Assembly: GCF_004116495.1 (NCBI RefSeq)
Contig: NZ_PDKC01000001.1
Location: 186,001 to 250,000, forward strand
Reading direction: 5' to 3'
DNA from: Arcobacter sp. CECT 8985
GTDB lineage: Bacteria > Campylobacterota > Campylobacteria > Campylobacterales > Arcobacteraceae
Length of the DNA: 64,000 bases
This document shows positions 1-64,000 of this stretch, one piece after another. The notes under the pieces were generated by a model. The model saw only the letters and a program-made list of their open reading frames with translations. It searched no databases and was not told the origin of the DNA. How positions within the stretch are numbered: position 1 is the stretch's first letter; each line of letters opens with the position of its first letter. Position numbers and translations under genes: made by a program.

Positions 1-677
1 AAAATATCATTTATTAGTACAAGTAAATCATTTCCACAGTTATTAACAATTCCCATATTTTTTACTTGTTCTTCGTCTAATTTTCCTTTTTTGTTTTTCT
101 TCATTACTGATGAAATTACAATTATTGAGTTTAAAGGTGTTTTTAACTCATGACTCATATTTGCTAAAAAGTCATTTTTATATTTATTTGCTTCAACTAA
201 CTCTTTTCTTTGTCTTTCTAGTTCAATTGCAAGTGCTTTTAATTTTTCATTTCTTTTTTTCATAATTTTAACATTTAAACAAGAGTCAATACTTATATTT
301 AGTTTATGTGCTAATCCTTGAAACATTGAACCTAAAAAACTCATATTCATGTTTTTTTTACTATAAATAAAAAACATCAATCCTCTATCTAATGGAAGAA
401 TCAAGACTCTTTGAGTTCTATCACTTCTATTATCTAAAATATTAAAACTATCATAAACATCACTATAACTTTCAATATCAAAATCTCTTATTTTTCCTAT
501 GCTAATAACTTTATTTAACCTTTCTTTAGCTTCATCAAACAGATAAAAGCTTCCATACAAAGCAAATGTTTCATTTAAAAAAGTTTTTAAAACTTCTTTT
601 AACATCTCCTTTAAATCAAGGCTATTTCCTATTGCACTATGGCATTTATACGTCAAGGCTAACTGTTCTACTAACAT
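1..677 (-). CDS. Sensor histidine kinase, partial (3' end beyond left edge)
   Basis: Reading the minus strand from an ATG at 677 gives about 225 open codons running off the left edge. Residues 1-130 look like a GAF-type sensing region without membrane segments. A coiled linker follows, then an H-box (FLANMSHELKTPLNS) with the phospho-acceptor His at about residue 176. The ATPase domain lies outside the window. The ATG overlaps the stop of the upstream FIST gene by 7 nt, so the two are translationally coupled, and FIST probably provides the sensory input. The signal sensed is unknown. Confidence 0.85.
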   Translation of the reverse strand, partial: MLVEQLALTYKCHSAIGNSLDLKEMLKEVLKTFLNETFALYGSFYLFDEAKERLNKVISIGKIRDFDIESYSDVYDSFNILDNRSDRTQRVLILPLDRGLMFFIYSKKNMNMSFLGSMFQGLAHKLNISIDSCLNVKIMKKRNEKLKALAIELERQRKELVEANKYKNDFLANMSHELKTPLNSIIVISSVMKKNKKGKLDEEQVKNMGIVNNCGNDLLVLINDI

Positions 678-1729
678 ACTGCACCTACTATACAAGTGTT
701 ATTGTAGTAATTTATATTTATATTATCTTCACTTAATATTTCACCAAGTGTAGCTGCTCCAATTAATGCTCTGTTTTCTATTATTTGTTTTACTTTTTCT
801 ATTTCTTCTTCATATTTATCTGATAATAATAATCTTCTATTTATACATTCAAATAAAAAAACTAAATTTTGTTTGTGATTACACCCTTCAACTGCATTTT
901 TTGTTGCAAGATAAGCTGCATTAAGTAAATTTTGTTTTTTACCTTTTAAAATACAAATAACAGAATTTTGTGTTATAGGTAAAGATAAATTAAATCCATC
1001 ACTATTGCTTTCAATTATATCTCTTATATATATTTGTTTATCAAAGTTAACTAAGCCTATAGGATAAGTTAATAAATAAGGATCTAGACTAGTTATTTTT
1101 TTATCTAAATCTTCTTCTAATATACTTTTATAAAGTATAGAAACATCAGTATAATCAATTTGTTTTAATACATTTTTATCACTCATTGTTGCTATAAGTT
1201 CATTTTTTAAAACTTCCCAACCATGTTCATTTGATACTTTTAAAGTATCTGTTTTTGTTAATAAAATAGCTGCATCTATAAACATTCCTTCATTTGAGAA
1301 TATCACTTCTTTTCTATTAAAAGGAATTTCACCTGCTCCACCACCCATAACAGTTGTATTTGCACCAATAATTTCAAATAAGGAGTCTAAATAAGTTTGT
1401 TTATTTGCACTTAATGCATCTACAAAAGTAATAATTGATTTTGTATTTTCAAAATCTTGTTCAGTTAAAGTAAGATTAAGCATATCTTTTTGTAAAAAAA
1501 TATTTTCATTTTCTTGTAATTCATATGCTATTAATCCATCATTATAATTTTTACCATCAAAAATAATTTCAGGGAAGATAGCTCCATATGCTTCTATTTT
1601 AGAGTTTCTTAATAATGATATATAAAATTTACATCTTTGAGATACAAGTAACAAATACTTTTTTTCAGTCTCTTTACAATCTTTTACAAATGAGTCCAAA
1701 TTTAAATAATATTTAATATTAGTAGTCAT
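671..1729 (-). CDS. FIST-domain sensory protein
   Basis: 352 aa resembling the FIST N plus FIST C architecture, a predicted small-ligand sensor found in bacterial signalling. Glycine-rich MGGGAGEIPF at about residues 128-137 and the C-terminal segment ending in LIGAATLGEI fit the family; this central-to-C-terminal pattern is the basis of the call. There is no signal peptide or membrane segment, so it is cytoplasmic. AAAAGGAG lies just upstream of the ATG. It is the first gene of a two-gene unit with the overlapping histidine kinase. The ligand cannot be told from the sequence. Confidence 0.8.
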   Translation of the reverse strand: MTTNIKYYLNLDSFVKDCKETEKKYLLLVSQRCKFYISLLRNSKIEAYGAIFPEIIFDGKNYNDGLIAYELQENENIFLQKDMLNLTLTEQDFENTKSIITFVDALSANKQTYLDSLFEIIGANTTVMGGGAGEIPFNRKEVIFSNEGMFIDAAILLTKTDTLKVSNEHGWEVLKNELIATMSDKNVLKQIDYTDVSILYKSILEEDLDKKITSLDPYLLTYPIGLVNFDKQIYIRDIIESNSDGFNLSLPITQNSVICILKGKKQNLLNAAYLATKNAVEGCNHKQNLVFLFECINRRLLLSDKYEEEIEKVKQIIENRALIGAATLGEILSEDNININYYNNTCIVGAVC

Positions 1730-1941
1730 AATAAACTCCTTTTATATATTAATAAAAATTTATAAATATATAATTACATTTTATTTAATAATAGTATTAT
1801 AATAGTATCAAAACAATATTTTATTTTCCTAGTTTAATAATAATTTTGTTTTATTTTTTAAAAAAAGTGTTACTTTATACAATAAGCTTAATAACTATTT
1901 TCTTTTGATAATATTACATTTAATAAAACAAGAGGAATAAC

Positions 1942-2691
1942 ATGCAATATTTTGGTACTTTTGAAACTAAATATGAAGAGGTATTTTTAACTGAAAGTTA
2001 TCTATACATAAGTCAAAATGAACAGGATGTAATAACTCCTAAAGAGTTAAAAGAAAAAATAAAGAATAACAAACTTAAAAAGAAAAATATCATTGGTACT
2101 ATTTTTCTTTACAATCCAATTGTTTCACCAATGGATTATGATTCAAATACTTTTTTACTTGATCAAGATTTTGACAAGTTTGAAGAATTAGTTGAACTAA
2201 AAATAGAGACTTATATGACAATATTCAAAAATGCAATGAAAAATGATGAATACAGAGGTAAAATTGTACAAATAAGAAATCTTTTTAACTTAAATGAAAA
2301 AAATATTGATGCATCATCTTTATTGATGAAGTTTAATGATGATTTAGAAAAATACTACTCTTCTCAAAATACAGAGTTTGATAGAGATATCATGTATTTA
2401 GATGCACAAAATTTAATTCCAAGTGGTAAGTTTGTATTTTTTGCATGGGGAGAAAAGATAAACTCTAAAGAGTTTACTTATATTGATGATTATGCAAGAA
2501 TGTTATTTGAAAACTGTGAAAAATTAGGTAAAAAGATTGCATTTGTTTATAAAGCAGAGAAAACAGAAGAGTTTTCAAAAAAATTATTGCAATTTGCAAA
2601 TCCAATGCAAAATTTAAAATACAAAAATGATATTACTCAGGCTATATTTAAATCATTTGAAGAATTTCCACCTAAAATTACAACTTTTTAG
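1942..2691 (+). CDS. Conserved hypothetical protein paired with a helicase
   Basis: 249 aa, not recognised with confidence. It is a soluble, charged protein with no signal peptide, transmembrane segment or Cys cluster. Residues 163-200 (SGKFVFFAWGEK followed by a helix and KKIAFVYK) and an NP motif near residue 58 faintly recall the DUF1643 fold, but this is a weak resemblance. AGAGGAAT precedes the ATG at good spacing. The helicase gene begins 4 nt after its stop, so the two are cotranscribed and may act together on nucleic acid. Confidence 0.7.
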   Translation: MQYFGTFETKYEEVFLTESYLYISQNEQDVITPKELKEKIKNNKLKKKNIIGTIFLYNPIVSPMDYDSNTFLLDQDFDKFEELVELKIETYMTIFKNAMKNDEYRGKIVQIRNLFNLNEKNIDASSLLMKFNDDLEKYYSSQNTEFDRDIMYLDAQNLIPSGKFVFFAWGEKINSKEFTYIDDYARMLFENCEKLGKKIAFVYKAEKTEEFSKKLLQFANPMQNLKYKNDITQAIFKSFEEFPPKITTF

Positions 2692-2694
2692 TAT

Positions 2695-4311
2695 ATGAAT
2701 TTTACAGACGAACAACTTTCAATTATAAACTCTAATAAGCACTCATTTAAAATAAATGCAGTTGCAGGAAGTGGTAAAACTACCACTTTATTAGAGTATG
2801 CAAAACAGTTTCCTAATCTAAAAATTTTATACCTTGCATATAATAAATCACTACAAACATCACTAGAAAAAAAACTTCATAAATTAAAAATATCAAATAT
2901 GCAAGTAAAAACAATTCATTCACTTGCTTATAACAAAATGCAAGCATGGAATTTTAGATTAACACATGAGCTAAAAGTACAGACTATATTAAAATGTATA
3001 AAACAGTTTGAACAAAATAGAGTCTATGATCCCACGCCAAATTATACAGCTTTATTAAAAGATATTGTTAATTTTTATTGCAATAGTTCAATTATACCTA
3101 TTGATTCAAATTTATTACAAAGTTACAAAAAATACTCAAATCTAGATGCAAAAATATTAAAACTTTTAAAAATCAGAGAAGATAATATTTTAAATCATAC
3201 AAAATATATTTTGACTTGTATGAAACAAGGGAAAATTGAATCAACTCATGATTTTTATTTGAAGTTCTTTTATTTAAATAAAAGAATATCTTCTAATTTA
3301 GGATATGATTTAATTCTTGTAGATGAAGCTCAAGATATTTCAGATGTGATGATTGCTATTGTAGAAAACCAAAATTGCAAAAGAGTATATGTAGGAGATA
3401 GTTTTCAACAAATATACTCTTTTAGATTTGCAATAAATGCACTTGACAAAATAAAACTACCCACTTATAATTTAAGTAAAAGTTTTAGATTTTCAAATGA
3501 ATTAGCAAAAGTTGTACAAGATAACCTAAATATTATTTATAAAAAAAATGAGTTAAAAACACTAAATATTTCAGGTCTTGATAATAAAACATCTAAAGTT
3601 GGCAAAAATGTAGTTGATTTTGATAAACAGTTTTGTGTAATAAGTAGAACAAGTTTTGCTCTAATAAAAGAGGTTATAAGATTTTTAAAAAGAAAAAAAG
3701 ATTATAAAATATATTTTGAAGGTGGTTATAGTTCATACTCATTTATGAATCAAACTGTATACTCAATCTTTTATTTAAAACAAAAAAAATATGAAAAAGT
3801 AACAATTGAAGAGCTAAAAGAGTTTACATCAATTGAAGACTTAGAAGAGTACTCAAAAGATACAAAAAATCAGGAATACTTAAATATTATAAAATTTATT
3901 AATACTTATAATGATAGCATTTTTGAAATAAACAAAGAAATTAAAAATAATCTAACAGAAAATAAAAATAATGCAGATATAATCTTTACTACTGCTCATA
4001 AATCAAAAGGTATGCAATATTCTCAAGTTGTGATGTGCGATGACGACTTTATATCAAATAAAGAGATATTAAATAAAAAAAATAAATATAATAATATAAA
4101 AATAAATGAAGAATTAAATATTTATTATGTAGCTGCAACAAGAACAATTGATGCATTAAATATGGCAGATTTACATTTGGATTATAGCTCAAATACAAAG
4201 GAAAAAGAGAATAAACCTTTCATAAAAAAATCTAAAAAAAAGATTCCGATGAAAAGACTTAAATCTTTACAAGAAGAGTGGCTAAAAAGCAATAATATTA
4301 AACATTATTGA
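2695..4311 (+). CDS. UvrD/Rep-like superfamily 1 helicase
   Basis: 538 aa ATP-dependent DNA helicase, smaller than UvrD or Rep (about 670-720 aa). Visible motifs in order are Walker A AVAGSGKTT at residues 22-30, motif Ia-like LAYNKSLQTSL, Walker B/DEAQD at 210-214 (LVDEAQDISDV), motif III GDSFQQIYSFR, a motif V-like TTAHKSKGMQY and motif VI YYVAATRT. It belongs near the compact UvrD or Fbh1-like helicases. A basic C-terminal tail (KKSKKKIPMKRLK) may contact DNA. It is coupled to the upstream unknown gene. A repair or recombination role is likely; a defence role is possible but not shown. Confidence 0.88.
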   Translation: MNFTDEQLSIINSNKHSFKINAVAGSGKTTTLLEYAKQFPNLKILYLAYNKSLQTSLEKKLHKLKISNMQVKTIHSLAYNKMQAWNFRLTHELKVQTILKCIKQFEQNRVYDPTPNYTALLKDIVNFYCNSSIIPIDSNLLQSYKKYSNLDAKILKLLKIREDNILNHTKYILTCMKQGKIESTHDFYLKFFYLNKRISSNLGYDLILVDEAQDISDVMIAIVENQNCKRVYVGDSFQQIYSFRFAINALDKIKLPTYNLSKSFRFSNELAKVVQDNLNIIYKKNELKTLNISGLDNKTSKVGKNVVDFDKQFCVISRTSFALIKEVIRFLKRKKDYKIYFEGGYSSYSFMNQTVYSIFYLKQKKYEKVTIEELKEFTSIEDLEEYSKDTKNQEYLNIIKFINTYNDSIFEINKEIKNNLTENKNNADIIFTTAHKSKGMQYSQVVMCDDDFISNKEILNKKNKYNNIKINEELNIYYVAATRTIDALNMADLHLDYSSNTKEKENKPFIKKSKKKIPMKRLKSLQEEWLKSNNIKHY

Positions 4312-4417
4312 AATTTATAAGTTTTTTTAATGATTTCAGATTATTTCAGCTTGTTTTAATATAGTAATTATTATAATTCCACCCGCTTAACAAAAAAGCG
4401 ACATAAACTTAACAATC

Positions 4418-4502
4418 GGTGAGGTTGGAGAGTGGTCAAATCCAGGAGACTGTAAATCTCCCGCCTATGGCTTCGAAGGTTCAAATCCTTCTCTCACCAC
4501 CA
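4418..4502 (+). tRNA. tRNA-Tyr (GTA)
   Basis: 85-nt cloverleaf with a long variable arm. Acceptor strands GGTGAGG and TCTCACC pair. The anticodon stem GGAGA/TCTCC encloses loop CTGTAAA with anticodon GTA at 4452-4454. The T-arm is AAGGTTCAAATCCTT. CCA is encoded. First of three clustered tRNAs. Confidence 0.96.
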
Positions 4503-4516
4503 CTTAAGTTAACAGT

Positions 4517-4592
4517 GGCTCGGTAGCTCAGTCGGTAGAGCAAAGGACTGAAAATCCTTGTGTCGGCAGTTCGATTCTGCCCCGCGCCACCA
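4517..4592 (+). tRNA. tRNA-Phe (GAA)
   Basis: 76-nt cloverleaf: D-arm GCTCAGTCGGTAGAGC, anticodon stem AAGGA/TCCTT with anticodon GAA at 4550-4552, T-stem GGCAG/CTGCC, encoded CCA. The acceptor stem GGCTCGG/CCGCGCC has one T-C mismatch at its fourth pair (4520 with 4585). Confidence 0.95.
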
Positions 4593-4613
4593 CTTTTTTT
4601 ATTTATTATTTGT

Positions 4614-4701
4614 GCGAGTGTGGCGGAACTGGTAGACGCGCGGGACTTAAAATCCCGTTCCCGTTTTGGGAGTGTGAGTTCGATTCTCACCATTCGCACC
4701 A
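4614..4701 (+). tRNA. tRNA-Leu (TAA), island attachment gene
   Basis: 88-nt cloverleaf with a long variable arm. Acceptor strands GCGAGTG/CATTCGC pair with one G-T wobble. Anticodon stem CGGGA/TCCCG encloses anticodon TAA at 4648-4650. CCA is encoded. The last 10 nt (ATTCGCACCA) begin a 52-bp sequence repeated at 8255, marking this tRNA as the insertion point of the downstream island. Confidence 0.96.
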
Positions 4702-4743
4702 CTTATAATAATCAAACTTCCAAAACTATTTTTTACAATCAAA
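4692..4743 (+). repeat. Direct repeat, left copy (att-like)
   Basis: A 52-bp sequence identical to 8255-8306. It starts inside the tRNA-Leu acceptor strand (ATTCGCACCA) and runs into the 3' flank. Similarity continues with small gaps to about 4806 (TATACTTATA, then TTTCTATTTTAC), so the duplicated stretch is about 115 bp. Confidence 0.92.
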
Positions 4744-4846
4744 CTTAACAAAATTAATTTATTTTTTTATACTTATATTTTTTATTAAATTATTATTTCT
4801 ATTTTACTAAAATTATTCTAGGAATGATTGCTTCATTTACTTTAGA

Positions 4847-5178
4847 TTAAGAAGTTTTTTCAATACTGCTTTCATATAAAAGTCTAGTCTCTAACTCATA
4901 AAGTTCATCTAACGTTTCAAGGTGTATTAGTAGAACTAAACAATTTTAAGAATATTCTTGAATCTTCTAAATATACATTTTGTCAAATCCAATTAATCTA
5001 TAAAATATTTTCAGTTAAATAAATGTTAAATCAACAAAATTGTATTTCTAAATGCTTTTTTCTTTTCTATTTTATAAAAATGCGCGTCATTATAGAGTTT
5101 TTTCTGTTCTTCAATGAATTTTTCTATATATAATATATCTATAAAATCTTCTTATTTTTTTAGCTCTTTTATTTGCAT
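4847..5178 (-). pseudogene. Decayed ORF remnant of unknown family
   Basis: From an ATG at 5178 the minus strand reads MQIKELKK, hits TAA, then continues in frame as EDFIDILYIEKFIEEQKK and about 25 further residues before more stops. A second readable patch in another frame ends near 4847 (LETLDELYELETRLLYES). Protein-like amphipathic composition interrupted by stops and frame changes suggests a dead gene, perhaps what remains of the island's original cargo. No family was recognised. The rest of 4744-5280 shows no intact gene. Confidence 0.3.
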
Positions 5179-5209
5179 AACTTTATTTTAAACAATTAAA
5201 GGCAAATAG

Positions 5210-5240
5210 ATAGAATTAAATAATTATTATTTAATTCTAT
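5210..5240. promoter_or_regulatory. 15-bp-arm perfect palindrome, putative operator
   Basis: Arm ATAGAATTAAATAAT at 5210-5224 and its exact reverse complement at 5226-5240 flank one base. It ends 7 bp before a -10-like TATTAT (5247-5252) and 41 bp before the ATPase start, so it would cover the -35 region. A repressor site is more likely than a terminator because the arms hold almost no G or C and no T-run follows. Confidence 0.5.
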
Positions 5241-5280
5241 TTTATGTATTATGTACTAATTTCAAGATGGAGAAGAAAAT

Positions 5281-6828
5281 TTGATATTTAATAAAGATAA
5301 ATATTTTATTAATCATGGTTTTGTTTCAGACCCTTTTGCTTCTACAAATGCAGTACATGAAGATAAATTAGAAGAGTTTTTTATTACTCCCCCTTATTTT
5401 TATTCATTAATTGGTTCAATACAAACACCTAAATCCTCAATTGTCATTGCACCAAGAGGTGCTGGGAAAACAGCACAAAGAAAAATGATTGAAATAATGT
5501 CAGCAAGTGAAGATAATATTATTAGTATTGTTTATGACCAGTTTCCTATTGAAAACTTAAAAAACATTACTTCTATTACATATGAAATGCACTTAAGAAG
5601 AATAATTAAATATTTATTAATTGCACTTTTAACTAAAATAAATACTCTTAATGACAAAAATATTTATGATAAGTATGATAAAAAGAATATTAATATCTTA
5701 ACATCAAATTTTCTGACAGGAATAACAGAAAGTGAAGTTAATCATGCACTTGATTCCATTAAAGGAGTATCCGAAAAAGTTACTCAATTATGGAAAAGTG
5801 CAGGAAATTCAATTAATTCAATAATTAATTCAGTATTAGATAAACTAGGTATTAAACCAATCAATTTAGAATTTCAAGATAAAAAACAATATATATCACA
5901 TGAAGAACTACTAGATACTATAAAAATAATAGAGAAATTATTTAACAAAATAAGGGTTAATGCAGTTTTTATATTAATTGACTCAGTAGATGAAACAGTA
6001 TTGACAGGTAGTGATTCAAATAAGTCTTATGAACTTATAAAACCATTAATAAAAGAGTTAAAAATACTTGAACAAAGAACAATTGTTTTTAAATTTTTCT
6101 TATGGGATAAAATACAAGAACATTGGGCAGAAGATATAAGAAAAGATAGAATTGAAATTTTTGAAATGACATGGTCGAAAGAAAAAATTATTGAACTGAT
6201 AAATAAAAGATTAATTGCATTTAGTAATGGTAAATATAGTTCACTTTATGACATACTAGAAGCAGAACAATCTACAATTAATTATATTTTAGATTTTGCA
6301 AATAATTCTCCTCGTGATGCAATTAATATAATGAAATCAATTTTTGATCAATTTCTCTTTGTTTCAAAAGATGAAAATTTATTTCCAAATAATAGTTCAA
6401 TAAACAAAGGTCTTGATATCTTTTGTAAAAACAAATTTGAAGAATTAATATTAAAAGATAAACAAAGAAAAGATTTAAAAAGAATAAAACATTCAACTTT
6501 TACAATTCCATATCTATACAATGAAGTTTTTAAGTGTAATGACAGTACTGCAAGAAATATATTAATGCCTTGGACAAGAGCAGAATATGTTATATCTTCT
6601 AGTAATAAGATTAAAGTCAAACAAAGCCAAAATCCCATAAATGTATATACAATTAAAGATTTAAGAATTGCTAGACATGTATGCTCAGATAAAAAAATTG
6701 AAGAATTTATTTCAGATAACTTAATAAAATGTGAAGAATGTGATACCATTAATGTTTTCAATAAGAATAATTCATATGGATTAGTTCATTGGCAATGCAA
6801 TAGATGTCAATCAAACTTAACAATTTAA
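5281..6828 (+). CDS. P-loop ATPase, Sll1717-like, with C-terminal zinc ribbon
   Basis: 515 aa from a TTG start preceded by GGAGAAG. The N-terminal DPFA segment followed by a Walker A APRGAGKTA (residues 57-65, Lys63) matches the style of Sll1717-family P-loop ATPases. Walker B is ILIDSVDE (Asp234, Asp237, Glu238). A winged-helix-like region precedes the C terminus, which ends in a four-Cys zinc ribbon (C484, C487, C506, C509). It is soluble. It lies 12 bp upstream of the PIN-like gene in the tRNA-Leu island. STAND/KAP-like ATPases in such two-gene islands often act as sensors or switches for an effector; that role is inferred here. Confidence 0.75.
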   Translation: MIFNKDKYFINHGFVSDPFASTNAVHEDKLEEFFITPPYFYSLIGSIQTPKSSIVIAPRGAGKTAQRKMIEIMSASEDNIISIVYDQFPIENLKNITSITYEMHLRRIIKYLLIALLTKINTLNDKNIYDKYDKKNINILTSNFLTGITESEVNHALDSIKGVSEKVTQLWKSAGNSINSIINSVLDKLGIKPINLEFQDKKQYISHEELLDTIKIIEKLFNKIRVNAVFILIDSVDETVLTGSDSNKSYELIKPLIKELKILEQRTIVFKFFLWDKIQEHWAEDIRKDRIEIFEMTWSKEKIIELINKRLIAFSNGKYSSLYDILEAEQSTINYILDFANNSPRDAINIMKSIFDQFLFVSKDENLFPNNSSINKGLDIFCKNKFEELILKDKQRKDLKRIKHSTFTIPYLYNEVFKCNDSTARNILMPWTRAEYVISSSNKIKVKQSQNPINVYTIKDLRIARHVCSDKKIEEFISDNLIKCEECDTINVFNKNNSYGLVHWQCNRCQSNLTI

Positions 6829-6840
6829 ATAGTTATACTA

Positions 6841-8163
6841 ATGAGTATTCTAAAAATATTTAAAAACTTTTTTAAAAATAAATTTATTAATAAAGAAAAA
6901 ATAATTCCCTATGAAAAAGAGGAAAAAAAATATTATGAAACCTCTCAAATTAAAACTATCCAAGACTTTTATGATGAATTTGACACATTAAATGATTTTA
7001 GTTCTGAAAAAATCGATTATTTATATAAGAAATATATTAATGTACTCAAAAAATATGAAATAAAATTTATAAAAGAATTTGAAGGTAAATTATTATCATC
7101 GATAGTATGTGAATTTCCTTTTCTTAAGAATAATAATGTATTTATAAATACCATAGGGAATGAAAAACTAGAACTTTTCATTCCTTCTAAAAAATTTAAA
7201 CTTGACTATTCAATTCTTTTAGATAGTAATGTTACTAGCGACTTAGAAAAATACTTTAAAGAACAAAAAATTCATAAGAAAGATTTTGTAGATAATTCAA
7301 ACTTAATTATTAACGAAAAATGCAATTTTGATTTATTACCATATTGTTTAGAAAATATAATTAACTTTTGTATTCATAAAGGAAGTAATATTCAATTAAA
7401 TAGAAAAGATTCTATACAAGAAGGAATGTTTCAAAATCTAGATATACTTTATGAAAATTTCAAAAGTTTAAACTTACCTAAATTAGAAGATTTTATTCTT
7501 CAAACAAATAAGCAAATACCTTTTATTTTTAAAATATTTAATAACTCTAGATTATTTTTAATATTTGTGCTTCAATCAAGATTACTTTTCCCAAAAAAAG
7601 ACAAAAGACAAACTTCGCATATAAAGAAAAGAGAAGAATATATTCTAAATAAAATTGATGAAAAATCATTGTTATTTTCTACTAGAATGTTTAAAATTTT
7701 AACTGAATTTATAAAAGATGATTCACATCTATTTTTTTCAAAAGTAAGGGAATTAAATAATGAAAAAGATTATTTAGAAAGACTAAACAATACTGCTATT
7801 GATTTATTCATTTGTATGATGCCCCAAAATTTTTACGATAAACAAGGAATTATTCCTATTCTTTATACTCAAGACGAAGGTTTAAAGAAAATGTATGAAA
7901 GTATTAAACCTGATTTAATTGTAATTCGAAAAGAAAGGCAAGAACAAATTGTTACCTATATTTATAAAGAAGAGATGTTAAGGTTAAGAAATGAAGAATA
8001 TGCTCAAAACTTTTTTACTGAAGAAAAAAGAAAAAGAAGAATGCGTGTTTCAAAAAATTTATCCATAACACATAGTAGTCAAGTAAAAAAAGAATTAAAA
8101 ACTTTATTAGAACTTGAAAATAAGAGATTAAGTTCACGCAAAAAAAGTAATATAATGTGCTAA
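6841..8163 (+). CDS. Unknown protein with PIN-like nuclease pattern (candidate effector)
   Basis: 440 aa with no confident family. The order of acidic motifs resembles a PIN-fold RNase: SILLDSNV with Asp128 near a beta-strand, NTAIDLFIC with Asp321, then PILYTQDEGLKKM with Asp345 (the usual T-x-D-x-x-L block). The long helical stretch between the first and second motifs is an insertion relative to small VapC-type PIN domains. Both termini are Lys/Arg rich, and the last 70 residues look helical and basic, suited to nucleic-acid binding. It is the second gene of the island operon and probably the effector partner of the ATPase. A PIN assignment by eye is tentative. Confidence 0.6.
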   Translation: MSILKIFKNFFKNKFINKEKIIPYEKEEKKYYETSQIKTIQDFYDEFDTLNDFSSEKIDYLYKKYINVLKKYEIKFIKEFEGKLLSSIVCEFPFLKNNNVFINTIGNEKLELFIPSKKFKLDYSILLDSNVTSDLEKYFKEQKIHKKDFVDNSNLIINEKCNFDLLPYCLENIINFCIHKGSNIQLNRKDSIQEGMFQNLDILYENFKSLNLPKLEDFILQTNKQIPFIFKIFNNSRLFLIFVLQSRLLFPKKDKRQTSHIKKREEYILNKIDEKSLLFSTRMFKILTEFIKDDSHLFFSKVRELNNEKDYLERLNNTAIDLFICMMPQNFYDKQGIIPILYTQDEGLKKMYESIKPDLIVIRKERQEQIVTYIYKEEMLRLRNEEYAQNFFTEEKRKRRMRVSKNLSITHSSQVKKELKTLLELENKRLSSRKKSNIMC

Positions 8164-8254
8164 ATTTGTGTCTTAATATGTCAATATAACAACTATTAAA
8201 AAAAGAATATACTTAAAGGACGCTATTTATAGTATTTTATTATTCAGATTCTAG

Positions 8255-8306
8255 ATTCGCACCACTTATAATAATCAAACTTCCAAAACTATTTTTTACA
8301 ATCAAA
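8255..8306 (+). repeat. Direct repeat, right copy (att-like)
   Basis: Exact 52-bp copy of 4692-4743, preceded by CAGATTCTAG, which looks like a degraded tRNA T-arm (compare CGATTCTCACC at the left copy). Imperfect similarity continues to about 8376. The 8164-8470 interval otherwise holds no gene and no clear terminator. Confidence 0.92.
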
Positions 8307-8470
8307 TTAAATTTTACAAAACTAATTTATTATTTTATACTTATATATTTTTTATTAATTTATTTTTTCTATTTTACGTAAAACCTTATATTTGATATTA
8401 GTTATTGATTACAAAGAATCTTTAAATTTTTAAGAGTATAATCTTGCAATTAAAAAATATAGGAGATTTT

Positions 8471-8974
8471 ATGGCAAAAATTGGAATACTAGTAGCTAGT
8501 GCTGTAAATAATGTAAAACTTGGTAAAAGAATAGAAGAATTAACACTTGAATTAGGACATGAAGTAGAGTTTATAAATTTAGTTGATTTAGATTTACCTT
8601 TATACTCAACTGTTGCAGAAGAGAAAAATGGACTTCCTCCTCAAGCTTTAGAATTAGCGAATAAAATCTTAGGATTAAAAGCATTTATTGTTATTGCGCC
8701 TGAATATAATGGAGTTATGCCTCCTGTATTAAATAATGCAATGGCATGGACTTCAAGAAGTACAAAAGATTGGAGAGATGCATTTAATGAAAAAATTCTT
8801 GCACTTGCAACACACAGTGGTGGAGGTGGAGCAAAAGGGCTTCAAGCTATGAGAATTATGTTCCAACACTTAGGAGCAAATATCTTAGCTAGAGAGATTT
8901 TAACATCATATGATAAACCGCTAAATGAAGATACTGCAAAAAGTATAATTCAACAATTAGCTAGATTATCTTAA
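8471..8974 (+). CDS. NADPH-dependent FMN reductase family protein
   Basis: 167 aa from the ATG at 8471, chosen over an upstream in-frame start at 8444 because AGGAG sits 7 nt before it and the sequence begins with a clean flavodoxin strand (MAKIGILVAS). Motif IVIAPEYNGVMPPVLNNAMAW at residues 75-95 is the flavin-binding and dimer segment of the NADPH:FMN reductase (SsuE/YieF-like) family. It is a cytosolic flavin or quinone reductase with substrate unknown. It is the first chromosomal gene after the island and seems monocistronic, with the acetyltransferase 31 bp downstream. Confidence 0.85.
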   Translation: MAKIGILVASAVNNVKLGKRIEELTLELGHEVEFINLVDLDLPLYSTVAEEKNGLPPQALELANKILGLKAFIVIAPEYNGVMPPVLNNAMAWTSRSTKDWRDAFNEKILALATHSGGGGAKGLQAMRIMFQHLGANILAREILTSYDKPLNEDTAKSIIQQLARLS

Positions 8975-9005
8975 TATATGGAATATCCATATATTAGGAA
9001 AAACA

Positions 9006-9515
9006 TTGAATATATTAACTACAAAAAGAGTTCTTCTTAGAACATTTAATAATACAGATATTGATACTTTGTACAAAAAGATATTTAAGTGTAGTGAAGT
9101 AGTAAAATACACATTTGGCAATGAAAACTTCTCTTATGAGCAAACAAAAAACTTTATAAATAAAAACTGCAATTTTAAAAACAAAATTGGACTTAGTATT
9201 ATAGAAAAAAAAGATACAAACGAAGTCATAGGACTTGGCGGTGTATTAGAATGTAAATATTTAGATGAAATTGATTATGAAATTGGATTTATCTTAGCTA
9301 AACAATTTTGGAAAAAAGGATTTGCAAAAGAGATAGGACAAGCACAGATTGATTTTATTAAAGATGAACTAAAAGCAAAAAGAGCACTTGCACTTGTAGA
9401 TAAAAACAATACAAACTCAATAAAAACTATTAAATCACTAGGGTTTGATTATTTCAAAAGTATAACTACAAGTGACTCTAGAAAACTAAGAGATGTGTAT
9501 ATCTTAAATTTTTAA
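9006..9515 (+). CDS. GNAT-family N-acetyltransferase (RimJ/RimL type)
   Basis: 169 aa from a TTG start with AGGAAAAA just upstream. It opens with the TKRVLLRTF strand of RimJ/RimL acetyltransferases. IGFILAKQFWKKGFAKEIGQAQIDF (about residues 95-119) is the acetyl-CoA pyrophosphate-loop region (GKGFA-like), and NTNSIKTIKSLGF is the C-terminal GNAT block. The acceptor, a protein N-terminus or a small amine, cannot be told from sequence. Confidence 0.85.
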   Translation: MNILTTKRVLLRTFNNTDIDTLYKKIFKCSEVVKYTFGNENFSYEQTKNFINKNCNFKNKIGLSIIEKKDTNEVIGLGGVLECKYLDEIDYEIGFILAKQFWKKGFAKEIGQAQIDFIKDELKAKRALALVDKNNTNSIKTIKSLGFDYFKSITTSDSRKLRDVYILNF

Positions 9516-9600
9516 TTTTCTTACAATTTCATATACTTCTTTTTTAATAAAAAATTATAACAATTATGTTATATTCTAAAGGTCAATTAAAGGATATGAT

Positions 9601-10359
9601 TTGAAAAAAATTTTTATATTACAAGTAATTCTTATTGCCATATTTTTTAGTGGCTGCGATATGTTTGGACCTAGTGATGAACAGATTGCATTAAAGAAAA
9701 AAGAGCTACAACAAGCAAAAGAGTTAAAACAAAAAGAACTTGATGCACAAATTGCTTTAAAAGAGCGTGAATTATCATTAAAAGAAAAAGAGTTAGAACA
9801 AAATAAACAAATAAAAACCGAAGAGACTGAAGCTAAACTTGAAGAAAAAAAAGCTGAAATAAATAGTAAAAAAGATATTGAAATTCAAAAAATTAAATCA
9901 GAGATTGAAAAAGAAAAAATAAGAATTGAAAAAGAAAAAATAAAAGCAACAAATAGAGAGAAAAGACTAAAGTTTGAACTTGAAAGATTGCAAAAAGAAC
10001 ACGATAAACAACTTGATACTTACTTTATAATTTTAATTGGATTTATTTTACTTATAATTGCTCTATTAATATTTTATTATTTAAATAATAAAAGAAAAGA
10101 CAAATTAAAAGCATATGAAGATAACATGGAAAAATACTTTAGATCAAAAGAGACTGAAGCCAAACTTCAAATTGCAAATAAAATACTTGATACTATTGCA
10201 AAAGGTGATTTAAAAGCAGAAACTGAAGCTAGATTAATATCCTCACTAAATGGAACAAATCCAGATACAAAACAAAACAATGATTTTAAAAATATTCAAA
10301 ATCAAGATAATCTAAAAAAGATTGATTTTGAAAAAGATGAAAATAAAGACAACAATTAG
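9601..10359 (+). CDS. Coiled-coil lipoprotein with an internal membrane segment
   Basis: 252 aa from a TTG start preceded by TAAAGGATATGAT. An N-terminal signal ends in the lipobox FFSGC (Cys19). Residues 25-130 form an almost unbroken Lys/Glu-rich coiled coil (KEKELEQNK-type repeats). A transmembrane helix follows (TYFIILIGFILLIIALLIFYY, about 137-157), then a polar tail. A lipid anchor plus a later membrane helix would make the coiled coil periplasmic and the tail cytoplasmic. Function is unknown, with no family recognised beyond low-complexity coiled coils. Confidence 0.65.
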   Translation: MKKIFILQVILIAIFFSGCDMFGPSDEQIALKKKELQQAKELKQKELDAQIALKERELSLKEKELEQNKQIKTEETEAKLEEKKAEINSKKDIEIQKIKSEIEKEKIRIEKEKIKATNREKRLKFELERLQKEHDKQLDTYFIILIGFILLIIALLIFYYLNNKRKDKLKAYEDNMEKYFRSKETEAKLQIANKILDTIAKGDLKAETEARLISSLNGTNPDTKQNNDFKNIQNQDNLKKIDFEKDENKDNN

Positions 10360-10369
10360 TTGTCTTTAT
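10343..10369. terminator. Bidirectional hairpin terminator
   Basis: Arms ATAAAGACAAC (10343-10353) and GTTGTCTTTAT (10359-10369) around a 5-nt loop. It overlaps the 3' ends of the convergent lipoprotein and alpha-carbonic anhydrase genes. Confidence 0.75.
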
Positions 10370-11121
10370 CCTAAAATATATCTATTATTTTTACTTTGAA
10401 TTGGTCTATTATTTTTTTGCATAATATTTTTAAATTCTTCTAATTGAGTTTTAATAATGTTAACTGGATTTTTTAATACAATCCATTTTACATTTTCACT
10501 ACAAGGTGGTGTTGTTAAAGAACCATCAAAAGTATAAAATTCTTTATTTTGAGGTAAAATATCATAACCATAAATATCTGATGTTAAATCATTTTTTTCA
10601 CCTTTTTTTGTTGGTAAATCTTTTAAAAGTTTGTCTATTATAACATTTGTATCATCTGATAATTCAAACATAACAGCAATTACTAATATATTCCCATTAG
10701 AGTCTTTATGTACCAAATGTGCTTCCATTGGATAAGTTTTTCCATCAATTTTATTCTCACTTGGTGTATGAAAATGCATCTGTTTTAAAGCATATTCTTT
10801 AGAGCCATACTCAATCATATTTCCACTTAAAAAATTTACTTTTAATGTATGCCCATTATTTTCAAAAGATTTTGCAATTGAATCATCATAATAAGTAATC
10901 TCTTCTAAAACTACATTAGTTAATTCATCTGTAACTATATTTATAGGAGATTGATGTTTTCCATCTTTACACATATTGTATCGTTCATCAAGTTTAAACC
11001 AATTATTAGGTGAGATATCACCATTATAACCCCAATGAGCCAAAGGCTTATGTTTATCACCCTCACCTAAGAATATTGCAATTAGAGCAACTATTAATAT
11101 GTAAATCATTGTTTTTTTCAT
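10366..11121 (-). CDS. Alpha-class carbonic anhydrase, exported
   Basis: 251 aa with an N-terminal hydrophobic export signal (MIYILIVALIAIFLG). Zinc ligands are visible as QMHFHTPSE (His116, His118) and EAHLVH (His135), the alpha-class pattern. Supporting motifs are HWGYNG, QSPINI and the substrate-pocket SLTTPPCSE. It hydrates CO2 to bicarbonate in the periplasm. GGAG precedes the ATG. The small gene upstream on the same strand lies 15 bp away, so they may be cotranscribed. A cytosolic beta-class enzyme lies 1 kb further on. Confidence 0.93.
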   Translation of the reverse strand: MKKTMIYILIVALIAIFLGEGDKHKPLAHWGYNGDISPNNWFKLDERYNMCKDGKHQSPINIVTDELTNVVLEEITYYDDSIAKSFENNGHTLKVNFLSGNMIEYGSKEYALKQMHFHTPSENKIDGKTYPMEAHLVHKDSNGNILVIAVMFELSDDTNVIIDKLLKDLPTKKGEKNDLTSDIYGYDILPQNKEFYTFDGSLTTPPCSENVKWIVLKNPVNIIKTQLEEFKNIMQKNNRPIQSKNNRYILG

Positions 11122-11136
11122 ATATTCTCCTTATAT

Positions 11137-11442
11137 TTAATCAATTTTCATATGAATAAGCTTTTGAATGATTGCTTGTGATTCATTATCATCAAAAAAG
11201 ATATTCATTTTTAACTCATTATTAACTTTTAATAAGAACTCTTTTTTCTTCTTTAATAAAACCTCATTATTATGCTTATTTTCATAAAGAATTCTACTCA
11301 TCTCATCTTCATAGGATTTTACTATTTCTTCTTTTTTTTCTTCTGCTGTTTTTGAACCTTTTTTAGGAATAAAATATTTTTTAAAAATTAAGTAAAAGAA
11401 TACTATAAAAAGAATAATTAATAATAAGTTTGATATATCCAT
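11137..11442 (-). CDS. Small membrane-anchored hypothetical protein
   Basis: 101 aa with one N-terminal transmembrane helix (LLLIILFIVFFYLIF, residues 6-20), then a charged, helical domain of about 75 residues (KTAEEKKEEIVKSYEDEM). No family was recognised. The N-out or N-in topology cannot be fixed, but the KKYFIPKKGSK stretch after the helix favours a cytoplasmic C-terminal domain. It sits directly upstream of the alpha-carbonic anhydrase on the same strand. Confidence 0.6.
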   Translation of the reverse strand: MDISNLLLIILFIVFFYLIFKKYFIPKKGSKTAEEKKEEIVKSYEDEMSRILYENKHNNEVLLKKKKEFLLKVNNELKMNIFFDDNESQAIIQKLIHMKID

Positions 11443-11617
11443 GTTATCTCTTTAAATTGTAAATTTATTCATTGTAACAATTATTTTATCTTATTTATAT
11501 AAAAGAGTATAAGAAATAGCATATTTTTAACTTTAATTAGTTTTAATAAATAAAATTAAGCTTAAATTTTATTCTATATTTTACCATTTTCAACACTTTA
11601 TATACATATGATTCTAT

Positions 11618-11623
11618 TATAAT
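11618..11623 (+). promoter_or_regulatory. -10 box of the rraA promoter
   Basis: Perfect TATAAT 33 bp before the rraA start, in a T/A-rich upstream region typical of this lineage, where the -35 element is weak. Confidence 0.5.
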
Positions 11624-11655
11624 CTATATAGGCTAGATAAATAGAAAGGATTATA

Positions 11656-12141
11656 ATGAGTTTTAGCACAGCAGATATATGTGATGATTTTAAAGATACT
11701 GCTAATATACAAGTACTTTCACCAAAATTTAAATCTTTTGGTGGCAAAAAAAAATTTCAAGGTGAAGTAATAACAGTAAAATTAGATAAAAGCAATTGGC
11801 TTCTTCTTTCAATGTTAAGAGATGAAAAAGGTGAAGGAAAAGTAGTTGTAGTAGATGTAGATCAAGCTTATTTTGGAATAGTTGGTGATAGACTAATGGC
11901 ATTTGCAAAAAATAATAACTACGAAGCAATTATCATCAATGGATATGTAAGAGATACAAATGAAACTGTAAATATAGATGTTGGACTATATGCAGTTGGA
12001 ACATGCCCTCAAAGAAACTTTGATAAAACACAATCAGCAAGAGATGTGGAACTAAATTTTGAAGGTGTTACTGTAAAAAGTGGTGATTACATTTATGCAG
12101 ATTGTGATGGTGTAATTATTACAGATAAAAAACTTGTATAA
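11656..12141 (+). CDS. rraA: RraA-family protein
   Basis: 161 aa, the standard length for RraA. MSFSTADICDDF, the central FGIVGDRLMAFAKNN and IINGYVRDT (Gly-x-x-Arg-Asp) motifs and the C-terminal YIYADCDGVIIT are all present. In E. coli RraA restrains RNase E, but Campylobacterota generally use RNase J and RNase Y instead. Other family members are HMG/oxaloacetate aldolases or decarboxylases, so a metabolic role is as likely here. AAAGGA precedes the ATG. Single gene facing a bidirectional terminator. Confidence 0.9.
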   Translation: MSFSTADICDDFKDTANIQVLSPKFKSFGGKKKFQGEVITVKLDKSNWLLLSMLRDEKGEGKVVVVDVDQAYFGIVGDRLMAFAKNNNYEAIIINGYVRDTNETVNIDVGLYAVGTCPQRNFDKTQSARDVELNFEGVTVKSGDYIYADCDGVIITDKKLV

Positions 12142-12162
12142 AAGACTCTAAAAGAGTCTTTT
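12140..12162. terminator. Bidirectional terminator between rraA and carbonic anhydrase
   Basis: Arms AAAAGACTC (12140-12148) and GAGTCTTTT (12154-12162) with a 5-nt loop, flanked by T on one side and A on the other. It serves both convergent genes. Confidence 0.8.
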
Positions 12163-12805
12163 AACTTTTTGATTTTAATTCTTTAAATTTTTCATCAGAG
12201 ATATCATAATATAAGATTGAACCATCTTGAATTCGATAATACCATCCATGAATTTCAAGAGTTTTTTCTTCAACTCTTTTTTTAATTTCAGGATAAGATA
12301 AAAGATTTTGCAATTGATAAACAACTGATGTTTTCTCTGTTTTTGTATATATCTCTTCTGCTGATAAATCTAAATAGTTAGTCAAAACATAATTTTTAGC
12401 TTTTTGTCCTAATTCTAACCATTTTTTAACATGCACCATTCCAATATTGTTATCATCTATTTCTTTATATAGTGTTCTACAAGCACCACAATATGAATGA
12501 CCACATACAATTATATGTTTTACATTTAAGACACTTACTGCAAACTCTATTGCAGCTGAACTACCATGAAAATCATTGTCCTCTTCAAAAGGAGGTACAA
12601 AGTTTCCAACATTTCTAACGATAAACATATCACCTGGTTTTGAATCCATAATTAATTCTGGAACAACTCTACTATCACTACATCCTATAAATAAAACTTC
12701 AGGACTTTGTCCTTTTTCAACTAAAGAGTTAAAATCATCCTTATAATCTTTAAATCTTGAATTTTTAAAAGTTAAATTCCCTTCTATTAATTGTTCTATC
12801 CCCAT
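12161..12805 (-). CDS. Beta-class carbonic anhydrase
   Basis: 214 aa cytosolic enzyme. Zinc and catalytic residues are clear: CSDSR (Cys42, Asp44, Arg46) and HSYCGAC (His103, Cys106). It interconverts CO2 and bicarbonate. It lies 9 bp downstream of the biotin carboxylase gene on the same strand, so the pair is an operon in which bicarbonate made by this protein can feed the carboxylase. The tail after residue 180 is a normal beta-class C terminus. Confidence 0.95.
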   Translation of the reverse strand: MGIEQLIEGNLTFKNSRFKDYKDDFNSLVEKGQSPEVLFIGCSDSRVVPELIMDSKPGDMFIVRNVGNFVPPFEEDNDFHGSSAAIEFAVSVLNVKHIIVCGHSYCGACRTLYKEIDDNNIGMVHVKKWLELGQKAKNYVLTNYLDLSAEEIYTKTEKTSVVYQLQNLLSYPEIKKRVEEKTLEIHGWYYRIQDGSILYYDISDEKFKELKSKS

Positions 12806-12814
12806 CTTAAAACC

Positions 12815-14266
12815 TTATTGTTTTGTTTTTATATTTTTCTCTTTTAATTTTGAAATAAAAGATACTATTTTAGAAATCTTTTCCTCTTCTTCTTTAATAT
12901 GTTGTTCACTACTTAAAGTAAAAGTTTCTAATTTTTCATCTAAATAACTTGTTGTAAATTTTCCATTTCTAAAATCTTCATCTCTTACAATCTCTCTATG
13001 TAAACTGATATTTGTAGGAAAACCTTCAATATAAAACTCATCAAGTGCTCTTCTTGCTTTTTTTACAGTACCTTCCCAGTCTAAAGACCATACAATTAAT
13101 TTACCAACCATAGAATCATAGTTTGCAGGAACTTTATATCCTGAATAAATTGATGTATCTAATCTTACTCCTGGTCCACCTGGAGTTAAATATTTTGTTA
13201 TTTTACCAACTGAAGGCATAAAGTTTTTATGAGGATTTTCTGCATTAATTCTAAATTCAATTGCATAACCTCTAAATTTTATATCTTCTTGTAACATTTG
13301 TAACTTATCACCTTCTGCTATTTGAATCATTCTTTGAATAATATCAACACCAGATGTAATTTCTGTAACTGGATGTTCTACTTGAACTCTTGTATTCATT
13401 TCTATAAAATATATATTATCTTCACTATCAAGTAAAAACTCGATTGTTCCTACACTTTCATAACCCAATTTAAACATTGCTTTTGTTGCTATTCTAAATA
13501 GTTCTTTTCTCGCACTTTGATTTAATAGTGGAGAAGGAGCAATTTCTACAACTTTTTGATGTCTTCTTTGAATAGAACAATCTCTTTCTCCTAAGTGTAA
13601 AACATTTCCAAATTTATCTGCAATAACTTGAACTTCTATGTGTCTTGGATTTTCAACATATTTTTCAATAAAAACTTCACCTCTACCAAAATATTTAATA
13701 GATTCATTTTTTGCACTATCAAACATCTCTTTAAAGTCTTTTTTATTTTTAACAATTCTCATTCCTCTACCTCCACCACCAAAGGCAGCTTTGATAATTA
13801 CTGGAAATCCAATGTTTTCTGCAATATCTTGAGCTTCTTTAACATCATCAATTGGTTCATCTGTACCTTCTAAAACTGGAACACCAACCTCTTTCATTGC
13901 AACTTTTGATGCCATTTTATCACCAAATAATGCAATATGTTCAGGTTTTGGACCAATAAATGTAATTCCATTATCTGCACAAGCTTGTGCAAAGTCTGCA
14001 TTTTCACTTAAAAACCCATATCCTGGATGAATAGCATCACAATTTGCTTTTTTCGCAATTGAGATTATTACATCATAATCTAAATATGCTTTAATTACAT
14101 CTCCCATTATTGGATAACACTCATCTGCTTTTCTTACCCAAACACCTTCTACATCTACTTCTGAAAAGATAGCAACACTAGTAATATCTAATTCTTTACA
14201 TGCTCTTATAATTCTTAATGCTATCTCTCCCCTATTTGCTATTAAAACTTTTGATATTTTTTCCAT
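12815..14266 (-). CDS. accC: Biotin carboxylase (acetyl-CoA or pyruvate carboxylase subunit A)
   Basis: 483 aa. The N-terminal domain KVLIANRGEIALRIIRACKEL, the ATP-grasp glycine loop AFGGGGRGMR (about residues 161-170), the FIEKYVENPRHIEVQ block and the EMNTRVQVEHPVTE active-site segment are intact. It carboxylates biotin using ATP and bicarbonate. AccC is usually about 445-455 aa; the extra Lys/Glu-rich tail of about 30 residues resembles the separate pyruvate-carboxylase A subunit of related species, so PycA is a real alternative. No biotin-carrier gene is adjacent. The beta-carbonic anhydrase follows in the same operon. Confidence 0.9.
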   Translation of the reverse strand: MEKISKVLIANRGEIALRIIRACKELDITSVAIFSEVDVEGVWVRKADECYPIMGDVIKAYLDYDVIISIAKKANCDAIHPGYGFLSENADFAQACADNGITFIGPKPEHIALFGDKMASKVAMKEVGVPVLEGTDEPIDDVKEAQDIAENIGFPVIIKAAFGGGGRGMRIVKNKKDFKEMFDSAKNESIKYFGRGEVFIEKYVENPRHIEVQVIADKFGNVLHLGERDCSIQRRHQKVVEIAPSPLLNQSARKELFRIATKAMFKLGYESVGTIEFLLDSEDNIYFIEMNTRVQVEHPVTEITSGVDIIQRMIQIAEGDKLQMLQEDIKFRGYAIEFRINAENPHKNFMPSVGKITKYLTPGGPGVRLDTSIYSGYKVPANYDSMVGKLIVWSLDWEGTVKKARRALDEFYIEGFPTNISLHREIVRDEDFRNGKFTTSYLDEKLETFTLSSEQHIKEEEEKISKIVSFISKLKEKNIKTKQ

Positions 14267-14327
14267 GATTCTTCCTATAAAAAATTTACTTCTTATTTTA
14301 AAATTAAAAAAGAAATAATTCTTCCTC

Positions 14328-14402
14328 TTTATTGCTAGTTTTATTGTTCATTTGTGCTAAAAAAAATTATATTTTGTGCTTATTCTATAGTTTATTTATG
14401 CT
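14328..14402 (+). promoter_or_regulatory. Four direct repeats at 22-bp spacing upstream of an AraC gene
   Basis: TTTGTGCT at 14351 and 14373, TTTATGCT at 14395 and a weaker TTATTGCT at 14329 each start exactly 22 bp apart, with a shared TGCT core. 22 bp is about two helical turns, so all sites face the same side. The last copy abuts TATAAT (14402-14407). Probable binding sites of the AraC regulator itself. Confidence 0.6.
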
Positions 14403-14407
14403 ATAAT
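14402..14407 (+). promoter_or_regulatory. -10 box of the AraC-type gene; likely leaderless start
   Basis: Perfect TATAAT ends 6 bp before the ATG at 14414. Transcription would start at or within a base of the ATG, and no ribosome binding site is visible, so the mRNA is probably leaderless. Confidence 0.5.
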
Positions 14408-14413
14408 TTTCCC

Positions 14414-15289
14414 ATGAAAAAAAATACTCTGCAAAGAAGAACTAAAATTGCAAATGATATAATGTTTTATATCTATACTCATATTGAAACTCACATTGAT
14501 ATTGAAGAGTTAAGTTATGATTTAAACATAAGTAAATTTCATATGCAAAGAGTATTTAAAGAAGAGTTTGGAAAAAACATATATGAAAGTATTAAATCTA
14601 TAAGATTGCAAAAAGCTGCAAATTTACTTCTAACAAATAAATATTCTACTATTTCAAATATTGCAAATCTTTGTGGGTATAGTTCTCAATCATCTTTTAT
14701 CAAAGCTTTTAAACAAAGATTTAATATGTCACCAAAGCAATGGAAGAACTTTGGATATAAACAGTACTCTAGCAATATTTTGCAACAATCTAGAAGTGCA
14801 TTAAAATCAAATGCTGATTTTTCAAAAATAACTCCCAAAATTGTAAAAATGCCTGCTCTTGATAGTTTTTATATCAGAAATAAAGGTTACAACGTAAATG
14901 TAAAAGAGACTTGGCAAAAACTTCAAACATTAATTTTGAATAATGAATTAGAAAATTATAAACAAATTGCACTTTTACATGACAATCCAACTATTACGCC
15001 ATTAAGTGAGTGCCAATATATTGCTTGTATTGTGCCAGAAAATAAAGATGATGTAAAAAGTGATAGACTTCCAAACTTTGAAATTTCAGATGGAGTTTAC
15101 GCAAAATTTGATTTAGAAGGAGTTCATGGTGATATGCTAAAATTCATTCACTGGGTATATCATGAGTGGCTAGTAAATAGCGAGTATGAAACAACTACAA
15201 AACCTTCATATGCAGTTTATCATAAAAACAACTTTTTAAGTGATGATAATAGATTTGATATTAGTTTTTATGTATCTATAAAATATTAA
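14414..15289 (+). CDS. AraC-family regulator with GyrI-like ligand domain
   Basis: 291 aa from the ATG at 14414; an upstream GTG at 14354 would place the promoter inside the gene and is rejected. The N-terminal AraC double helix-turn-helix spans about residues 10-105 (IEELSYDLNISKFHMQRVF and ISNIANLCGYSSQSSFIKAFK). The rest is a GyrI-like effector domain (VKMPALDSFYIRNKGY ... FDISFYVSIKY), as in Rob and SoxS-like small-molecule sensors. It is divergent from the biotin carboxylase operon and probably autoregulated through the 22-bp repeats. Confidence 0.85.
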   Translation: MKKNTLQRRTKIANDIMFYIYTHIETHIDIEELSYDLNISKFHMQRVFKEEFGKNIYESIKSIRLQKAANLLLTNKYSTISNIANLCGYSSQSSFIKAFKQRFNMSPKQWKNFGYKQYSSNILQQSRSALKSNADFSKITPKIVKMPALDSFYIRNKGYNVNVKETWQKLQTLILNNELENYKQIALLHDNPTITPLSECQYIACIVPENKDDVKSDRLPNFEISDGVYAKFDLEGVHGDMLKFIHWVYHEWLVNSEYETTTKPSYAVYHKNNFLSDDNRFDISFYVSIKY

Positions 15290-15313
15290 ATAGAAAAAAA
15301 GTTCTATTTAATA
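15284..15313. terminator. Bidirectional terminator
   Basis: 12-bp arms TATTAAATAGAA (15284-15295) and its complement at 15302-15313 around a 6-nt A-rich loop, between the convergent AraC and thioredoxin-like genes. Confidence 0.65.
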
Positions 15314-15882
15314 CTATTTTTAATGCGAGATTCTAAATCTTTTTCATCAATTAAACCTATATATTTTTTTAAGATTTTTCCATCTTTTCCATATAAGTAT
15401 GACTCTGGGATTTTTCTAACATTATTTATATTTTTAGCCATTCTAAAATTTTCATCTGCACTTATAGAAATAGGAAACTCCATGTTATGCTCATCTAAAA
15501 AAGCTTTTAATTCATCAATATCTTTATTTCTTTCATACAATACACCTAAAACAACAAAATCTTTTTTATATTTTGAATAAAGTTTATTTAAAATTGGTAT
15601 CTCTTTTACACAAGGGGGGCACCATGTTGCCCAAAAGTTAATCAAAACAGTCTTACCTTTTAATTGTATATCATCAGATTTTAAAACTCCATTATCAACT
15701 GTTAATTTTATTTGTTTTCCTTCAACAGTCTTTAGTGTATAGTAAATACTACTTTGTTTTTTTAAATCTTTAAAACTATTTGAATCTTTTATTACTACTG
15801 CATTTGATTCATCACTTTCATCATTACATCCAGATATAAATAATATTATTGGTATTAAAAATATTAGATAAAAACTTTTCAT
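15304..15882 (-). CDS. TlpA-like thioredoxin lipoprotein
   Basis: 192 aa. The signal peptide ends in a lipobox FISGC (Cys19), so it is membrane-anchored in the periplasm. The thioredoxin active site FWATWCPPC has Cys88 and Cys91. NVRKIPESYLY carries the usual cis-proline. It is the last gene of the dsbB-dsbA-tlpA operon and overlaps the upstream gene by 4 nt. It is likely a reductant or an isomerase-type partner, while the neighbours oxidise thiols; cytochrome c maturation (ResA-like) is also possible. Confidence 0.88.
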   Translation of the reverse strand: MKSFYLIFLIPIILFISGCNDESDESNAVVIKDSNSFKDLKKQSSIYYTLKTVEGKQIKLTVDNGVLKSDDIQLKGKTVLINFWATWCPPCVKEIPILNKLYSKYKKDFVVLGVLYERNKDIDELKAFLDEHNMEFPISISADENFRMAKNINNVRKIPESYLYGKDGKILKKYIGLIDEKDLESRIKNSIK

Positions 15883-16535
15883 TTTGTTCCTTCTTTTAAG
15901 ATTTCATTTTCTACTAAATCAAACAGTGCTTTATAACTTAATTCTTTTAACTCTTTACTATTTACAAAAAGTGTCGGTGTTCCTGTTATATTAAGTTTAT
16001 TTGCATCTTCTCTTGCTTGTTTTAGTATTATATCAATATTTATTTTTAAAAAATCTTTCTTTAGTTGTTTCATATCAATGTCTGAATTAGCTAAATACTG
16101 CCAAATTAATTCTGGTCTTAAATCTTGTGGATCTGCCCAAAATTGTTGTGTTTTTAAAACTATTTCTAAAGCTTGTTTATATTTTCCTTGTTTTCTTGCT
16201 GCTTCTATTATCTTTATAGCATATTTTGAATATTTATGATTTGCCAAGTATCTATAAACAATCTTAATATTTGGAAAATATTCTTTAAATGCAGCATTTA
16301 CAATTGGATGAAAAGCAGCACAAGCTGGACATTCAGGATCAAAAAATTCAACTATTGTTATTTTTGCATCTTTATTTCCTACAAATACTGAGTTATTTCT
16401 TACAAATGGTTGTTCATTTTTACTTGTGAAACTGTTAATTTTATTAGTTTTATTGTTTTCATAAATGAATCCTGCAATAATAAAAAGTACAACAACAAGA
16501 ACTAAAGAAATAGAAATTAGACTTTTATTTTTCAT
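15879..16535 (-). CDS. DsbA-type thiol oxidase, membrane-anchored
   Basis: 218 aa with an uncleaved-looking N-terminal helix (ISLVLVVVLFIIAGFIY). The active site is DPECPAC (Cys69, Cys72), the thioredoxin fold is split by a helical insert, and the cis-Pro loop is TGTPTLFVNS. It introduces disulfides in periplasmic proteins and is re-oxidised by DsbB, whose gene is immediately upstream and overlaps by 11 nt. A paralogue of similar length and layout lies at 25431-26075. Confidence 0.9.
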   Translation of the reverse strand: MKNKSLISISLVLVVVLFIIAGFIYENNKTNKINSFTSKNEQPFVRNNSVFVGNKDAKITIVEFFDPECPACAAFHPIVNAAFKEYFPNIKIVYRYLANHKYSKYAIKIIEAARKQGKYKQALEIVLKTQQFWADPQDLRPELIWQYLANSDIDMKQLKKDFLKINIDIILKQAREDANKLNITGTPTLFVNSKELKELSYKALFDLVENEILKEGTK

Positions 16536-16953
16536 CTTTTAAAAATCCTTTTTTCCCTAAAATTAATAAAATAATTATTAAAGAAAAAGCCATTAAAGAT
16601 AAAAAAGGAATAGTAATAAAACCAAACCAATTTATATACTCTGTACTACAAGGAACGCCTTGCACACAAGGAACTAAATCTTCCGAAATAATTTTAAACA
16701 TTAAAAGATTATGATAAAAAGCAAATATCCATCCTAAAATAGCCAAAACAATCGAATATTTAAATGTTTTGTCATCTGGATAAAGTAGTCCCACTAAAAA
16801 AATAAATACCAAAGGATACATAAAAATTCTTTGATACCAGCACATTGTACAAGGGATAAATTCCATAACTTCACTAAAAAAAAGACTTCCAAATGTGGCA
16901 AATAATGATACCAAGAAAGAAAGAAAGATTATTTTTGAACTAACAGTATTCAC
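16525..16953 (-). CDS. dsbB: DsbB-family disulfide bond formation protein
   Basis: 142 aa, four transmembrane helices. Cys pairs are EFIPCTMCWYQR (Cys35, Cys38) and, in the second periplasmic loop, Cys96 and Cys102. The CxxxxxC-type spacing and short length are closest to the BdbC branch of the family. It passes electrons from DsbA to quinones in the inner membrane. First gene of the three-gene thiol-redox operon. Confidence 0.92.
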   Translation of the reverse strand: MNTVSSKIIFLSFLVSLFATFGSLFFSEVMEFIPCTMCWYQRIFMYPLVFIFLVGLLYPDDKTFKYSIVLAILGWIFAFYHNLLMFKIISEDLVPCVQGVPCSTEYINWFGFITIPFLSLMAFSLIIILLILGKKGFLKDEK

Positions 16954-17069
16954 GTAAATTCCTATTTTTTATTTATTTTATCTAAAAATACGTGTAGAAA
17001 ATGTGTATTTAATTATAAAATTATATAAAAAATATACAGTATACAAATTATACAACTGTTTATCTTTGT

Positions 17070-17075
17070 TATAAT
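17070..17075 (+). promoter_or_regulatory. Extended -10 box of the EAL gene
   Basis: TATAAT preceded by TTTGT, 24 bp before the start at 17100. AGGAGA precedes the ATG. Confidence 0.45.
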
Positions 17076-17099
17076 ATTTATAATTTTATTAGGAGATTA

Positions 17100-18290
17100 A
17101 TGTTTTTAGATATAAAAATTGAGGTTTATTTTCAGCCTATAATATCAATAAAAGAGAAAAAAATATTTGCATTTGAAGCCTTAACTAGAGCCTTTGATAA
17201 TGATAATAATTATATTTCACCTTTTAAACTTTTTAACGAAGCAAAAATAAATAGAAAGTTAGATGATTTAGATAATTATGTAAGACAAAAAGCAATAAAA
17301 AAGTTTCATAAATATTATGAAGAAGATAATAATATACTTCTATTTCTAAATTTTGAATCTTCTGTAATTGAAAATAATATAAAAAATAATATTGACTTTG
17401 ATTTTATAAAACAAGTAAATGAATTAGGAATAAATCCAAATAATATTGTATTAGAGATAAAAGAAGACACAATAAAAGACAGTAATTTATTAAAAGAGTT
17501 TTGTCTAATTCATAGAAATTTAGGATATGTAATTGCAATTGATGACTTTGGGACAGGATACTCAAGTTTTGATAGATTAGCAATAGTAAATCCAGATATC
17601 GTAAAAATAGATAGAAGTCTAATTGATAACATTGATAATAACTATGTGAATTCTTCTGTACTTAAATCAATCGTAGATATCTCAAATAAAATTGGAGCAC
17701 TAACTTTAGCAGAAGGTGTGGAAAGAAAAGAAGAAATTCTTTCTTGTATGAAAAAACATATAGATATTTTCCAAGGATTTTATTTTGAAAAAGCTCTTGA
17801 GAATATAGAAGAAAACCAAATTACAAATATAAATAAAAAAATTTCAAATATAGGTTTAGAGTATAAAAAAGCTGTGCAATGTCATATAAAAACAAAGAAA
17901 AAGCTTTTTAAGAAGATGAAAGATTTAACAAAAAATATTCTTACATTAATATCTTATGAAGAAAATTTTTATCTTGAAAGAGCACGTTCAATTATAGGTT
18001 CTTATGAACTTATTGAAGCTATTTATATAATTGATTTTAATACAGGAAATCAAGTAAATGATACAATAACAAAAAACTCTATATCAAGTAGCTTATATAA
18101 AGCATCAAAACATAATGAAGACCATAGTTTAAAAGAGTATTTTTACATAACTAAAGAGTCTAAATCAAAAGAGTTTTTAAGTCAAAAATACATTTCAAAA
18201 GCTTCTGGAAATATGTGTAGAACATATGCAAAAGTAATCTTGATAAATTCACAAAGTTTTATTATCTGCTTTGATATATTAGCTGATTAA
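17100..18290 (+). CDS. EAL-domain c-di-GMP phosphodiesterase
   Basis: 396 aa. The EAL domain (residues 5-240) has the catalytic signatures FEALTR, LEIKE, IDDFGTGYSS, VKIDRSLI, LAEGVE and FQGFYFEKAL, so it should hydrolyse c-di-GMP. The C-terminal 150 residues look like a PAS/cache-type sensor of unknown ligand. Unusually, the sensor follows the EAL domain. There is no membrane segment. It ends against the opposite-strand S24 gene. Confidence 0.88.
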   Translation: MFLDIKIEVYFQPIISIKEKKIFAFEALTRAFDNDNNYISPFKLFNEAKINRKLDDLDNYVRQKAIKKFHKYYEEDNNILLFLNFESSVIENNIKNNIDFDFIKQVNELGINPNNIVLEIKEDTIKDSNLLKEFCLIHRNLGYVIAIDDFGTGYSSFDRLAIVNPDIVKIDRSLIDNIDNNYVNSSVLKSIVDISNKIGALTLAEGVERKEEILSCMKKHIDIFQGFYFEKALENIEENQITNINKKISNIGLEYKKAVQCHIKTKKKLFKKMKDLTKNILTLISYEENFYLERARSIIGSYELIEAIYIIDFNTGNQVNDTITKNSISSSLYKASKHNEDHSLKEYFYITKESKSKEFLSQKYISKASGNMCRTYAKVILINSQSFIICFDILAD

Positions 18291-18665
18291 CTAAAGTTTC
18301 GTAAAAGTCAAAACTACTTTAGCTACAACATGAACATCTTTTTGTTTATATACAAGATGCTTAAAATTATCATTTATAGAAATAAAATTAAATTCATCAT
18401 TTGAAAATTTAGCTTTTTTTATCCACATTTTATTTTCGAAATAAATTATATAAATAGAATCATCTTCTAGTTGTTTTTTTGACAAATCTGCAATAACTAC
18501 TGATTTATCTTTTATTAATGGTTGCATTGATTCTCCATCAACAAGCAATGCAAAAAGTGATTTAATACAATTGTGGTTTACTAAATCTTTTGAAAAACTA
18601 ATGTTTTTTTGTTTATCATTATCAAAAACATCTACATATTCAAGTGTAATTATATTTTCATTCAT
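18291..18665 (-). CDS. S24 (LexA/UmuD-like) peptidase domain protein without HTH
   Basis: 124 aa. The Ser nucleophile motif is LVDGESMQPLI (Ser46), and a Lys in KMWIKK (about residues 79-84) fits the Ser-Lys dyad of the S24 family seen in LexA, UmuD and phage repressors. It lacks the DNA-binding half, so it is either a UmuD-like self-cleaving protein or a modulator. No umuC is nearby. It abuts the EAL gene tail-to-tail and is divergent from the endonuclease-like gene. Confidence 0.75.
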   Translation of the reverse strand: MNENIITLEYVDVFDNDKQKNISFSKDLVNHNCIKSLFALLVDGESMQPLIKDKSVVIADLSKKQLEDDSIYIIYFENKMWIKKAKFSNDEFNFISINDNFKHLVYKQKDVHVVAKVVLTFTKL

Positions 18666-18719
18666 AAAAAAAGTATACCAAAAAACTATTACTTAAAAAT
18701 TAATATTGTAAAATAAAAT

Positions 18720-19691
18720 ATGAATATAAAAGTAGGAACATTTAACCTTTTTCAATTTGTAGAACCTCCTTATAGTTGGTATATAAAAAAAGACAAGTTT
18801 TCACAAGAAGAGTGGATAAAAAAAACCTCATGGATAAAAGAGCAATTAAAACTGATGAATTGTGATGTAGTTGGATTTCAAGAGGTATTTTCACAAGATG
18901 CATTAAAAGAATTAACTAAACAATTAGGGTATGAATATTTTTATTGTGTTGATACTGCAAAAGTTTCAGATCAAAATAAAAATGTATATATCTCAACAAC
19001 TGTTGCTTTAGCATCAAAATATCCAATAGTAAATATTGATACATTAACTATAAACAATGAAATATTAAATCTATTTGAAAAAGATAATTTTGAATTTTCA
19101 AGATTACCAATAAAAGCAACAATAAAAGTAAAAAATAAAAAGATTATTACATATGTTTTTCATCTAAAATCAAATAGATTAAATGAATATGAATATAAAT
19201 TTAATGAAAATAATACAATTGAAGAAAAACTAAATAAAATCATTCCTTCACTTAATAGAGGAAATTCACAAGCTTTAGAACAAAGATTAATGGAAGCTTA
19301 TCATATTTGCTTTGATGTATTAAAAACTATAAAAAAGAATAAAAATATTATCTTAATTGGAGATTTAAATGATAGACAAAATAGTCTTTGTATTGATGTA
19401 CTTACAAATAAAGCTTGCTTAAATATTAACTCTTTCAAAAAAGTAAATCAATACAATTTAAAAGAAGATTTTATTATGTATGATAGTTATGAAAAAGCTG
19501 AAACTAAAAGCAAAAGAGAACCTACTTCTTTTTATAAAACTATTGGAAATATATTAGATTATATTTTTGTTTCAAAAGACATAAAAGTAACTAAATTTGA
19601 GCAATTTAACACTCATTTAAAAGATAATAAAGATGGATCTTTATTACAATCAGATCATGCGCAGATTGTTTCAACAATCTTATTAAACTAA
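18720..19691 (+). CDS. Endonuclease/exonuclease/phosphatase-family protein
   Basis: 323 aa. EEP-fold signatures are present in order: VGTFNLFQF near the N terminus, VVGFQEVF (metal-binding Glu), ILIGDLNDRQN, the NILDYIFVSKDI block and SDHAQIV (catalytic Asp-His) at the C terminus. No signal peptide is seen, so it is probably cytoplasmic, with a DNase or phosphodiesterase function likely. Substrate is unknown. It starts 54 bp from the divergent S24 gene and may share its control. Confidence 0.85.
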   Translation: MNIKVGTFNLFQFVEPPYSWYIKKDKFSQEEWIKKTSWIKEQLKLMNCDVVGFQEVFSQDALKELTKQLGYEYFYCVDTAKVSDQNKNVYISTTVALASKYPIVNIDTLTINNEILNLFEKDNFEFSRLPIKATIKVKNKKIITYVFHLKSNRLNEYEYKFNENNTIEEKLNKIIPSLNRGNSQALEQRLMEAYHICFDVLKTIKKNKNIILIGDLNDRQNSLCIDVLTNKACLNINSFKKVNQYNLKEDFIMYDSYEKAETKSKREPTSFYKTIGNILDYIFVSKDIKVTKFEQFNTHLKDNKDGSLLQSDHAQIVSTILLN

Positions 19692-19758
19692 CTTCTTTAC
19701 ATAAGACATATATAATCTTTATTTCATCATAATATTCTTTTACCAGTAAAGGAGTATT

Positions 19759-19980
19759 ATGGATTTTATACCACATACACAAGAAGAATTGAAAAATATT
19801 GATATTAAAGAAGATGAGATATATACAATTCAATATGAACATAGAGATTACTACAATGCTGAAATAAGAACCGCAATAGGTAAAGCAAAAGCAGTAATTA
19901 GTAACAATGAAATTATATTTATTGTTACAGATGATTATGGAATGGATAAATTCATAAGAGAAGCTCGTGTAATAAAATAA
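19759..19980 (+). CDS. Small hypothetical protein
   Basis: 73 aa, soluble and acidic, with AAAGGAG at good spacing before the ATG. The sequence reads like one small beta-rich domain (YTIQYEHRDYYNAEIRTAIGKAKAVISN). No family recognised. It is 53 bp upstream of the DJ-1-like gene on the same strand and could be in its operon. Confidence 0.65.
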   Translation: MDFIPHTQEELKNIDIKEDEIYTIQYEHRDYYNAEIRTAIGKAKAVISNNEIIFIVTDDYGMDKFIREARVIK

Positions 19981-20033
19981 GGTGTTATCATTGGGATAAT
20001 AGATATTTTTCAACTTATAAAAGGAGATAAAAA

Positions 20034-20597
20034 ATGTCAAAAAGATTATTAGTTATAGCAGGTGATTTTGTAGAAGATTATGAACTTATGGTACCTTTTC
20101 AGGCTCTAACAATGTTAGGTCATCAAGTAGATGTAGTTTGTCCTAATAAAAAAGCTGGTGAACAGATAAAAACTGCCATTCATGATTTTGAAGGTGACCA
20201 AACTTATACAGAAAAACCAGGTCATAAATTTACACTAAATGAAACTTTTGATAAAATTGATGAAAGTACATATGATGCACTTGTTGTACCAGGAGGAAGA
20301 GCTCCTGAATATATAAGATTAAATGAAAGAGTATTAGAAATTGTAAGAGATTTTAATACAAAAAATAAACCAATAGCATCTATATGTCATGGTATACAAG
20401 TATTAGTTGCTGCAGGCATAATAAAAGATAGAACTTGTTCTTGTTATCCTGCTTGTGCTCCTGATGTAATTATAAATGGAGGAACATGGGAAGATATAGG
20501 TTTTGAAGATGCCTTAGTAGATGGAAATCTAGTTACAGCTGCAGCTTGGCCAGCTCACCCAAAATGGTTAGCTGAATTTAATAAATTACTAATATAA
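20034..20597 (+). CDS. DJ-1/PfpI-family protein
   Basis: 187 aa with the class I amidotransferase-like fold. Nucleophile elbow ASICHG places Cys118-His119, and [11 protein letters not shown] is the conserved oxyanion loop with the family Glu. Members are glyoxalase III-type or protein-repair enzymes, or proteases; the full-length match to the PfpI branch is good. AAAGGAGA precedes the ATG. Confidence 0.9.
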
Positions 20598-20609
20598 TCC
20601 AAATATAGT

Positions 20610-20636
20610 TAGTTACAAGTTATATACTTGTAACTA
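20610..20636. terminator. Bidirectional terminator
   Basis: 11-bp arms TAGTTACAAGT (from 20610) and ACTTGTAACTA (to 20636) around TATAT. It separates the convergent DJ-1 and GGDEF genes. Confidence 0.65.
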
Positions 20637-20638
20637 TA

Positions 20639-22489
20639 CTAAAAAAGATCTACACTTGAAACTTGATTTTCTTGAAATCTAACTACTTGGTCTCTACCAC
20701 CATTTTTTGCTTCATAAAGTGCGATATCTGCATTTTTTATTACGCTATCTAAATTGTTAGAATCTTCAGGGAACATAGATAAACCTATACTTACTGTCTT
20801 TTTAAGTTTATTTCCTGCATAGACATCAATTTCATTTTCTCTTACTCTTTGTCTAATTTTATTTGCTACATTCATTGCATCTTGTTCACTATTAACACCA
20901 ATTAACAATACTATAAACTCTTCTCCACCATATCTTACTATTAAATCAGATTCTCTTACTGTTTCATTTAATATTCTAGCTAACTCTTTTAATACCTTAT
21001 CCCCAATATCATGTCCATACTCATCATTTACTGCTTTAAAATGATCCATATCTAGAAGAAGTACACCAACACTTATATCTTCTCTTTTTACTTGTGGAAT
21101 AAGTTTTTTGCTATGCTCATCTAAGAATTTTCTATTATAAAGTCCTGTTAAGCCATCTTCAAAAGCTGATTCTTGAAGGGCTTCCATTAATAATTTAACT
21201 TCAACAGAAGGTGCAGCTTCATTTATATAACTTTTTATAAATGAAATTTTATCTTTTAAGTTATCTAACTCTCTTCTAGAAGTACAAATAAAATTTATAA
21301 TTAAACAAATATTTTTACTTATTTCTACATCAATACAATAATGAAATTTATTTTTTTCTTTAAAATAAGGACAACTATGATGAAAATCTACAGAAATTAC
21401 ATCATTTCTTGTTCTTGCACATCTACATAACTCTGGATCATTTATAATGTTATCTTTGCAATATAGATCTTCTTCTCCAACTTCCTTAACTATTTGTATT
21501 TTATTTTTTAAAGTATCTATTTCTAAAAATGTAAAATTACTTATTTGATATTGATTTATAAATACTTCTGATAATCTTTGATAAATTTCATCTTTTGTAT
21601 TATCTAACTCAATTTCTTTTTTAAATTGATATAAGTTTGATAAGTTTTTAATTATATCTTTTGATTTTTCTAAAGGATTGATATTTGAACTATTTGCAGT
21701 TTGTCCAATAAAACCTTGAAGTTTTCTTTCAATATCATATGATGTATCTTTAAATGTTGTTATCATTTTATTATAATCATTAATTAAATCTGTTATTTTA
21801 TCATTTTCATATTCATTACTATTATGTATTCTTCTAAACTTTCCATTAACAGCTTGTCTAATACTTGAACTTAATTGTTGTAAAATATCAAGGTAGTAAT
21901 CATTCTCTTTTCTTGAAATTAGAATCATTATAAATATAGTAAAAATAAGAATCATAGGAATTAAATATATTATTTCTAGTCCATTATTTTTATACTCACT
22001 AATATCCATTTTCATAGATACTGCACCTAAAGTATCTCCATGGTTTACATGGTGGCAACTTGTGCAATCCATACCTTTTTCTGAAGTTGCATTAAAAGGT
22101 ACTGTAACTCTCATTAATGTTTTTGTAAAGTGTTCATCTAAAGAATAATTTAACTTTCCAGTTTTTAAGACCTCTTCATCCAAATCATCTTTTGGTGTTC
22201 TTAAATTACTATTTCCATATTGTTTTTTTACTAAATCACTTCTTACTACCCATAACTCTTCTATATTTTTAATTCTTGCAGCTGAATCTATAAATGTATT
22301 AACTTGATTAGTATTCCCATTTATCATATGTGACAGAAGTCCTGTTTCTACTACATTTGCTATTACTTGCGCATTTTTTATAGATGATTTTAAATTTGCA
22401 TTTCTTAAATTATATAAACATAAAGATGTAATAGCAATAATTAAAAGAAATCCAATAATTATAAATAGCAGAGTTGATTTTTTACGCAT
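20639..22489 (-). CDS. Membrane diguanylate cyclase with periplasmic haem c motif
   Basis: 616 aa. Transmembrane helices at about residues 7-26 and 172-192 enclose a periplasmic sensor that contains a CxxCH haem-attachment motif, CTSCHH (Cys142, Cys145, His146). A long helical linker and a GAF-like region follow, with further Cys (CKDNI, CRCARTR). The C-terminal GGDEF domain has RYGGEEF and an upstream RESD inhibitory site, so it should make c-di-GMP and be product-inhibited. The sensor probably responds to redox state, oxygen or NO through haem c. Confidence 0.88.
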   Translation of the reverse strand: MRKKSTLLFIIIGFLLIIAITSLCLYNLRNANLKSSIKNAQVIANVVETGLLSHMINGNTNQVNTFIDSAARIKNIEELWVVRSDLVKKQYGNSNLRTPKDDLDEEVLKTGKLNYSLDEHFTKTLMRVTVPFNATSEKGMDCTSCHHVNHGDTLGAVSMKMDISEYKNNGLEIIYLIPMILIFTIFIMILISRKENDYYLDILQQLSSSIRQAVNGKFRRIHNSNEYENDKITDLINDYNKMITTFKDTSYDIERKLQGFIGQTANSSNINPLEKSKDIIKNLSNLYQFKKEIELDNTKDEIYQRLSEVFINQYQISNFTFLEIDTLKNKIQIVKEVGEEDLYCKDNIINDPELCRCARTRNDVISVDFHHSCPYFKEKNKFHYCIDVEISKNICLIINFICTSRRELDNLKDKISFIKSYINEAAPSVEVKLLMEALQESAFEDGLTGLYNRKFLDEHSKKLIPQVKREDISVGVLLLDMDHFKAVNDEYGHDIGDKVLKELARILNETVRESDLIVRYGGEEFIVLLIGVNSEQDAMNVANKIRQRVRENEIDVYAGNKLKKTVSIGLSMFPEDSNNLDSVIKNADIALYEAKNGGRDQVVRFQENQVSSVDLF

Positions 22490-22561
22490 TTAACAAAAAA
22501 TTCCTTAAATATAGTTATTTTATTATACATTAAAAAGATTTATAAAAGATAAAAATAAAAA

Positions 22562-24154
22562 TTATGTAGCCTTATTTATTAATAAATTTGCCACTTCATG
22601 ATGAGCATGTACAAACTTTCTAATATTTAAATCTTTTAAATCTTTTCTTTCACTAGAAGAGTTGATTTTTAGTACAATATTTGCATCTTTATAAAAAGCT
22701 AAAATTGCTTCACATATTAATCTTTTTCTTTTTATATTTGATAAAGTAATTATTATACTTGATGACTCATCAACTTTTAATGACTCCAATACTGGCTTTT
22801 TATCTAAATGCCCAAAATAGGCTTTATACCCTTGTTTTCTTGCTAAAAGGACATGTCTTAAATCATCTGAAATTATTACAAATGATTTATTCTCTTCACT
22901 TAATCTTCTTGCAATAATTCTACCTAATGTTGTAAAACCACAAATTACTATATGATTTTTTTCTTCAATTGGGGTAATTTTATCTGATTCAAAAAATTCA
23001 ACTTCAAAATATGAAGCAATTTTATATACATTACTAATAAGAAAAGGTGTTAAAATCATGGATAAAACTGTTACTAATATTAAAAAACTTGATAACTGTT
23101 TTGATAATAAACCATCATTTGTTGCAAGAGCAAAAATAGCAAATGAAAATTCACCAACTTGACAAAGAGAAATTGCTGTTTTTGCAGCTGTACTTTTATT
23201 TGACTTTCTTCTAATAATGAAATAAACAACAAAGGCTTTAATAAGAAGTACTGCTAAAAATATTGCAAATATATAATGAATATAACTGAAAAAATAGAAT
23301 ATATCTATTTTTGTCCCAACACTAAAAAAGAATGCGCCCAATAAAAAATCTTTATATGTTGCAATATCAGATTCAATTTTTATTCTAAAACTTGTTTCAG
23401 AGATTATCATCCCTGCAATAAATGCCCCAAGAGAATATGTAAATCCCATTTCATGAGCTAAAATAGAAGCTCCCATCACAATAGAAAAAATAGAACCTAA
23501 AAATAGCTCTTCAACATGAGTATTAGAAGCAAATTTAAGCAACCAATTCATCAATTTTTTTCCAATTGTAAATAAAAAAGCAATCACAATAATAGCTGAA
23601 AACAAAGTATTCGTAATAACTTCACTTATAGATAAAGTATCATTTGCTAAAAATGATATTAGTAATAATATAGGAATAACTGCCAAATCTTGAAAAATCA
23701 ATATTGCAGTCGATTTTTCACCAAATGGCGTATAAATATCTTTTGATTGCTTTAAATAACTTAATACAATTGCAGTTGATGAAAGTGAAAAAGCAAGTGA
23801 AATAATAATTGATGCAGTTACACCAAGATTTAAAACATAATGTGAAAATAAAAATATAATGATAGAACTTAAACTAACTTGTAAAAACCCATTAAGTAGT
23901 AGTATCTCTTTCATCTTCCTTATACGTTCAAAGCTCATCTCCAAGCCAATAGTAAACATAAGAAAAACAATACCAAATTCTGCAATAAGTTCTAAAGAAT
24001 GAATATCAATTCCATTAAAATTAAAAATATAACTAATAATAGTACCAGTAGCTATATATCCAATAATATGAGAAATTCCAAATCTTTTTAAAATAATATT
24101 AAGTACAGTTGATATTGCAATTGTTAAAAATAGTGTAAATAGAATATTTTGCAT
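22562..24154 (-). CDS. Kef-type cation:proton antiporter (CPA2) with RCK domain
   Basis: 530 aa. About 12 membrane helices (residues 1-380) match the CPA2 antiporter core, with IGYIATGTIIS, FLMFTIGLEM and QDLAVIPILL as typical Kef/RosB segments. A cytoplasmic RCK_N domain follows (NHIVICGFTTLGRIIARRL, about residues 397-415), which binds NAD(H) or nucleotides. It mediates K+ or Na+ efflux against H+. It ends without a full TrkA_C domain. Confidence 0.9.
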   Translation of the reverse strand: MQNILFTLFLTIAISTVLNIILKRFGISHIIGYIATGTIISYIFNFNGIDIHSLELIAEFGIVFLMFTIGLEMSFERIRKMKEILLLNGFLQVSLSSIIIFLFSHYVLNLGVTASIIISLAFSLSSTAIVLSYLKQSKDIYTPFGEKSTAILIFQDLAVIPILLLISFLANDTLSISEVITNTLFSAIIVIAFLFTIGKKLMNWLLKFASNTHVEELFLGSIFSIVMGASILAHEMGFTYSLGAFIAGMIISETSFRIKIESDIATYKDFLLGAFFFSVGTKIDIFYFFSYIHYIFAIFLAVLLIKAFVVYFIIRRKSNKSTAAKTAISLCQVGEFSFAIFALATNDGLLSKQLSSFLILVTVLSMILTPFLISNVYKIASYFEVEFFESDKITPIEEKNHIVICGFTTLGRIIARRLSEENKSFVIISDDLRHVLLARKQGYKAYFGHLDKKPVLESLKVDESSSIIITLSNIKRKRLICEAILAFYKDANIVLKINSSSERKDLKDLNIRKFVHAHHEVANLLINKAT

Positions 24155-24235
24155 TTTTCCTCTTTTAATTAAATAATATTATACTAAATTAATACATTAT
24201 TATTAATAAAATAAATAATAAAAAATAATCATAAT

Positions 24236-24652
24236 TTAATTAAACTGTGTTAATGCACAAATATAACTTTGTTCTTGATACTTTTTTAATGTTTTAGGAT
24301 AAAGAATATCATTTTTCTTTTCAAAAGAGCCAAGTGCTTGTGCAGAGATAAGTTCAACTTCACAAATAGTGTTTAATTGAATTAAACTCTCCATTTTAAA
24401 AGTAACTGCACCACCTGAAAAATTACCTTTTTTTGCTCTTTTTTTGATAATTACTTTTTCAATATTATTAAAAGATAAAAACTCTTCTATTTGTTTATAA
24501 AAATTCTTAATATTATTTTGTTTTTCATCATCTTCTAATGTAATTTTTTTTATTTTTAAATCAATATAATCTACAATATCATCTATTAAACTATTTTTTA
24601 AAACACTCAATACTGCATAATTTGATTTTAATTCGATACCACAAACTATCAT
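24236..24652 (-). CDS. DUF3010 family protein
   Basis: 138 aa. MIVCGIELKSNYAVLSV, IIKKRAKKGNFSGGAVTFKMESLIQL and the ICALTQFN end match the DUF3010 family. The fold resembles a Holliday-junction-resolvase/RNase H-like nuclease, but activity is untested. Shine-Dalgarno AAAGGAGAA lies before the ATG. Single gene. Confidence 0.8.
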   Translation of the reverse strand: MIVCGIELKSNYAVLSVLKNSLIDDIVDYIDLKIKKITLEDDEKQNNIKNFYKQIEEFLSFNNIEKVIIKKRAKKGNFSGGAVTFKMESLIQLNTICEVELISAQALGSFEKKNDILYPKTLKKYQEQSYICALTQFN

Positions 24653-24759
24653 ATTTCTCCTTTTTGTTATTATATATAAAAAAAATCACATATTAAACTT
24701 TTATTACAAAATGAAATATTTTATTTTTCTATGTTAAAATCGTTTGTTAAAGGTAAGAG

Positions 24760-25422
24760 ATGAAAAATATAATAAAACTACTATTTAAAGAGCAAGTAGG
24801 TTCTATTTTAATACTATGTTTATTACTAATTTTTATACTAATTTCTACAATTTTATTGACTTATACATTTGATGCAAAATTAGCAAATAAAATCACTTCA
24901 TTGGTTTTTTCTAATATCTTTCTTGGAAGAGTTCCATCTTTATCCTTAGGTTATACATATAATTTATCTCATTTTATTGTAATTACTACTAATATAATAA
25001 CAGAATTAATTCTTGTCACTCTTTTATATCCTTTATTTGTTTTTAGTTTTAAAGGTATATTGAAAATCAAACTACTTGATGATTTTTTTTCAAAAATCAA
25101 GCAAAAGAAAAAACAAAATCAAGCAAAATTTGAGAAATATGGGAAAATTGGACTTTTTATTTTTGTTTTTATTCCTTTTTGGATGACAGGACCAATTGTA
25201 GGTGCAATAATTGGATACTTAATTGGATTAAAACACTATACAACAATGTTTATTGTTTTCATTGCAACTTGTTTAGCAATTATACTTTGGGGGATGTTTT
25301 TAAATGAAATAATTAATTTTATTGTACAAATTGATATAAGAATCATGTGGGGATTATTACTATTTTTTGTAATAATTTTATTAATAAATAAAATAAAAAA
25401 ACTATTTCATAAAAGGAATTAA
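24760..25422 (+). CDS. Small multidrug export-type membrane protein (COG2426 family)
   Basis: 220 aa with about five membrane helices. The amphipathic loop KYGKIGLFIFVFIPFWMTGPIVGAIIGYLIGL (about residues 127-158) has the two-proline and glycine pattern of this family, which is related to DedA-like transporters. Substrate is unknown. It ends against a strong bidirectional hairpin. Confidence 0.7.
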   Translation: MKNIIKLLFKEQVGSILILCLLLIFILISTILLTYTFDAKLANKITSLVFSNIFLGRVPSLSLGYTYNLSHFIVITTNIITELILVTLLYPLFVFSFKGILKIKLLDDFFSKIKQKKKQNQAKFEKYGKIGLFIFVFIPFWMTGPIVGAIIGYLIGLKHYTTMFIVFIATCLAIILWGMFLNEIINFIVQIDIRIMWGLLLFFVIILLINKIKKLFHKRN

Positions 25423-25434
25423 AATTCCTTTTAT
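25409..25434. terminator. Bidirectional terminator
   Basis: 12-bp arms ATAAAAGGAATT and AATTCCTTTTAT separated by two bases. It overlaps the ends of the convergent membrane-protein and DsbA-like genes. Confidence 0.75.
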
Positions 25435-26075
25435 AATTCAGAGTTAATTAAATCTTTTAATTCTTGTAAACCAAATTTTTCTAAAGGTTTTCCATTTACA
25501 AAATACTCTGGTGTTTTTGTTACATTTAATTGTTTTGCATCTGCTAAGTCTTGTTTTATTCTTTTTGTTATTTCTTCATCATTTATATGCTCTGCTAGTT
25601 TACTCATATCTACACCTGATTTAGGTAAAATTGAAATTAATTTTTTAGGGTTCACAACATGATGATCAATCCAATATCTTTGAGTTGAAAACATAAATTC
25701 TAAGACATCAAAAAATTTACCTTGTTTTCTAGCTGATTCTAAAACTCTAACTGCAAAATCAGAATTTTGATGAAAAGGAGTATATCTTAATACAAGCTTT
25801 ATATCTCCTTCATTTTTTTTCATTATTTGTTTTACATGTGGATAAAACTGTGCACAAGTACCACAAGCAGGATCAAAAAACTCTACTAATTGAACTTTTG
25901 CATCTTTATTTCCTTCTACAATAGAATAATCTCTTTGTAAATATTGTTGTTTTTTAGCTAATAAAGCACTATATTCTTCAGATTTTTTGTTTTGATAATA
26001 GTAAGTTACTGCAATAAAAGCAATTAACAAAGTTAAAATAGAACCTAACACTATCTTTTTATTCTTCATATTCAC
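25431..26075 (-). CDS. Second DsbA-type thiol oxidoreductase
   Basis: 214 aa with an N-terminal membrane anchor (VLGSILTLLIAFIAVTYYY). The active site is DPACGTC (Cys71, Cys74), differing from the CPAC of the paralogue at 15879-16535. The cis-Pro loop is TKTPEYFVNG. It sits alone, with no DsbB partner next to it. The change of active-site dipeptide suggests a different redox potential or client set. Confidence 0.88.
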   Translation of the reverse strand: MNMKNKKIVLGSILTLLIAFIAVTYYYQNKKSEEYSALLAKKQQYLQRDYSIVEGNKDAKVQLVEFFDPACGTCAQFYPHVKQIMKKNEGDIKLVLRYTPFHQNSDFAVRVLESARKQGKFFDVLEFMFSTQRYWIDHHVVNPKKLISILPKSGVDMSKLAEHINDEEITKRIKQDLADAKQLNVTKTPEYFVNGKPLEKFGLQELKDLINSEL

Positions 26076-26190
26076 TCCAAATGTTTATTTATTATATATT
26101 TTACTTTTTTTCATGTGTAGCTTGTGTGTAGAATAATCAATAGTTAAAAACTAATTTTGTATCATTACAAAAATAAAATAAAGAGCATAA

Positions 26191-26589
26191 ATGAAAAAAA
26201 ATAAAAAAGTCATACTAAAAAGAGAAATAGAAAAACCTATTAAAGTCTGGGGCAAACAATTAAAATTAACAAGAGTTTTACTTATTTTATCTGTTGGATT
26301 GATATATTTTATAAGTTTATATATTGAAATCAAAACTTTAACTCCATTAATTATAGGAATAATTCCAGCAATTTTATTTATTATATCTCTTAGGCTTTAT
26401 CAAAATAGAATTGTATATTTTGGTAATTATAGTATTGAATGTTCAAATGCAGGAGATTTATATCTTACAAAATTAAAAGGTGACTGCCCTACTTGTGGTG
26501 GGCAGTTAAAGATTGTTAAAAAAAGTAATACAGAATATATTCAATGTCAAAATAACACTGAACATAAATTTTACTTAGAAGTAAATTGA
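26191..26589 (+). CDS. Small membrane protein with zinc-ribbon tail
   Basis: 132 aa. Two membrane helices (VLLILSVGLIYFISLYI and IIGIIPAILFIISLRLY) are followed by a cytosolic domain with CPTCGGQ and a later CQNNTEH, which may form a Zn-binding site (Cys, Cys, Cys and possibly His). No family was recognised. Start chosen at the ATG with AAAGAG upstream. Divergent from the DsbA-like gene. Confidence 0.65.
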   Translation: MKKNKKVILKREIEKPIKVWGKQLKLTRVLLILSVGLIYFISLYIEIKTLTPLIIGIIPAILFIISLRLYQNRIVYFGNYSIECSNAGDLYLTKLKGDCPTCGGQLKIVKKSNTEYIQCQNNTEHKFYLEVN

Positions 26590-26603
26590 GATTTATTCTT
26601 TAT

Positions 26604-27833
26604 TTACTTTACTTTTAAAACAGCACTATTACATAAATCATCACTCTCATAAGCTGTGATATCACCTTCATTTAAGTTTGGATAAGGGAAAAGTCTAACA
26701 GTTAAAGGCTTGTTTAATCTAAAGGCCATAGTTCCAGTATCTCTCATAATTGAAGATATTTTTTCTATTGATGTATCACCTTCAATAGGAACAGTATCAA
26801 GTCCAATTCCACAAACTGCACTATTTGTAAGAAGCGTTCTTACATCAAAATCTTTATTTATTGTTCCTTTTGATAAACCTAAATCTTCAATTACTGCTAA
26901 CATAAGTCCTGAAAATCCCACTAATGGAACATTTTTTACACTTTTAAATACTTTTGTTAATAATGAAGATGCTTCTACACTTCCTGCTGCACCAAAAAAC
27001 TCAACACCAAGCTCGTTATAAACACTTACCATTGAAGAGCAGTTTTTAGAAGGTGCTACTGAGCTATCAATTCCTACAAATTTAAAATCTTTATTTGAAT
27101 AGTTATTTATTACTTCATTTATATTATCTACATGGTACTGCAATGCATTTGATAAAACATCATAATAATCTTTAAATAATTTTTGATGATTTACATTTTT
27201 ATTTTTTGAATTAAAATCTTTTAAAACTTCAACAAGTAAATCAGGTGTTTCAAGTCCTACAACATAAGAGTTTTCTAAATTACTATCATGAAAAGAAGCT
27301 GGAAAATAAGGAATAAAAGGTTTACAATTAAAATTTACTGTAAAGTTAAAATTACCCTCACCTCTTGGTGTTATCTCACTTATTTTTTTAACTGTATTAG
27401 CACATTGTAAAATTGTCTCATTATCCAAAATATCAAAATCATCTTTTTTAATATTTACACATGCATTTGATAAATCACCAAACTGGCTAATAAGTTTAGG
27501 CAACATTTCTATTTCTTCTTTTGTTTTTGCTTCACCAATTGCAAATCTCATTCTCAAACTTTTAGTTGAATATTTAGTTAAATAAGAAGAAATTAATTCA
27601 AATTCTTTTTTTGTATTTTCAAAATTTGTAGTATCAAGGTACTCTCCAAAAGCATTTGTAACAATTCTAATAGATTGTACTTCATAATCTATTTTATTAA
27701 ATTTTTTACTTAAATCTATACAAAAGTTACATGCTTTTTTAATCTCTTCTTCCCATAAAGTTTTATCTTTACTTAAAGATAAAAAAGTTGTAATTGTTCT
27801 TACTTTACAAAGTTTTTTATTTTTATAAATCAT
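26604..27833 (-). CDS. DUF711 (UPF0210) family protein
   Basis: 409 aa, matching DUF711 through segments VRTITTFLSLSKDKTLW, NACVNIKKDD, FVGIDSSVAPS and AVCGIGLDTVPIEGDTSIEKIS. Members adopt a fold related to glycyl-radical enzymes but lack a proven activity. This one is slightly shorter than the UPF0210 type (about 450 aa). No radical-activase gene adjoins it. AAAGGATACATATG precedes the start. Cytosolic. Confidence 0.8.
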   Translation of the reverse strand: MIYKNKKLCKVRTITTFLSLSKDKTLWEEEIKKACNFCIDLSKKFNKIDYEVQSIRIVTNAFGEYLDTTNFENTKKEFELISSYLTKYSTKSLRMRFAIGEAKTKEEIEMLPKLISQFGDLSNACVNIKKDDFDILDNETILQCANTVKKISEITPRGEGNFNFTVNFNCKPFIPYFPASFHDSNLENSYVVGLETPDLLVEVLKDFNSKNKNVNHQKLFKDYYDVLSNALQYHVDNINEVINNYSNKDFKFVGIDSSVAPSKNCSSMVSVYNELGVEFFGAAGSVEASSLLTKVFKSVKNVPLVGFSGLMLAVIEDLGLSKGTINKDFDVRTLLTNSAVCGIGLDTVPIEGDTSIEKISSIMRDTGTMAFRLNKPLTVRLFPYPNLNEGDITAYESDDLCNSAVLKVK

Positions 27834-27898
27834 ATGTATCCTTTAATACGCAAATATTATCAAAGTTCTTTTTTTTTTACAATCCAAATATTGCTTAA

Positions 27899-28795
27899 TC
27901 ATCTATTTTTTCTTTTTCTTACTTTAATATTATTTAAAATTGATATTGATATTAAAGTTAAAATAGTTCCTATTACAATTGAAAAATTTATACTCTCTTT
28001 TAAAAAAACTGCACTTAGTATAATTGCAGACATTGGAACAAAAAATATAAATGAACTTACTTCTCTTGCTCCAAGTTTTTCAATACCTAAAAAATAAATT
28101 GTATTTGCAAAGGTTGAAGCAAAAATTGTAAGAGTAAAAATATTAATCCAAAATTTCAAGTCAAATTCATTAAAAGGCAAGTTTGTAATATCTACAAAAA
28201 ATATCAAATTCAAAATAGAAGTTACTACATATAAATAAAAAGTAAAAACTACTGGCGATATCTTTGTTGATTTTGAACTCAATATTGTAACAATTGGCCA
28301 AAAAATGGAAGCAAGAATAAAATATAAATTATGTAAAGTAAATATGGAAGATGCATCAAAAGTGTAAATACGAAGCATAATCATAACTCCAAATGCACCA
28401 ATAATTAATGCGATTGTATCTTTTCTTTCAATTTTTCTTTTTCCTAAAAGTGCTAAAATTAAAAATGTATTTATTGGAACAAGTGTAGTAACAAAAGCTC
28501 CTGCTAAACTTGCTGTTCCATATTTAGTACCTAAGAAGAAATATTTCATATAAAGTATTAATGCAATAGATGTAATAACAACTAAACAAAAAGTCTTGAA
28601 ATCAATTTTAAAACTCTTTTTTAAGATGATAATTATAGGAATCATTGTAAGTGCAGTAATAAAAAATCTCAAAAACATTGTTTGAAACTCATTTATATAT
28701 TCGCTTAAAACTTTTACATTTACCCAAGAAGCACCCCAAGCAAACATAGATAAAAATAATAATATATAAAATATATTTTTATTTGTTTTTAACAT
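27899..28795 (-). CDS. EamA/DMT-family exporter
   Basis: 298 aa with ten membrane helices in two EamA repeats (N-terminal FAWGASWVNVKVLSEY; C-terminal LGAREVSSFIFFVPMSAIILSAVFL). It is a drug/metabolite exporter with unknown substrate. The AraC gene directly upstream on the same strand, 39 bp away, is probably its activator. Confidence 0.88.
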   Translation of the reverse strand: MLKTNKNIFYILLFLSMFAWGASWVNVKVLSEYINEFQTMFLRFFITALTMIPIIIILKKSFKIDFKTFCLVVITSIALILYMKYFFLGTKYGTASLAGAFVTTLVPINTFLILALLGKRKIERKDTIALIIGAFGVMIMLRIYTFDASSIFTLHNLYFILASIFWPIVTILSSKSTKISPVVFTFYLYVVTSILNLIFFVDITNLPFNEFDLKFWINIFTLTIFASTFANTIYFLGIEKLGAREVSSFIFFVPMSAIILSAVFLKESINFSIVIGTILTLISISILNNIKVRKRKNR

Positions 28796-28834
28796 AATAA
28801 CCCTTTTTTTATCGGAAGTTTATCCATTAAAAAG

Positions 28835-29635
28835 TTATTTGTATAGAATATAATTGCTACTATTTCTTAATTTACTAGGAACGTATCCATATACTTTTTT
28901 AAAGTTTCTTATAAAATGAGATTGATCACTAAAACCAACATTTAAAGCAGTTTCATTTAAACTTATACCTTTTGCAATAAACTCTTTTGCTTTTTCTAAC
29001 CTTTGAGAAAGAATAAATTGATGAGGAGTCAAACCAATACTATTTTTAAAAACTCTTAAAAAATGATATTTACTTAAATTTACATTTAAAGACAGTTCAT
29101 CTAAAGTGATATTTGTATCTATATTATCTATTATAAAATCTATACTATTTCTAATAATTTTAATATCATTAAAGATTGGCTCACATTTTTTTGTTTTAGT
29201 TGTATATTTTTTTACTAAATAAGATAATGCATCTATTAAATTAGTTTCAATCTCCATTCTATTAATATTTGAATATATACTAATAAAGAATTTTGATAAT
29301 AAATAATACAAATAATCATCTTGTATAATATGTGAAGAGAACTCTGGCAATTTTTTTTCAAAAAACATTTGTTCATAAATTTCACTCATTAATTCTATTG
29401 TTGGATAAAAATTTGTATATTTCCAAGAGTCTGAGCTTCCACTATGCACTTCCCCTGGATTTATTATTCTTGTTGAGTTTTTATAAGAAAGAGAAATATT
29501 ATTTTGATTTATAGATTTAAACATACCATCATGAGTCACACCCACTGTAAAAGTATTATGAAAATGTTTAGAAAAATCATTATCCGTTTTTGTTATGTTT
29601 TCAAATCGTATATTATTTAGTGTCTGTAGTTTCAT
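28835..29635 (-). CDS. AraC-family transcriptional regulator
   Basis: 266 aa. The N-terminal cupin (KHFHNTFTVGVTHDGMF, NPGEVHSG) is followed by a two-helix-turn-helix C terminus (ITLDELSLNVNLSKYHFLRVFK and LNETALNVGFSDQSHFIRNFKKVYG). It likely responds to a small molecule and controls the adjacent EamA exporter, a frequent pairing. The cupin His-Glu pattern supports ligand binding. Confidence 0.88.
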   Translation of the reverse strand: MKLQTLNNIRFENITKTDNDFSKHFHNTFTVGVTHDGMFKSINQNNISLSYKNSTRIINPGEVHSGSSDSWKYTNFYPTIELMSEIYEQMFFEKKLPEFSSHIIQDDYLYYLLSKFFISIYSNINRMEIETNLIDALSYLVKKYTTKTKKCEPIFNDIKIIRNSIDFIIDNIDTNITLDELSLNVNLSKYHFLRVFKNSIGLTPHQFILSQRLEKAKEFIAKGISLNETALNVGFSDQSHFIRNFKKVYGYVPSKLRNSSNYILYK

Positions 29636-29785
29636 TTATTAATTATAACTAAAATTAAAAAATAAAAATAGAATAAAATTGCTAATGTGATATATATATT
29701 TTTCTTATATTATTTAAACCTTAATTAATTATTTTATATTATAATTATAAGCTAAGCTGTATATTAGGTCTATGGATTAGACATG

Positions 29786-29833
29786 CATGTAAAAGCAACT
29801 CATTTATAAAAAAATAAAGCTTTTTTATACATG
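29786..29833 (+). promoter_or_regulatory. Leader hairpin upstream of the double-cubane operon
   Basis: CATGTA (29786-29791) pairs with TACATG at the far end (29828-29833), with an AAA/TTT extension and a GCTTTTTT run in the 3' arm. It is about 40 nt upstream of the ATG. It could be a transcript leader structure or an attenuator. No known riboswitch class was recognised. Confidence 0.3.
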
Positions 29834-29870
29834 TAATTCTAATTTTACGCAGCAACAAAAAGGTAATAAA

Positions 29871-31199
29871 ATGGGTGTACATGAACATAAAGATCTACTT
29901 GAAAAAATAGGCGTAGACGTACCAAGACACGCAAAAATGATGGAAATGGGATTTGAATCATATAAAAATCAATTTATGAGTCAAAAAAATAGACCTGAAG
30001 CTATGAAATATTTTGATTGGTTTATGAGTGAAATGCAAGGTCAAAGAATTGCAGAAATAAATAAATTAAGAGAGAATAAAAAACCAGCAATTGGTGCTTT
30101 TTGTATCTTTGTTCCAGAAGAATTGATTGTAGGAGCTGGAGGAGCATGTTTTGGACTATGTGGAGGAAGTCCAGCAACAATTGCAGATGCTGAGACTGAA
30201 CTACCTAGAAATATCTGTCCTTTAATAAAATCAGCTCATGGATTTAAACTTCAAAAAACATGTGCTTATACTCAATCATCTGATTTTATTTATGGTGAAA
30301 CTACATGTGAAGCTAAGAAAAAAACATGGGAAATATTAGGGAAACACCATCCTGTAAAAGTTATGAATATTCCTCATATGAAAAGAGAAAAAGATTTAAA
30401 ACTTTGGAAAGAAGAGTTATTTGAATTTAAAGAACATTTAGAAGAGATTACTGAAGAAAAGCTTTCATTAGAAAAAATGAAAGAGGGAGTAAAAATTGTA
30501 AATGAAAAAAGAAAAGCATTACAAAGATTAGATAGATTAAGAAGTATGAATCCAGATATTATACCAATTAGTGGTAAAGATGGATTATTTATCACTCAAA
30601 TGGGATTTTTAGATGATCCAGTAAGATATACTCAAAAAGTAAATGAATTATGTGATGAATTAGAAAAAAGAGTTCAAGAAAAAGTAAGTGTATTTGAAAA
30701 ATATACACCAAGACTTATGGTTTTAGGAACTCCTTTTGCGCCACCAAACTGGAAACTTCACACAGCAGTTGAGACAAGTGGAGGAGCAATTGTAAATGAA
30801 GAGTCTTGTATAGGACACAGATATTATAAAGATAATGTAGATTTAGATGATGTTCAAGATGAAGATACATTAATGCAAAAATTACTAGATAAATATAGTG
30901 CAGTTGATTGTGCATGTTTTACACCAAATGCTCCAAGAATTGATAAAGTTCTTCAAATGTACAAAGATAGAAAATTAGATGGTGTTATATATTATACTTT
31001 ATCTTTTTGTCATACATATAATGTTGAAGCACACTTAGTAACTCAAGCTTTAGAAAATGAAGGAATTCCTTGTTTAGTTATTGAATCTGATTATTCACCT
31101 GAAGATGCAGGTCAAATTAAAACAAGAGTTGAGGCATTTTTAGAAAGTATTAGTTTTAAAAATAAAGCAAAGAATTTTCAAAAACTTCAAGAAAAATAG
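29871..31199 (+). CDS. Double-cubane-type 2-hydroxyacyl-CoA dehydratase-like protein (YjiM/HgdB family)
   Basis: 442 aa of the HgdB/BcrC-type dehydratase D-component family. Many conserved Cys occur in the expected sequence order: AFCIFVPEE, ACFGLCGG, NICPLIKS, KTCAYTQSS, EESCIGHRY, CACFTPN and FCHTYNV. As a stand-alone single-subunit protein with an activase gene next door, it best fits the double-cubane cluster proteins (E. coli YjiM type), which carry an [8Fe-9S] cluster and perform low-potential reductions. Physiological substrate unknown. GGTAATAAA precedes the ATG. Confidence 0.85.
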   Translation: MGVHEHKDLLEKIGVDVPRHAKMMEMGFESYKNQFMSQKNRPEAMKYFDWFMSEMQGQRIAEINKLRENKKPAIGAFCIFVPEELIVGAGGACFGLCGGSPATIADAETELPRNICPLIKSAHGFKLQKTCAYTQSSDFIYGETTCEAKKKTWEILGKHHPVKVMNIPHMKREKDLKLWKEELFEFKEHLEEITEEKLSLEKMKEGVKIVNEKRKALQRLDRLRSMNPDIIPISGKDGLFITQMGFLDDPVRYTQKVNELCDELEKRVQEKVSVFEKYTPRLMVLGTPFAPPNWKLHTAVETSGGAIVNEESCIGHRYYKDNVDLDDVQDEDTLMQKLLDKYSAVDCACFTPNAPRIDKVLQMYKDRKLDGVIYYTLSFCHTYNVEAHLVTQALENEGIPCLVIESDYSPEDAGQIKTRVEAFLESISFKNKAKNFQKLQEK

Positions 31200-31952
31200 A
31201 TGTTTTGGGGAATTGATGTAGGGTCCACATATACAAAAATATGTGGACTTGATGAAAATAAAAATATTATCGATATAAAAGTTATTCCAACAATTGTAAA
31301 TCAAGATGAAATTGTAAAAGAGTATCTACAAGACAAAAAAATAAAAATGCTTGTCTCAACTGGATATGGAAGACATATGATAGAAGAAGTTTACTCTTGT
31401 CCAGTAATAAGTGAAATAAAAGCCCATGCAAAAGGTGCCTATAGCTTTTTAAAAAATGCAGATATGGTTATTGATTTGGGTGGACAAGATAGTAAAGTTA
31501 TAAAACTTGATTTGTCTGGTGGTTTTACTGATTTTAAGATGAATGATAAATGTGCTGCTGGAACTGGTAGATTTTTAGAAATTGCATCAAATAGAATGGG
31601 ATTAGAATTTGATGATTTTTCGCAAATAGGATTTAAAGCAACAAAAGAACTATCAATATCAAGTATGTGTGCAGTATTTGCTGAATCTGAAGTCATTTCC
31701 TTAATTGCAAAGAAAGAGAGTGCTGCAAATATATGTTATGCTGTACATGATTCAATTGCATCAAGACTTGCATCAATGGCAAGAAAATTTGCATCTAAAA
31801 GTGATAAAATAATATTTACAGGTGGTGGAGCATTAAACCCCTTTTTAGTACATCTTTTATCATTAAAACTAGAAAAAGAAGTAATTCCAGCAAAACATCC
31901 ACAATTAATAGGTGCCATTGGTGCAGCCTATAGTGGATACGAAATAATTTAA
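31200..31952 (+). CDS. ATP-dependent activase of the dehydratase-like protein (YjiL/HgdC family)
   Basis: 250 aa. ASKHA-fold phosphate motifs are present: WGIDVGSTYTKI at the N terminus, VIDLGGQDSKVI and IIFTGGGALNPF. The [4Fe-4S] dimer ligands are KCAAGTGRFLE and SSMCAVFAESEV. It injects low-potential electrons into the partner protein at the cost of ATP. It starts directly after the partner's stop codon, so the two are strictly cotranscribed. Confidence 0.93.
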   Translation: MFWGIDVGSTYTKICGLDENKNIIDIKVIPTIVNQDEIVKEYLQDKKIKMLVSTGYGRHMIEEVYSCPVISEIKAHAKGAYSFLKNADMVIDLGGQDSKVIKLDLSGGFTDFKMNDKCAAGTGRFLEIASNRMGLEFDDFSQIGFKATKELSISSMCAVFAESEVISLIAKKESAANICYAVHDSIASRLASMARKFASKSDKIIFTGGGALNPFLVHLLSLKLEKEVIPAKHPQLIGAIGAAYSGYEII

Positions 31953-31953
31953 G

Positions 31954-31984
31954 AATATAAAAATTTTAATAAAATTTTTATATT
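31954..31984 (+). terminator. Hairpin after the double-cubane operon
   Basis: 14-bp all-AT arms at 31954-31967 and 31971-31984 around AAT, directly after the activase stop codon. Lack of GC makes termination less certain. Confidence 0.45.
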
Positions 31985-32023
31985 TTGGTGTTTATTTTGA
32001 TTACTCCTTCAATTTTATTAGAT

Positions 32024-32029
32024 TATAAT
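32024..32029 (+). promoter_or_regulatory. -10 box of the potassium operon
   Basis: TATAAT 24 bp before the ATG of the small peptide gene, followed by AGAAGGAA as ribosome binding site. The promoter drives at least the peptide and probably the whole 32054-35839 operon. Confidence 0.5.
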
Positions 32030-32053
32030 CTTGTAAAAGATAGAAGGAATAAC

Positions 32054-32134
32054 ATGTCAATATCTAATTATATAATGTTAGCTATTTTATTTATATTGAC
32101 ATTTATTATGTTAATAAAATTAATAAAAGCATAA
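32054..32134 (+). CDS. 26-residue single-helix membrane peptide, KdpF-like
   Basis: An ATG with GAAGGAAT at ideal spacing opens 26 codons. The peptide is one hydrophobic helix (LAILFILTFIML) with a Lys-containing end (KLIKA), close in size and character to KdpF, the 29-residue stabiliser of the Kdp potassium pump. It ends 6 bp before the KdpD-like gene. A membrane micro-protein is likely; identity as KdpF rests on size, hydropathy and context only. Confidence 0.55.
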   Translation: MSISNYIMLAILFILTFIMLIKLIKA

Positions 32135-32140
32135 AGTAAT

Positions 32141-33166
32141 ATGAAAAATTTTTTAAGTAAATATACAAAATTTAACTATTTTGTTCAAGCAATTGTAATA
32201 TTGCTGATTATAACTGTAGTTAGTCATCTATTTAGAGAACACTTAGATATAATAAATATCGCACTAATGCATATTATTCCTGTTATATATGTAGCTATTC
32301 GTGGAAAAATTAAAGCAACTTTTTTTATAACACTTATAAGTGTTATTTGTATTAATTTTTTATATATTCCACCACTATATAGTTTTAATGTACATGAAGA
32401 ACTATATTTAATAACTTTTATAATTTTTGGTATTGTAGGAGGAATTATTACTTATCAAGCTAAAAAACTTGATAGTCAAAAAAAACAAAATCAATTAAGA
32501 GAGAGTCTTTTAAATATAATTTCACATGATCTAAGAACTCCTCTTGCTACAATTCACGGAACTACAAATTTAATTTTGTCAAATGATGATATAGACCAAG
32601 TAAAACAAAGAGATTTATTAGAAGACATCAATTATGCTTCATTGAGAATGAAAAGATTAATAACAAATTTACTTGATAGCACAAGATTATCAGGACAAAT
32701 TAAATTAAAATACGAATGGTGTGATTTTGAAGATATTGTTGGTGTTTCAATTGAAAATTTTTCACAGAAGCAAAATGAGGATTACTTAAATATTGAACTT
32801 GATGAGTTAGGATTATATTGGGGTGACAATACACTTTTAACACAACTTATAACAAACCTATTAGATAATGCATTCAAATACTCTAAATCAGGTTCAAAAA
32901 TTGATTTACAAATTGAAAACTTTAATGAATATATAAAAATTACTGTATTTAATAAAAGTGAATTTATAAATAAAAAGAAATTAAAAAATATATTTGATAA
33001 ATTTTATAGATTAGAAGATACAAATGATATTTCAGGTAGTGGCATAGGTTTAGCAATATGCAAAAATATTGTAAAATTACATGGTGGAGATATAAAAGCA
33101 TCTCATAAAAATAATGGTATATTAATTGAAGTTGATTTACCAGTTAAGAAAAAAGCGAAGTTATAA
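32141..33166 (+). CDS. kdpD: Short KdpD-like sensor histidine kinase
   Basis: 341 aa. Four N-terminal membrane helices of the DUF4118 type (residues 13-105) lead to HisKA with ISHDLRTPLATIHG (His129) and an ATPase domain (N-box LITNLLDNAFKYS, G-box SGSGIGLAI). It matches the C-terminal half of KdpD and lacks the N-terminal KdpD and USP domains that full KdpD (about 890 aa) carries. It should sense K+ limitation or turgor. It overlaps the response-regulator start. Confidence 0.85.
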   Translation: MKNFLSKYTKFNYFVQAIVILLIITVVSHLFREHLDIINIALMHIIPVIYVAIRGKIKATFFITLISVICINFLYIPPLYSFNVHEELYLITFIIFGIVGGIITYQAKKLDSQKKQNQLRESLLNIISHDLRTPLATIHGTTNLILSNDDIDQVKQRDLLEDINYASLRMKRLITNLLDSTRLSGQIKLKYEWCDFEDIVGVSIENFSQKQNEDYLNIELDELGLYWGDNTLLTQLITNLLDNAFKYSKSGSKIDLQIENFNEYIKITVFNKSEFINKKKLKNIFDKFYRLEDTNDISGSGIGLAICKNIVKLHGGDIKASHKNNGILIEVDLPVKKKAKL

Positions 33167-33858
33167 TGAAAGAATTAATACATATAATAGAAGATGACAC
33201 ATCAGTAAGAAAGCTTTTAGAAGTAACTTTTAAAGAGTATGATTTCAATTATATTACTAGTGAAAGTAAAAAAAATGCGATGATTATGTTTTTAAGTCAT
33301 AATCCAAATCTTCTAATTGTAGACTTAGGTTTACCTGATGGCGATGGTAAAGACTTTATAAAACAAATAAGAGAGATTTCAAAAGTTCCAATTATTGTAT
33401 TAACTGCAAGAGATGATGAAAAAGAGATAATTTCTACTCTAGATGCAGGAGCAGATGATTATATTACTAAGCCTTTTTCTGTAAAAGAACTTCTTGCAAG
33501 AATAAGAGCGAATATAAGAAGAAATATTTCTGCTGATGACAACAATGAAATTCATGTTTGCAATGATTTAAAGTTAAATATTTCAACTAGAGATGTTATT
33601 TTTAAAGAAGAAAATTTAAAATTAACTCCAATTGAATATGACTTACTAAAATATTTCATTTTAAATGCAAATAAAACATTAACTCATAAACAAATTTTAA
33701 ATGAAGTTTGGGGTACAGGGTATCAAAATGAAATGCAATACCTAAGAACTTATGTGAATACATTAAGAAAAAAAATTGAAGAAGAGAGTACAAGACCTAA
33801 ATACATAAAAACAATCTCTGGTGTTGGTTATCGGTTTTATTGTAACAAAGAGGATTAA
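33166..33858 (+). CDS. kdpE: KdpE-like OmpR-family response regulator
   Basis: 230 aa. The receiver domain has acidic pair EDD (10-11), phospho-acceptor Asp53 in IVDLGLPDGDG, and switch residues Thr and Lys (VLTARDDE, ITKPFSV). The C-terminal winged helix is OmpR-type (LTPIEYDLLKYF, MQYLRTYVNTLRKKIE). It shares the A of ATG with the stop of the kinase gene and its stop overlaps the next start, so translation is coupled throughout. Confidence 0.92.
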   Translation: MKELIHIIEDDTSVRKLLEVTFKEYDFNYITSESKKNAMIMFLSHNPNLLIVDLGLPDGDGKDFIKQIREISKVPIIVLTARDDEKEIISTLDAGADDYITKPFSVKELLARIRANIRRNISADDNNEIHVCNDLKLNISTRDVIFKEENLKLTPIEYDLLKYFILNANKTLTHKQILNEVWGTGYQNEMQYLRTYVNTLRKKIEEESTRPKYIKTISGVGYRFYCNKED

Positions 33859-35183
33859 TGGGGTATAAATATGTTAGGAATATCTTTTATGGATATTTAA
33901 TTATTATTACATTTGGAGCTATAATTTTAAGTCTTCCAATATGTCATAAAGCAGAATTATCATTTATAGATGCCCTTTTTACATCAGCTAGTGCAACTTG
34001 TGTAACAGGACTTATTGTAACAAGTACTGCTGATAATTTTACATTATTTGGTGAAATAATTATACTACTTTTAATTCAATGTGGTGGTATTGGGTATATG
34101 ACATTGGTGATTATTTTCTATATTTTTATTAGAAATAAGCTTACAATAAACGAAAAAAGAGCAATGAAGGAATCTCTTGATTTACCAGATTTACACGTAA
34201 GTTCATTTGTAAAAAAAATTATTTTAATTGTTTTGGTTATCGAATTAATTGGAGCAATCTTATTATCAATTGGTTTTTATGAAAAATATCCTTTGTTAGA
34301 CTCAATTTGGTATGGCATTTTTCATAGTGTAAGTGCTTTTAATAATGCAGGTTTTTCTTTATTTCCTGATAGTATGATGAGTTTTCAAAATAATGCTTTA
34401 GTATTAACAATTATATCACTTCTTGTTATTTGTGGTGGTCTTGGTTATTTTGTTTTGATTGAAATATATGAAAATAGAAAAGTATCAAAAAGATTTTCTA
34501 TTCATACAAGAATTATGATATATGGAACTATAATTTTAATAATATTTGGAATGGTTCTATTTTTATCAACTGAGTGGAATAATAAAAATACTTTTGGGAA
34601 TATGTCCATTTATCAAAAAATATTAAACTCATTTTTTCTCTCAATTAACTTTAGAACAAGTGGTTTTAATAGTATTGATATTGGTGCATTGAAAGATTCA
34701 TCACTATTTTTCTCTTGTCTTTTTATGATGATAGGAGGAGGACAAGGAAGTACAGCTGGAGGAATGAAAATAACAACTGTAGCAGTACTAATTATCACAG
34801 TAATATATATATTAAAAGAGAGTAATCAACAACCAAATATTTTTAAAAGAACAATAGATCAAAAATTGATAAACAAAGCACTTGCTATTATTATGTGTTC
34901 TTCATTCTTTGTACTTATGGCAGCTCTTATTTTAATTGAAACTCAAAAACTACCTTTATTGAAAACTCTATTTGAAGTTGTATCAGCTTTTGGAACAGTT
35001 GGAGTTTCTACAGGTAATGGAGGAATATTAAGTTTTTCACAACAATTTGATACATTTGGAAAATTTATAATAATAATTTTAATGTTAGCAGGAAGATTAG
35101 GTGTATTTGCCTTTGGTATAGCATTAATAGGAAAAGCAAAAGCAAAACATTTTAAATACCCTACAGGAAGGATAATTATATGA
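33858..35183 (+). CDS. ktrB: Trk/Ktr-type potassium channel subunit
   Basis: 441 aa membrane protein with four channel-like M1-P-M2 repeats; selectivity-filter glycines are visible in SASATCVTGLIV, SVSAFNNAGFSL, FRTSGFNS and SAFGTVGVSTGNG. The MIGGGQGSTAGGMKITT loop is a Ktr/Trk gating-loop signature. Length and the lack of an extended N terminus favour KtrB over TrkH. It takes up K+ with the RCK protein encoded next. Confidence 0.92.
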   Translation: MGYKYVRNIFYGYLIIITFGAIILSLPICHKAELSFIDALFTSASATCVTGLIVTSTADNFTLFGEIIILLLIQCGGIGYMTLVIIFYIFIRNKLTINEKRAMKESLDLPDLHVSSFVKKIILIVLVIELIGAILLSIGFYEKYPLLDSIWYGIFHSVSAFNNAGFSLFPDSMMSFQNNALVLTIISLLVICGGLGYFVLIEIYENRKVSKRFSIHTRIMIYGTIILIIFGMVLFLSTEWNNKNTFGNMSIYQKILNSFFLSINFRTSGFNSIDIGALKDSSLFFSCLFMMIGGGQGSTAGGMKITTVAVLIITVIYILKESNQQPNIFKRTIDQKLINKALAIIMCSSFFVLMAALILIETQKLPLLKTLFEVVSAFGTVGVSTGNGGILSFSQQFDTFGKFIIIILMLAGRLGVFAFGIALIGKAKAKHFKYPTGRIII

Positions 35184-35839
35184 AAACAGTTGCTATTATT
35201 GGACTTGGTAAATTTGGATTTTATGTAGCAAAATCTTTATCAAGATTAAATCATACAGTTATTGCAGTTGATAATGATGAAAATAAGATTCAAGAAATAA
35301 GTGAATATGTTGACAATGCATTTGTTATTGATAGTACAAGTAAGCAAGCTTTAGAAGAAGTTGGAATATATAATTTAAGTACTGTAATCGTAAGTATAGG
35401 TGAAAATATAGAATCAAGTATTCTAACAGTTATGGCACTGAAAGATTTGAACAATAAAAATATTATTGCTAAAGCAATAACTTCAATTCATGGAGAGATT
35501 TTATCAAAAATTGGTGCTTTTAAAGTCATATACCCAGAAAAACTAGCAGGAAGACTACTTGTAAAAAAGCTTGTTCAAAATATCACAGTTGATGAAATTG
35601 ATTTAAGTAATTCAGTTAAAATGGTAAAATTTTTAGCAAATAAAAAAGTGATTTCTCATACAATAGGAGAAATTCAAGAATATTATAATGAAATAAGAAT
35701 TGTTTCTTATAAAACTGAAGGAGAATGGGTAATTGTTCCAGATTTAAATCATACTGTAAAAGAAAATGATATTCTTGTATTTTTAGGAAAAGCAGAATTT
35801 ATGCAAGATTTATACAAGAAAATCTGTAGTGAAAGCTAA
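35180..35839 (+). CDS. ktrA: KtrA/TrkA-type RCK regulatory subunit
   Basis: 219 aa. The Rossmann RCK_N domain starts VAIIGLGKFGFYVAKSL and binds nucleotides; an RCK_C domain (residues 140-215, WVIVPDLNHTVKENDILVFLG) follows. It gates the KtrB channel in the membrane from the cytosol. Its ATG overlaps the ktrB stop by 4 nt. Confidence 0.93.
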   Translation: MKTVAIIGLGKFGFYVAKSLSRLNHTVIAVDNDENKIQEISEYVDNAFVIDSTSKQALEEVGIYNLSTVIVSIGENIESSILTVMALKDLNNKNIIAKAITSIHGEILSKIGAFKVIYPEKLAGRLLVKKLVQNITVDEIDLSNSVKMVKFLANKKVISHTIGEIQEYYNEIRIVSYKTEGEWVIVPDLNHTVKENDILVFLGKAEFMQDLYKKICSES

Positions 35840-35850
35840 AAAAGATGTAA

Positions 35851-36369
35851 ATGTTTGAATATATTTTACTATTAATTCTACTTATTTTTATTTTATTTAT
35901 AGTTATTAGTTCTCTTAAAGTTGGTATTTCTCCAATGCCAACTTCTAAACCTTCACAAAAAATAATCTTAGAATATTTACAAAACTCTTCAAATAATACA
36001 ATTATAGATTTGGGTTCAGGATTTGGAACACTTGCTATTCACCTAGCAGTAAACTTTCCAAATAAAAAAATCATTGGTTATGAAGTATCTATTATTCCTT
36101 TTTATATTTCTGTTATATTAAAATATATATTAAGAGTTAAAAATGTACATTTTTACAAAAAAGATTTTTTAAAACAAAATTTAAAAGATTGTGATTTGGT
36201 ATGTTATTTGTATCCTAATGGAATGAAAAAACTAGAAAATAAACTTTTTAAAGAGACTATAAATACCACAATTGTAAGTAATACCTTCTCTTTTAGAAAT
36301 ATAAAAGAAAAAGAAGTTCTAAATGATACTTCTATTCTAAAAAATCCCATTTTTATATATAAAACATAA
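35851..36369 (+). CDS. Membrane-anchored class I SAM methyltransferase-like protein
   Basis: 172 aa. One N-terminal helix (ILLLILLIFILFIVISSL) is followed by a Rossmann methyltransferase core: motif I IIDLGSGFGTLAIHLA, acidic YEVS, and motif IV-like CDLVCYLYPNG. Only the SAM-binding half is typical and the C-terminal part is short. Target unknown. It follows ktrA by 11 bp, so it may be the last gene of the potassium operon. Confidence 0.75.
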   Translation: MFEYILLLILLIFILFIVISSLKVGISPMPTSKPSQKIILEYLQNSSNNTIIDLGSGFGTLAIHLAVNFPNKKIIGYEVSIIPFYISVILKYILRVKNVHFYKKDFLKQNLKDCDLVCYLYPNGMKKLENKLFKETINTTIVSNTFSFRNIKEKEVLNDTSILKNPIFIYKT

Positions 36370-36431
36370 TATTAAATATTGGTTAAACTATAAGTAGTAT
36401 AATTTTATTAAGTTAAAGAAAAGGATAACTA

Positions 36432-36800
36432 ATGAAAATTTTAAAACTTGCTACTTTAAGTGTAGCTGTTTGTACTTTTTTGGCTGCCCAAAATTTCCCC
36501 AATAGAGGGCCAATTCCTTTTAACTCATTTGATATAAATGGTGATAACATTGTTACATCAAAAGAGTTTTATAAAGTTAGAAATGACAGAATGACTCAAA
36601 AAGCTCAACAAAATATGCCTATGAGAAATGCAGGCAATGCACCATCATTTGAAGATATGGATAAAAATGGTGATGGTAAATTGACAAAAGAGGAATTTGA
36701 CAAATTCCGTTCAGAAAGAATGCAACAAATGCAAAGAGGTAAAGGAATGCCTGGTGGGAATAATGGTCAAGGAATGGGAAGAATGATGAATAATAAGTAA
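36432..36800 (+). CDS. Secreted EF-hand protein
   Basis: 122 aa. Signal peptide (LATLSVAVCTFLAAQ) with cleavage likely after about residue 19. Two EF-hand loops are visible: DINGDNIVTSKEF and DKNGDGKLTKEEF, both with intact 1,3,5,12 acidic ligands. A Met/Gly-rich tail (MQRGKGMPGGNN) follows. It is a periplasmic or exported Ca2+-binding protein; partner unknown. Confidence 0.88.
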   Translation: MKILKLATLSVAVCTFLAAQNFPNRGPIPFNSFDINGDNIVTSKEFYKVRNDRMTQKAQQNMPMRNAGNAPSFEDMDKNGDGKLTKEEFDKFRSERMQQMQRGKGMPGGNNGQGMGRMMNNK

Positions 36801-36821
36801 GAGTTTTACTCTTACTTATTA
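36791..36821. terminator. Bidirectional terminator
   Basis: 14-bp perfect arms starting TAATAAGTAAGAGT around TTT, overlapping the stop codons of the convergent EF-hand and DsrE-like genes. Confidence 0.75.
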
Positions 36822-37163
36822 TAAACTAACTGTATTTGTATTTAAAAGAGCATTAATAATATCATTTGCATTACCTGCTTTTCCAACTTTTAAATCATCT
36901 CTTTTTTCATAAAAATCTAAACAAGTTCCACAAGAATATATTTTAACACCTTTTTGTTCTAAATCTTTTAGTATTGCTAAAACTTCATCATTTTCATTTG
37001 CAGTTGCTAGTAAAATTGCACTATTTACAAGAATAATTTGTTCTGGTAAGTTTTCTTGTTGACTCATTGCATTTAAAAAACCTTTTGTAAGCATTGAACC
37101 TAATTCACCCTCACCAATTTTATCTGATTTTATAAAAACAGTTTTATTTAATGTATTTTGCAT
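36819..37163 (-). CDS. DsrE-like protein, YedF selenium-metabolism type
   Basis: 114 aa DsrE/F-fold domain like the C-terminal half of the YedF protein linked to selenium use (QIILVNSAILLAT; CGTCLDFY with two Cys at about residues 78-81). The TusA-like N-terminal half is absent. It stands just beyond the terminator of the fdhF-hyf operon, whose two FdhF proteins contain selenocysteine, which supports a role in selenium or sulfur handling. Confidence 0.75.
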   Translation of the reverse strand: MQNTLNKTVFIKSDKIGEGELGSMLTKGFLNAMSQQENLPEQIILVNSAILLATANENDEVLAILKDLEQKGVKIYSCGTCLDFYEKRDDLKVGKAGNANDIINALLNTNTVSL

Positions 37164-37190
37164 AAATTGCCTTTTTTGTAAGTTAATAAA

Positions 37191-37213
37191 AAAGCTTTGT
37201 TTGCCATAGCTTT
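37191..37213 (-). promoter_or_regulatory. Leader hairpin with T-tract upstream of the DsrE/YedF-like gene
   Basis: On the minus strand AAAGCT pairs with AGCTTT across an 11-nt loop, followed by TTTATT. It lies 28 bp before the ATG, so it is within the leader. It resembles a weak attenuator. Confidence 0.3.
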
Positions 37214-37279
37214 CTCTTCTAACTAGAAGCTTAAAGAGGTATTGTATAATTAATTTTATAAAGAAGCACTTTTAATAAT

Positions 37280-37303
37280 AAAAAAGAGGAAAACCTCTTT
37301 TTT
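37280..37303 (-). terminator. Rho-independent terminator of the fdhF-hyf operon
   Basis: Arms AAAAAAGAGG and CCTCTTTTTT around AAAA, two bases beyond the last gene's stop. On the minus strand the hairpin is followed by a T-rich run. Confidence 0.85.
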
Positions 37304-37304
37304 A

Positions 37305-39554
37305 TTAAGCGTGATGATAATCATCAAATATAATTTTAGATGATTTAAATTTTATTTTTTTAAGTGCTAAAATTTCAATATATTCATCTTCAGTAATTTT
37401 TTCCATTCTTACTGCTGCTTTATATGTTGGTGTTAAAGAAATAGGATCTAAACCACCACTTGTTAATTCATTACATAATCCTTCCCAATAGTGAAATGTC
37501 ATTTGCATTACATCATTTGGAACAGTTTCTGTTGTCTCTACTCTTACAGCTATATATCCATATCTACTCTCAACTTTAATATAATCATTATCTTTTAAAT
37601 TATATTTTTCAGCTAATAAAGGACTTATTTCAGCACTAGGACCATGAATATCTCCACCATGCTCTATAGCTTTTGATTTTCTTGTCATTGTTCCAACTGT
37701 ATATTGATAAACTTTTCTTGTAGTTAATAATACAATTGGATATGTTTTATCTGTTTTTTCATCAACTGAACCTACCATACTTGGATAGTTTTGAGGAAGA
37801 TTCAATTTTGCTTTTAATTCTTCATGGGCTTGTTCAGTATCATTTTTATCATCAATAAAAATAACTGGAGCAAAATTTGCTTTTCCATCTTTTGTAAAGA
37901 ATTTTCTATCCATATAAAGGCTTGGTGTTCCTGGATGATTTTCATCTGGACAAGGATAAGCAATACCATTTTCAGATTTTAATCTAGCATAGCTAATTCC
38001 ACCAAATCTTTTAGGATCAGCTTTTCTAATCTCTTCCCAAATTTCTTCTGCACTATTATAATTAAAATCTGTAGCTCCTAAGGCTTTAGCAATTTCACAA
38101 ACAATTTCCCAATCTTGTTTTACATCACCTTTTGGTTCTAATGTTTTTTCATTATATTGAACTCTTCTTTCTGCATTTAAATAACATCCTTCTTTTTCTG
38201 CAACACTAACTGCTGGTAAAACTACATCAGCTTTTAGTGCAGTTTCAGTTAAGAAAATATCTTGAACTACATAAAAATCAAGCTCAGATAAACCTCTTAA
38301 AAAGTGGTTTGTATTAGGCTCAGATATAACTGGATTTTCTCCAATAGTATAGAAGAACTTAACTCTTCCATCCATAATTGCATCTGGAACTTTTGTTTTG
38401 TGAATACCAATTTTTGTACTTAAAGGTTGTTTACAATCCCAGATTTTTTCAAAAAACTCTTTTCCTTCTTTTGATGTAACTTTCATAAGATTTGGATAAG
38501 TATCAACTAATACACCCATATCACATGCACCTTGAACATTTTGTTGACCTCTTAAAGGTAAATCTCCTGCTCCAAGTTTTCCTATATTTCCAGTAATTAA
38601 CATTAAATTAGAAACATCATAAACATTTCCAACACCATGATTGAAGTGTGTCACTCCCATACCATGAGTAATTGCAGCTGGTTTTGTTGTAGCATAAAGT
38701 TCTGCTGCTTTTTTAATTAATTCTTCATCTACACCTGTCATTTGTGCAACTTTTTCTGGTGTATAATCTTTAACTGCTTCTTTCACATACTCATAACCAT
38801 TTGTACAACTATTAATAAACTCTTCATCTTGTAAATTATTTGCAATTATATGATTTAATAGAGCATTAATAATCGGAATATTATATTCAGCTGGAAGTTG
38901 AATATGAACATCTGCTTTTTGAGCAAACTCTGTTTTTATTGGATCAATTACAATTAATTTACAACCTCTATTCAATGCTTTTTGAATATGCATTGCTGCT
39001 ATTGGATGTCCATTTTCTGGATTAGAACCAATCATCATAATACAATTTGAGTAAACTCCTAATTCTGTAAAACTGTTTGTTGCTGTACCATTACCAATTG
39101 TTTTAGCCAGACCGGCTACTGTTGGTGCATGTCAAACTCTCGCACAGTGATCTACGTTATTAGTTCCTATTACTGCTCTCATTAATTTTTGTGCTAAATA
39201 ATTCTCTTCTAAAGTACATCTAGCTGAAAAATTTCCTACTAAAGAATCTGATCCATAATTCTCTTTTACTTCATTCATTTTCGAAACAACTAAAGAGATT
39301 GCTTCATCCCAAGAAACTTCTTCAAAAGAACCTTCTTTAGAGAAAACACCATCTTTTTTTCTAATTAAAGGTTTAGTAAGTCTTTCTTTTGAACTTACAT
39401 AATCCCAACCATATTTTCCTTTTAAGCAAAGTTCTCCCTCATTTACTGGATGTCCTTTTACACCGTGTGCAGACATTATCTTATTATTTTCTGAAGATAA
39501 TGTAACAGCACAACCTGTCCCACAATAGGGACAAATAACTTTCGTATTTTTCAT
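37305..39554 (-). CDS. fdhF: Selenocysteine formate dehydrogenase H, distal copy (FdhF)
   Basis: Read as one 749-residue gene through an in-frame TGA at 39132-39134 (residue 141). The context CARV-Sec-HAPTVAGL is the FdhF active site, where Sec binds the Mo/W of the bis-MGD cofactor. The N-terminal [4Fe-4S] ligands are CPYCGTGC (Cys8, 11, 15) and Cys43. A SECIS hairpin follows the TGA. It oxidises formate to CO2 and feeds electrons to the hydrogenase in the same operon. It is the last gene; another fdhF is the first. The split into two ORFs is decoding, not damage. Confidence 0.95.
39094..39125 (-). promoter_or_regulatory. SECIS element of the distal fdhF
   Basis: On the minus strand, CCAA and TTGG close an outer stem, and an upper stem AGCC/GGCT presents loop GGTCT, the same apical loop as in E. 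coli fdhF SECIS. It starts 6 nt after the TGA. Confidence 0.85.
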
Positions 39555-39564
39555 AATATTACCT

Positions 39565-40419
39565 TTATTTTTTCATATCTGATTTATGAGACATAAATCC
39601 AACAAGTCCAACAAAAAATAATCCTCCAACAATATTACCAAGTGTTACTGGTAATAAATTTTTAGGGAAAATATTTGCAAAACTTAATGCTTCTAACTTA
39701 TCAACTGAAGTATGAGCAAATTCTGCCAATGCTTGAAGAGTTCCTCCTACTTCATGTAAATAATATGCTTTTGCTAGTAAAGCTTCACTAAATATGAACA
39801 TATTTGCAACAACGTGTTCATACCCACAAGCAACAAATGCTGCAATAATAAATGCTATAGCTAGTACTTTTCCTGATGTATCTGATGCACCTTGAGCTGA
39901 CCAAACAGCCATACATACAAATACATTACAGAAAATTCCTCTTAAAAAAGCAGCTTCAAAAGACAGGTTACTTTTTACAATCCCTAAATGCAAGAAATGC
40001 TCAAGAATTGCTCCATCATATTTCAATGGTAATTGACTTTTATAATACATATATGCAACTATAAATGCCCCTAAAAAATTAAATACCCATACAATAACCC
40101 AATAACTTGCCATTTTAATAAATGATAATTTATGATCTATTGTATTAACCCCTGTCATCAAAGAACTTGTAAATAGATGTCCACCAAAGAAAACTACCAT
40201 CATAAGTCCTACAGAGAAAGCTAAACCACCTATAAAATTTGCAACTCCTGGTGATGAAGCTTGCGCTACACCTACTGTTGAATGGGCCCAAAAAATATCA
40301 CCCATACCAATAGAACCTCCAGCCATTATTGATAAAAAAATTATACTAATAATTGGCATCTTTGCTTTATGACCAAAACTTTCTTCTAATGAACGAGCCG
40401 TATCTGCTGGCGATAACAT
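39565..40419 (-). CDS. focA: Formate channel, FNT family
   Basis: 284 aa with six membrane helices. FNT-family signatures are GGHLFTSSLMTG at about residues 77-88 and GYEHVVANMF at about 200-209, the latter bearing the pore His. The protein moves formate and H+ across the inner membrane and would supply the two FdhF enzymes. Position between hycI and fdhF in the same operon favours FocA over a nitrite channel. Confidence 0.9.
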   Translation of the reverse strand: MLSPADTARSLEESFGHKAKMPIISIIFLSIMAGGSIGMGDIFWAHSTVGVAQASSPGVANFIGGLAFSVGLMMVVFFGGHLFTSSLMTGVNTIDHKLSFIKMASYWVIVWVFNFLGAFIVAYMYYKSQLPLKYDGAILEHFLHLGIVKSNLSFEAAFLRGIFCNVFVCMAVWSAQGASDTSGKVLAIAFIIAAFVACGYEHVVANMFIFSEALLAKAYYLHEVGGTLQALAEFAHTSVDKLEALSFANIFPKNLLPVTLGNIVGGLFFVGLVGFMSHKSDMKK

Positions 40420-40432
40420 ATTAAATCCTTAT

Positions 40433-40888
40433 TTACTTATCTGATTCAAAAATTGAATCTATTTCAATAACTTTTTTTAAAGCTTTATGAGCTGTATTTA
40501 CTGCTTCTTGTGATAATTTATCGTTAATATCTAAGACATTTTCTAAATTAACACTTAAACCTAAAAAAAGCACCCTTTTGCAAAAATTTTTTAAATAACT
40601 CATCAAAATAGGAGCTGGTAGATTATGAGTAGAATACATATAATCTACATCATCTGAAACATCTATAACCTCTACCGTTCCTACATTTATACCGGTAATA
40701 GCATCTGCAACAATAATAAGATCAGGAGCATATTCTCTTATCTTATTAAATTGACTTTCAGGGATATCTTCCCCATAAAATATTTTCCAATCTAACTTAT
40801 CTTCCTCCTCTATTAAATTTCCTAAGTAATTTGTAATTCCATCATCACCTCTTAATATATTTCCAATTGTTAAGATTGCTTTTTTCAT
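40433..40888 (-). CDS. hycI: Hydrogenase maturation endopeptidase HycI
   Basis: 151 aa HycI/HoxM-family endopeptidase. GNILRGDDG and VADAITGINVG carry the two Asp nickel-sensing residues, with the third ligand in STHNLPAP. It cleaves the C-terminal tail from the HyfG-type large subunit once Ni is inserted; the tail is present in that gene. Its ATG overlaps hycH by 4 nt. Confidence 0.9.
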   Translation of the reverse strand: MKKAILTIGNILRGDDGITNYLGNLIEEEDKLDWKIFYGEDIPESQFNKIREYAPDLIIVADAITGINVGTVEVIDVSDDVDYMYSTHNLPAPILMSYLKNFCKRVLFLGLSVNLENVLDINDKLSQEAVNTAHKALKKVIEIDSIFESDK

Positions 40889-41232
40889 AGATTTTTCCTT
40901 ATTACTATAAATCCTTCTTTTAAAGATTTAAATATCTCTTTTAAAGAGCAATCTGGCATTTGAGGAATTAACTGTTGTGCATGTTCTGGAAATACTTCAA
41001 CTTCAAAGTATTTAGTTAAATTTCCTAGTTTGAATTTTGCATACTCTTCGCATTTATTTAAAATCACTTCGTACTCTTTTTCATCAATTTTTTCTATGCA
41101 CTCCATAAAATCAACTGTTCCTACACCATGCCCAACAGCCATTGAAAAAATCTTTACCTGCTCATATTTATGAGGCAATTTTTCTGATGTGGGATCTACT
41201 CTTCTTTTTGTTAATCTACATACTTCAATCAT
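40885..41232 (-). CDS. hycH: Formate hydrogenlyase maturation protein HycH
   Basis: 115 aa. VKIFSMAVGHGVGTVDFMECI at about residues 27-47 mirrors E. coli HycH (YYSLAIGHHLGVIDCLEA). HycH assists assembly of the hydrogenase large subunit. It is slightly shorter than E. coli HycH (136 aa). It lacks the Zn Cys pairs of HypA, which it might otherwise be mistaken for. Confidence 0.8.
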   Translation of the reverse strand: MIEVCRLTKRRVDPTSEKLPHKYEQVKIFSMAVGHGVGTVDFMECIEKIDEKEYEVILNKCEEYAKFKLGNLTKYFEVEVFPEHAQQLIPQMPDCSLKEIFKSLKEGFIVIRKNL

Positions 41233-41242
41233 AATAAACTTC

Positions 41243-42058
41243 TTAAAGTTGGAATTTATCTTCTTCTTTTATTACTTTATAGTGTTTCATATATTTTAAA
41301 TAAACACTATTATGTAATCTTTTCATACACTCTTTATATCTATCATCTGTTTCATCTTCAATATAAAGTTCCATTAATTTTTTAGTCTCTTGGACATTTT
41401 TTATATCTTTAACTTGAGATAAAGCATGCATATATTTTTCATATAATTTTCTACCAAAGAAATAACTCATTAATCTTTTTGCTTCAGCAAGAGTATCCCT
41501 TTCAAAAAGAATATTTCCTAATAATGAGTTCTTAACTACAGGTGCTTCATTTGAACCGTCTTTATGTTCTTTATACTCAAGTTTTTGTTCTAAAATACCA
41601 AGTGCAGATGCTAAACCGTGAATAATAGTTGCTGGATGGGGAGGACATCCTGGAATATAAACATCAACAGGAATAACTTTATCTACTCCACCCCAAACAC
41701 TATATGCATCGTGAAAAATTCCTCCACTAGAACCACATGCACCAATTGCAACTACTACTTTTGGATCAGGAGCTGCTTCATATGCTCTTAACAGAGGATA
41801 ATACATTTGTCTTGTAACAGGTCCAGAACAGATTAAAATATCTGCATGTCTTGGACTTGCCACGAGTTTGAACCCAAATCTTTCAGGATCCCACATTGGT
41901 GTTGTTGCTGCAAAAATTTCAATTTCACATCCATTACAAGAACCACAATCAACTCTATAAACATTAAAACTTTGCTTAATATTTTTAAGATGTTCTAATT
42001 TTGCTTCAAGATTATTTGCTTGTTTTATATCTTCTGGTACTATGTATGTTTTACTCAT
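41243..42058 (-). CDS. hyfI: Hydrogenase small subunit (NuoB-like), HyfI/HycG
   Basis: 271 aa, NuoB-like Fe-S subunit. VDCGSCNGCEIEI, GACGSSGGIF and VYIPGCPPHP give the proximal [4Fe-4S] Cys ligands. It relays electrons to the NiFe site. The extra C-terminal helix region (about residues 165-271) is as in group 4 hydrogenases. It overlaps hyfH by 4 nt. Confidence 0.95.
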   Translation of the reverse strand: MSKTYIVPEDIKQANNLEAKLEHLKNIKQSFNVYRVDCGSCNGCEIEIFAATTPMWDPERFGFKLVASPRHADILICSGPVTRQMYYPLLRAYEAAPDPKVVVAIGACGSSGGIFHDAYSVWGGVDKVIPVDVYIPGCPPHPATIIHGLASALGILEQKLEYKEHKDGSNEAPVVKNSLLGNILFERDTLAEAKRLMSYFFGRKLYEKYMHALSQVKDIKNVQETKKLMELYIEDETDDRYKECMKRLHNSVYLKYMKHYKVIKEEDKFQL

Positions 42059-42603
42059 TTTGCACCTCTTATTTTATTAGAATAATAATATTTTGACATT
42101 TTTTCTGTTTCTATTTGTCTTTTACAATCAGGACAAGTTCTTATATATTTAACTTTTAAATCTATATTCTCTTTACTCCAACCTACTTTTTTTAATCTTT
42201 CGATATCATAAGCAATTAATCTTTTTGTTGTAAAAGGTTTATTACAAACTTCACAATACTCTACATCAAGTTCACCTTTTTCTTTTAAATTATTTCTATC
42301 AAATTTAACTGCTAGTTCAAACTCATTTGATAAAACAATTGCACCAGTTGGACAAACCTCATCACATCTACCACAAAAAATACATCTTGCTGCATCAAAT
42401 TGCCAAACTAATTTTGTTTTGTCTTTATTAAGTTTTACATTTATTGCATTTGATGGACAAGCAACACCACAAGCTGTACACCCTATACAATTTTCATATG
42501 TATAAGATGGTTTACCCCTGAAATTCTCTGCAACCTCATAAGGTTGTAAAGGATAAGCATATGTTGCTTTTCCATATTTGTTTGCCATATCAAGTAGTTT
42601 CAT
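42055..42603 (-). CDS. hyfH: Hydrogenase 8Fe ferredoxin subunit, HyfH/HycF
   Basis: 182 aa, NuoI-like, with two [4Fe-4S] binding sets CIGCTACGVACP and CIFCGRCDEVCP. A C-terminal Zn-like pair (CEVCNKPF ... CPDC) follows. It passes electrons between FdhF/HyfA and the small subunit. Confidence 0.94.
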   Translation of the reverse strand: MKLLDMANKYGKATYAYPLQPYEVAENFRGKPSYTYENCIGCTACGVACPSNAINVKLNKDKTKLVWQFDAARCIFCGRCDEVCPTGAIVLSNEFELAVKFDRNNLKEKGELDVEYCEVCNKPFTTKRLIAYDIERLKKVGWSKENIDLKVKYIRTCPDCKRQIETEKMSKYYYSNKIRGAK

Positions 42604-42612
42604 TTCTTACTC

Positions 42613-44352
42613 CTACATATTTTTTAGTGGATGATTTTTCAAAGATTGAGAATATCTTTTCAAATCTTTATGTGTTAATATTTTAGATTTATTACTTTTA
42701 ACATCAACAACAGTAACTCTTTCTGTACACGAATAACAAGGGTCTAAAGAACAAACAATTAGTGCTGCATCAGCAATTGTATTTCCTCTAAACTGATATC
42801 TTAAAGATGGCCAATTATTATAAGTTGCAGCTCTACATCTCCATCTATAAACTTTTTGTGCATTACCATGCATAATCCAGTGAATATTTTCACCTCTTGG
42901 TGCTTCATCATTACCAATTGCAAAAGCTTGAGGTTTAATTAGCGTTTGAGGTTTAATAACAGTTAATCCTCCTGGCATCATCTCAAAACATTGTCTAATT
43001 ATTGAAACTGATTGTAATAATTCTTTATATCTTACTGTCTCTCTTGCAAATACATCACAACCATCTTCAGTTGGAATATCAAAATCAAGTTGAGTTAAAA
43101 AATCATATGGATGGTCATATCTTGAATCTCTTTTAAATCCGCTACCTCTAACATTTGGTCCAACTGCTGAAAAATCTCTTGCAACTTGCTTATCTAATAT
43201 TCCAACACCTTTCCATCTTCCCACTTGACTTTTATCATCCATAACTGCATCCCAAACTTCATTTGTTTGAGTTTCAATTGTTTCTAAAAGTTTTAAACTC
43301 TGTTTTATCTCATCACCTGTCATATCTCTTCTTAGCCCACCAACAACAACATTTCCGTAAGTTTTACGTCCACCTGTTACTAATTGAGCTAATTCCATAG
43401 AAAATTCTCTGATTCTAAAAATATGCATAAATGCATTTACATTACCAGTTACTTCACAAGCAAGACCTATATTTAAAAGATGAGAATGTAATCTTTCAAT
43501 CTCTAAACATATAACTCTCATAGCTTGAGCTCTTAATGGAATTTCTAAACCTATTGCTTTTTCAGCTGCTTCTATACAAGCAATAGAGTGAGCATAACCA
43601 CATATACCACAAACTCTTTCTGCTAAATAACCCATTTGGTCATAGTTCATTCTATTTTCTGCTAATTTTTCCATTCCTCTATGTTGATAAAAAAGTCTAT
43701 AATCAGCATCAATAATAGTATCCCCATCACAATACAATCTAAAATGACCCGGTTCATCACTTGTAATATGCAAAGGACCTAAAGGAACATCTAAAACTCC
43801 TGCACCTTCTGGTTTTATAAATTCATGTTCTGGTTCATCTTTATGATCAACAGGATTTGGTCTATGTCTATAATCCATTGAATCTTTTCTTAAAGGGAAA
43901 AGATCTTCTGGCCAATCATCAGATACCATCAATCTTCTAGGATCTGGTAAACCAACTGCAGTTAAGCCAAACATATCAAAAGCTTCTCTTTCATACCAAA
44001 CAGCTGCTGGAACTTTAAGAGTTACAGACGGATATGTTGGATCATTTGCTGGAATATATGTTTTTACTGTTATCCAACATTTATCCTCTTTTGCAATTTC
44101 ATCATCTGGCGTCATTTTTCCACCTTCCATTGATAAAATATAATAAAGAGTATAATTACCATTTATTTGTCTTTCATCATTTGGAACCATAGAAGATAAC
44201 CAACCACCTAAGTCATAATATAAAATTCTAACCGCTTCTGGAAGATCGTTTCTATCAACAGTTATTGTGATTTGATCTTCTGGTTGTCTATATACATCAC
44301 TAATGGCTATTTTCTCTTTTACTTTATTAATTAAATTTTCACCTATTTTCAT
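42613..44352 (-). CDS. hyfG: Group 4 [NiFe]-hydrogenase large subunit, HyfG/HycE
   Basis: 579 aa. The N-terminal 170 residues are NuoC-like and the rest NuoD/large-subunit-like. Ni-binding L1 is RVCGICGYAH (Cys248, Cys251) and L2 is DPCYSCTER (Cys539, Cys542). A 34-residue tail after Arg545 should be removed by HycI, as in E. coli HycE. It reduces H+ to H2 with electrons from formate. Complex faces the cytosol on the inner membrane. Confidence 0.96.
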   Translation of the reverse strand: MKIGENLINKVKEKIAISDVYRQPEDQITITVDRNDLPEAVRILYYDLGGWLSSMVPNDERQINGNYTLYYILSMEGGKMTPDDEIAKEDKCWITVKTYIPANDPTYPSVTLKVPAAVWYEREAFDMFGLTAVGLPDPRRLMVSDDWPEDLFPLRKDSMDYRHRPNPVDHKDEPEHEFIKPEGAGVLDVPLGPLHITSDEPGHFRLYCDGDTIIDADYRLFYQHRGMEKLAENRMNYDQMGYLAERVCGICGYAHSIACIEAAEKAIGLEIPLRAQAMRVICLEIERLHSHLLNIGLACEVTGNVNAFMHIFRIREFSMELAQLVTGGRKTYGNVVVGGLRRDMTGDEIKQSLKLLETIETQTNEVWDAVMDDKSQVGRWKGVGILDKQVARDFSAVGPNVRGSGFKRDSRYDHPYDFLTQLDFDIPTEDGCDVFARETVRYKELLQSVSIIRQCFEMMPGGLTVIKPQTLIKPQAFAIGNDEAPRGENIHWIMHGNAQKVYRWRCRAATYNNWPSLRYQFRGNTIADAALIVCSLDPCYSCTERVTVVDVKSNKSKILTHKDLKRYSQSLKNHPLKNM

Positions 44353-44363
44353 AGCCTATCTCC

Positions 44364-45848
44364 TTATATTCCCATAATAATATTTACTGCATTTTTAAGT
44401 AATGTAACCCAAGGACTAACTGTAAACAATCCAAAGATTAAAATTAATGCAGCTAGACCAATTAATGGTAAGTTTGCACTTAATGGCAACTCATTTGTTA
44501 ATACTTTTGATCTACTTTCACCAAATGTTGCAAGATTAAAGTGAGAAAAGTCTGCAATAAAAATAATAATTAAACCAATAATAAATAGTGTAACTTCAAT
44601 ATTTAAATTACCAATAATTGATTGTTTAATCATCAAGAACTCACTTACAAATATTGCAAAGCCAGGTACCCCAACAAGAGAACAAACAGCAATACCAAAT
44701 AGTATTGCAGTAATAGGAGCTATTTTAATCAAACCACCCATTTTTGTCATATCTCTTGTTCCATATACTTGAATCATATTTCCAGTAACACAAAAAGCCA
44801 AAGCTTTTGTTACTGAGTGTGCTAAAGCATGAAAAAGTGCTGCAAAAAGACCTATTGGTCCACCAACACCCAAACCAAAAGCAATTACACCCATATGCGC
44901 AATTGAGTGATATGCAAACATTCTTTTTACATCATGTTGAACAAGCAAGAAAAATGATGCAATAAAAATAGTTATAAGACCACTTATAATCATCAAAGAT
45001 TGTACATATTCAAATCCTGCAAGTGAATTACCTGTAACAGCGTAATATCTAATAACACCTAAAATTGCACATTTTAAAAGTATTCCTGAAAGCATAGCTG
45101 AAGATGGTGCTGGTCCTTCAGAGTGAACATCTGGCAACCAAGTATGCGTTGGTGCAAGTCCTGCTTTTGTACCAAAACCAATTAATGCAAAAATAAATAT
45201 AAGTTTTAATGCATCTTGATCAATATCTTTTGCATGTGCAATTAATGTTGTCCATAACATTGCACTATGACTATCATGAATTACATTAAAACCTGCACTA
45301 TAAAGTAAAACTGTTGCATATAAAGCAAATGCTAAACCAATACTACAAATAACAATATATTTCCATCCAGTCTCAGTTGATTTTTTATTTTTATTTAATG
45401 CAACCATAAATACAGAAGATAATGTTGTAGCTTCAATTCCAACCCACATTAATGCAATATTATTTGCTAATACAGAAAAAGTCATTGTAAAAACAAAAAG
45501 ATGAAACAAACTAAAGAATAGTTTTGTATCTTTAACTTCTAAATGTTTATGATCTAATTCCCATTGCATATATTTAACTGAATATAAATTTACTAATAAG
45601 CCAGTAACTGAAATAAGACTAATAAATACAGCACCTAATGAATCTATAAAAAACATATCATTAAAAACAAAATATGTTTGTCCATTTATTACACTTGATA
45701 CTATACTTAATCCTATAACTGCATTTAAAATTGCTCCTAGCACATGAAGAATACTTAATACTTTATAGTTATTTGGGGCAAACCAAATAATAATTGATGC
45801 TACAAAAGGAATAAGCATTAATATAATTAATAATTCTTGAATTTCCAT
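44364..45848 (-). CDS. hyfF: Hydrogenase membrane antiporter-like subunit HyfF
   Basis: 494 aa NuoL/M/N-like membrane subunit with about 14 helices. Antiporter signatures are MWVGIEATTLSS and the Lys/His-bearing GTKAGLAPTHTWLPDVHSEGPAP. It probably conducts H+ or Na+ coupled to hydrogen evolution. Together with HyfB this gives two antiporter-like modules. Confidence 0.9.
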   Translation of the reverse strand: MEIQELLIILMLIPFVASIIIWFAPNNYKVLSILHVLGAILNAVIGLSIVSSVINGQTYFVFNDMFFIDSLGAVFISLISVTGLLVNLYSVKYMQWELDHKHLEVKDTKLFFSLFHLFVFTMTFSVLANNIALMWVGIEATTLSSVFMVALNKNKKSTETGWKYIVICSIGLAFALYATVLLYSAGFNVIHDSHSAMLWTTLIAHAKDIDQDALKLIFIFALIGFGTKAGLAPTHTWLPDVHSEGPAPSSAMLSGILLKCAILGVIRYYAVTGNSLAGFEYVQSLMIISGLITIFIASFFLLVQHDVKRMFAYHSIAHMGVIAFGLGVGGPIGLFAALFHALAHSVTKALAFCVTGNMIQVYGTRDMTKMGGLIKIAPITAILFGIAVCSLVGVPGFAIFVSEFLMIKQSIIGNLNIEVTLFIIGLIIIFIADFSHFNLATFGESRSKVLTNELPLSANLPLIGLAALILIFGLFTVSPWVTLLKNAVNIIMGI

Positions 45849-45851
45849 AAC

Positions 45852-46499
45852 TTATCCTTTCAATTCATTTGCTTTAGATACATCTAAAGAACCAAAATAT
45901 TTGAAAAATCTTTGAGATAAAATAGCCATAATTAAAACAGCAAAAATAGCATCAGTTAAAATTCCTAATTCTGCTATTTCTGGTGAGTTATATGCCATTA
46001 ATGCCAAAGATAAATGTATACCATTTTCAAAAGTACAATAAGCAAGTATTTGTTTGATGGCAGAATTTCTTAATATGAAACCAAAAATACCAATCATAAA
46101 AATTGTAATTGAAGCAATCAATGGAATATGCTCTTGTATTAATGAAAATTTTAAATATATTGGATAAATAGCCATTGCAATAGCTAATGAGAATGCAATA
46201 GCAACCACTGGACTTATAAAAAAGCCAAGTACTGGTTCATCTTCATGCTCTACTTTTAATTTTTTTATTAATCTTAATAAAATAAATGGAACAAAAATAA
46301 CTTTTGTAAAAAATGCAATTATTGCCCATCCACCTAATTGTTCAGCATCATATGTTATATATAAAAATAAAAATATCATTACTAAAATAAATGTTTGAAA
46401 AGCATACACATATGTGGCAATTTTATAATTTCTAATTCCAAAAACACAAAGTGAACTAATAATTAAAACTATTGATAAAATACTTAATAAATCAATCAT
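45852..46499 (-). CDS. hyfE: Hydrogenase membrane subunit HyfE (NuoK-like)
   Basis: 215 aa with six or seven membrane helices; CTFENGIHLSLALMAY carries the Glu and the NuoK-like segment. It begins 2 nt before hyfC ends its frame spacing and follows hyfC directly. Member of the proton-channel chain linking HyfC to HyfF. Confidence 0.88.
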   Translation of the reverse strand: MIDLLSILSIVLIISSLCVFGIRNYKIATYVYAFQTFILVMIFLFLYITYDAEQLGGWAIIAFFTKVIFVPFILLRLIKKLKVEHEDEPVLGFFISPVVAIAFSLAIAMAIYPIYLKFSLIQEHIPLIASITIFMIGIFGFILRNSAIKQILAYCTFENGIHLSLALMAYNSPEIAELGILTDAIFAVLIMAILSQRFFKYFGSLDVSKANELKG

Positions 46500-46500
46500 G

Positions 46501-47424
46501 TTAAACTCCTACCACATATAAAACTAATGCAATAATTGATACTATTAATGGAGGTATAGCACTATTTTTAAAACTTGTTAATATTTTAAATCTAGGTCCA
46601 AAATTATCAATAAATACAGCAGCTACATAAAATATTCCAGCTTTTAATATAAAAACAATCAAAGCTAATATTGGATTTTCAAAATTCCAAGGTTCAAAAA
46701 TAGTTAAAAATAACCCAATCATTGCAAACTGTTTTAAAATTAAAGCTGCATGTGCCAATGAAAAGTCTGAACCTGAATATTCACCTAAAACACCTTCTTG
46801 TAACTCTTGTTCTGCTTCTGCTAAATCATATGGATTTCTTCCAGCTTCAACATACATTGCCCAAAGAAAAGAGATTGAAGCAATTGCAAATGCAGGAGTT
46901 TGATATCCAATTTCACCTACTCTTACTAAGTGTTGAATTTCAACTAAATTAGTTGTTTTTGCTAATAAAATAACAACTAATAAACTAATCATAAGTACAG
47001 GTTCAACAAAAATACCAATTATTTGTTCTCTTCCTCCACCAACACCTGCAAAAGGGTTTCCTGAATCAATTGAAGTTGCACCAAAAATAAATCTTAAAAG
47101 TGCTCCTATATAAATAAATACTAAAATATCAGAATAAGCTCCTGCAAAACTGTTTGTACTATATGTAATAGGTATAGCAGCTAATAGTGCAGCTCCTGCT
47201 GCAAAAATAGTAAATGGTCCAGTTTTAAATACCCAATGGGCACAATTTGGAGCAGTTCTTGCTCTTTTCATCAATTTAAATATATCTCTATATGTTTGAA
47301 AAAAATCAGGAATTCCTTCACGTGATTGAAGTTTTGCTCTTAATTTTCTTGCCATTCCATCAAATAAAGGAGCCACAAGAATAATTGCAATAACTTGTAA
47401 TATCATAAAAAATATACTACTCAT
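46501..47424 (-). CDS. hyfC: Hydrogenase membrane subunit HyfC/HycD (NuoH-like)
   Basis: 307 aa, eight helices, NuoH/EchB-like. The conserved AEAEQELQEGVLGEYSG loop and the basic KLRAKLQSREGIPDFFQTYRD segment are the signature contacts to the peripheral arm. It anchors the hydrogenase module to the membrane and couples redox to ion pumping. Confidence 0.93.
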   Translation of the reverse strand: MSSIFFMILQVIAIILVAPLFDGMARKLRAKLQSREGIPDFFQTYRDIFKLMKRARTAPNCAHWVFKTGPFTIFAAGAALLAAIPITYSTNSFAGAYSDILVFIYIGALLRFIFGATSIDSGNPFAGVGGGREQIIGIFVEPVLMISLLVVILLAKTTNLVEIQHLVRVGEIGYQTPAFAIASISFLWAMYVEAGRNPYDLAEAEQELQEGVLGEYSGSDFSLAHAALILKQFAMIGLFLTIFEPWNFENPILALIVFILKAGIFYVAAVFIDNFGPRFKILTSFKNSAIPPLIVSIIALVLYVVGV

Positions 47425-47434
47425 AGCAAATCCT

Positions 47435-49396
47435 TTAAATAATGTAACTTATGCCAACAAATAAGCAAAGTGCTATTAAAATATATAATGAATACGAATT
47501 AACATTTCCATTTTGCATTTTTGAAATAAGTTTTGCACTTTTTGTTGTCAAATTAATTATTGGGGCATATAATAAATCCCACCATACATCTTTTGCGTGC
47601 GTTTCATAAACAACAGGTTTAAAATAACCTTTATCAACAACTTTTGTTTCACTTTTGTATAACCAATTTAGAAGTCTTCTTAAGTCTCCTGTAAAAGGTG
47701 AAGCTGTCATTTGCATTCTACTGTTATATTTAAAACCACATGCCCATGGATCAGTTTGTCTTGGTTTAGTTCTATTTGCATTTAATAATTTAACTATTAA
47801 TATTGGTATTAATAAACTAATTGCTAATACTATTAATATTAATAATGGAGAAACCATTGAACCAATAGGTGAAGTTATCACTGTACTATTAGTAGCTACA
47901 TAAGGTTCAGAAAAAGAAGATATAACTAACATTATATTTTCTACTACTACATTTGCACCTAAACCAAATGCTATACATCCTGCAACAAGAATAAACATAC
48001 CTAATACCATAGTAAAAGGTACCTCTTTAGCTTTATTAAAAATTTTTTCATCTCTTGGTGTACCACCAAAAATAACTGAATAAACTTTTACAAAACACAT
48101 AATTGCTAAAGCTCCTGTTAAAGCTAAAGCTATTACAGCAATTACAAAAATCACTCTACTACTCATATATTCAGATAAAGCACCTTGAATCATACCTTGA
48201 TAAGTAACCCACTCACTAATAAATCCATTTAAAGGAGGTATTGCAGTAATAGATAAAGATCCAATTAAAAAAGCAAATGCAGTTAATGGCATTTTTCGTG
48301 CAAGTCCACCTAAAACATCCATTTGTTTTGTATGAGTTGTATAAAGAACACTTCCTGCACCTAAAAATAATAAACCTTTAAAAGTTGCATGATTTAAAAT
48401 ATGATACATACCTGCTAAAAATCCAATTGCAGCTAATGTAGGCATATGTGCAGCAATTCCATAAACCCCTGTTCCTAAACCTAAAAGAATAATTCCAATA
48501 TTCTCAACAGAGTGGTAAGCTAAAAGTGCTTTATAGTCGTGTTGTACTAAAGCATATAGCACTCCTAATAAAGCAGATAATGCTCCAACTACTATAATTA
48601 ATAATCCCCACCATTTCATTACAGGAAGCCATAAACAAAATTTTATAATTCCAAATAATGCTACTTTTATCATAACCCCACTCATAAGTGCAGATACATT
48701 TGTTGGAGCTGCTGGGTGAGCTTTTGGCAACCAAACATGCATAGGAAACATTCCTGCTTTTGAACCAAAACCTATAAAAGCTAATATAAAAATCACACTT
48801 GCTTTTAAAGGAGTTAAAGTTACATGTTCAAAAGAACTAAACTCTAAAGATCCACTTTGTGAAGCTAAAAGTAAAAATGCTGCAGATATACACATAGCAC
48901 CAATATGAGCAATTCCTAAATAAATCATAATTGCCTTTAACGACTCTTTTGAGTCATTAAAACAAATCAAATATGCAGAAATTAGTGTCATACATTCCCA
49001 ATAAATTATAAACCAAAATACATCTGATGATGCAATTAATAAAAGCATTGATAAAATAAAGCCATTAAACATAGCTGCCATAACAGCAAGACTTCCTTTT
49101 TTTTCATACTCTTGTGTATATTGAATTGCATATACTGAAGATGCAAATGCTATAAGAGATACAACAAATGAGAAAAAATTTCCTAAAGGATTTAATGTAA
49201 GTTTTGGACTATACAGTAAACTTTCAAACATAGTAAAACTTGAACTTTCACCTATGTTTATTAGAAAATATAAAACTCCATATGCTGAAGCAATAGCAGA
49301 GATTGAAAATCCAACTTTTGCAGCAATTCTATTTTGTTTATATAATAGTAATGAAATAATACAGCCAATTAAATATATAAAATATACTTGTGCCAT
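47435..49396 (-). CDS. hyfB: Hydrogenase membrane antiporter-like subunit HyfB/HycC
   Basis: 653 aa NuoL/M-like subunit with about 16 helices. FIIYWECMTLISAYLI, GFGSKAGMFPMHVWLPKAHPAAP and HILNHATFKGLLFLGAG give the conserved Glu, Lys and His of the ion path. The C-terminal 120 residues hold a soluble cluster (PWACGFKYNSRMQMTASPF) as in HycC. No HyfD homologue lies between it and HyfE. Confidence 0.93.
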   Translation of the reverse strand: MAQVYFIYLIGCIISLLLYKQNRIAAKVGFSISAIASAYGVLYFLINIGESSSFTMFESLLYSPKLTLNPLGNFFSFVVSLIAFASSVYAIQYTQEYEKKGSLAVMAAMFNGFILSMLLLIASSDVFWFIIYWECMTLISAYLICFNDSKESLKAIMIYLGIAHIGAMCISAAFLLLASQSGSLEFSSFEHVTLTPLKASVIFILAFIGFGSKAGMFPMHVWLPKAHPAAPTNVSALMSGVMIKVALFGIIKFCLWLPVMKWWGLLIIVVGALSALLGVLYALVQHDYKALLAYHSVENIGIILLGLGTGVYGIAAHMPTLAAIGFLAGMYHILNHATFKGLLFLGAGSVLYTTHTKQMDVLGGLARKMPLTAFAFLIGSLSITAIPPLNGFISEWVTYQGMIQGALSEYMSSRVIFVIAVIALALTGALAIMCFVKVYSVIFGGTPRDEKIFNKAKEVPFTMVLGMFILVAGCIAFGLGANVVVENIMLVISSFSEPYVATNSTVITSPIGSMVSPLLILIVLAISLLIPILIVKLLNANRTKPRQTDPWACGFKYNSRMQMTASPFTGDLRRLLNWLYKSETKVVDKGYFKPVVYETHAKDVWWDLLYAPIINLTTKSAKLISKMQNGNVNSYSLYILIALCLFVGISYII

Positions 49397-49406
49397 AAAT
49401 TATCCT

Positions 49407-49973
49407 TTATAAAAATTTTGATCTTTCGTTAACATAAGTTTCAACTGCTACTTTTGCTTTTTCATCTATACAACTATTAGTCATCTTATCTTTAAAAACC
49501 AATGCCCCCGTTGGGCATACTTCAACACAAGCTGGGCCATCTTCTTTTCCAATACATAAATCACATTTAACTGCAATTGATTTAACTCCAACTTCTGATT
49601 CAACACCTAAGTTATATTTTGGTTCCATTGAATAATCAATTGAAGGCATTGGCTCTGCTTCTGGTCTAATAGCTCCAAAAGGACAAGCTAAAGTACACAT
49701 TTTGCAACCAATACAAATCTCTTCATGTAATAAAATTGAATCTTTACCAAACTCTAAAGCTCCTACGGGACATACATTTGCACATGGAGCATCATCACAT
49801 TGTCTACATTGATTAGGCATTGTTCCTGTTTTTGTTCTTGTTACAATTAATCTAGGAACTGCCAACTTTCCTCTATTATAAGCAGATTCATAACAAGCTG
49901 CCATACAAGTTGTACAGCCAATACATGTATTTGGATCAGCTACAACATATCTATTATTTAAAGTTAAAATCAT
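49407..49973 (-). CDS. hyfA: Four-cluster ferredoxin subunit HyfA/HycB (HydN-like)
   Basis: 188 aa with four [4Fe-4S] sets: CIGCTTCMAACY, CRQCDDAPCANVCP, CIGCKMCTLACP, and CDLCIGKEDGPACVEVCP. It accepts electrons from FdhF and hands them to the hydrogenase arm. It starts 2 nt before fdhF's stop region and is the second gene of the operon. Confidence 0.92.
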   Translation of the reverse strand: MILTLNNRYVVADPNTCIGCTTCMAACYESAYNRGKLAVPRLIVTRTKTGTMPNQCRQCDDAPCANVCPVGALEFGKDSILLHEEICIGCKMCTLACPFGAIRPEAEPMPSIDYSMEPKYNLGVESEVGVKSIAVKCDLCIGKEDGPACVEVCPTGALVFKDKMTNSCIDEKAKVAVETYVNERSKFL

Positions 49974-49975
49974 TT

Positions 49976-52213
49976 TTATCTCCTTACTGTTCGATAAATT
50001 TCGGATGGATGCATTTTTATATCTGTTTCATTTCTAATTTTTAAAAACTCTTCTTCTGATATTTTTTTGATATTTGCTATAGTCATTTTTAAAGGGTTCA
50101 TCCCAGATAAGGGATCTTTATCTTCTGCATTTACCAATTCATTACCATCTGCTTCAGCATAATGAAAAGTTGTAAAAATTGTGCCATGTCTTAAATCAGG
50201 ATTTATATTAATTTTTGCAGCAATTTTTCCTCTTTTATTTTCAACTAATGCATAACATCCTTCATCTAATTTACGTTCTCTTGCAATATCTTCACTTACT
50301 TCTATTGCAGGTCCCATTATGTCAGAGCCCAATTCTAAAGGTTTACACTCTCTTGTCATTGTTCCTGTATGATAATGATAAACTTTTCTTCCAGTTGTAA
50401 AAAGGCAAGGGTATAACTCATTTACCTCTTCACTTACTGAACCTGAACCAATAGGATAATCATTTGGTATATCAAATTTATGTAAAAACTCTTTTTCCAA
50501 TTCAGTTCTTTTATTTTTATCTTTTGAATAAATTACAGGTACAAGTCTAAATTTACCATCTGGTAACATAGATTTATTATCTTCATATAAAACAGGTGTT
50601 CCTTTATGTTCTAATGTTGGGCAAGGCCAACTTACTCCATCATTTTTAAGCATTTTTTCGTAAGACATACCCCCATAAAAATTTGGATTAACTTCTCTGA
50701 TCTCATTCCAAACATCTTCTGCAGTTTCAAAATCAAAACCTTTTAATCCAATTTTTTTGGCAATATTTGCAATAACTTTCCAATCTGAAGATAATCCAGC
50801 TGCTGGTTCTACTGCTTTTTTTACTACTTGTACTCTTCTTGAAGTATTTATGAAAGTCCCATCTTTTTCTCCCCAAGATGCAGCAGGTAAAACTAAATCA
50901 GCTTTTTGTGCAGTTTCTGTTAGAAATATATCTTGAACAATAAAAGTATCTAAATGTTCCACAGCTTCAACAAAATGTTCTGTCCAAGGATCACTCATCA
51001 CTGGGTTTTCACCAAATACATATAAAAATTTAAGTTTTTCTTCTTCTATTTTTGTAGGAGCTTGTGTTAAAGGAAATCCAATTTTATCACTAATTTCATA
51101 TCCCCATATATCTTTTATATGTTCTCTAACTTCAGTATTTGTAACTGAACCATTAGGTACAACATTAGGCAATGCACCCATATCACAAGCACCTTGTACA
51201 TTATTTTGTCCTCTTAAAGGATTAATTCCTGCACCTTTTTTACCAATATTTCCAGTTATAAGTGCTAAGTTTGAAAGTGAAAAGATATTAGAAGTTCCAT
51301 CAATAAATTGAGTCATTCCCATCGTATAACATATTGCTGCAGCACCTGCTTTTGCATATTCTCGTGCAGCTTCTTTTACTAGTTCTTCTGAGATACCAGT
51401 TTCATCTTCTACTCTTTTAGGAGTAAACTCTTTAACTGCTTGTTTTAAATACTCAAATCCTAATGTATATTTTTCAACAAAATCACTATCATATAATTTT
51501 TCTTGAATAATATAATTTATCATTGCATTTAAAAAAGGTATGTTATATCCAACTGGTGTTTGAATATATATGTCAGCTTTTTTAGCCATATCAGTTTTTT
51601 TAGGATCAACTACAATTAATTTAGCACCTCGGTCTATCCCTCTTAACATCTGCATTGCGATAATTGGGTGGCACTCACTTGTATTTGTTCCTATCAAAAA
51701 CAAAACGTCACTATGTGTTGCAAATTCGACTAAATCATTAGTCATTGTTCCATTTCCAAGTGTTTTAGTCAGACCGACTACTGTTGGACCATGTCAAAGT
51801 CTTGCACAATGATCTATATTATTTGTTCCTAACACTCTAAAAAATTTTTGAAAGATATAATTATCTTCATTTGTACATCTTGCAGATGAGAACCCCATCA
51901 TACTATCTACGCCATATTTTTCTACTGTTGATTTAATTCTTGAAGATATAAAATCATATGCTTCTTCAAAACTCACTTCAACAAGTCTTCCTTTTTTCGA
52001 AAATTTATTATTTTCTTTTCTAAGTAATGGTTTAGTTAATCTTCTAGGTGAGTGAATAAACTCCCAACCATAAAGACCTTTTAAACAAAGTTCTCCGTCA
52101 TTAACATGATGTCCCTTTGTAGGAGTTGCTTTTTTGACTTTATTATTTTCAACATGCAAATCAATATTACAACCTGTACCACAATAAGGACATGTAGTCT
52201 GAATTTTTTTCAT
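49976..52213 (-). CDS. fdhF: Selenocysteine formate dehydrogenase H, proximal copy (FdhF)
   Basis: One 745-residue gene through a TGA at 51794-51796 (residue 140) in the context HCARL-Sec-HGPTVVGLTKT. The N-terminal [4Fe-4S] ligands are Cys8, 11, 15 and Cys43. A SECIS hairpin follows the TGA. It is clearly a paralogue of the distal fdhF (similar along its length but differing at many positions), so both are probably functional. First gene of the operon, so its level should equal or exceed all others. It oxidises formate for the HyfA-linked hydrogenase. Confidence 0.95.
51756..51787 (-). promoter_or_regulatory. SECIS element of the proximal fdhF
   Basis: On the minus strand CCAA/TTGG close an outer stem and AGTC/GACT an upper stem with apical loop GGTCT. 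The upper stem differs from the distal copy by compensating changes, which supports a conserved structure. Confidence 0.87.
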
Positions 52214-52303
52214 GACATAGCCTTTATTAAGTTAATAAATTAATTAATATATTTAATATTAAATTAATTTAACGTAATAATAATATAATATTTTTATAAA
52301 AAC

Positions 52304-52319
52304 TGTCATATATATGACA
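52304..52319. promoter_or_regulatory. 16-bp palindrome, likely Crp/Fnr-family operator
   Basis: TGTCATATATATGACA is a perfect palindrome of the TGTCA-N6-TGACA form, like a CRP/FNR site. It is centred 99 bp from both the fdhF start and the divergent regulator start. On the minus strand it sits about 30 bp upstream of a TATATT -10 candidate (52287-52282), fitting an activator site of class II type. Confidence 0.65.
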
Positions 52320-52418
52320 AAAATAAGGAAAAGTAAATTTTTTTAAAAGAAATTAACTGATATATTAGTATTATATTTTTATTTAAATATTATTTTATAA
52401 AAGTTCTAAAGGATACTA

Positions 52419-53057
52419 ATGGAATCTAACAGACTAAGAATTGATTCAGTTGATTTATCTAAAATTTTATCAGAAGAAGATTTTTCTTCTATTCCAATTA
52501 AAAAATTTAAAAAAGGTAATTTGGAGTATGAAGATGGTTCTTTAACTCTTTATGTATTTAAAAATGGTAAAGCAAAGGCTTTAATATTTGAAGATGGACA
52601 AGAGTTTATTCTTTATTTTTTACAGAAAAATAATATTATAATACCTGAAACATCTTGTGCTATTGAGTTTACAGAAGATAGTGAAGTTTACTTAATAAAT
52701 GCAGAGAAATTTGCCACATTATTTTCTTATAAAGAGTTCTCAACTTCTGTTATAAGATCACTTAAACATAGAGCAGAACTAGAAAGAAATATTATAAAAA
52801 ACTTAGTTTTTAAAAGTTGTAAAAAGAAAGTTACTTCTTTTTTTATAGATATTGCAAAAACTCAAAATAATATTATAAATGGCAAATATCATATAAATAT
52901 TGATTTATCAGTAAAAGTATTATCTAGCTTTATTGGTTCAAAAAGACAAACTGTATCTACAATTATAAATGAATTAAAAAAAGAAAAAATAATTGAAAAA
53001 ATAGATAAAAATAAATATATAATAAATAATATGGAAAAACTTGATGCTTTAGAATAA
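52419..53057 (+). CDS. Crp/Fnr-family regulator next to the formate hydrogenlyase operon
   Basis: 212 aa. A cyclic-nucleotide-like beta-roll (about residues 20-105) and dimer helix precede the helix-turn-helix LSSFIGSKRQTVSTIINELKK at about 170-190. No Fe-S Cys cluster of the FNR type is seen (only scattered Cys), so the effector is unknown. AAAGGATACT precedes the ATG. Divergent from the fdhF-hyf operon, with the palindromic operator between them, it is the best candidate for its activator. Confidence 0.85.
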   Translation: MESNRLRIDSVDLSKILSEEDFSSIPIKKFKKGNLEYEDGSLTLYVFKNGKAKALIFEDGQEFILYFLQKNNIIIPETSCAIEFTEDSEVYLINAEKFATLFSYKEFSTSVIRSLKHRAELERNIIKNLVFKSCKKKVTSFFIDIAKTQNNIINGKYHINIDLSVKVLSSFIGSKRQTVSTIINELKKEKIIEKIDKNKYIINNMEKLDALE

Positions 53058-53729
53058 GTTTTCAATTATACTTTTTGTAATGTGAGGTTTTTCAAGTGGT
53101 ATTATATGAGAGGAGCTATTTAGTTCAAAAAAGTTAAAATTCGTACTTTTTTTTAACTCATAAATCCATTTTTTATTTATTAATATATCATCTTTTGAAT
53201 ATAAAAAATTAAAATCTATATTAGTACTATTTATTTTTTTTGATAAGTCATTTCGGTATGTTGTTGCTTCAAGTAAATTAAGAAAAATATCTTTACTATT
53301 TTTTTTATACATATCTTTTATTAAAAAAATTAAAGATTCATCATTCTTATTTTCTAATAAAGTTTTTATTTTTTTATCATTTATAATAGAAAAGCCATAT
53401 TCTCTTGTTAGTTTTAAGGCATTCTCTCTTTGTTTTATCTCTTTGTGATTTAAAGAACATAAAGAAGAAGATATTACTAAAACTTTATTGACTTTAAATT
53501 GATTTTTTAAAGCATAATAACTTGCAATATATCCACCTAAAGAGAAGCCTACTAAAATAATATTTTCATCTTCAATATTGATTTTTTCTACAATTTTTTC
53601 AATACTATTCTCAATAGAAATATGAATATGTATAAACTCAAAAGAGTTATCAAATAAAGATAAAACTTTATTCCAAACTCTTTGATCACACATAAAACCC
53701 GTTATTAAATAAACTCTTCTTTTTGTCAA
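53049..53729 (-). CDS. Alpha/beta hydrolase
   Basis: 226 aa alpha/beta-hydrolase fold. The oxyanion strand LITGFMCDQRVW, nucleophile elbow VGFSLGGY (Ser) and C-terminal SSSHIIPLEKP (catalytic His) are present. Esterase or thioesterase-like (BioH-type) with substrate unknown. It overlaps the end of the regulator gene on the other strand by 9 bp. Confidence 0.83.
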   Translation of the reverse strand: MTKRRVYLITGFMCDQRVWNKVLSLFDNSFEFIHIHISIENSIEKIVEKINIEDENIILVGFSLGGYIASYYALKNQFKVNKVLVISSSLCSLNHKEIKQRENALKLTREYGFSIINDKKIKTLLENKNDESLIFLIKDMYKKNSKDIFLNLLEATTYRNDLSKKINSTNIDFNFLYSKDDILINKKWIYELKKSTNFNFFELNSSSHIIPLEKPHITKSIIENLF

Positions 53730-53732
53730 ATT

Positions 53733-53924
53733 TTAGTTTACTTTTTCTAAAATATCATTAAGCCATTTTTCTGCTTCTTGAACTTCTTTAAATCTTTTAG
53801 ATTTAGCAACTTGTTCTTGTCCTTCATAAAATCTTACTCTAATTCCATCTTCTACATGGTCAATTTTCATTCTAGTAATTTTTGCCATATTTAAATAAAC
53901 TCTCTCATTTAGTTTTACAAACAT
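53733..53924 (-). CDS. Small conserved hypothetical protein
   Basis: 63 aa. Two beta strands and a helix (RVYLNMAKITRMKIDH, RVRFYEGQ, AEKWLNDIL) suggest a small soluble fold. AAAGGAG precedes the ATG. Located 3 bp upstream of the hydrolase in the same direction. No function can be assigned. Confidence 0.7.
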   Translation of the reverse strand: MFVKLNERVYLNMAKITRMKIDHVEDGIRVRFYEGQEQVAKSKRFKEVQEAEKWLNDILEKVN

Positions 53925-54076
53925 AAAAACTCCTTTTTTTCTTATTTTATCATTAAAAAAATATTTTTATGTTGTTTTTTTTCTAAAAAGTAAAAGTTTT
54001 TACAAATGTGTTACAAATAAAAAATATTCTTTTTTAGCATAATTCTAAAATATTTTAAAGTGTCAAAGTTATGTTA

Positions 54077-55084
54077 TTAAATCCAACAAATTTTTGAAGT
54101 ATCAATTTTTACATTTGTTATAACACCAGGAAAAAGTTCACTTTTTTTAATATCATCTTTTGATAATTTTGTATTAAAACTTATTCCTCCAATTACAAAC
54201 TCTACTTGCATTTTATCTTCTAAAGGATCTTTATAAATTGAAGATATCAATACTTTTAAATTACATTCATTATCTTTACAATTAAGATGAATATCTTTTG
54301 AATTAATCATAACTATAGAATCTTTTTTCTTAGAGGAACTATTTTTTATAGTTAATTTTTGTCCATCGATAAACTCTTTAACTAAATTTGCATTATCATC
54401 TTTTTGCCAAGGAGGAAATAGTAAATTTATACTTCCACTTTCAACTAAGTTTCCTTGAAAAAGTGCAATTTTTTTATCGCAAGTATGATTAAGCCAATTA
54501 TGATCATGACTAGAAATAATTAATGTAGTATCCCATTTTTGCTTAGCTAAAAATACAGCTTCTTTTATAAGTTGTGCAGAGTTTGTATCTACTCCGGATG
54601 TAGGTTCATCCAAAATCAAGACTTTTGGTTTTAAAATCAACCTCGCTGCAAGGGCAACTCTTTGTGCTTCCCCTCCTGAAAGCTGATTATATTTCCTATT
54701 TTTAAAAGACTCATTTAAACCAACATAAGATAAAGCTTCATTTACTCTTTGATCTAAATTTTTAGAATCTTTTCTTAACTTTAATCCAAAAATAATATTT
54801 TCATAAACACTTTTTTTAAGTAAATATGGATTTTGAGGAAGTATAACTACATCTTGTTTTGTCTTATGTTCTAACTTTTTACTCAAAACAGAATTAAAAT
54901 ATATATTTCCACTACTTGGTTTATTTACAAAAGATAAAATAGAAAAAAGTGTAGATTTTCCACTTCCATTTGGTCCAAATACACCGATGATTTGTTTATC
55001 ATCTAATATTAATTTATCTATATTTAAAACTTTTTTATCTTCATGAAAATATGTAATATTTTCAAGTTCAAAAAGATGATTCAT
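54077..55084 (-). CDS. tupC: Tungstate ABC transporter ATP-binding protein
   Basis: 335 aa from the ATG at 55084, which forms TAATG with the tupB stop; a start 9 nt earlier is possible but would sit too close to the GGAA ribosome binding site. Walker A is GPNGSGKST, the signature is LSGGEAQRV and Walker B LILDEP. A C-terminal TOBE-like anion-binding domain (about residues 250-335) is present as in ModC/TupC. It powers uptake of tungstate for the nearby formate dehydrogenases. Confidence 0.9.
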   Translation of the reverse strand: MNHLFELENITYFHEDKKVLNIDKLILDDKQIIGVFGPNGSGKSTLFSILSFVNKPSSGNIYFNSVLSKKLEHKTKQDVVILPQNPYLLKKSVYENIIFGLKLRKDSKNLDQRVNEALSYVGLNESFKNRKYNQLSGGEAQRVALAARLILKPKVLILDEPTSGVDTNSAQLIKEAVFLAKQKWDTTLIISSHDHNWLNHTCDKKIALFQGNLVESGSINLLFPPWQKDDNANLVKEFIDGQKLTIKNSSSKKKDSIVMINSKDIHLNCKDNECNLKVLISSIYKDPLEDKMQVEFVIGGISFNTKLSKDDIKKSELFPGVITNVKIDTSKICWI

Positions 55085-55776
55085 TATGTCCATTTCCTTT
55101 TCAATATAGATAAAACAATATTAACACTTAATGCAATTGTAAAAAGAACTAATCCTAAAGCAATTCCAGTTACAAATTCGCCTTTACCTGTTTCAAGTGC
55201 AATTGCTGTTGTAATTGTTCTTGTATGATACTTGATATTTCCACCAACCATCATTGAAATTCCAATTTCAGTTACAATTCTTCCATAAGCAGTCATTGCA
55301 GCTGTCATAAGACCAAATCTTGCTTCAACTAATGTTGTTATTAAAATCTGTTTTTTATTTGCGCCTAAACCTTTTAGTGATACATACAATCTTTTATCAA
55401 TAGATTCAACTTGAGTTGCAGTAAGAGCTATAACAATAGGAGTTCCCAATACAATTTGTCCAATAATAATAGCTTTTTGACTAAAAAGTAAATCAAAGGA
55501 ACCAAAAAAACCACTTCTTGATAATATAGTATATGCTATTAGACCTATTACTACTGTTGGTAAAGCTAAAAGTGTATCAACTACGGTTCTTATTACAGGT
55601 TTACTAGGGAAGTTATAATACCCTAGTAAAAAGCCCAATGGCAGTCCTATTAATAAACTAATAAATAAAGACCATGATGAAACTGTAACTGTTACTGCAA
55701 TTGCAGAATAAACACTGTCATTTCCAGAAACTAAAAGTTGCAGTGCTTCATTAAAACCATCAATAAAAAGACTCAT
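55084..55776 (-). CDS. tupB: Tungstate ABC transporter permease
   Basis: 230 aa, about five membrane helices. The cytoplasmic EAA-like loop ISKRLYVSLKGLGANKKQILITTLVEARFG (about residues 127-156) contacts TupC. Members of the same layout lie between a TupA binding protein and a TupC ATPase. Confidence 0.92.
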   Translation of the reverse strand: MSLFIDGFNEALQLLVSGNDSVYSAIAVTVTVSSWSLFISLLIGLPLGFLLGYYNFPSKPVIRTVVDTLLALPTVVIGLIAYTILSRSGFFGSFDLLFSQKAIIIGQIVLGTPIVIALTATQVESIDKRLYVSLKGLGANKKQILITTLVEARFGLMTAAMTAYGRIVTEIGISMMVGGNIKYHTRTITTAIALETGKGEFVTGIALGLVLFTIALSVNIVLSILKRKWT

Positions 55777-55801
55777 CCTGTAAATTTCCTTGTTTTAAAA
55801 C

Positions 55802-56617
55802 TTATTTATTTGCATTTGGTACAAATAAAGCTTTTCCTAATAATCTAAAATCACCAATAATTTTTTGTGTAGAGTCTTTTACAATCCATTTTGTAAATTG
55901 TTTTGCTAATTTTGGTTGAACTTTTGAACATTTTTCTTTATTGATTGTAATTACACTATATTGATTAAATAAAGATTTATCACCCTCAACTACAATTTTC
56001 ATAGTATTTTTATCACCTTTTTGTGATTGATACTTAATCCAAGTACCTCTATCAGTCATTGTATATCCATTTTTTTCAGCTGCCATGTTAATAGTTCTTA
56101 ACATACCTTGACCTGTTTGAACATACCAAGATGCTTTTTCAGGTGCTTTAGCCATTGCTTTTTTCCATAAACTAATCTCTTTTTTATTAGTTCCTGAATT
56201 ATCACCTCTACTAAAAAAGTTTGATTTATTCTCTTTAATTTTTTCTAATGCTTTACTTGGAGCAAGTCCTGCTACATGTGCTGGATCTTTTTTAGGTCCA
56301 ATAATAACAAAGTCATTATACATAACTTGTTCTCTATCAACACCGTATCCAGTTGCTACAAATTTCTTCTCACTTGCTGGTGCATGTACAAAAAGAATAT
56401 CAACATCACAATTACTACCCATTTTAAGTGCTTTTCCTGTTCCTGTTGCAACCCATTTTAATGTAGTTCCTGTATCTTTTTTGAATATTGGTGCTAAATA
56501 GTCTAATAACCCAGTGTTATCAGTACTAGTTGTTGTCGCCATCATTAAGTCTTTTGCCATTAACGAACTTGTTGCTACTGCTGCTGCTAAAACTGTTGAT
56601 AATAAAATTTTCTTCAT
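55802..56617 (-). CDS. tupA: Tungstate-binding periplasmic protein
   Basis: 271 aa with a Sec signal peptide (ILLSTVLAAAVATSSLMA). The oxyanion-binding TTTS motif (MMATTTSTDNTG, residues 26-37) identifies the TupA family rather than ModA. It delivers tungstate, and less well molybdate, to TupB. It lies 14 bp downstream of moeA. Confidence 0.94.
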   Translation of the reverse strand: MKKILLSTVLAAAVATSSLMAKDLMMATTTSTDNTGLLDYLAPIFKKDTGTTLKWVATGTGKALKMGSNCDVDILFVHAPASEKKFVATGYGVDREQVMYNDFVIIGPKKDPAHVAGLAPSKALEKIKENKSNFFSRGDNSGTNKKEISLWKKAMAKAPEKASWYVQTGQGMLRTINMAAEKNGYTMTDRGTWIKYQSQKGDKNTMKIVVEGDKSLFNQYSVITINKEKCSKVQPKLAKQFTKWIVKDSTQKIIGDFRLLGKALFVPNANK

Positions 56618-56631
56618 TTATTTTCCTTTTA

Positions 56632-57879
56632 TTAATTTAAAATATTTATTTGTTTATCTAAAAATTTGTTATTAAATCTAATAACACCTACTTCTTGATC
56701 TACAGCGATATTACTTGTATCATTATTTGTAACTAATAATGAATTACTTTCATAAAGTGCTGTAATCATTCCTGATCCATATTTGTTATTTCTTGTAACT
56801 ATAAAACCTCCATTTTCACAAGATCCAAGCACTACATTTACTCTTCCTTGTTTTGTTTTAAATTCTTTTATATTCTTAACTTTTTCAATATCATGATAAA
56901 AACTATTGTTACCTTGTAGTTTTTTTAATACAGGGATAACAAATAAATGTGCATTAACCATAGCAGTTAATGGATTACCAGGTAAAGAAACAACTACTGT
57001 ATTTTGCATTTTTCCCATCATAATAGGACGACCTGGTTTAATATTTACTCCATGGAAAGCCGTTTTTAAACCATTAGATAAAAAAGCTTCTGCCATAAAA
57101 TCAGCATCACCCATTGAAATACCACCACTTGTTATTACAACATCGTAATTTTTTAGATTTGAAATAAACTCTTTTGATTTTTCCAAATCATCAGGAATAA
57201 CACCACTATATGTAGCATTAAAACCATTCTCTTTTAAAAGTGATACTAAAGCATAAGAGTTACAATTGTATATCTCATCTTCATTTGAATTTTCCCAAGG
57301 TTCTTTTAACTCATCACCCGTAGATAAAACAGCAATTGAAATATCTTTATATACTTCAACCATTACAATACCTTGAGAAGCTAATAGTGTTATTGTTGAT
57401 GAGTTAATAGCTTCACCTTTTTTTAAAAGAATATTTCCTTTTTTTTGTTCTTCACCTTTTACTCTTAGGTTACTTCCTTTTTTTATATTAGTTGGAAGAG
57501 TTACATTCATATCTGTAACATTACTACAATTTTCTATTGGAATAATTGTATCTGCATCAGCTGGTACTTGTGCACCTGTCATTATTTTATAACATTCACC
57601 ATCCTTTAAATCTGCTTTTACTTTATCATCTTTATCACCAGCATAAATAACTCTTTTTATATTTAAAGTTTTTCCAGAATCTTCACTTTTAAAAGCAAAC
57701 CCATCCATAGCAGAGTTATTAAAAGATGGTAAATTTTTTGTACAAATAATATCTTGAGCTATTACTTTACCTAAAGCATCTAACAATGAAACTTTGTGTG
57801 TTAAAGTAGTAGCATTTGCTAATTCAAAACTTTTAATTACTGCTTCATTAAAATCCAAATATGTTAATTTATTGCTCAT
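56632..57879 (-). CDS. moeA: Molybdopterin molybdenumtransferase MoeA
   Basis: 415 aa. MoeA signatures are FNNSAMDGFAFKSED, ITSGGISMGDADFMAEAF and SLPGNPLTAMVNAHLF, in the right order. It inserts Mo or W into adenylylated molybdopterin. Context with tungstate uptake and FdhD suggests the product is used by formate dehydrogenases. It overlaps the NifS-like gene by 11 nt. Confidence 0.95.
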   Translation of the reverse strand: MSNKLTYLDFNEAVIKSFELANATTLTHKVSLLDALGKVIAQDIICTKNLPSFNNSAMDGFAFKSEDSGKTLNIKRVIYAGDKDDKVKADLKDGECYKIMTGAQVPADADTIIPIENCSNVTDMNVTLPTNIKKGSNLRVKGEEQKKGNILLKKGEAINSSTITLLASQGIVMVEVYKDISIAVLSTGDELKEPWENSNEDEIYNCNSYALVSLLKENGFNATYSGVIPDDLEKSKEFISNLKNYDVVITSGGISMGDADFMAEAFLSNGLKTAFHGVNIKPGRPIMMGKMQNTVVVSLPGNPLTAMVNAHLFVIPVLKKLQGNNSFYHDIEKVKNIKEFKTKQGRVNVVLGSCENGGFIVTRNNKYGSGMITALYESNSLLVTNNDTSNIAVDQEVGVIRFNNKFLDKQINILN

Positions 57880-58849
57880 TTAATACCTTTATTTGTCTAT
57901 ATTTTTTATGTAATAATTCAACAATTTTTTCTATTTCTTCATTAGAGTACTCTTCACAAAAAGATAAAGAAATAGCATTTCTACTAGTTAATTCATCATA
58001 TCCCATAGATTGAATAATTCTTGAAGGTTTAGATAAACCTAAAGAGCACCCTTCTCCATTTGTAATTAAAATATTAGATAAAGCAGATGTACGTATAAGT
58101 TCTCTTGCTTTGATATTTTTTAAAGCAAAATGTAAAGAATAGTCTAAAGTAGAAGAAGGTTCTACAAAAAAATAAATATCATCTTTAAACTTCTGTTTTA
58201 ATTTTTCAAGAAAAAGTTTTTTATTTGAAGTATTAAAAGTTTGATTTTTTAAACCTTCAAATGATAAATATACACTAAGAGCATCACAATTTGCTAAGTT
58301 TTGTTCTTCAAATTCACCATTATGTAAAACAATAGCACTACTTGTATATCCGCTTAATTTATAACAATCAAAAATTGCAATATCACAAATTTCATCATAA
58401 TTTGCACTTGAATTTGAAATTATCTTAGCATTAGTTAACTCTTTTATTTTTTTAAGATTCGTCTTAACAAAAGTATCCATTGTATATGAAGAGATAAATA
58501 TAAAATCTAATTTTTGATCTTTTAATTTTTCAAAATTTACTGTTCCATTTTTATTTAACTCAATCCATAAAACTTCAAAACCTAACTTTTCATATTGTTT
58601 TGCAGCATCCACGATTGATTGACTTTCACCTTTACTAACTGCAATTTTTCCATCCAGTTCAAGCATTAAACCTAAAACTCCATATTTACTAAAATCGATT
58701 GTTTTTAAATCAGTAAAATTATACTTTTTTAAAAAAACTTTTTTTAATAAAGTAAAAGAATCATTATTATCTAAGATACTTAATGAATAATCAGTTGTAA
58801 TATGTATATCTTGCACATTTGGATACAATAAAAAATTCAATTTAAACAT
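57869..58849 (-). CDS. Divergent NifS/IscS-like PLP protein
   Basis: 326 aa, shorter than IscS (about 400). The C-terminal part contains an IscS-like catalytic loop NGEGCSLGLSKPSRIIQSMG (Cys268) and Lys164 sits in YKLSGYTSSA, where the PLP lysine would be; the usual His before it is Tyr. The N-terminal substrate segment is shortened and the PLP-stacking His is not evident. It may be a dedicated sulfur donor to FdhD (which needs persulfide from a cysteine desulfurase) or a degenerate paralogue. It shares one nt with modE. Confidence 0.75.
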   Translation of the reverse strand: MFKLNFLLYPNVQDIHITTDYSLSILDNNDSFTLLKKVFLKKYNFTDLKTIDFSKYGVLGLMLELDGKIAVSKGESQSIVDAAKQYEKLGFEVLWIELNKNGTVNFEKLKDQKLDFIFISSYTMDTFVKTNLKKIKELTNAKIISNSSANYDEICDIAIFDCYKLSGYTSSAIVLHNGEFEEQNLANCDALSVYLSFEGLKNQTFNTSNKKLFLEKLKQKFKDDIYFFVEPSSTLDYSLHFALKNIKARELIRTSALSNILITNGEGCSLGLSKPSRIIQSMGYDELTSRNAISLSFCEEYSNEEIEKIVELLHKKYRQIKVLNEQ

Positions 58850-59220
58850 TATTTATCCTCCTTTGGATTGAGAATTTCTTCTCCACCTTTAACAAAAAGC
58901 TCTTTATATCTATCTTCTGCATATTTTTTTATATCATGTTCTAATATTTTATAAGTTTGAATAACTTCTCTTGCTTTGGGAGTAAGACTAGTTCCACTAT
59001 TCTCACCTCTACCTTTAAACGTCATTACAAGATCTTCTTCAATAAACTTTTCCAATATTTTTATATGGCTCCAGGCTTTTTTATAATTCATTCCTACTTC
59101 TTTTGCAGCTTCTGCTATAGATCCAGTTCTGTCAACGTTTTCTAGAACTTCAGTCTTCCCACTACCAAAAATTAGATTTTGGTCATCATCTTCTATCCAA
59201 ACCTTAACTTTTACTTTCAT
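58849..59220 (-). CDS. ModE-like winged-helix regulator
   Basis: 123 aa with the ModE N-terminal LysR-type HTH: TGSIAEAAKEVGMNYKKAWSHIKILEKF at about residues 32-59, and RGENSGTSLTPKAREVI. The Mop/TOBE oxyanion-binding domains are missing, so it must be a short ModE form. It likely regulates Mo/W genes in this cluster. Confidence 0.88.
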   Translation of the reverse strand: MKVKVKVWIEDDDQNLIFGSGKTEVLENVDRTGSIAEAAKEVGMNYKKAWSHIKILEKFIEEDLVMTFKGRGENSGTSLTPKAREVIQTYKILEHDIKKYAEDRYKELFVKGGEEILNPKEDK

Positions 59221-59632
59221 GCTTGCCCTTCCTTTTTCTAAAACATCCCAATTGACAATGAGTAACTTCTATATCAGAATTTACAACTGTAGAACCAACT
59301 GTTCTTAAAGTAGATTGTTGTGCCTCATTCCATAACACTTTACACTCTAATTCTTTATTCCCCAAATAATTTTGTTTTATTCTATTATAAACTTCAATAT
59401 TTGGGTCATTAAATTTAATTTTTCCAAAAACTCCTAATTCGCAATTAGTAATTTTTATACCTAAACTTTTAGTAATTGCAGACATTTCATGTGGCTTTTT
59501 ACCTATAAGTCGTGCAACTTTAAAAGCCTTTAAACAAGATAATTTACCTTCAGCATCTAAATTTGTTAAAATTAAATCTTTTTGTATATTATCAAGTTTA
59601 ATATCCATATCATCATCTATACTAGACATCAA
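59204..59632 (-). CDS. Unknown protein with a duplicated CxLGxF motif
   Basis: 142 aa, not recognised. Two similar units occur: IKITNCELGVFGKIK and IEVTHCQLGCFRKRK, about 60 residues apart, suggesting an internal repeat with Cys that might bind metal or persulfide. No signal peptide or helix. It lies between fdhD (11-nt overlap) and modE (17-nt overlap), so it is tightly tied to formate dehydrogenase cofactor biology. Confidence 0.7.
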   Translation of the reverse strand: MMSSIDDDMDIKLDNIQKDLILTNLDAEGKLSCLKAFKVARLIGKKPHEMSAITKSLGIKITNCELGVFGKIKFNDPNIEVYNRIKQNYLGNKELECKVLWNEAQQSTLRTVGSTVVNSDIEVTHCQLGCFRKRKGKHESKS

Positions 59633-60410
59633 TTCTTCCTTGATGAGTATAAATATTCATTCTTTTGCCTCTTGCAAAACCTATTAATGTAACTCCATGC
59701 TTATGAGCTGTTTGTACTCCAAGATATGTTGGTGCTGTTCTTGAAACTACAATAGGGACTTTGTGCATTACAGCTTTTGTTACCATTTCTGAAGATAATC
59801 TACCACTTACAAATAAAACAGATTTTGAAGTATCTAAACCTTTAATTTTACATTTACCTACTACTTTGTCAATAGCATTATGTCTACCAATATCTTCTGA
59901 TGTTACAGTAGTACCATCTGGTAAATATATCATTGCTTTATGAACACATCCTGTTAATTTATATAATTCACTCTCTTCATAAAATTTTTTTACTTCAGTA
60001 GAGATTGTTTCTGGTTTTACTTGAAATGCTATTTGGTTAAATGGCACTTCAACATTTCCTTCTACATTTCCAGTAACTCCACCACCACAGCCACTAACTA
60101 AAGTTTTTTCTGTATATAAATTTTCTAAAGAATCTTCATTTATTTTTGCAGTTATATCAACTCTCAATCCATCTTCGCTGATATGAAATTCTTCAATATC
60201 ATCAATACTTGAAATTACATTTTCACTCATTAAAAAACCAACTGCATGTGCATCTTGGTCTATAGGAATACACATCATTGAAATTGCTTTTTCACCATTT
60301 AAATAGAGATTTAACCTTGCTTCTTCAATAGTTACATCTTCAAACTCAACTGAGCTCTCACCTGATACTTTTTCAATAATTACTTTTTTTAAATATTTTT
60401 CGTTTCCCAT
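59622..60410 (-). CDS. fdhD: FdhD sulfurtransferase for formate dehydrogenase
   Basis: 262 aa from the ATG at 60410; an upstream ATG at 60452 would leave only 2 bp to the terminator hairpin at 60455-60490 and lacks a ribosome binding site. LVSGCGGGVTG places the reactive Cys; only the first of the two Cys of the E. coli CxxC is present. EDIGRHNAIDKVVGK, SGRLSSEMVTKA and VVSRTAPTYLGVQTAHKHGVTL are FdhD signatures. It passes sulfur from a cysteine desulfurase to the Mo/W-bis-MGD of formate dehydrogenase. Confidence 0.93.
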   Translation of the reverse strand: MGNEKYLKKVIIEKVSGESSVEFEDVTIEEARLNLYLNGEKAISMMCIPIDQDAHAVGFLMSENVISSIDDIEEFHISEDGLRVDITAKINEDSLENLYTEKTLVSGCGGGVTGNVEGNVEVPFNQIAFQVKPETISTEVKKFYEESELYKLTGCVHKAMIYLPDGTTVTSEDIGRHNAIDKVVGKCKIKGLDTSKSVLFVSGRLSSEMVTKAVMHKVPIVVSRTAPTYLGVQTAHKHGVTLIGFARGKRMNIYTHQGRIDV

Positions 60411-60454
60411 TCCCAACTTCTTTAATGTGTATTTAATGCATATTTCTAGCATTT

Positions 60455-60490
60455 AAAAAACTAGTAAGAGTATAATCTTACCAGTTTTTT
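60455..60490 (-). terminator. Terminator between fdhC and fdhD
   Basis: Minus-strand arms AAAAAACTGGTAAGA and TCTTACTAGTTTTTT (one G-T pair) around a 6-nt loop, ending in six T. It directly follows fdhC and implies a separate promoter for fdhD onward. Confidence 0.8.
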
Positions 60491-60494
60491 TCTA

Positions 60495-61394
60495 TTATAA
60501 TTCTTTTTTATCTTTTAATTTTTTATAATAAGTACTATGAAGGATTTCAACTTCTTCTTCTTCTTTATAACCAGTTATCATACTGTGAATTGCACCTTTA
60601 ATTGCAAATACAGACATATAAATATGTGTCATAAATAGTGCAGCTACTGCCATTCCTAAAACATTATGCACTATTGCACTTGCTCTTAGTAGGTCAATTT
60701 GTGATAATCCTAATGATACAACAATATCAAGTTTAAAATCTTGAAAATACATAATTGCACCTGTTATTATCATAAATATCCCACCTAAAGTACAAATCCA
60801 GAACCACATTTTTTGTCCTGCGTTAAATTTACCAGCTGGAATTGGGTCTTTTCTTTTGTTTAAATAACCCCCTAATATCATCATCCATTTGATATCATCA
60901 CTTGTTGGAAGCATTTCTTTAAACCACATGATTAACATAGGTAATACAGAAACTGCAAAAAACGGAGTTGCGATTGCATGAAGTTCTTTACAAACTCTTA
61001 CAAATTCTCCTCCACCAAAAAATGTTCCAAATACCATAACAAAACCTGTTGGTATTAAAACAATAAATGAAAATCCAGCTAACCAGTGGATAAATCTATG
61101 AAATATTGTGAATACGTGTATCTTTTTTCTATCATGTGAAAAAATCATTGGTCCTATAATTAAATAGTGAACTAAAAAAACTGCTGGAACTCCAAAGGCA
61201 ATGGCTAAAAATGCCATTGTAAAATATTTACCTTGTAAAATAGTAAACCATTGTCCTAAATGTAAAGAGCCCTGTTTATCATATGCTAATATATTTGGTA
61301 TTAAATCTTTTCCAAATATTGCACTTGATTCATCAGCAGCGAATGCTACTGATGATAATACGAATATCAAAATTAGTAAATATTTTTTCATCAT
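60495..61394 (-). CDS. fdhC: Formate dehydrogenase cytochrome b subunit
   Basis: 299 aa from the ATG at 61394 (GAGG five to eight nt upstream); a longer start at 61427 would be inside fdhB without ribosome binding site. Signal-like helix (YLLILIFVLSSVAFA), then four core helices as in FdnI. Haem b His candidates are in IFHRFIHWLAG, CKELHAIATP and IVHNVLGMA/MTHIYMSVF. It passes electrons from periplasmic FdhAB to quinone. Longer than E. coli FdnI (217 aa) by an N-terminal periplasmic segment. Confidence 0.9.
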   Translation of the reverse strand: MMKKYLLILIFVLSSVAFAADESSAIFGKDLIPNILAYDKQGSLHLGQWFTILQGKYFTMAFLAIAFGVPAVFLVHYLIIGPMIFSHDRKKIHVFTIFHRFIHWLAGFSFIVLIPTGFVMVFGTFFGGGEFVRVCKELHAIATPFFAVSVLPMLIMWFKEMLPTSDDIKWMMILGGYLNKRKDPIPAGKFNAGQKMWFWICTLGGIFMIITGAIMYFQDFKLDIVVSLGLSQIDLLRASAIVHNVLGMAVAALFMTHIYMSVFAIKGAIHSMITGYKEEEEVEILHSTYYKKLKDKKEL

Positions 61395-61399
61395 ATACC

Positions 61400-62011
61400 T
61401 CACTTTGCCCCGTAGGCAGTATCCCAAGTCATTGGAGCTGTTTGTACGCCATGACCTCTTGATAAAACTCTTTCTCTATATATTTTACTAACTTCTTGAG
61501 ATTCACCAACTAAAAGTGCTTTAGTTGAACACATAGCTGCACATACAGGAACTTTTCCTTCAGCTATTCTATTTTGTCCATAAAGTTCTCTTTCATGTTC
61601 GCTATTTGTTTCTAATGGACCACCTGCACACATTGTACATTTATCCATTGCACCTTTTGTTCCAAAAGCACCATCTCTAGGGAACTGTGGTGCTCCAAAA
61701 GGACAAGCATATAAACAATATGCACAACCAATACATTTATCTTTATCATGAAGAACAATCCCATCTTCTCTAATATAGAAACAATCTACTGGACATACCT
61801 GTTCGCAAGGTGCATCTGTACAATGCATACAAGCTATTGATAAAGAGTATTCTAATCCTTCTTTACCTTCATTAATTGTGATTACTTTTCTTCTATTAAT
61901 CCCAGATGGAAGTTCATGAGCTTCTGCACAAGCTACTGAACAACCATCACATTCAATACATCTACCTTCATCACAATAAAATTTCATTCTTGATAATTCT
62001 GAACTACTCAT
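61400..62011 (-). CDS. fdhB: Formate dehydrogenase iron-sulfur subunit
   Basis: 203 aa with four [4Fe-4S] Cys sets: CDEGRCIECDGCSVACAE, CMHCTDAPCEQVCP, CIGCAYCLYACP and CTMCAGG...CAAMCS. It lacks the C-terminal membrane helix of E. coli FdnH, typical of the short FdhB. It passes electrons from FdhA to FdhC. Its stop sits in the fdhC ribosome binding site. Confidence 0.93.
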   Translation of the reverse strand: MSSSELSRMKFYCDEGRCIECDGCSVACAEAHELPSGINRRKVITINEGKEGLEYSLSIACMHCTDAPCEQVCPVDCFYIREDGIVLHDKDKCIGCAYCLYACPFGAPQFPRDGAFGTKGAMDKCTMCAGGPLETNSEHERELYGQNRIAEGKVPVCAAMCSTKALLVGESQEVSKIYRERVLSRGHGVQTAPMTWDTAYGAK

Positions 62012-62020
62012 AATAACCTC

Positions 62021-64000
62021 CTACGCTCTTTCTACTCGGCATAATCCACCTTTTGTTTCTGGTATTTGTGTAATAATGTCATAACCATAGTTTGTAACAG
62101 TATTTGCACTTTCACCAACCGCATAAGGTTTAGTTCCTTTAGGATATTTGTGTGAATAATCCTCACCTTGGAAATGTCCAGCAAAATGGAATGGTAACCA
62201 TACTCTATCAGGGCTAACTGAATATGAATATTTTGCTTTTACTTTAATTTTTGTTCCTTCAGGTGAATGAATCCATACCATATCTCCATCTCTTACGCCT
62301 AATTTACCTGCTAAGTCTGGATTTATATCACAGAACATCTCAGGGCTTAATGCTGCTAGATATTTAGAAGCTCTATTCTCCATACCCGCACCATTTAGGT
62401 TTACAAGTCTTCCAGTTACCAAGTTAATTGGGAACTCTTTTGACCAATCTTTTTGAGATTGTTTACTCATATATTGAGTATCAACTCTATAATGATCTGG
62501 TTTGTTTGCATATGTTGGATATTTTTTAACTAAATCAAATCTTGGAGAGTGTAAAGGCTCTCTATGCATTGGTATTTGATCAGGGAATGTCCATACTCTT
62601 GCTCTTGCTCTTGCATTTCCGTAAGGTGCAATCCCTGCTTCCATACATTTTTCAGCAATAATATTTGAAGTATCAACTTTCCAGTTTTTACCAATTCTTT
62701 TTTTCTCATCTTCAGTTAATTTAATTCCTAAAACTTCTTCAATATTATCTCTTGTAATTTCAGGATATCCACCATTTACTTTAGAATCTTTTGGTGCACT
62801 TCCAGCTGCTGCTAATTGTGAAACACCTTCATGTTCTAAACCAAATCTATTTCTAAATCCCATACCTCCATCTTTAACACTTAAATTAGTGTTATATAGA
62901 AGCGGACTTCCTCCATGTTTTTCTGTCCAACAAGGCCAAGGTAAACCATAATATTCACCTTTCATTTCACCATAACCTCTTAGAGTTACTTGATCAAACA
63001 TATGCCAATTTTCATTATGTTTTTTTAATCTTTCTGGTGTCCAACCTGTTAAACCAATTGTTTTAATAGTTCTAGCAATTTCTCTTGTAGCATCTTCAGG
63101 CCATTTGAAATTACCTTTTTCATCTTTCATTGCTGCAACATATTGATCATAAAAACCTAATCTTTTTGAAAGTTCAAATAAAACTTCTTGATCTGGTTTT
63201 GATTCATATAATGGCTCAACTACTTGAGTTCTCCATTGAACTGATCTATTTGTAGCAGTAACTGAACCACTTGTTTCAAATTGTGTTGCTGCTGGTATAA
63301 TAAATACATCATCTTGTTTATCTGTTAAAATTGCCGCTTCGTTTACAAAAGGATCAGATAACACTAGCAATTCTAAATTGTCTAAACCTTCTTTAATTTT
63401 TGCTTGTTGTGCAACAGAAGTAACTCCATTACCCATAACAAAAAGTGCTTTTAGATTTGTTTTACCATTATGAGATTTATCATTTCCACCTTTGCCATCT
63501 AATACTCCAGCCCACCATCTAGCAAGTGTGAATCCTTTTTTATTCATCCACTCAGGAGCTTGGAATTGTCTAGTTAACCAACCATAGTCAACTTTCCATT
63601 GTTGTGCAAAATATTTCCATGAACCATCACTTAATCCATAATAACCTGGTAATGTATGTGATAAACAACACATATCTGTAGCACCTTGAACATTATCGTG
63701 CCCTCTTAAGATATTTGTTCCACCACCTGCTCTACCCATATTTCCAAGAGCTAATTGTACAATTGGAGCTAATCTTGTATTAGAACTTCCTATTGTGTGT
63801 TGTGTTAAACCCATTGCCCAAATTAATGTACCTGGAGAATTTTTAGCATATAAAGTTGTGATTTGAATTAATTTTTCAGCTGGTACGCCTGTAATGTCTG
63901 CAACTTTTTCAGGAGTCCATTTTTTTGCTTCTTCTTTAATTAAATCCATTCCATAAACTCTATCGTTTATGAACTTATCATCATGCCAACCATTTTTAAA
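62021..64000 (-). CDS. fdhA: Formate dehydrogenase catalytic subunit, partial (5' end beyond right edge)
   Basis: The frame stays open from 64000 to the stop at 62021 (659 codons visible, beginning FKNGWHDDKFINDRVYG); the first third, holding the Fe-S ligands and the Sec or Cys site, is outside. Visible motifs are WAMGLTQHTIGSSN, NILRGHDNVQGATDMC, LFVMGNGVTSVAQ and the C-terminal molybdopterin-binding LVTGRLVNLNGAGMENR and VWLPFHFAGHF. It is the respiratory FdnG/FdhA type, acting in the periplasm. Whether it too carries Sec cannot be seen here. Confidence 0.94.
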   Translation of the reverse strand, partial: FKNGWHDDKFINDRVYGMDLIKEEAKKWTPEKVADITGVPAEKLIQITTLYAKNSPGTLIWAMGLTQHTIGSSNTRLAPIVQLALGNMGRAGGGTNILRGHDNVQGATDMCCLSHTLPGYYGLSDGSWKYFAQQWKVDYGWLTRQFQAPEWMNKKGFTLARWWAGVLDGKGGNDKSHNGKTNLKALFVMGNGVTSVAQQAKIKEGLDNLELLVLSDPFVNEAAILTDKQDDVFIIPAATQFETSGSVTATNRSVQWRTQVVEPLYESKPDQEVLFELSKRLGFYDQYVAAMKDEKGNFKWPEDATREIARTIKTIGLTGWTPERLKKHNENWHMFDQVTLRGYGEMKGEYYGLPWPCWTEKHGGSPLLYNTNLSVKDGGMGFRNRFGLEHEGVSQLAAAGSAPKDSKVNGGYPEITRDNIEEVLGIKLTEDEKKRIGKNWKVDTSNIIAEKCMEAGIAPYGNARARARVWTFPDQIPMHREPLHSPRFDLVKKYPTYANKPDHYRVDTQYMSKQSQKDWSKEFPINLVTGRLVNLNGAGMENRASKYLAALSPEMFCDINPDLAGKLGVRDGDMVWIHSPEGTKIKVKAKYSYSVSPDRVWLPFHFAGHFQGEDYSHKYPKGTKPYAVGESANTVTNYGYDIITQIPETKGGLCRVERA

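What the first reader, a model, noticed from the sequence alone, without database searches (positions are those of the whole stretch)
57869..58849. NifS-like protein dedicated to formate dehydrogenase sulfuration?
FdhD normally receives sulfur from IscS. Here a short, divergent NifS-like gene sits in the fdhD-modE-moeA-tup operon with an IscS-like Cys loop, but with changed PLP-pocket residues. It may be a specialised partner of FdhD or of the cofactor.
Basis: partly seen in the sequence, partly recalled or inferred. Interest (0 to 1): 0.52.

Follow-up and report, generated by a model that had tools for sequence, protein, structure and literature searches.

The report
Degenerate NifS dedicated to formate dehydrogenase
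Many relatives of Campylobacter and Helicobacter carry, beside their formate-oxidising enzyme genes, a relative of the protein that extracts sulfur from cysteine; it has lost key parts of its catalytic pocket but always keeps the sulfur-carrying cysteine, so it probably hands on sulfur instead of extracting it.

Summary
Window 57869-58849(-) encodes a 326-aa NifS/IscS-fold protein ("NifSx") packed between modE and moeA in the fdhABCD-ORF142-modE-NifSx-moeA-tupABC cluster. It belongs to a conserved family confined, in what I could search, to some Campylobacterota families (97 of 397 genomes at E<=1e-10). The family tracks formate dehydrogenase: 94 of those 97 genomes have FdhD. It occurs only with one FdhD lineage (0 of 95 FdhD+ genomes in other families have it). 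It persists in two genomes without SelA whose FDH is a full-length, Sec-free frame. FdhD splits once along NifSx presence, whereas a species marker rejects that grouping. The model is a confident NifS fold with a mobile Cys loop. The loop cysteine (C268) is present in 102 of 102 distinct sequences, but the PLP-site residues have decayed differently in each lineage: Arcobacteraceae keep Lys and lost His, Asp and Gln; the Helicobacteraceae-like family kept His and Asp and lost Lys. Most likely it is not a canonical cysteine desulfurase but a NifS-derived persulfide carrier or adaptor serving FdhD. The FDH link is well supported; the chemistry is inferred. Closest precedent: the Lys-less IscS of Archaeoglobus fulgidus.

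The parts
57869..58849 (-). NifSx, 326-aa degenerate NifS/IscS-fold protein
   Evidence: ORF; family in 74 of 104 same-family genomes; AF2 pLDDT 92.1, pTM 0.90; best VIA Z 28.1 to IscS 4hvk
58046..58048 (-). codon of C268, the persulfide-loop cysteine
   Evidence: Cys in 102 of 102 distinct family sequences; residues 268-270 pLDDT<50, a mobile loop
58358..58360 (-). codon of K164, aligned with the PLP Schiff-base Lys of NifS
   Evidence: hhalign to NifS K205; K in 82 of 83 f1-type and 2 of 2 f7b sequences, 0 of 16 f2, 0 of 1 f6
58412..58414 (-). codon of N146, at the position of the PLP-ring Asp
   Evidence: N in 82 of 83 f1-type, D/E in 16 of 16 f2; mapping through A4
58622..58624 (-). codon of S76, at the position of the catalytic His
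   Evidence: S/T/C in 83 of 83 f1-type, H in 15 of 16 f2; alignments
58849..59220 (-). ModE-type HTH protein (split form)
   Evidence: NCBIfam TIGR00637 73 bits, below its cut-off of 98.5; aligns with the C-terminal half of long ModE in NifSx- families
59204..59632 (-). ORF142, detached N-terminal domain of the long Campylobacterota ModE; invariant cysteines
   Evidence: E 4.7e-22 to 3.8e-13 to the N-terminal halves of 237-270 aa ModE proteins; conservation
59622..60452 (-). FdhD, loop SGCGGGVTGN
   Evidence: NCBIfam NF001943 304.9 bits, above cut-off; loop comparison
56632..57879 (-). MoeA, one of three copies in the genome
   Evidence: Pfam MoeA_N/MoCF_biosynth/MoeA_C; own-genome search
54077..56617 (-). 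tupA, tupB, tupC, tungstate transporter
   Evidence: NCBIfam best hits NF041772, NF041773, NF041774, each below its curated cut-off
60495..63949 (-). fdhC, fdhB, and part of fdhA of the respiratory formate dehydrogenase
   Evidence: ORFs; same order in relatives; named by position and recalled similarity, no family model run on these three

Best explanation
NifSx is an accessory protein for maturing formate dehydrogenase. It descends from a NifS/IscS cysteine desulfurase, has given up canonical PLP chemistry, and works through the mobile loop cysteine C268 as a persulfide carrier or docking partner. A housekeeping desulfurase (NifS or SufS type, both present in the genome) loads C268, and NifSx passes the sulfur to FdhD of the 'SGCGGGV / SGCCVGV' lineage, which sulfurates the Mo/W-bis-MGD cofactor. 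Shown here: fold, universal cysteine, decay of the PLP site, and tight linkage to FDH/FdhD. Inferred: loading by a housekeeping desulfurase, direct contact with FdhD, and transfer to the cofactor.
For: Synteny: in 39 of 40 Arcobacteraceae loci laid out, fdhD lies upstream on the same strand; the fortieth, L055, ends a few hundred bases upstream at the contig end. All five f7 loci have NifSx after fdhD, directly in four. The simplest cassette is fdhABCD-ORF142-NifSx without modE or moeA (L062; L250). Profile: of 397 genomes, 97 have NifSx (E<=1e-10) and 94 of these have FdhD; FdhD+ genomes of f1/f2/f6/f7 have it in 94 of 96, those of other families in 0 of 95. FdhD splits by one branch (SH-aLRT 100) along NifSx presence, while LepA rejects that grouping (p-AU 3e-47). 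NifSx splits by FdhD subtype: 15 of 17 CC-type partners form a 100/99 clade with three CG rows, which are copies lying after tupC. Independent of Sec: G084 and G030 have no SelA hit and encode 932-933 aa FdhA without a stop, yet keep NifSx. Chemistry: Cys 102 of 102; the His, Asp and Lys sites are never all canonical in any clade tallied. Cys loop mobile. Structural nearest neighbour is the Lys-less A. fulgidus IscS, though ranks within one Z unit are tied.
Against: Window-type proteins keep K164 (82 of 83), which a pure carrier would not need. Two FdhD+ f2 genomes (G231, G325) lack NifSx at the selAB locus, so it is not always required. Two NifSx+ genomes (G162, G167) have no FdhD hit, and the divergent f6 copy (G419) lies among flagellar and phage-like genes. 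In f2 the gene sits in a selA-selB-NifSx-moeA operon, as a rule not beside fdhD, so Sec or Moco steps are equally near. Synteny and co-inheritance concern the whole fdh operon, so they do not single out FdhD as the partner. No interaction was modelled.
Confidence: 0.5

Rival explanations
1. A still active but unconventional PLP enzyme (cysteine or selenocysteine lyase) specialised for FDH, using K164 with replaced helper residues; only the Helicobacteraceae-like branch became a PLP-less relic.
For: K164 in 82 of 83 f1-type sequences and in both f7b ones; invariant D125, H240, K247, R249 and R253 in f1-type could form a new pocket; closed NifS fold.
Against: The position of the Asp that pairs with the PLP ring is Asn in 82 of 83, the catalytic His is Ser/Thr/Cys in 83 of 83, the Gln is Ala/Ser/Val/Phe in 83 of 83. 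The f2 branch, same family at hhalign E 1.7e-39, does without the Lys.
Confidence: 0.2
2. A selenium-handling protein: the loop Cys carries selenide or perselenide towards selenophosphate or Sec synthesis for the Sec-containing FDH.
For: 13 of 14 f2 loci have selA- and selB-sized ORFs upstream (identity by NCBIfam for L154 and L155); 95 of 97 NifSx+ genomes have SelA; the fold is also that of selenocysteine lyase.
Against: Kept in two SelA- genomes with Sec-free FdhA (G084, G030). Absent in SelA+ FdhD- genomes whose selA loci I opened (G149, G274, G414). Absent (E<=1e-10) from all f3 genomes with SelA and FdhD.
Confidence: 0.15
3. A non-catalytic partner of the housekeeping NifS or of MoeA: a mixed-dimer subunit or scaffold that recruits desulfurase or W/Mo-cofactor to FdhD, the Cys being a ligand rather than a sulfur carrier, as proposed for A. 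fulgidus IscS.
For: moeA follows NifSx in most f1 and in 12 of 14 f2 loci; precedent of Lys-less IscS giving a Cys ligand (PMC7585200 passages).
Against: Cassettes without moeA next to NifSx exist (L062, L080, L169, L171, L172). No test of dimerisation was possible.
Confidence: 0.12

Closest known systems
IscS/NifS cysteine desulfurases (class V aminotransferase fold)
   Same: Whole fold over 293-321 residues of each chain shown, Z 23-28; mobile C-terminal Cys loop; K164 at the Schiff-base position
   Different: 326 against about 400 aa; the His, Asp and Gln of the PLP site replaced; far under every curated family cut-off
IscS of Archaeoglobus fulgidus (4hvk, 4r5f)
   Same: NifS fold with a defective PLP site and a kept loop Cys; top structural match; described as lacking desulfurase activity and giving a Cys ligand (PMC7585200, passages read)
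   Different: Works with IscU in Fe-S assembly; NifSx is tied to FDH and keeps the Lys in the window lineage
NifS4 of Rhodobacter capsulatus (XdhC partner)
   Same: A desulfurase assigned to a molybdenum-cofactor chaperone (PMC10609526 and PMC6239281 passages)
   Different: Active desulfurase, for xanthine dehydrogenase, not FDH
E. coli IscS-FdhD sulfur relay
   Same: A desulfurase-fold protein working with FdhD on bis-MGD is the role proposed here (PMC6239281, PMC10609526 passages)
   Different: IscS is a general active desulfurase and E. coli FdhD has CXXC; the FdhD here has SGCGGG or SGCCVG

Membership tests
Cysteine desulfurase (IscS/NifS) | Class V aminotransferase / NifS fold | tested here: met
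   AF2 pLDDT 92.1; Foldseek best E 1.3e-18; VIA Z 28.1 over 313 residues at 3.0 A
Cysteine desulfurase (IscS/NifS) | Schiff-base lysine | tested here: inconclusive
   Met in the window protein (K164) and in 82 of 83 f1-type and 2 of 2 f7b, but 0 of 16 f2 and 0 of 1 f6
Cysteine desulfurase (IscS/NifS) | Catalytic His (E. coli His104), ring Asp (Asp180) and Gln (Gln183) | tested here: not met
   Window S76, N146, A149 at those positions
Cysteine desulfurase (IscS/NifS) | Persulfide-forming loop cysteine | tested here: met
   C268, 102 of 102 sequences
Cysteine desulfurase (IscS/NifS) | Score over the curated family cut-off | tested here: not met
   40.9 bits against 643.2 (TIGR02006); 36.4 against 530.75 (TIGR03402)
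Cysteine desulfurase (IscS/NifS) | Desulfurase activity with L-cysteine | not testable with these tools
   needs purified protein
FDH maturation factors | Genetic linkage to fdh genes and presence with FDH | tested here: met
   39 of 40 loci laid out; 94 of 97 genomes
FDH maturation factors | Requirement for FDH activity | not testable with these tools
   needs a knockout
Selenocysteine pathway proteins | Confined to Sec-encoding genomes | tested here: not met
   G084 and G030: no SelA hit, NifSx present

The most novel reading that the evidence does not exclude
A NifS fold has been turned, with stepwise and lineage-specific loss of its PLP site, into a PLP-independent persulfide shuttle reserved for the formate dehydrogenase cofactor: a pseudo-desulfurase that answers how FdhD proteins without the CXXC motif receive sulfur in about half of the FDH-bearing Campylobacterota sampled.
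Probability: 0.35. Interest if true: 0.72.

Novelty: new variant of a known kind. Interest (0 to 1): 0.58.

Why it matters
FDH needs a sulfido ligand on its metal, and how sulfur reaches it is settled only for E. coli-like systems. The authors of PMC6239281 found that CXXC is not conserved in FdhD and wrote that where it is absent the sulfur path and the desulfurase involved may differ (passages and one section read). NifSx is a concrete, widely conserved candidate for such a path. It also gives a natural series (Lys kept with His/Asp lost; Lys lost with His/Asp kept; natural losses of the gene) for dissecting which part of a desulfurase matters to a sulfur acceptor.

Tried and rejected
Chance or spurious ORF: rejected (dN/dS, family). 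Plain NifS/IscS member: rejected (cut-offs, residues). Sec-only role: weakened by G084 and G030. 'NifSx makes up for missing CXXC in FdhD': not discriminating, because the FdhDs of NifSx- families also lack CXXC (SGCG[RKS]). NifSx presence as mere species phylogeny: rejected with LepA. A NifSx-MoeA fusion hinted at by 740-aa 'open frames' (G031, G055, G067): ORFs are separate and one search gives 325 aa for G031; not pursued further. Rows dropped: 35 of the 132 genome hits (E 1e-10 to 1e-3) were left out of the counts, as they are short N-terminal matches in mostly about 400-aa frames, probably ordinary NifS. Only 40 loci out of the 74 hit genomes were laid out for synteny, picked for diversity of genus. 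The CC/CG subtype test used 46 rows; L055 was dropped because its FdhD is off the contig.

No relative was found in plasmid records (tblastn) or viral contigs. A first scan of bacterial and archaeal contigs with the single protein found nothing; the alignment scan gave 43 loci, by title mostly Arcobacteraceae or other Campylobacterota MAGs, one labelled Pseudomonadaceae. It uses two short patterns and would miss divergent relatives. No search outside the phylum with the profile was possible, so absence elsewhere is not shown. Promoter and terminator scan: about as many sites as shuffles, uninformative. ORF142 fold: middling model (pLDDT 73.1), not searched.

Literature: ten searches (two searches found none). 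I read passages only of PMC4607533, PMC10609526, PMC12140954, PMC5322559, PMC7585200, PMC6682613 and PMC4585668, and passages plus one section of PMC6239281; none of what I read describes this gene.

Full report
Observation. The window lies on contig C11 of a 2.79-Mb genome. By the titles of related named contigs (Malaciobacter, Poseidonibacter, Arcobacter, Aliarcobacter) it is an Arcobacteraceae genome. ORF 57869-58849(-) encodes 326 aa. Upstream lie FdhD, a 142-aa ORF and ModE, downstream MoeA and TupABC, all on the minus strand and tightly packed. Against family libraries the protein is a remote NifS/IscS relative, well under the curated cut-offs; each of the 35 members of alignment A1 matches at least one cysteine desulfurase model at E<=1e-3. 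dN/dS against two congeners is about 0.2.

Family and distribution. I call it NifSx. In the window's own taxonomic family (f1) 74 of 104 genomes have it. FdhD occurs in 191 of the 397. Of the 97 NifSx+ genomes 94 have FdhD; the exceptions are G085 (contig end just upstream), G162 and G167. Of 96 FdhD+ genomes in f1/f2/f6/f7, 94 have NifSx (not G231 and G325); of 95 FdhD+ genomes in all other families, none has. All seven f1 genomes of the set without NifSx at that cut lack FdhD. These counts were made by hand from the listed rows.

SelA. 95 of 97 NifSx+ genomes have SelA; G084 and G030 do not. In both, fdhA is one open frame of 932-933 aa rather than being interrupted at the Sec codon position, and NifSx follows fdhD-ORF142. 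Conversely the f2 genomes G149 and G274 and the f7 genome G414 have SelA, lack FdhD and have no NifSx by their selA gene. So NifSx follows FDH more closely than it follows Sec.

Gene order. In 40 f1 loci laid out (of 74 genomes, chosen for diversity), 39 have fdhD upstream on the same strand and L055 is cut by the contig end. In 38 NifSx follows fdhD within three genes; in L081 it lies after tupC. Two loci (L057, L058) have a second copy after tupC. f7 loci have fdhA-B-C-D-NifSx, one of five with ORF142 and modE between. In f2, 13 of 14 loci show selA-sized and selB-sized ORFs followed by NifSx (with fdhD-modE between in L155); identity was confirmed by NCBIfam for L154 and L155. moeA follows in 12 of 14. 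In the FdhD+ NifSx- genome G231 the order is selA-selB-moeA with a full NifS upstream of selA: a natural loss of NifSx alone.

FdhD partner lineage. FdhD of NifSx+ families carries the loop SGCGGG(V/I) or (S/T)GCC(V/I)GV, that of NifSx- families SGCG(R/K/S); the split is complete in the sequences compared. The two '+' type FdhDs of G231 and G325 come from genomes in which NifSx was not found. In a tree of 75 FdhDs (55 and 20) the two sets are the two sides of one branch, SH-aLRT 100. A species marker, LepA, from 28 genomes does not group the NifSx+ families (3 changes; p-AU 3e-47 against one clade; some LepA rows were trimmed at an inner Met). Within NifSx, 15 of 17 proteins with CC-type FdhD fall into one clade (100/99) together with three CG-labelled rows, and these three are the copies after tupC; the other two CC rows are the distant f7 pair; genera g2, g10 and g27 hold both types. 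This shows co-inheritance of NifSx with the fdh operon type; it does not by itself prove contact with FdhD.

Anatomy and chemistry. The AlphaFold2 model from window and named relatives has pLDDT 92.1, pTM 0.90; the only stretch under 50 is 268-270, the Cys loop. Foldseek and VIA-align give NifS, IscS, NFS1 and selenocysteine lyase, top Z 28.1 with A. fulgidus IscS. Mapping by profile alignment to the housekeeping NifS (A3): K164 at the Schiff-base Lys; S76 at the catalytic His; N146 at the ring Asp; A149 at the Gln. The A1-A3 alignment is modest (E 1e-7, probability 94%) and the Asp/Gln mapping leans on A4 as intermediate (A1-A4 E 1.7e-39; A4-A3 E 8e-4, probability only 25%). Across 102 distinct sequences: C268 102 of 102; P275 and S276 102 of 102; R290 101 of 102; Lys 84 of 102 (absent from f2 and f6, Arg in one f1-type row); His only in f2 (15 of 16); Asp/Glu only in f2 (16 of 16) and f7b (2 of 2). 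No clade keeps the His, Asp and Lys positions together. The canonical mechanism (recalled: Lys forms the aldimine, Asp protonates the pyridine N, His is acid-base, Cys attacks) therefore looks broken in each lineage by different losses, while the sulfur-carrying Cys is under absolute constraint. Residue roles and E. coli numbers are recalled.

Interpretation. The simplest reading is a pseudo-desulfurase: a persulfide carrier or docking subunit for FDH cofactor sulfuration, loaded by a housekeeping desulfurase. The genome has a NifS over the NifS-family cut-off and another full class V protein of SufS-like sequence (L001; SufS-like by my reading of the sequence, no family scan). Precedents: A. 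fulgidus IscS lacks the Lys and has been described as supplying a Cys ligand without desulfurase activity (passages of PMC7585200); NifS4 of R. capsulatus is assigned to a Moco chaperone. FdhD receives sulfur from IscS in E. coli, and the literature states that FdhDs without CXXC may use a different path. Retention of K164 in the window lineage keeps the active-enzyme rival alive, and selAB synteny in f2 keeps a selenium role alive.

Novelty. The fold and the idea of a dedicated desulfurase are known; a conserved family with this pattern of PLP-site decay tied to one FdhD lineage was not described in anything I read from the ten literature searches, which cover only open-licence PMC papers. 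I rate it a new variant of a known kind.

Noticed in passing
59204-59632 (-): ORF142 has no Pfam hit but is the detached N-terminal domain of the long (237-270 aa) ModE found after fdhD in NifSx- families; it has invariant cysteines and looks like a twofold helix-helix-strand repeat (pLDDT 73). It stays with fdhD and NifSx in loci lacking modE (e.g. L062, L064, L075, L076, L080, L250), so it may do more than regulate.
   Followed up: partly
51794-51796 (-): In-frame TGA in CARL-U-HGPT of a second formate dehydrogenase (49976-52213): a likely selenocysteine codon that splits the ORF in two.
   Followed up: partly
G000 C11:243370, C55:52955, C8:46995: Three moeA genes in the genome; the one in this window sits with tupABC and may be specific to tungsten.
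   Followed up: no
L057:4968-5984, L058:10886-11863, L081:6650-7651: NifSx copies after tupC that belong to the CC-FdhD clade although the local FdhD is CG-type: relics of, or replacements from, another fdh cassette.
   Followed up: partly
L252 (G231): Full-length NifS directly upstream of selA-selB-moeA in the f2 genome that lost NifSx: a possible functional replacement.
   Followed up: no
L251 (G167), L257 (G162): Two f2 genomes keep NifSx without an FdhD hit and away from selAB: either recent FDH loss or another use of the protein.
   Followed up: partly
L170/L259 (G419): A 268-aa divergent NifSx homologue (90 bits) in f6 near a flagellar FlgD-like gene and a phage-type primase, not in an fdh operon.
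   Followed up: no
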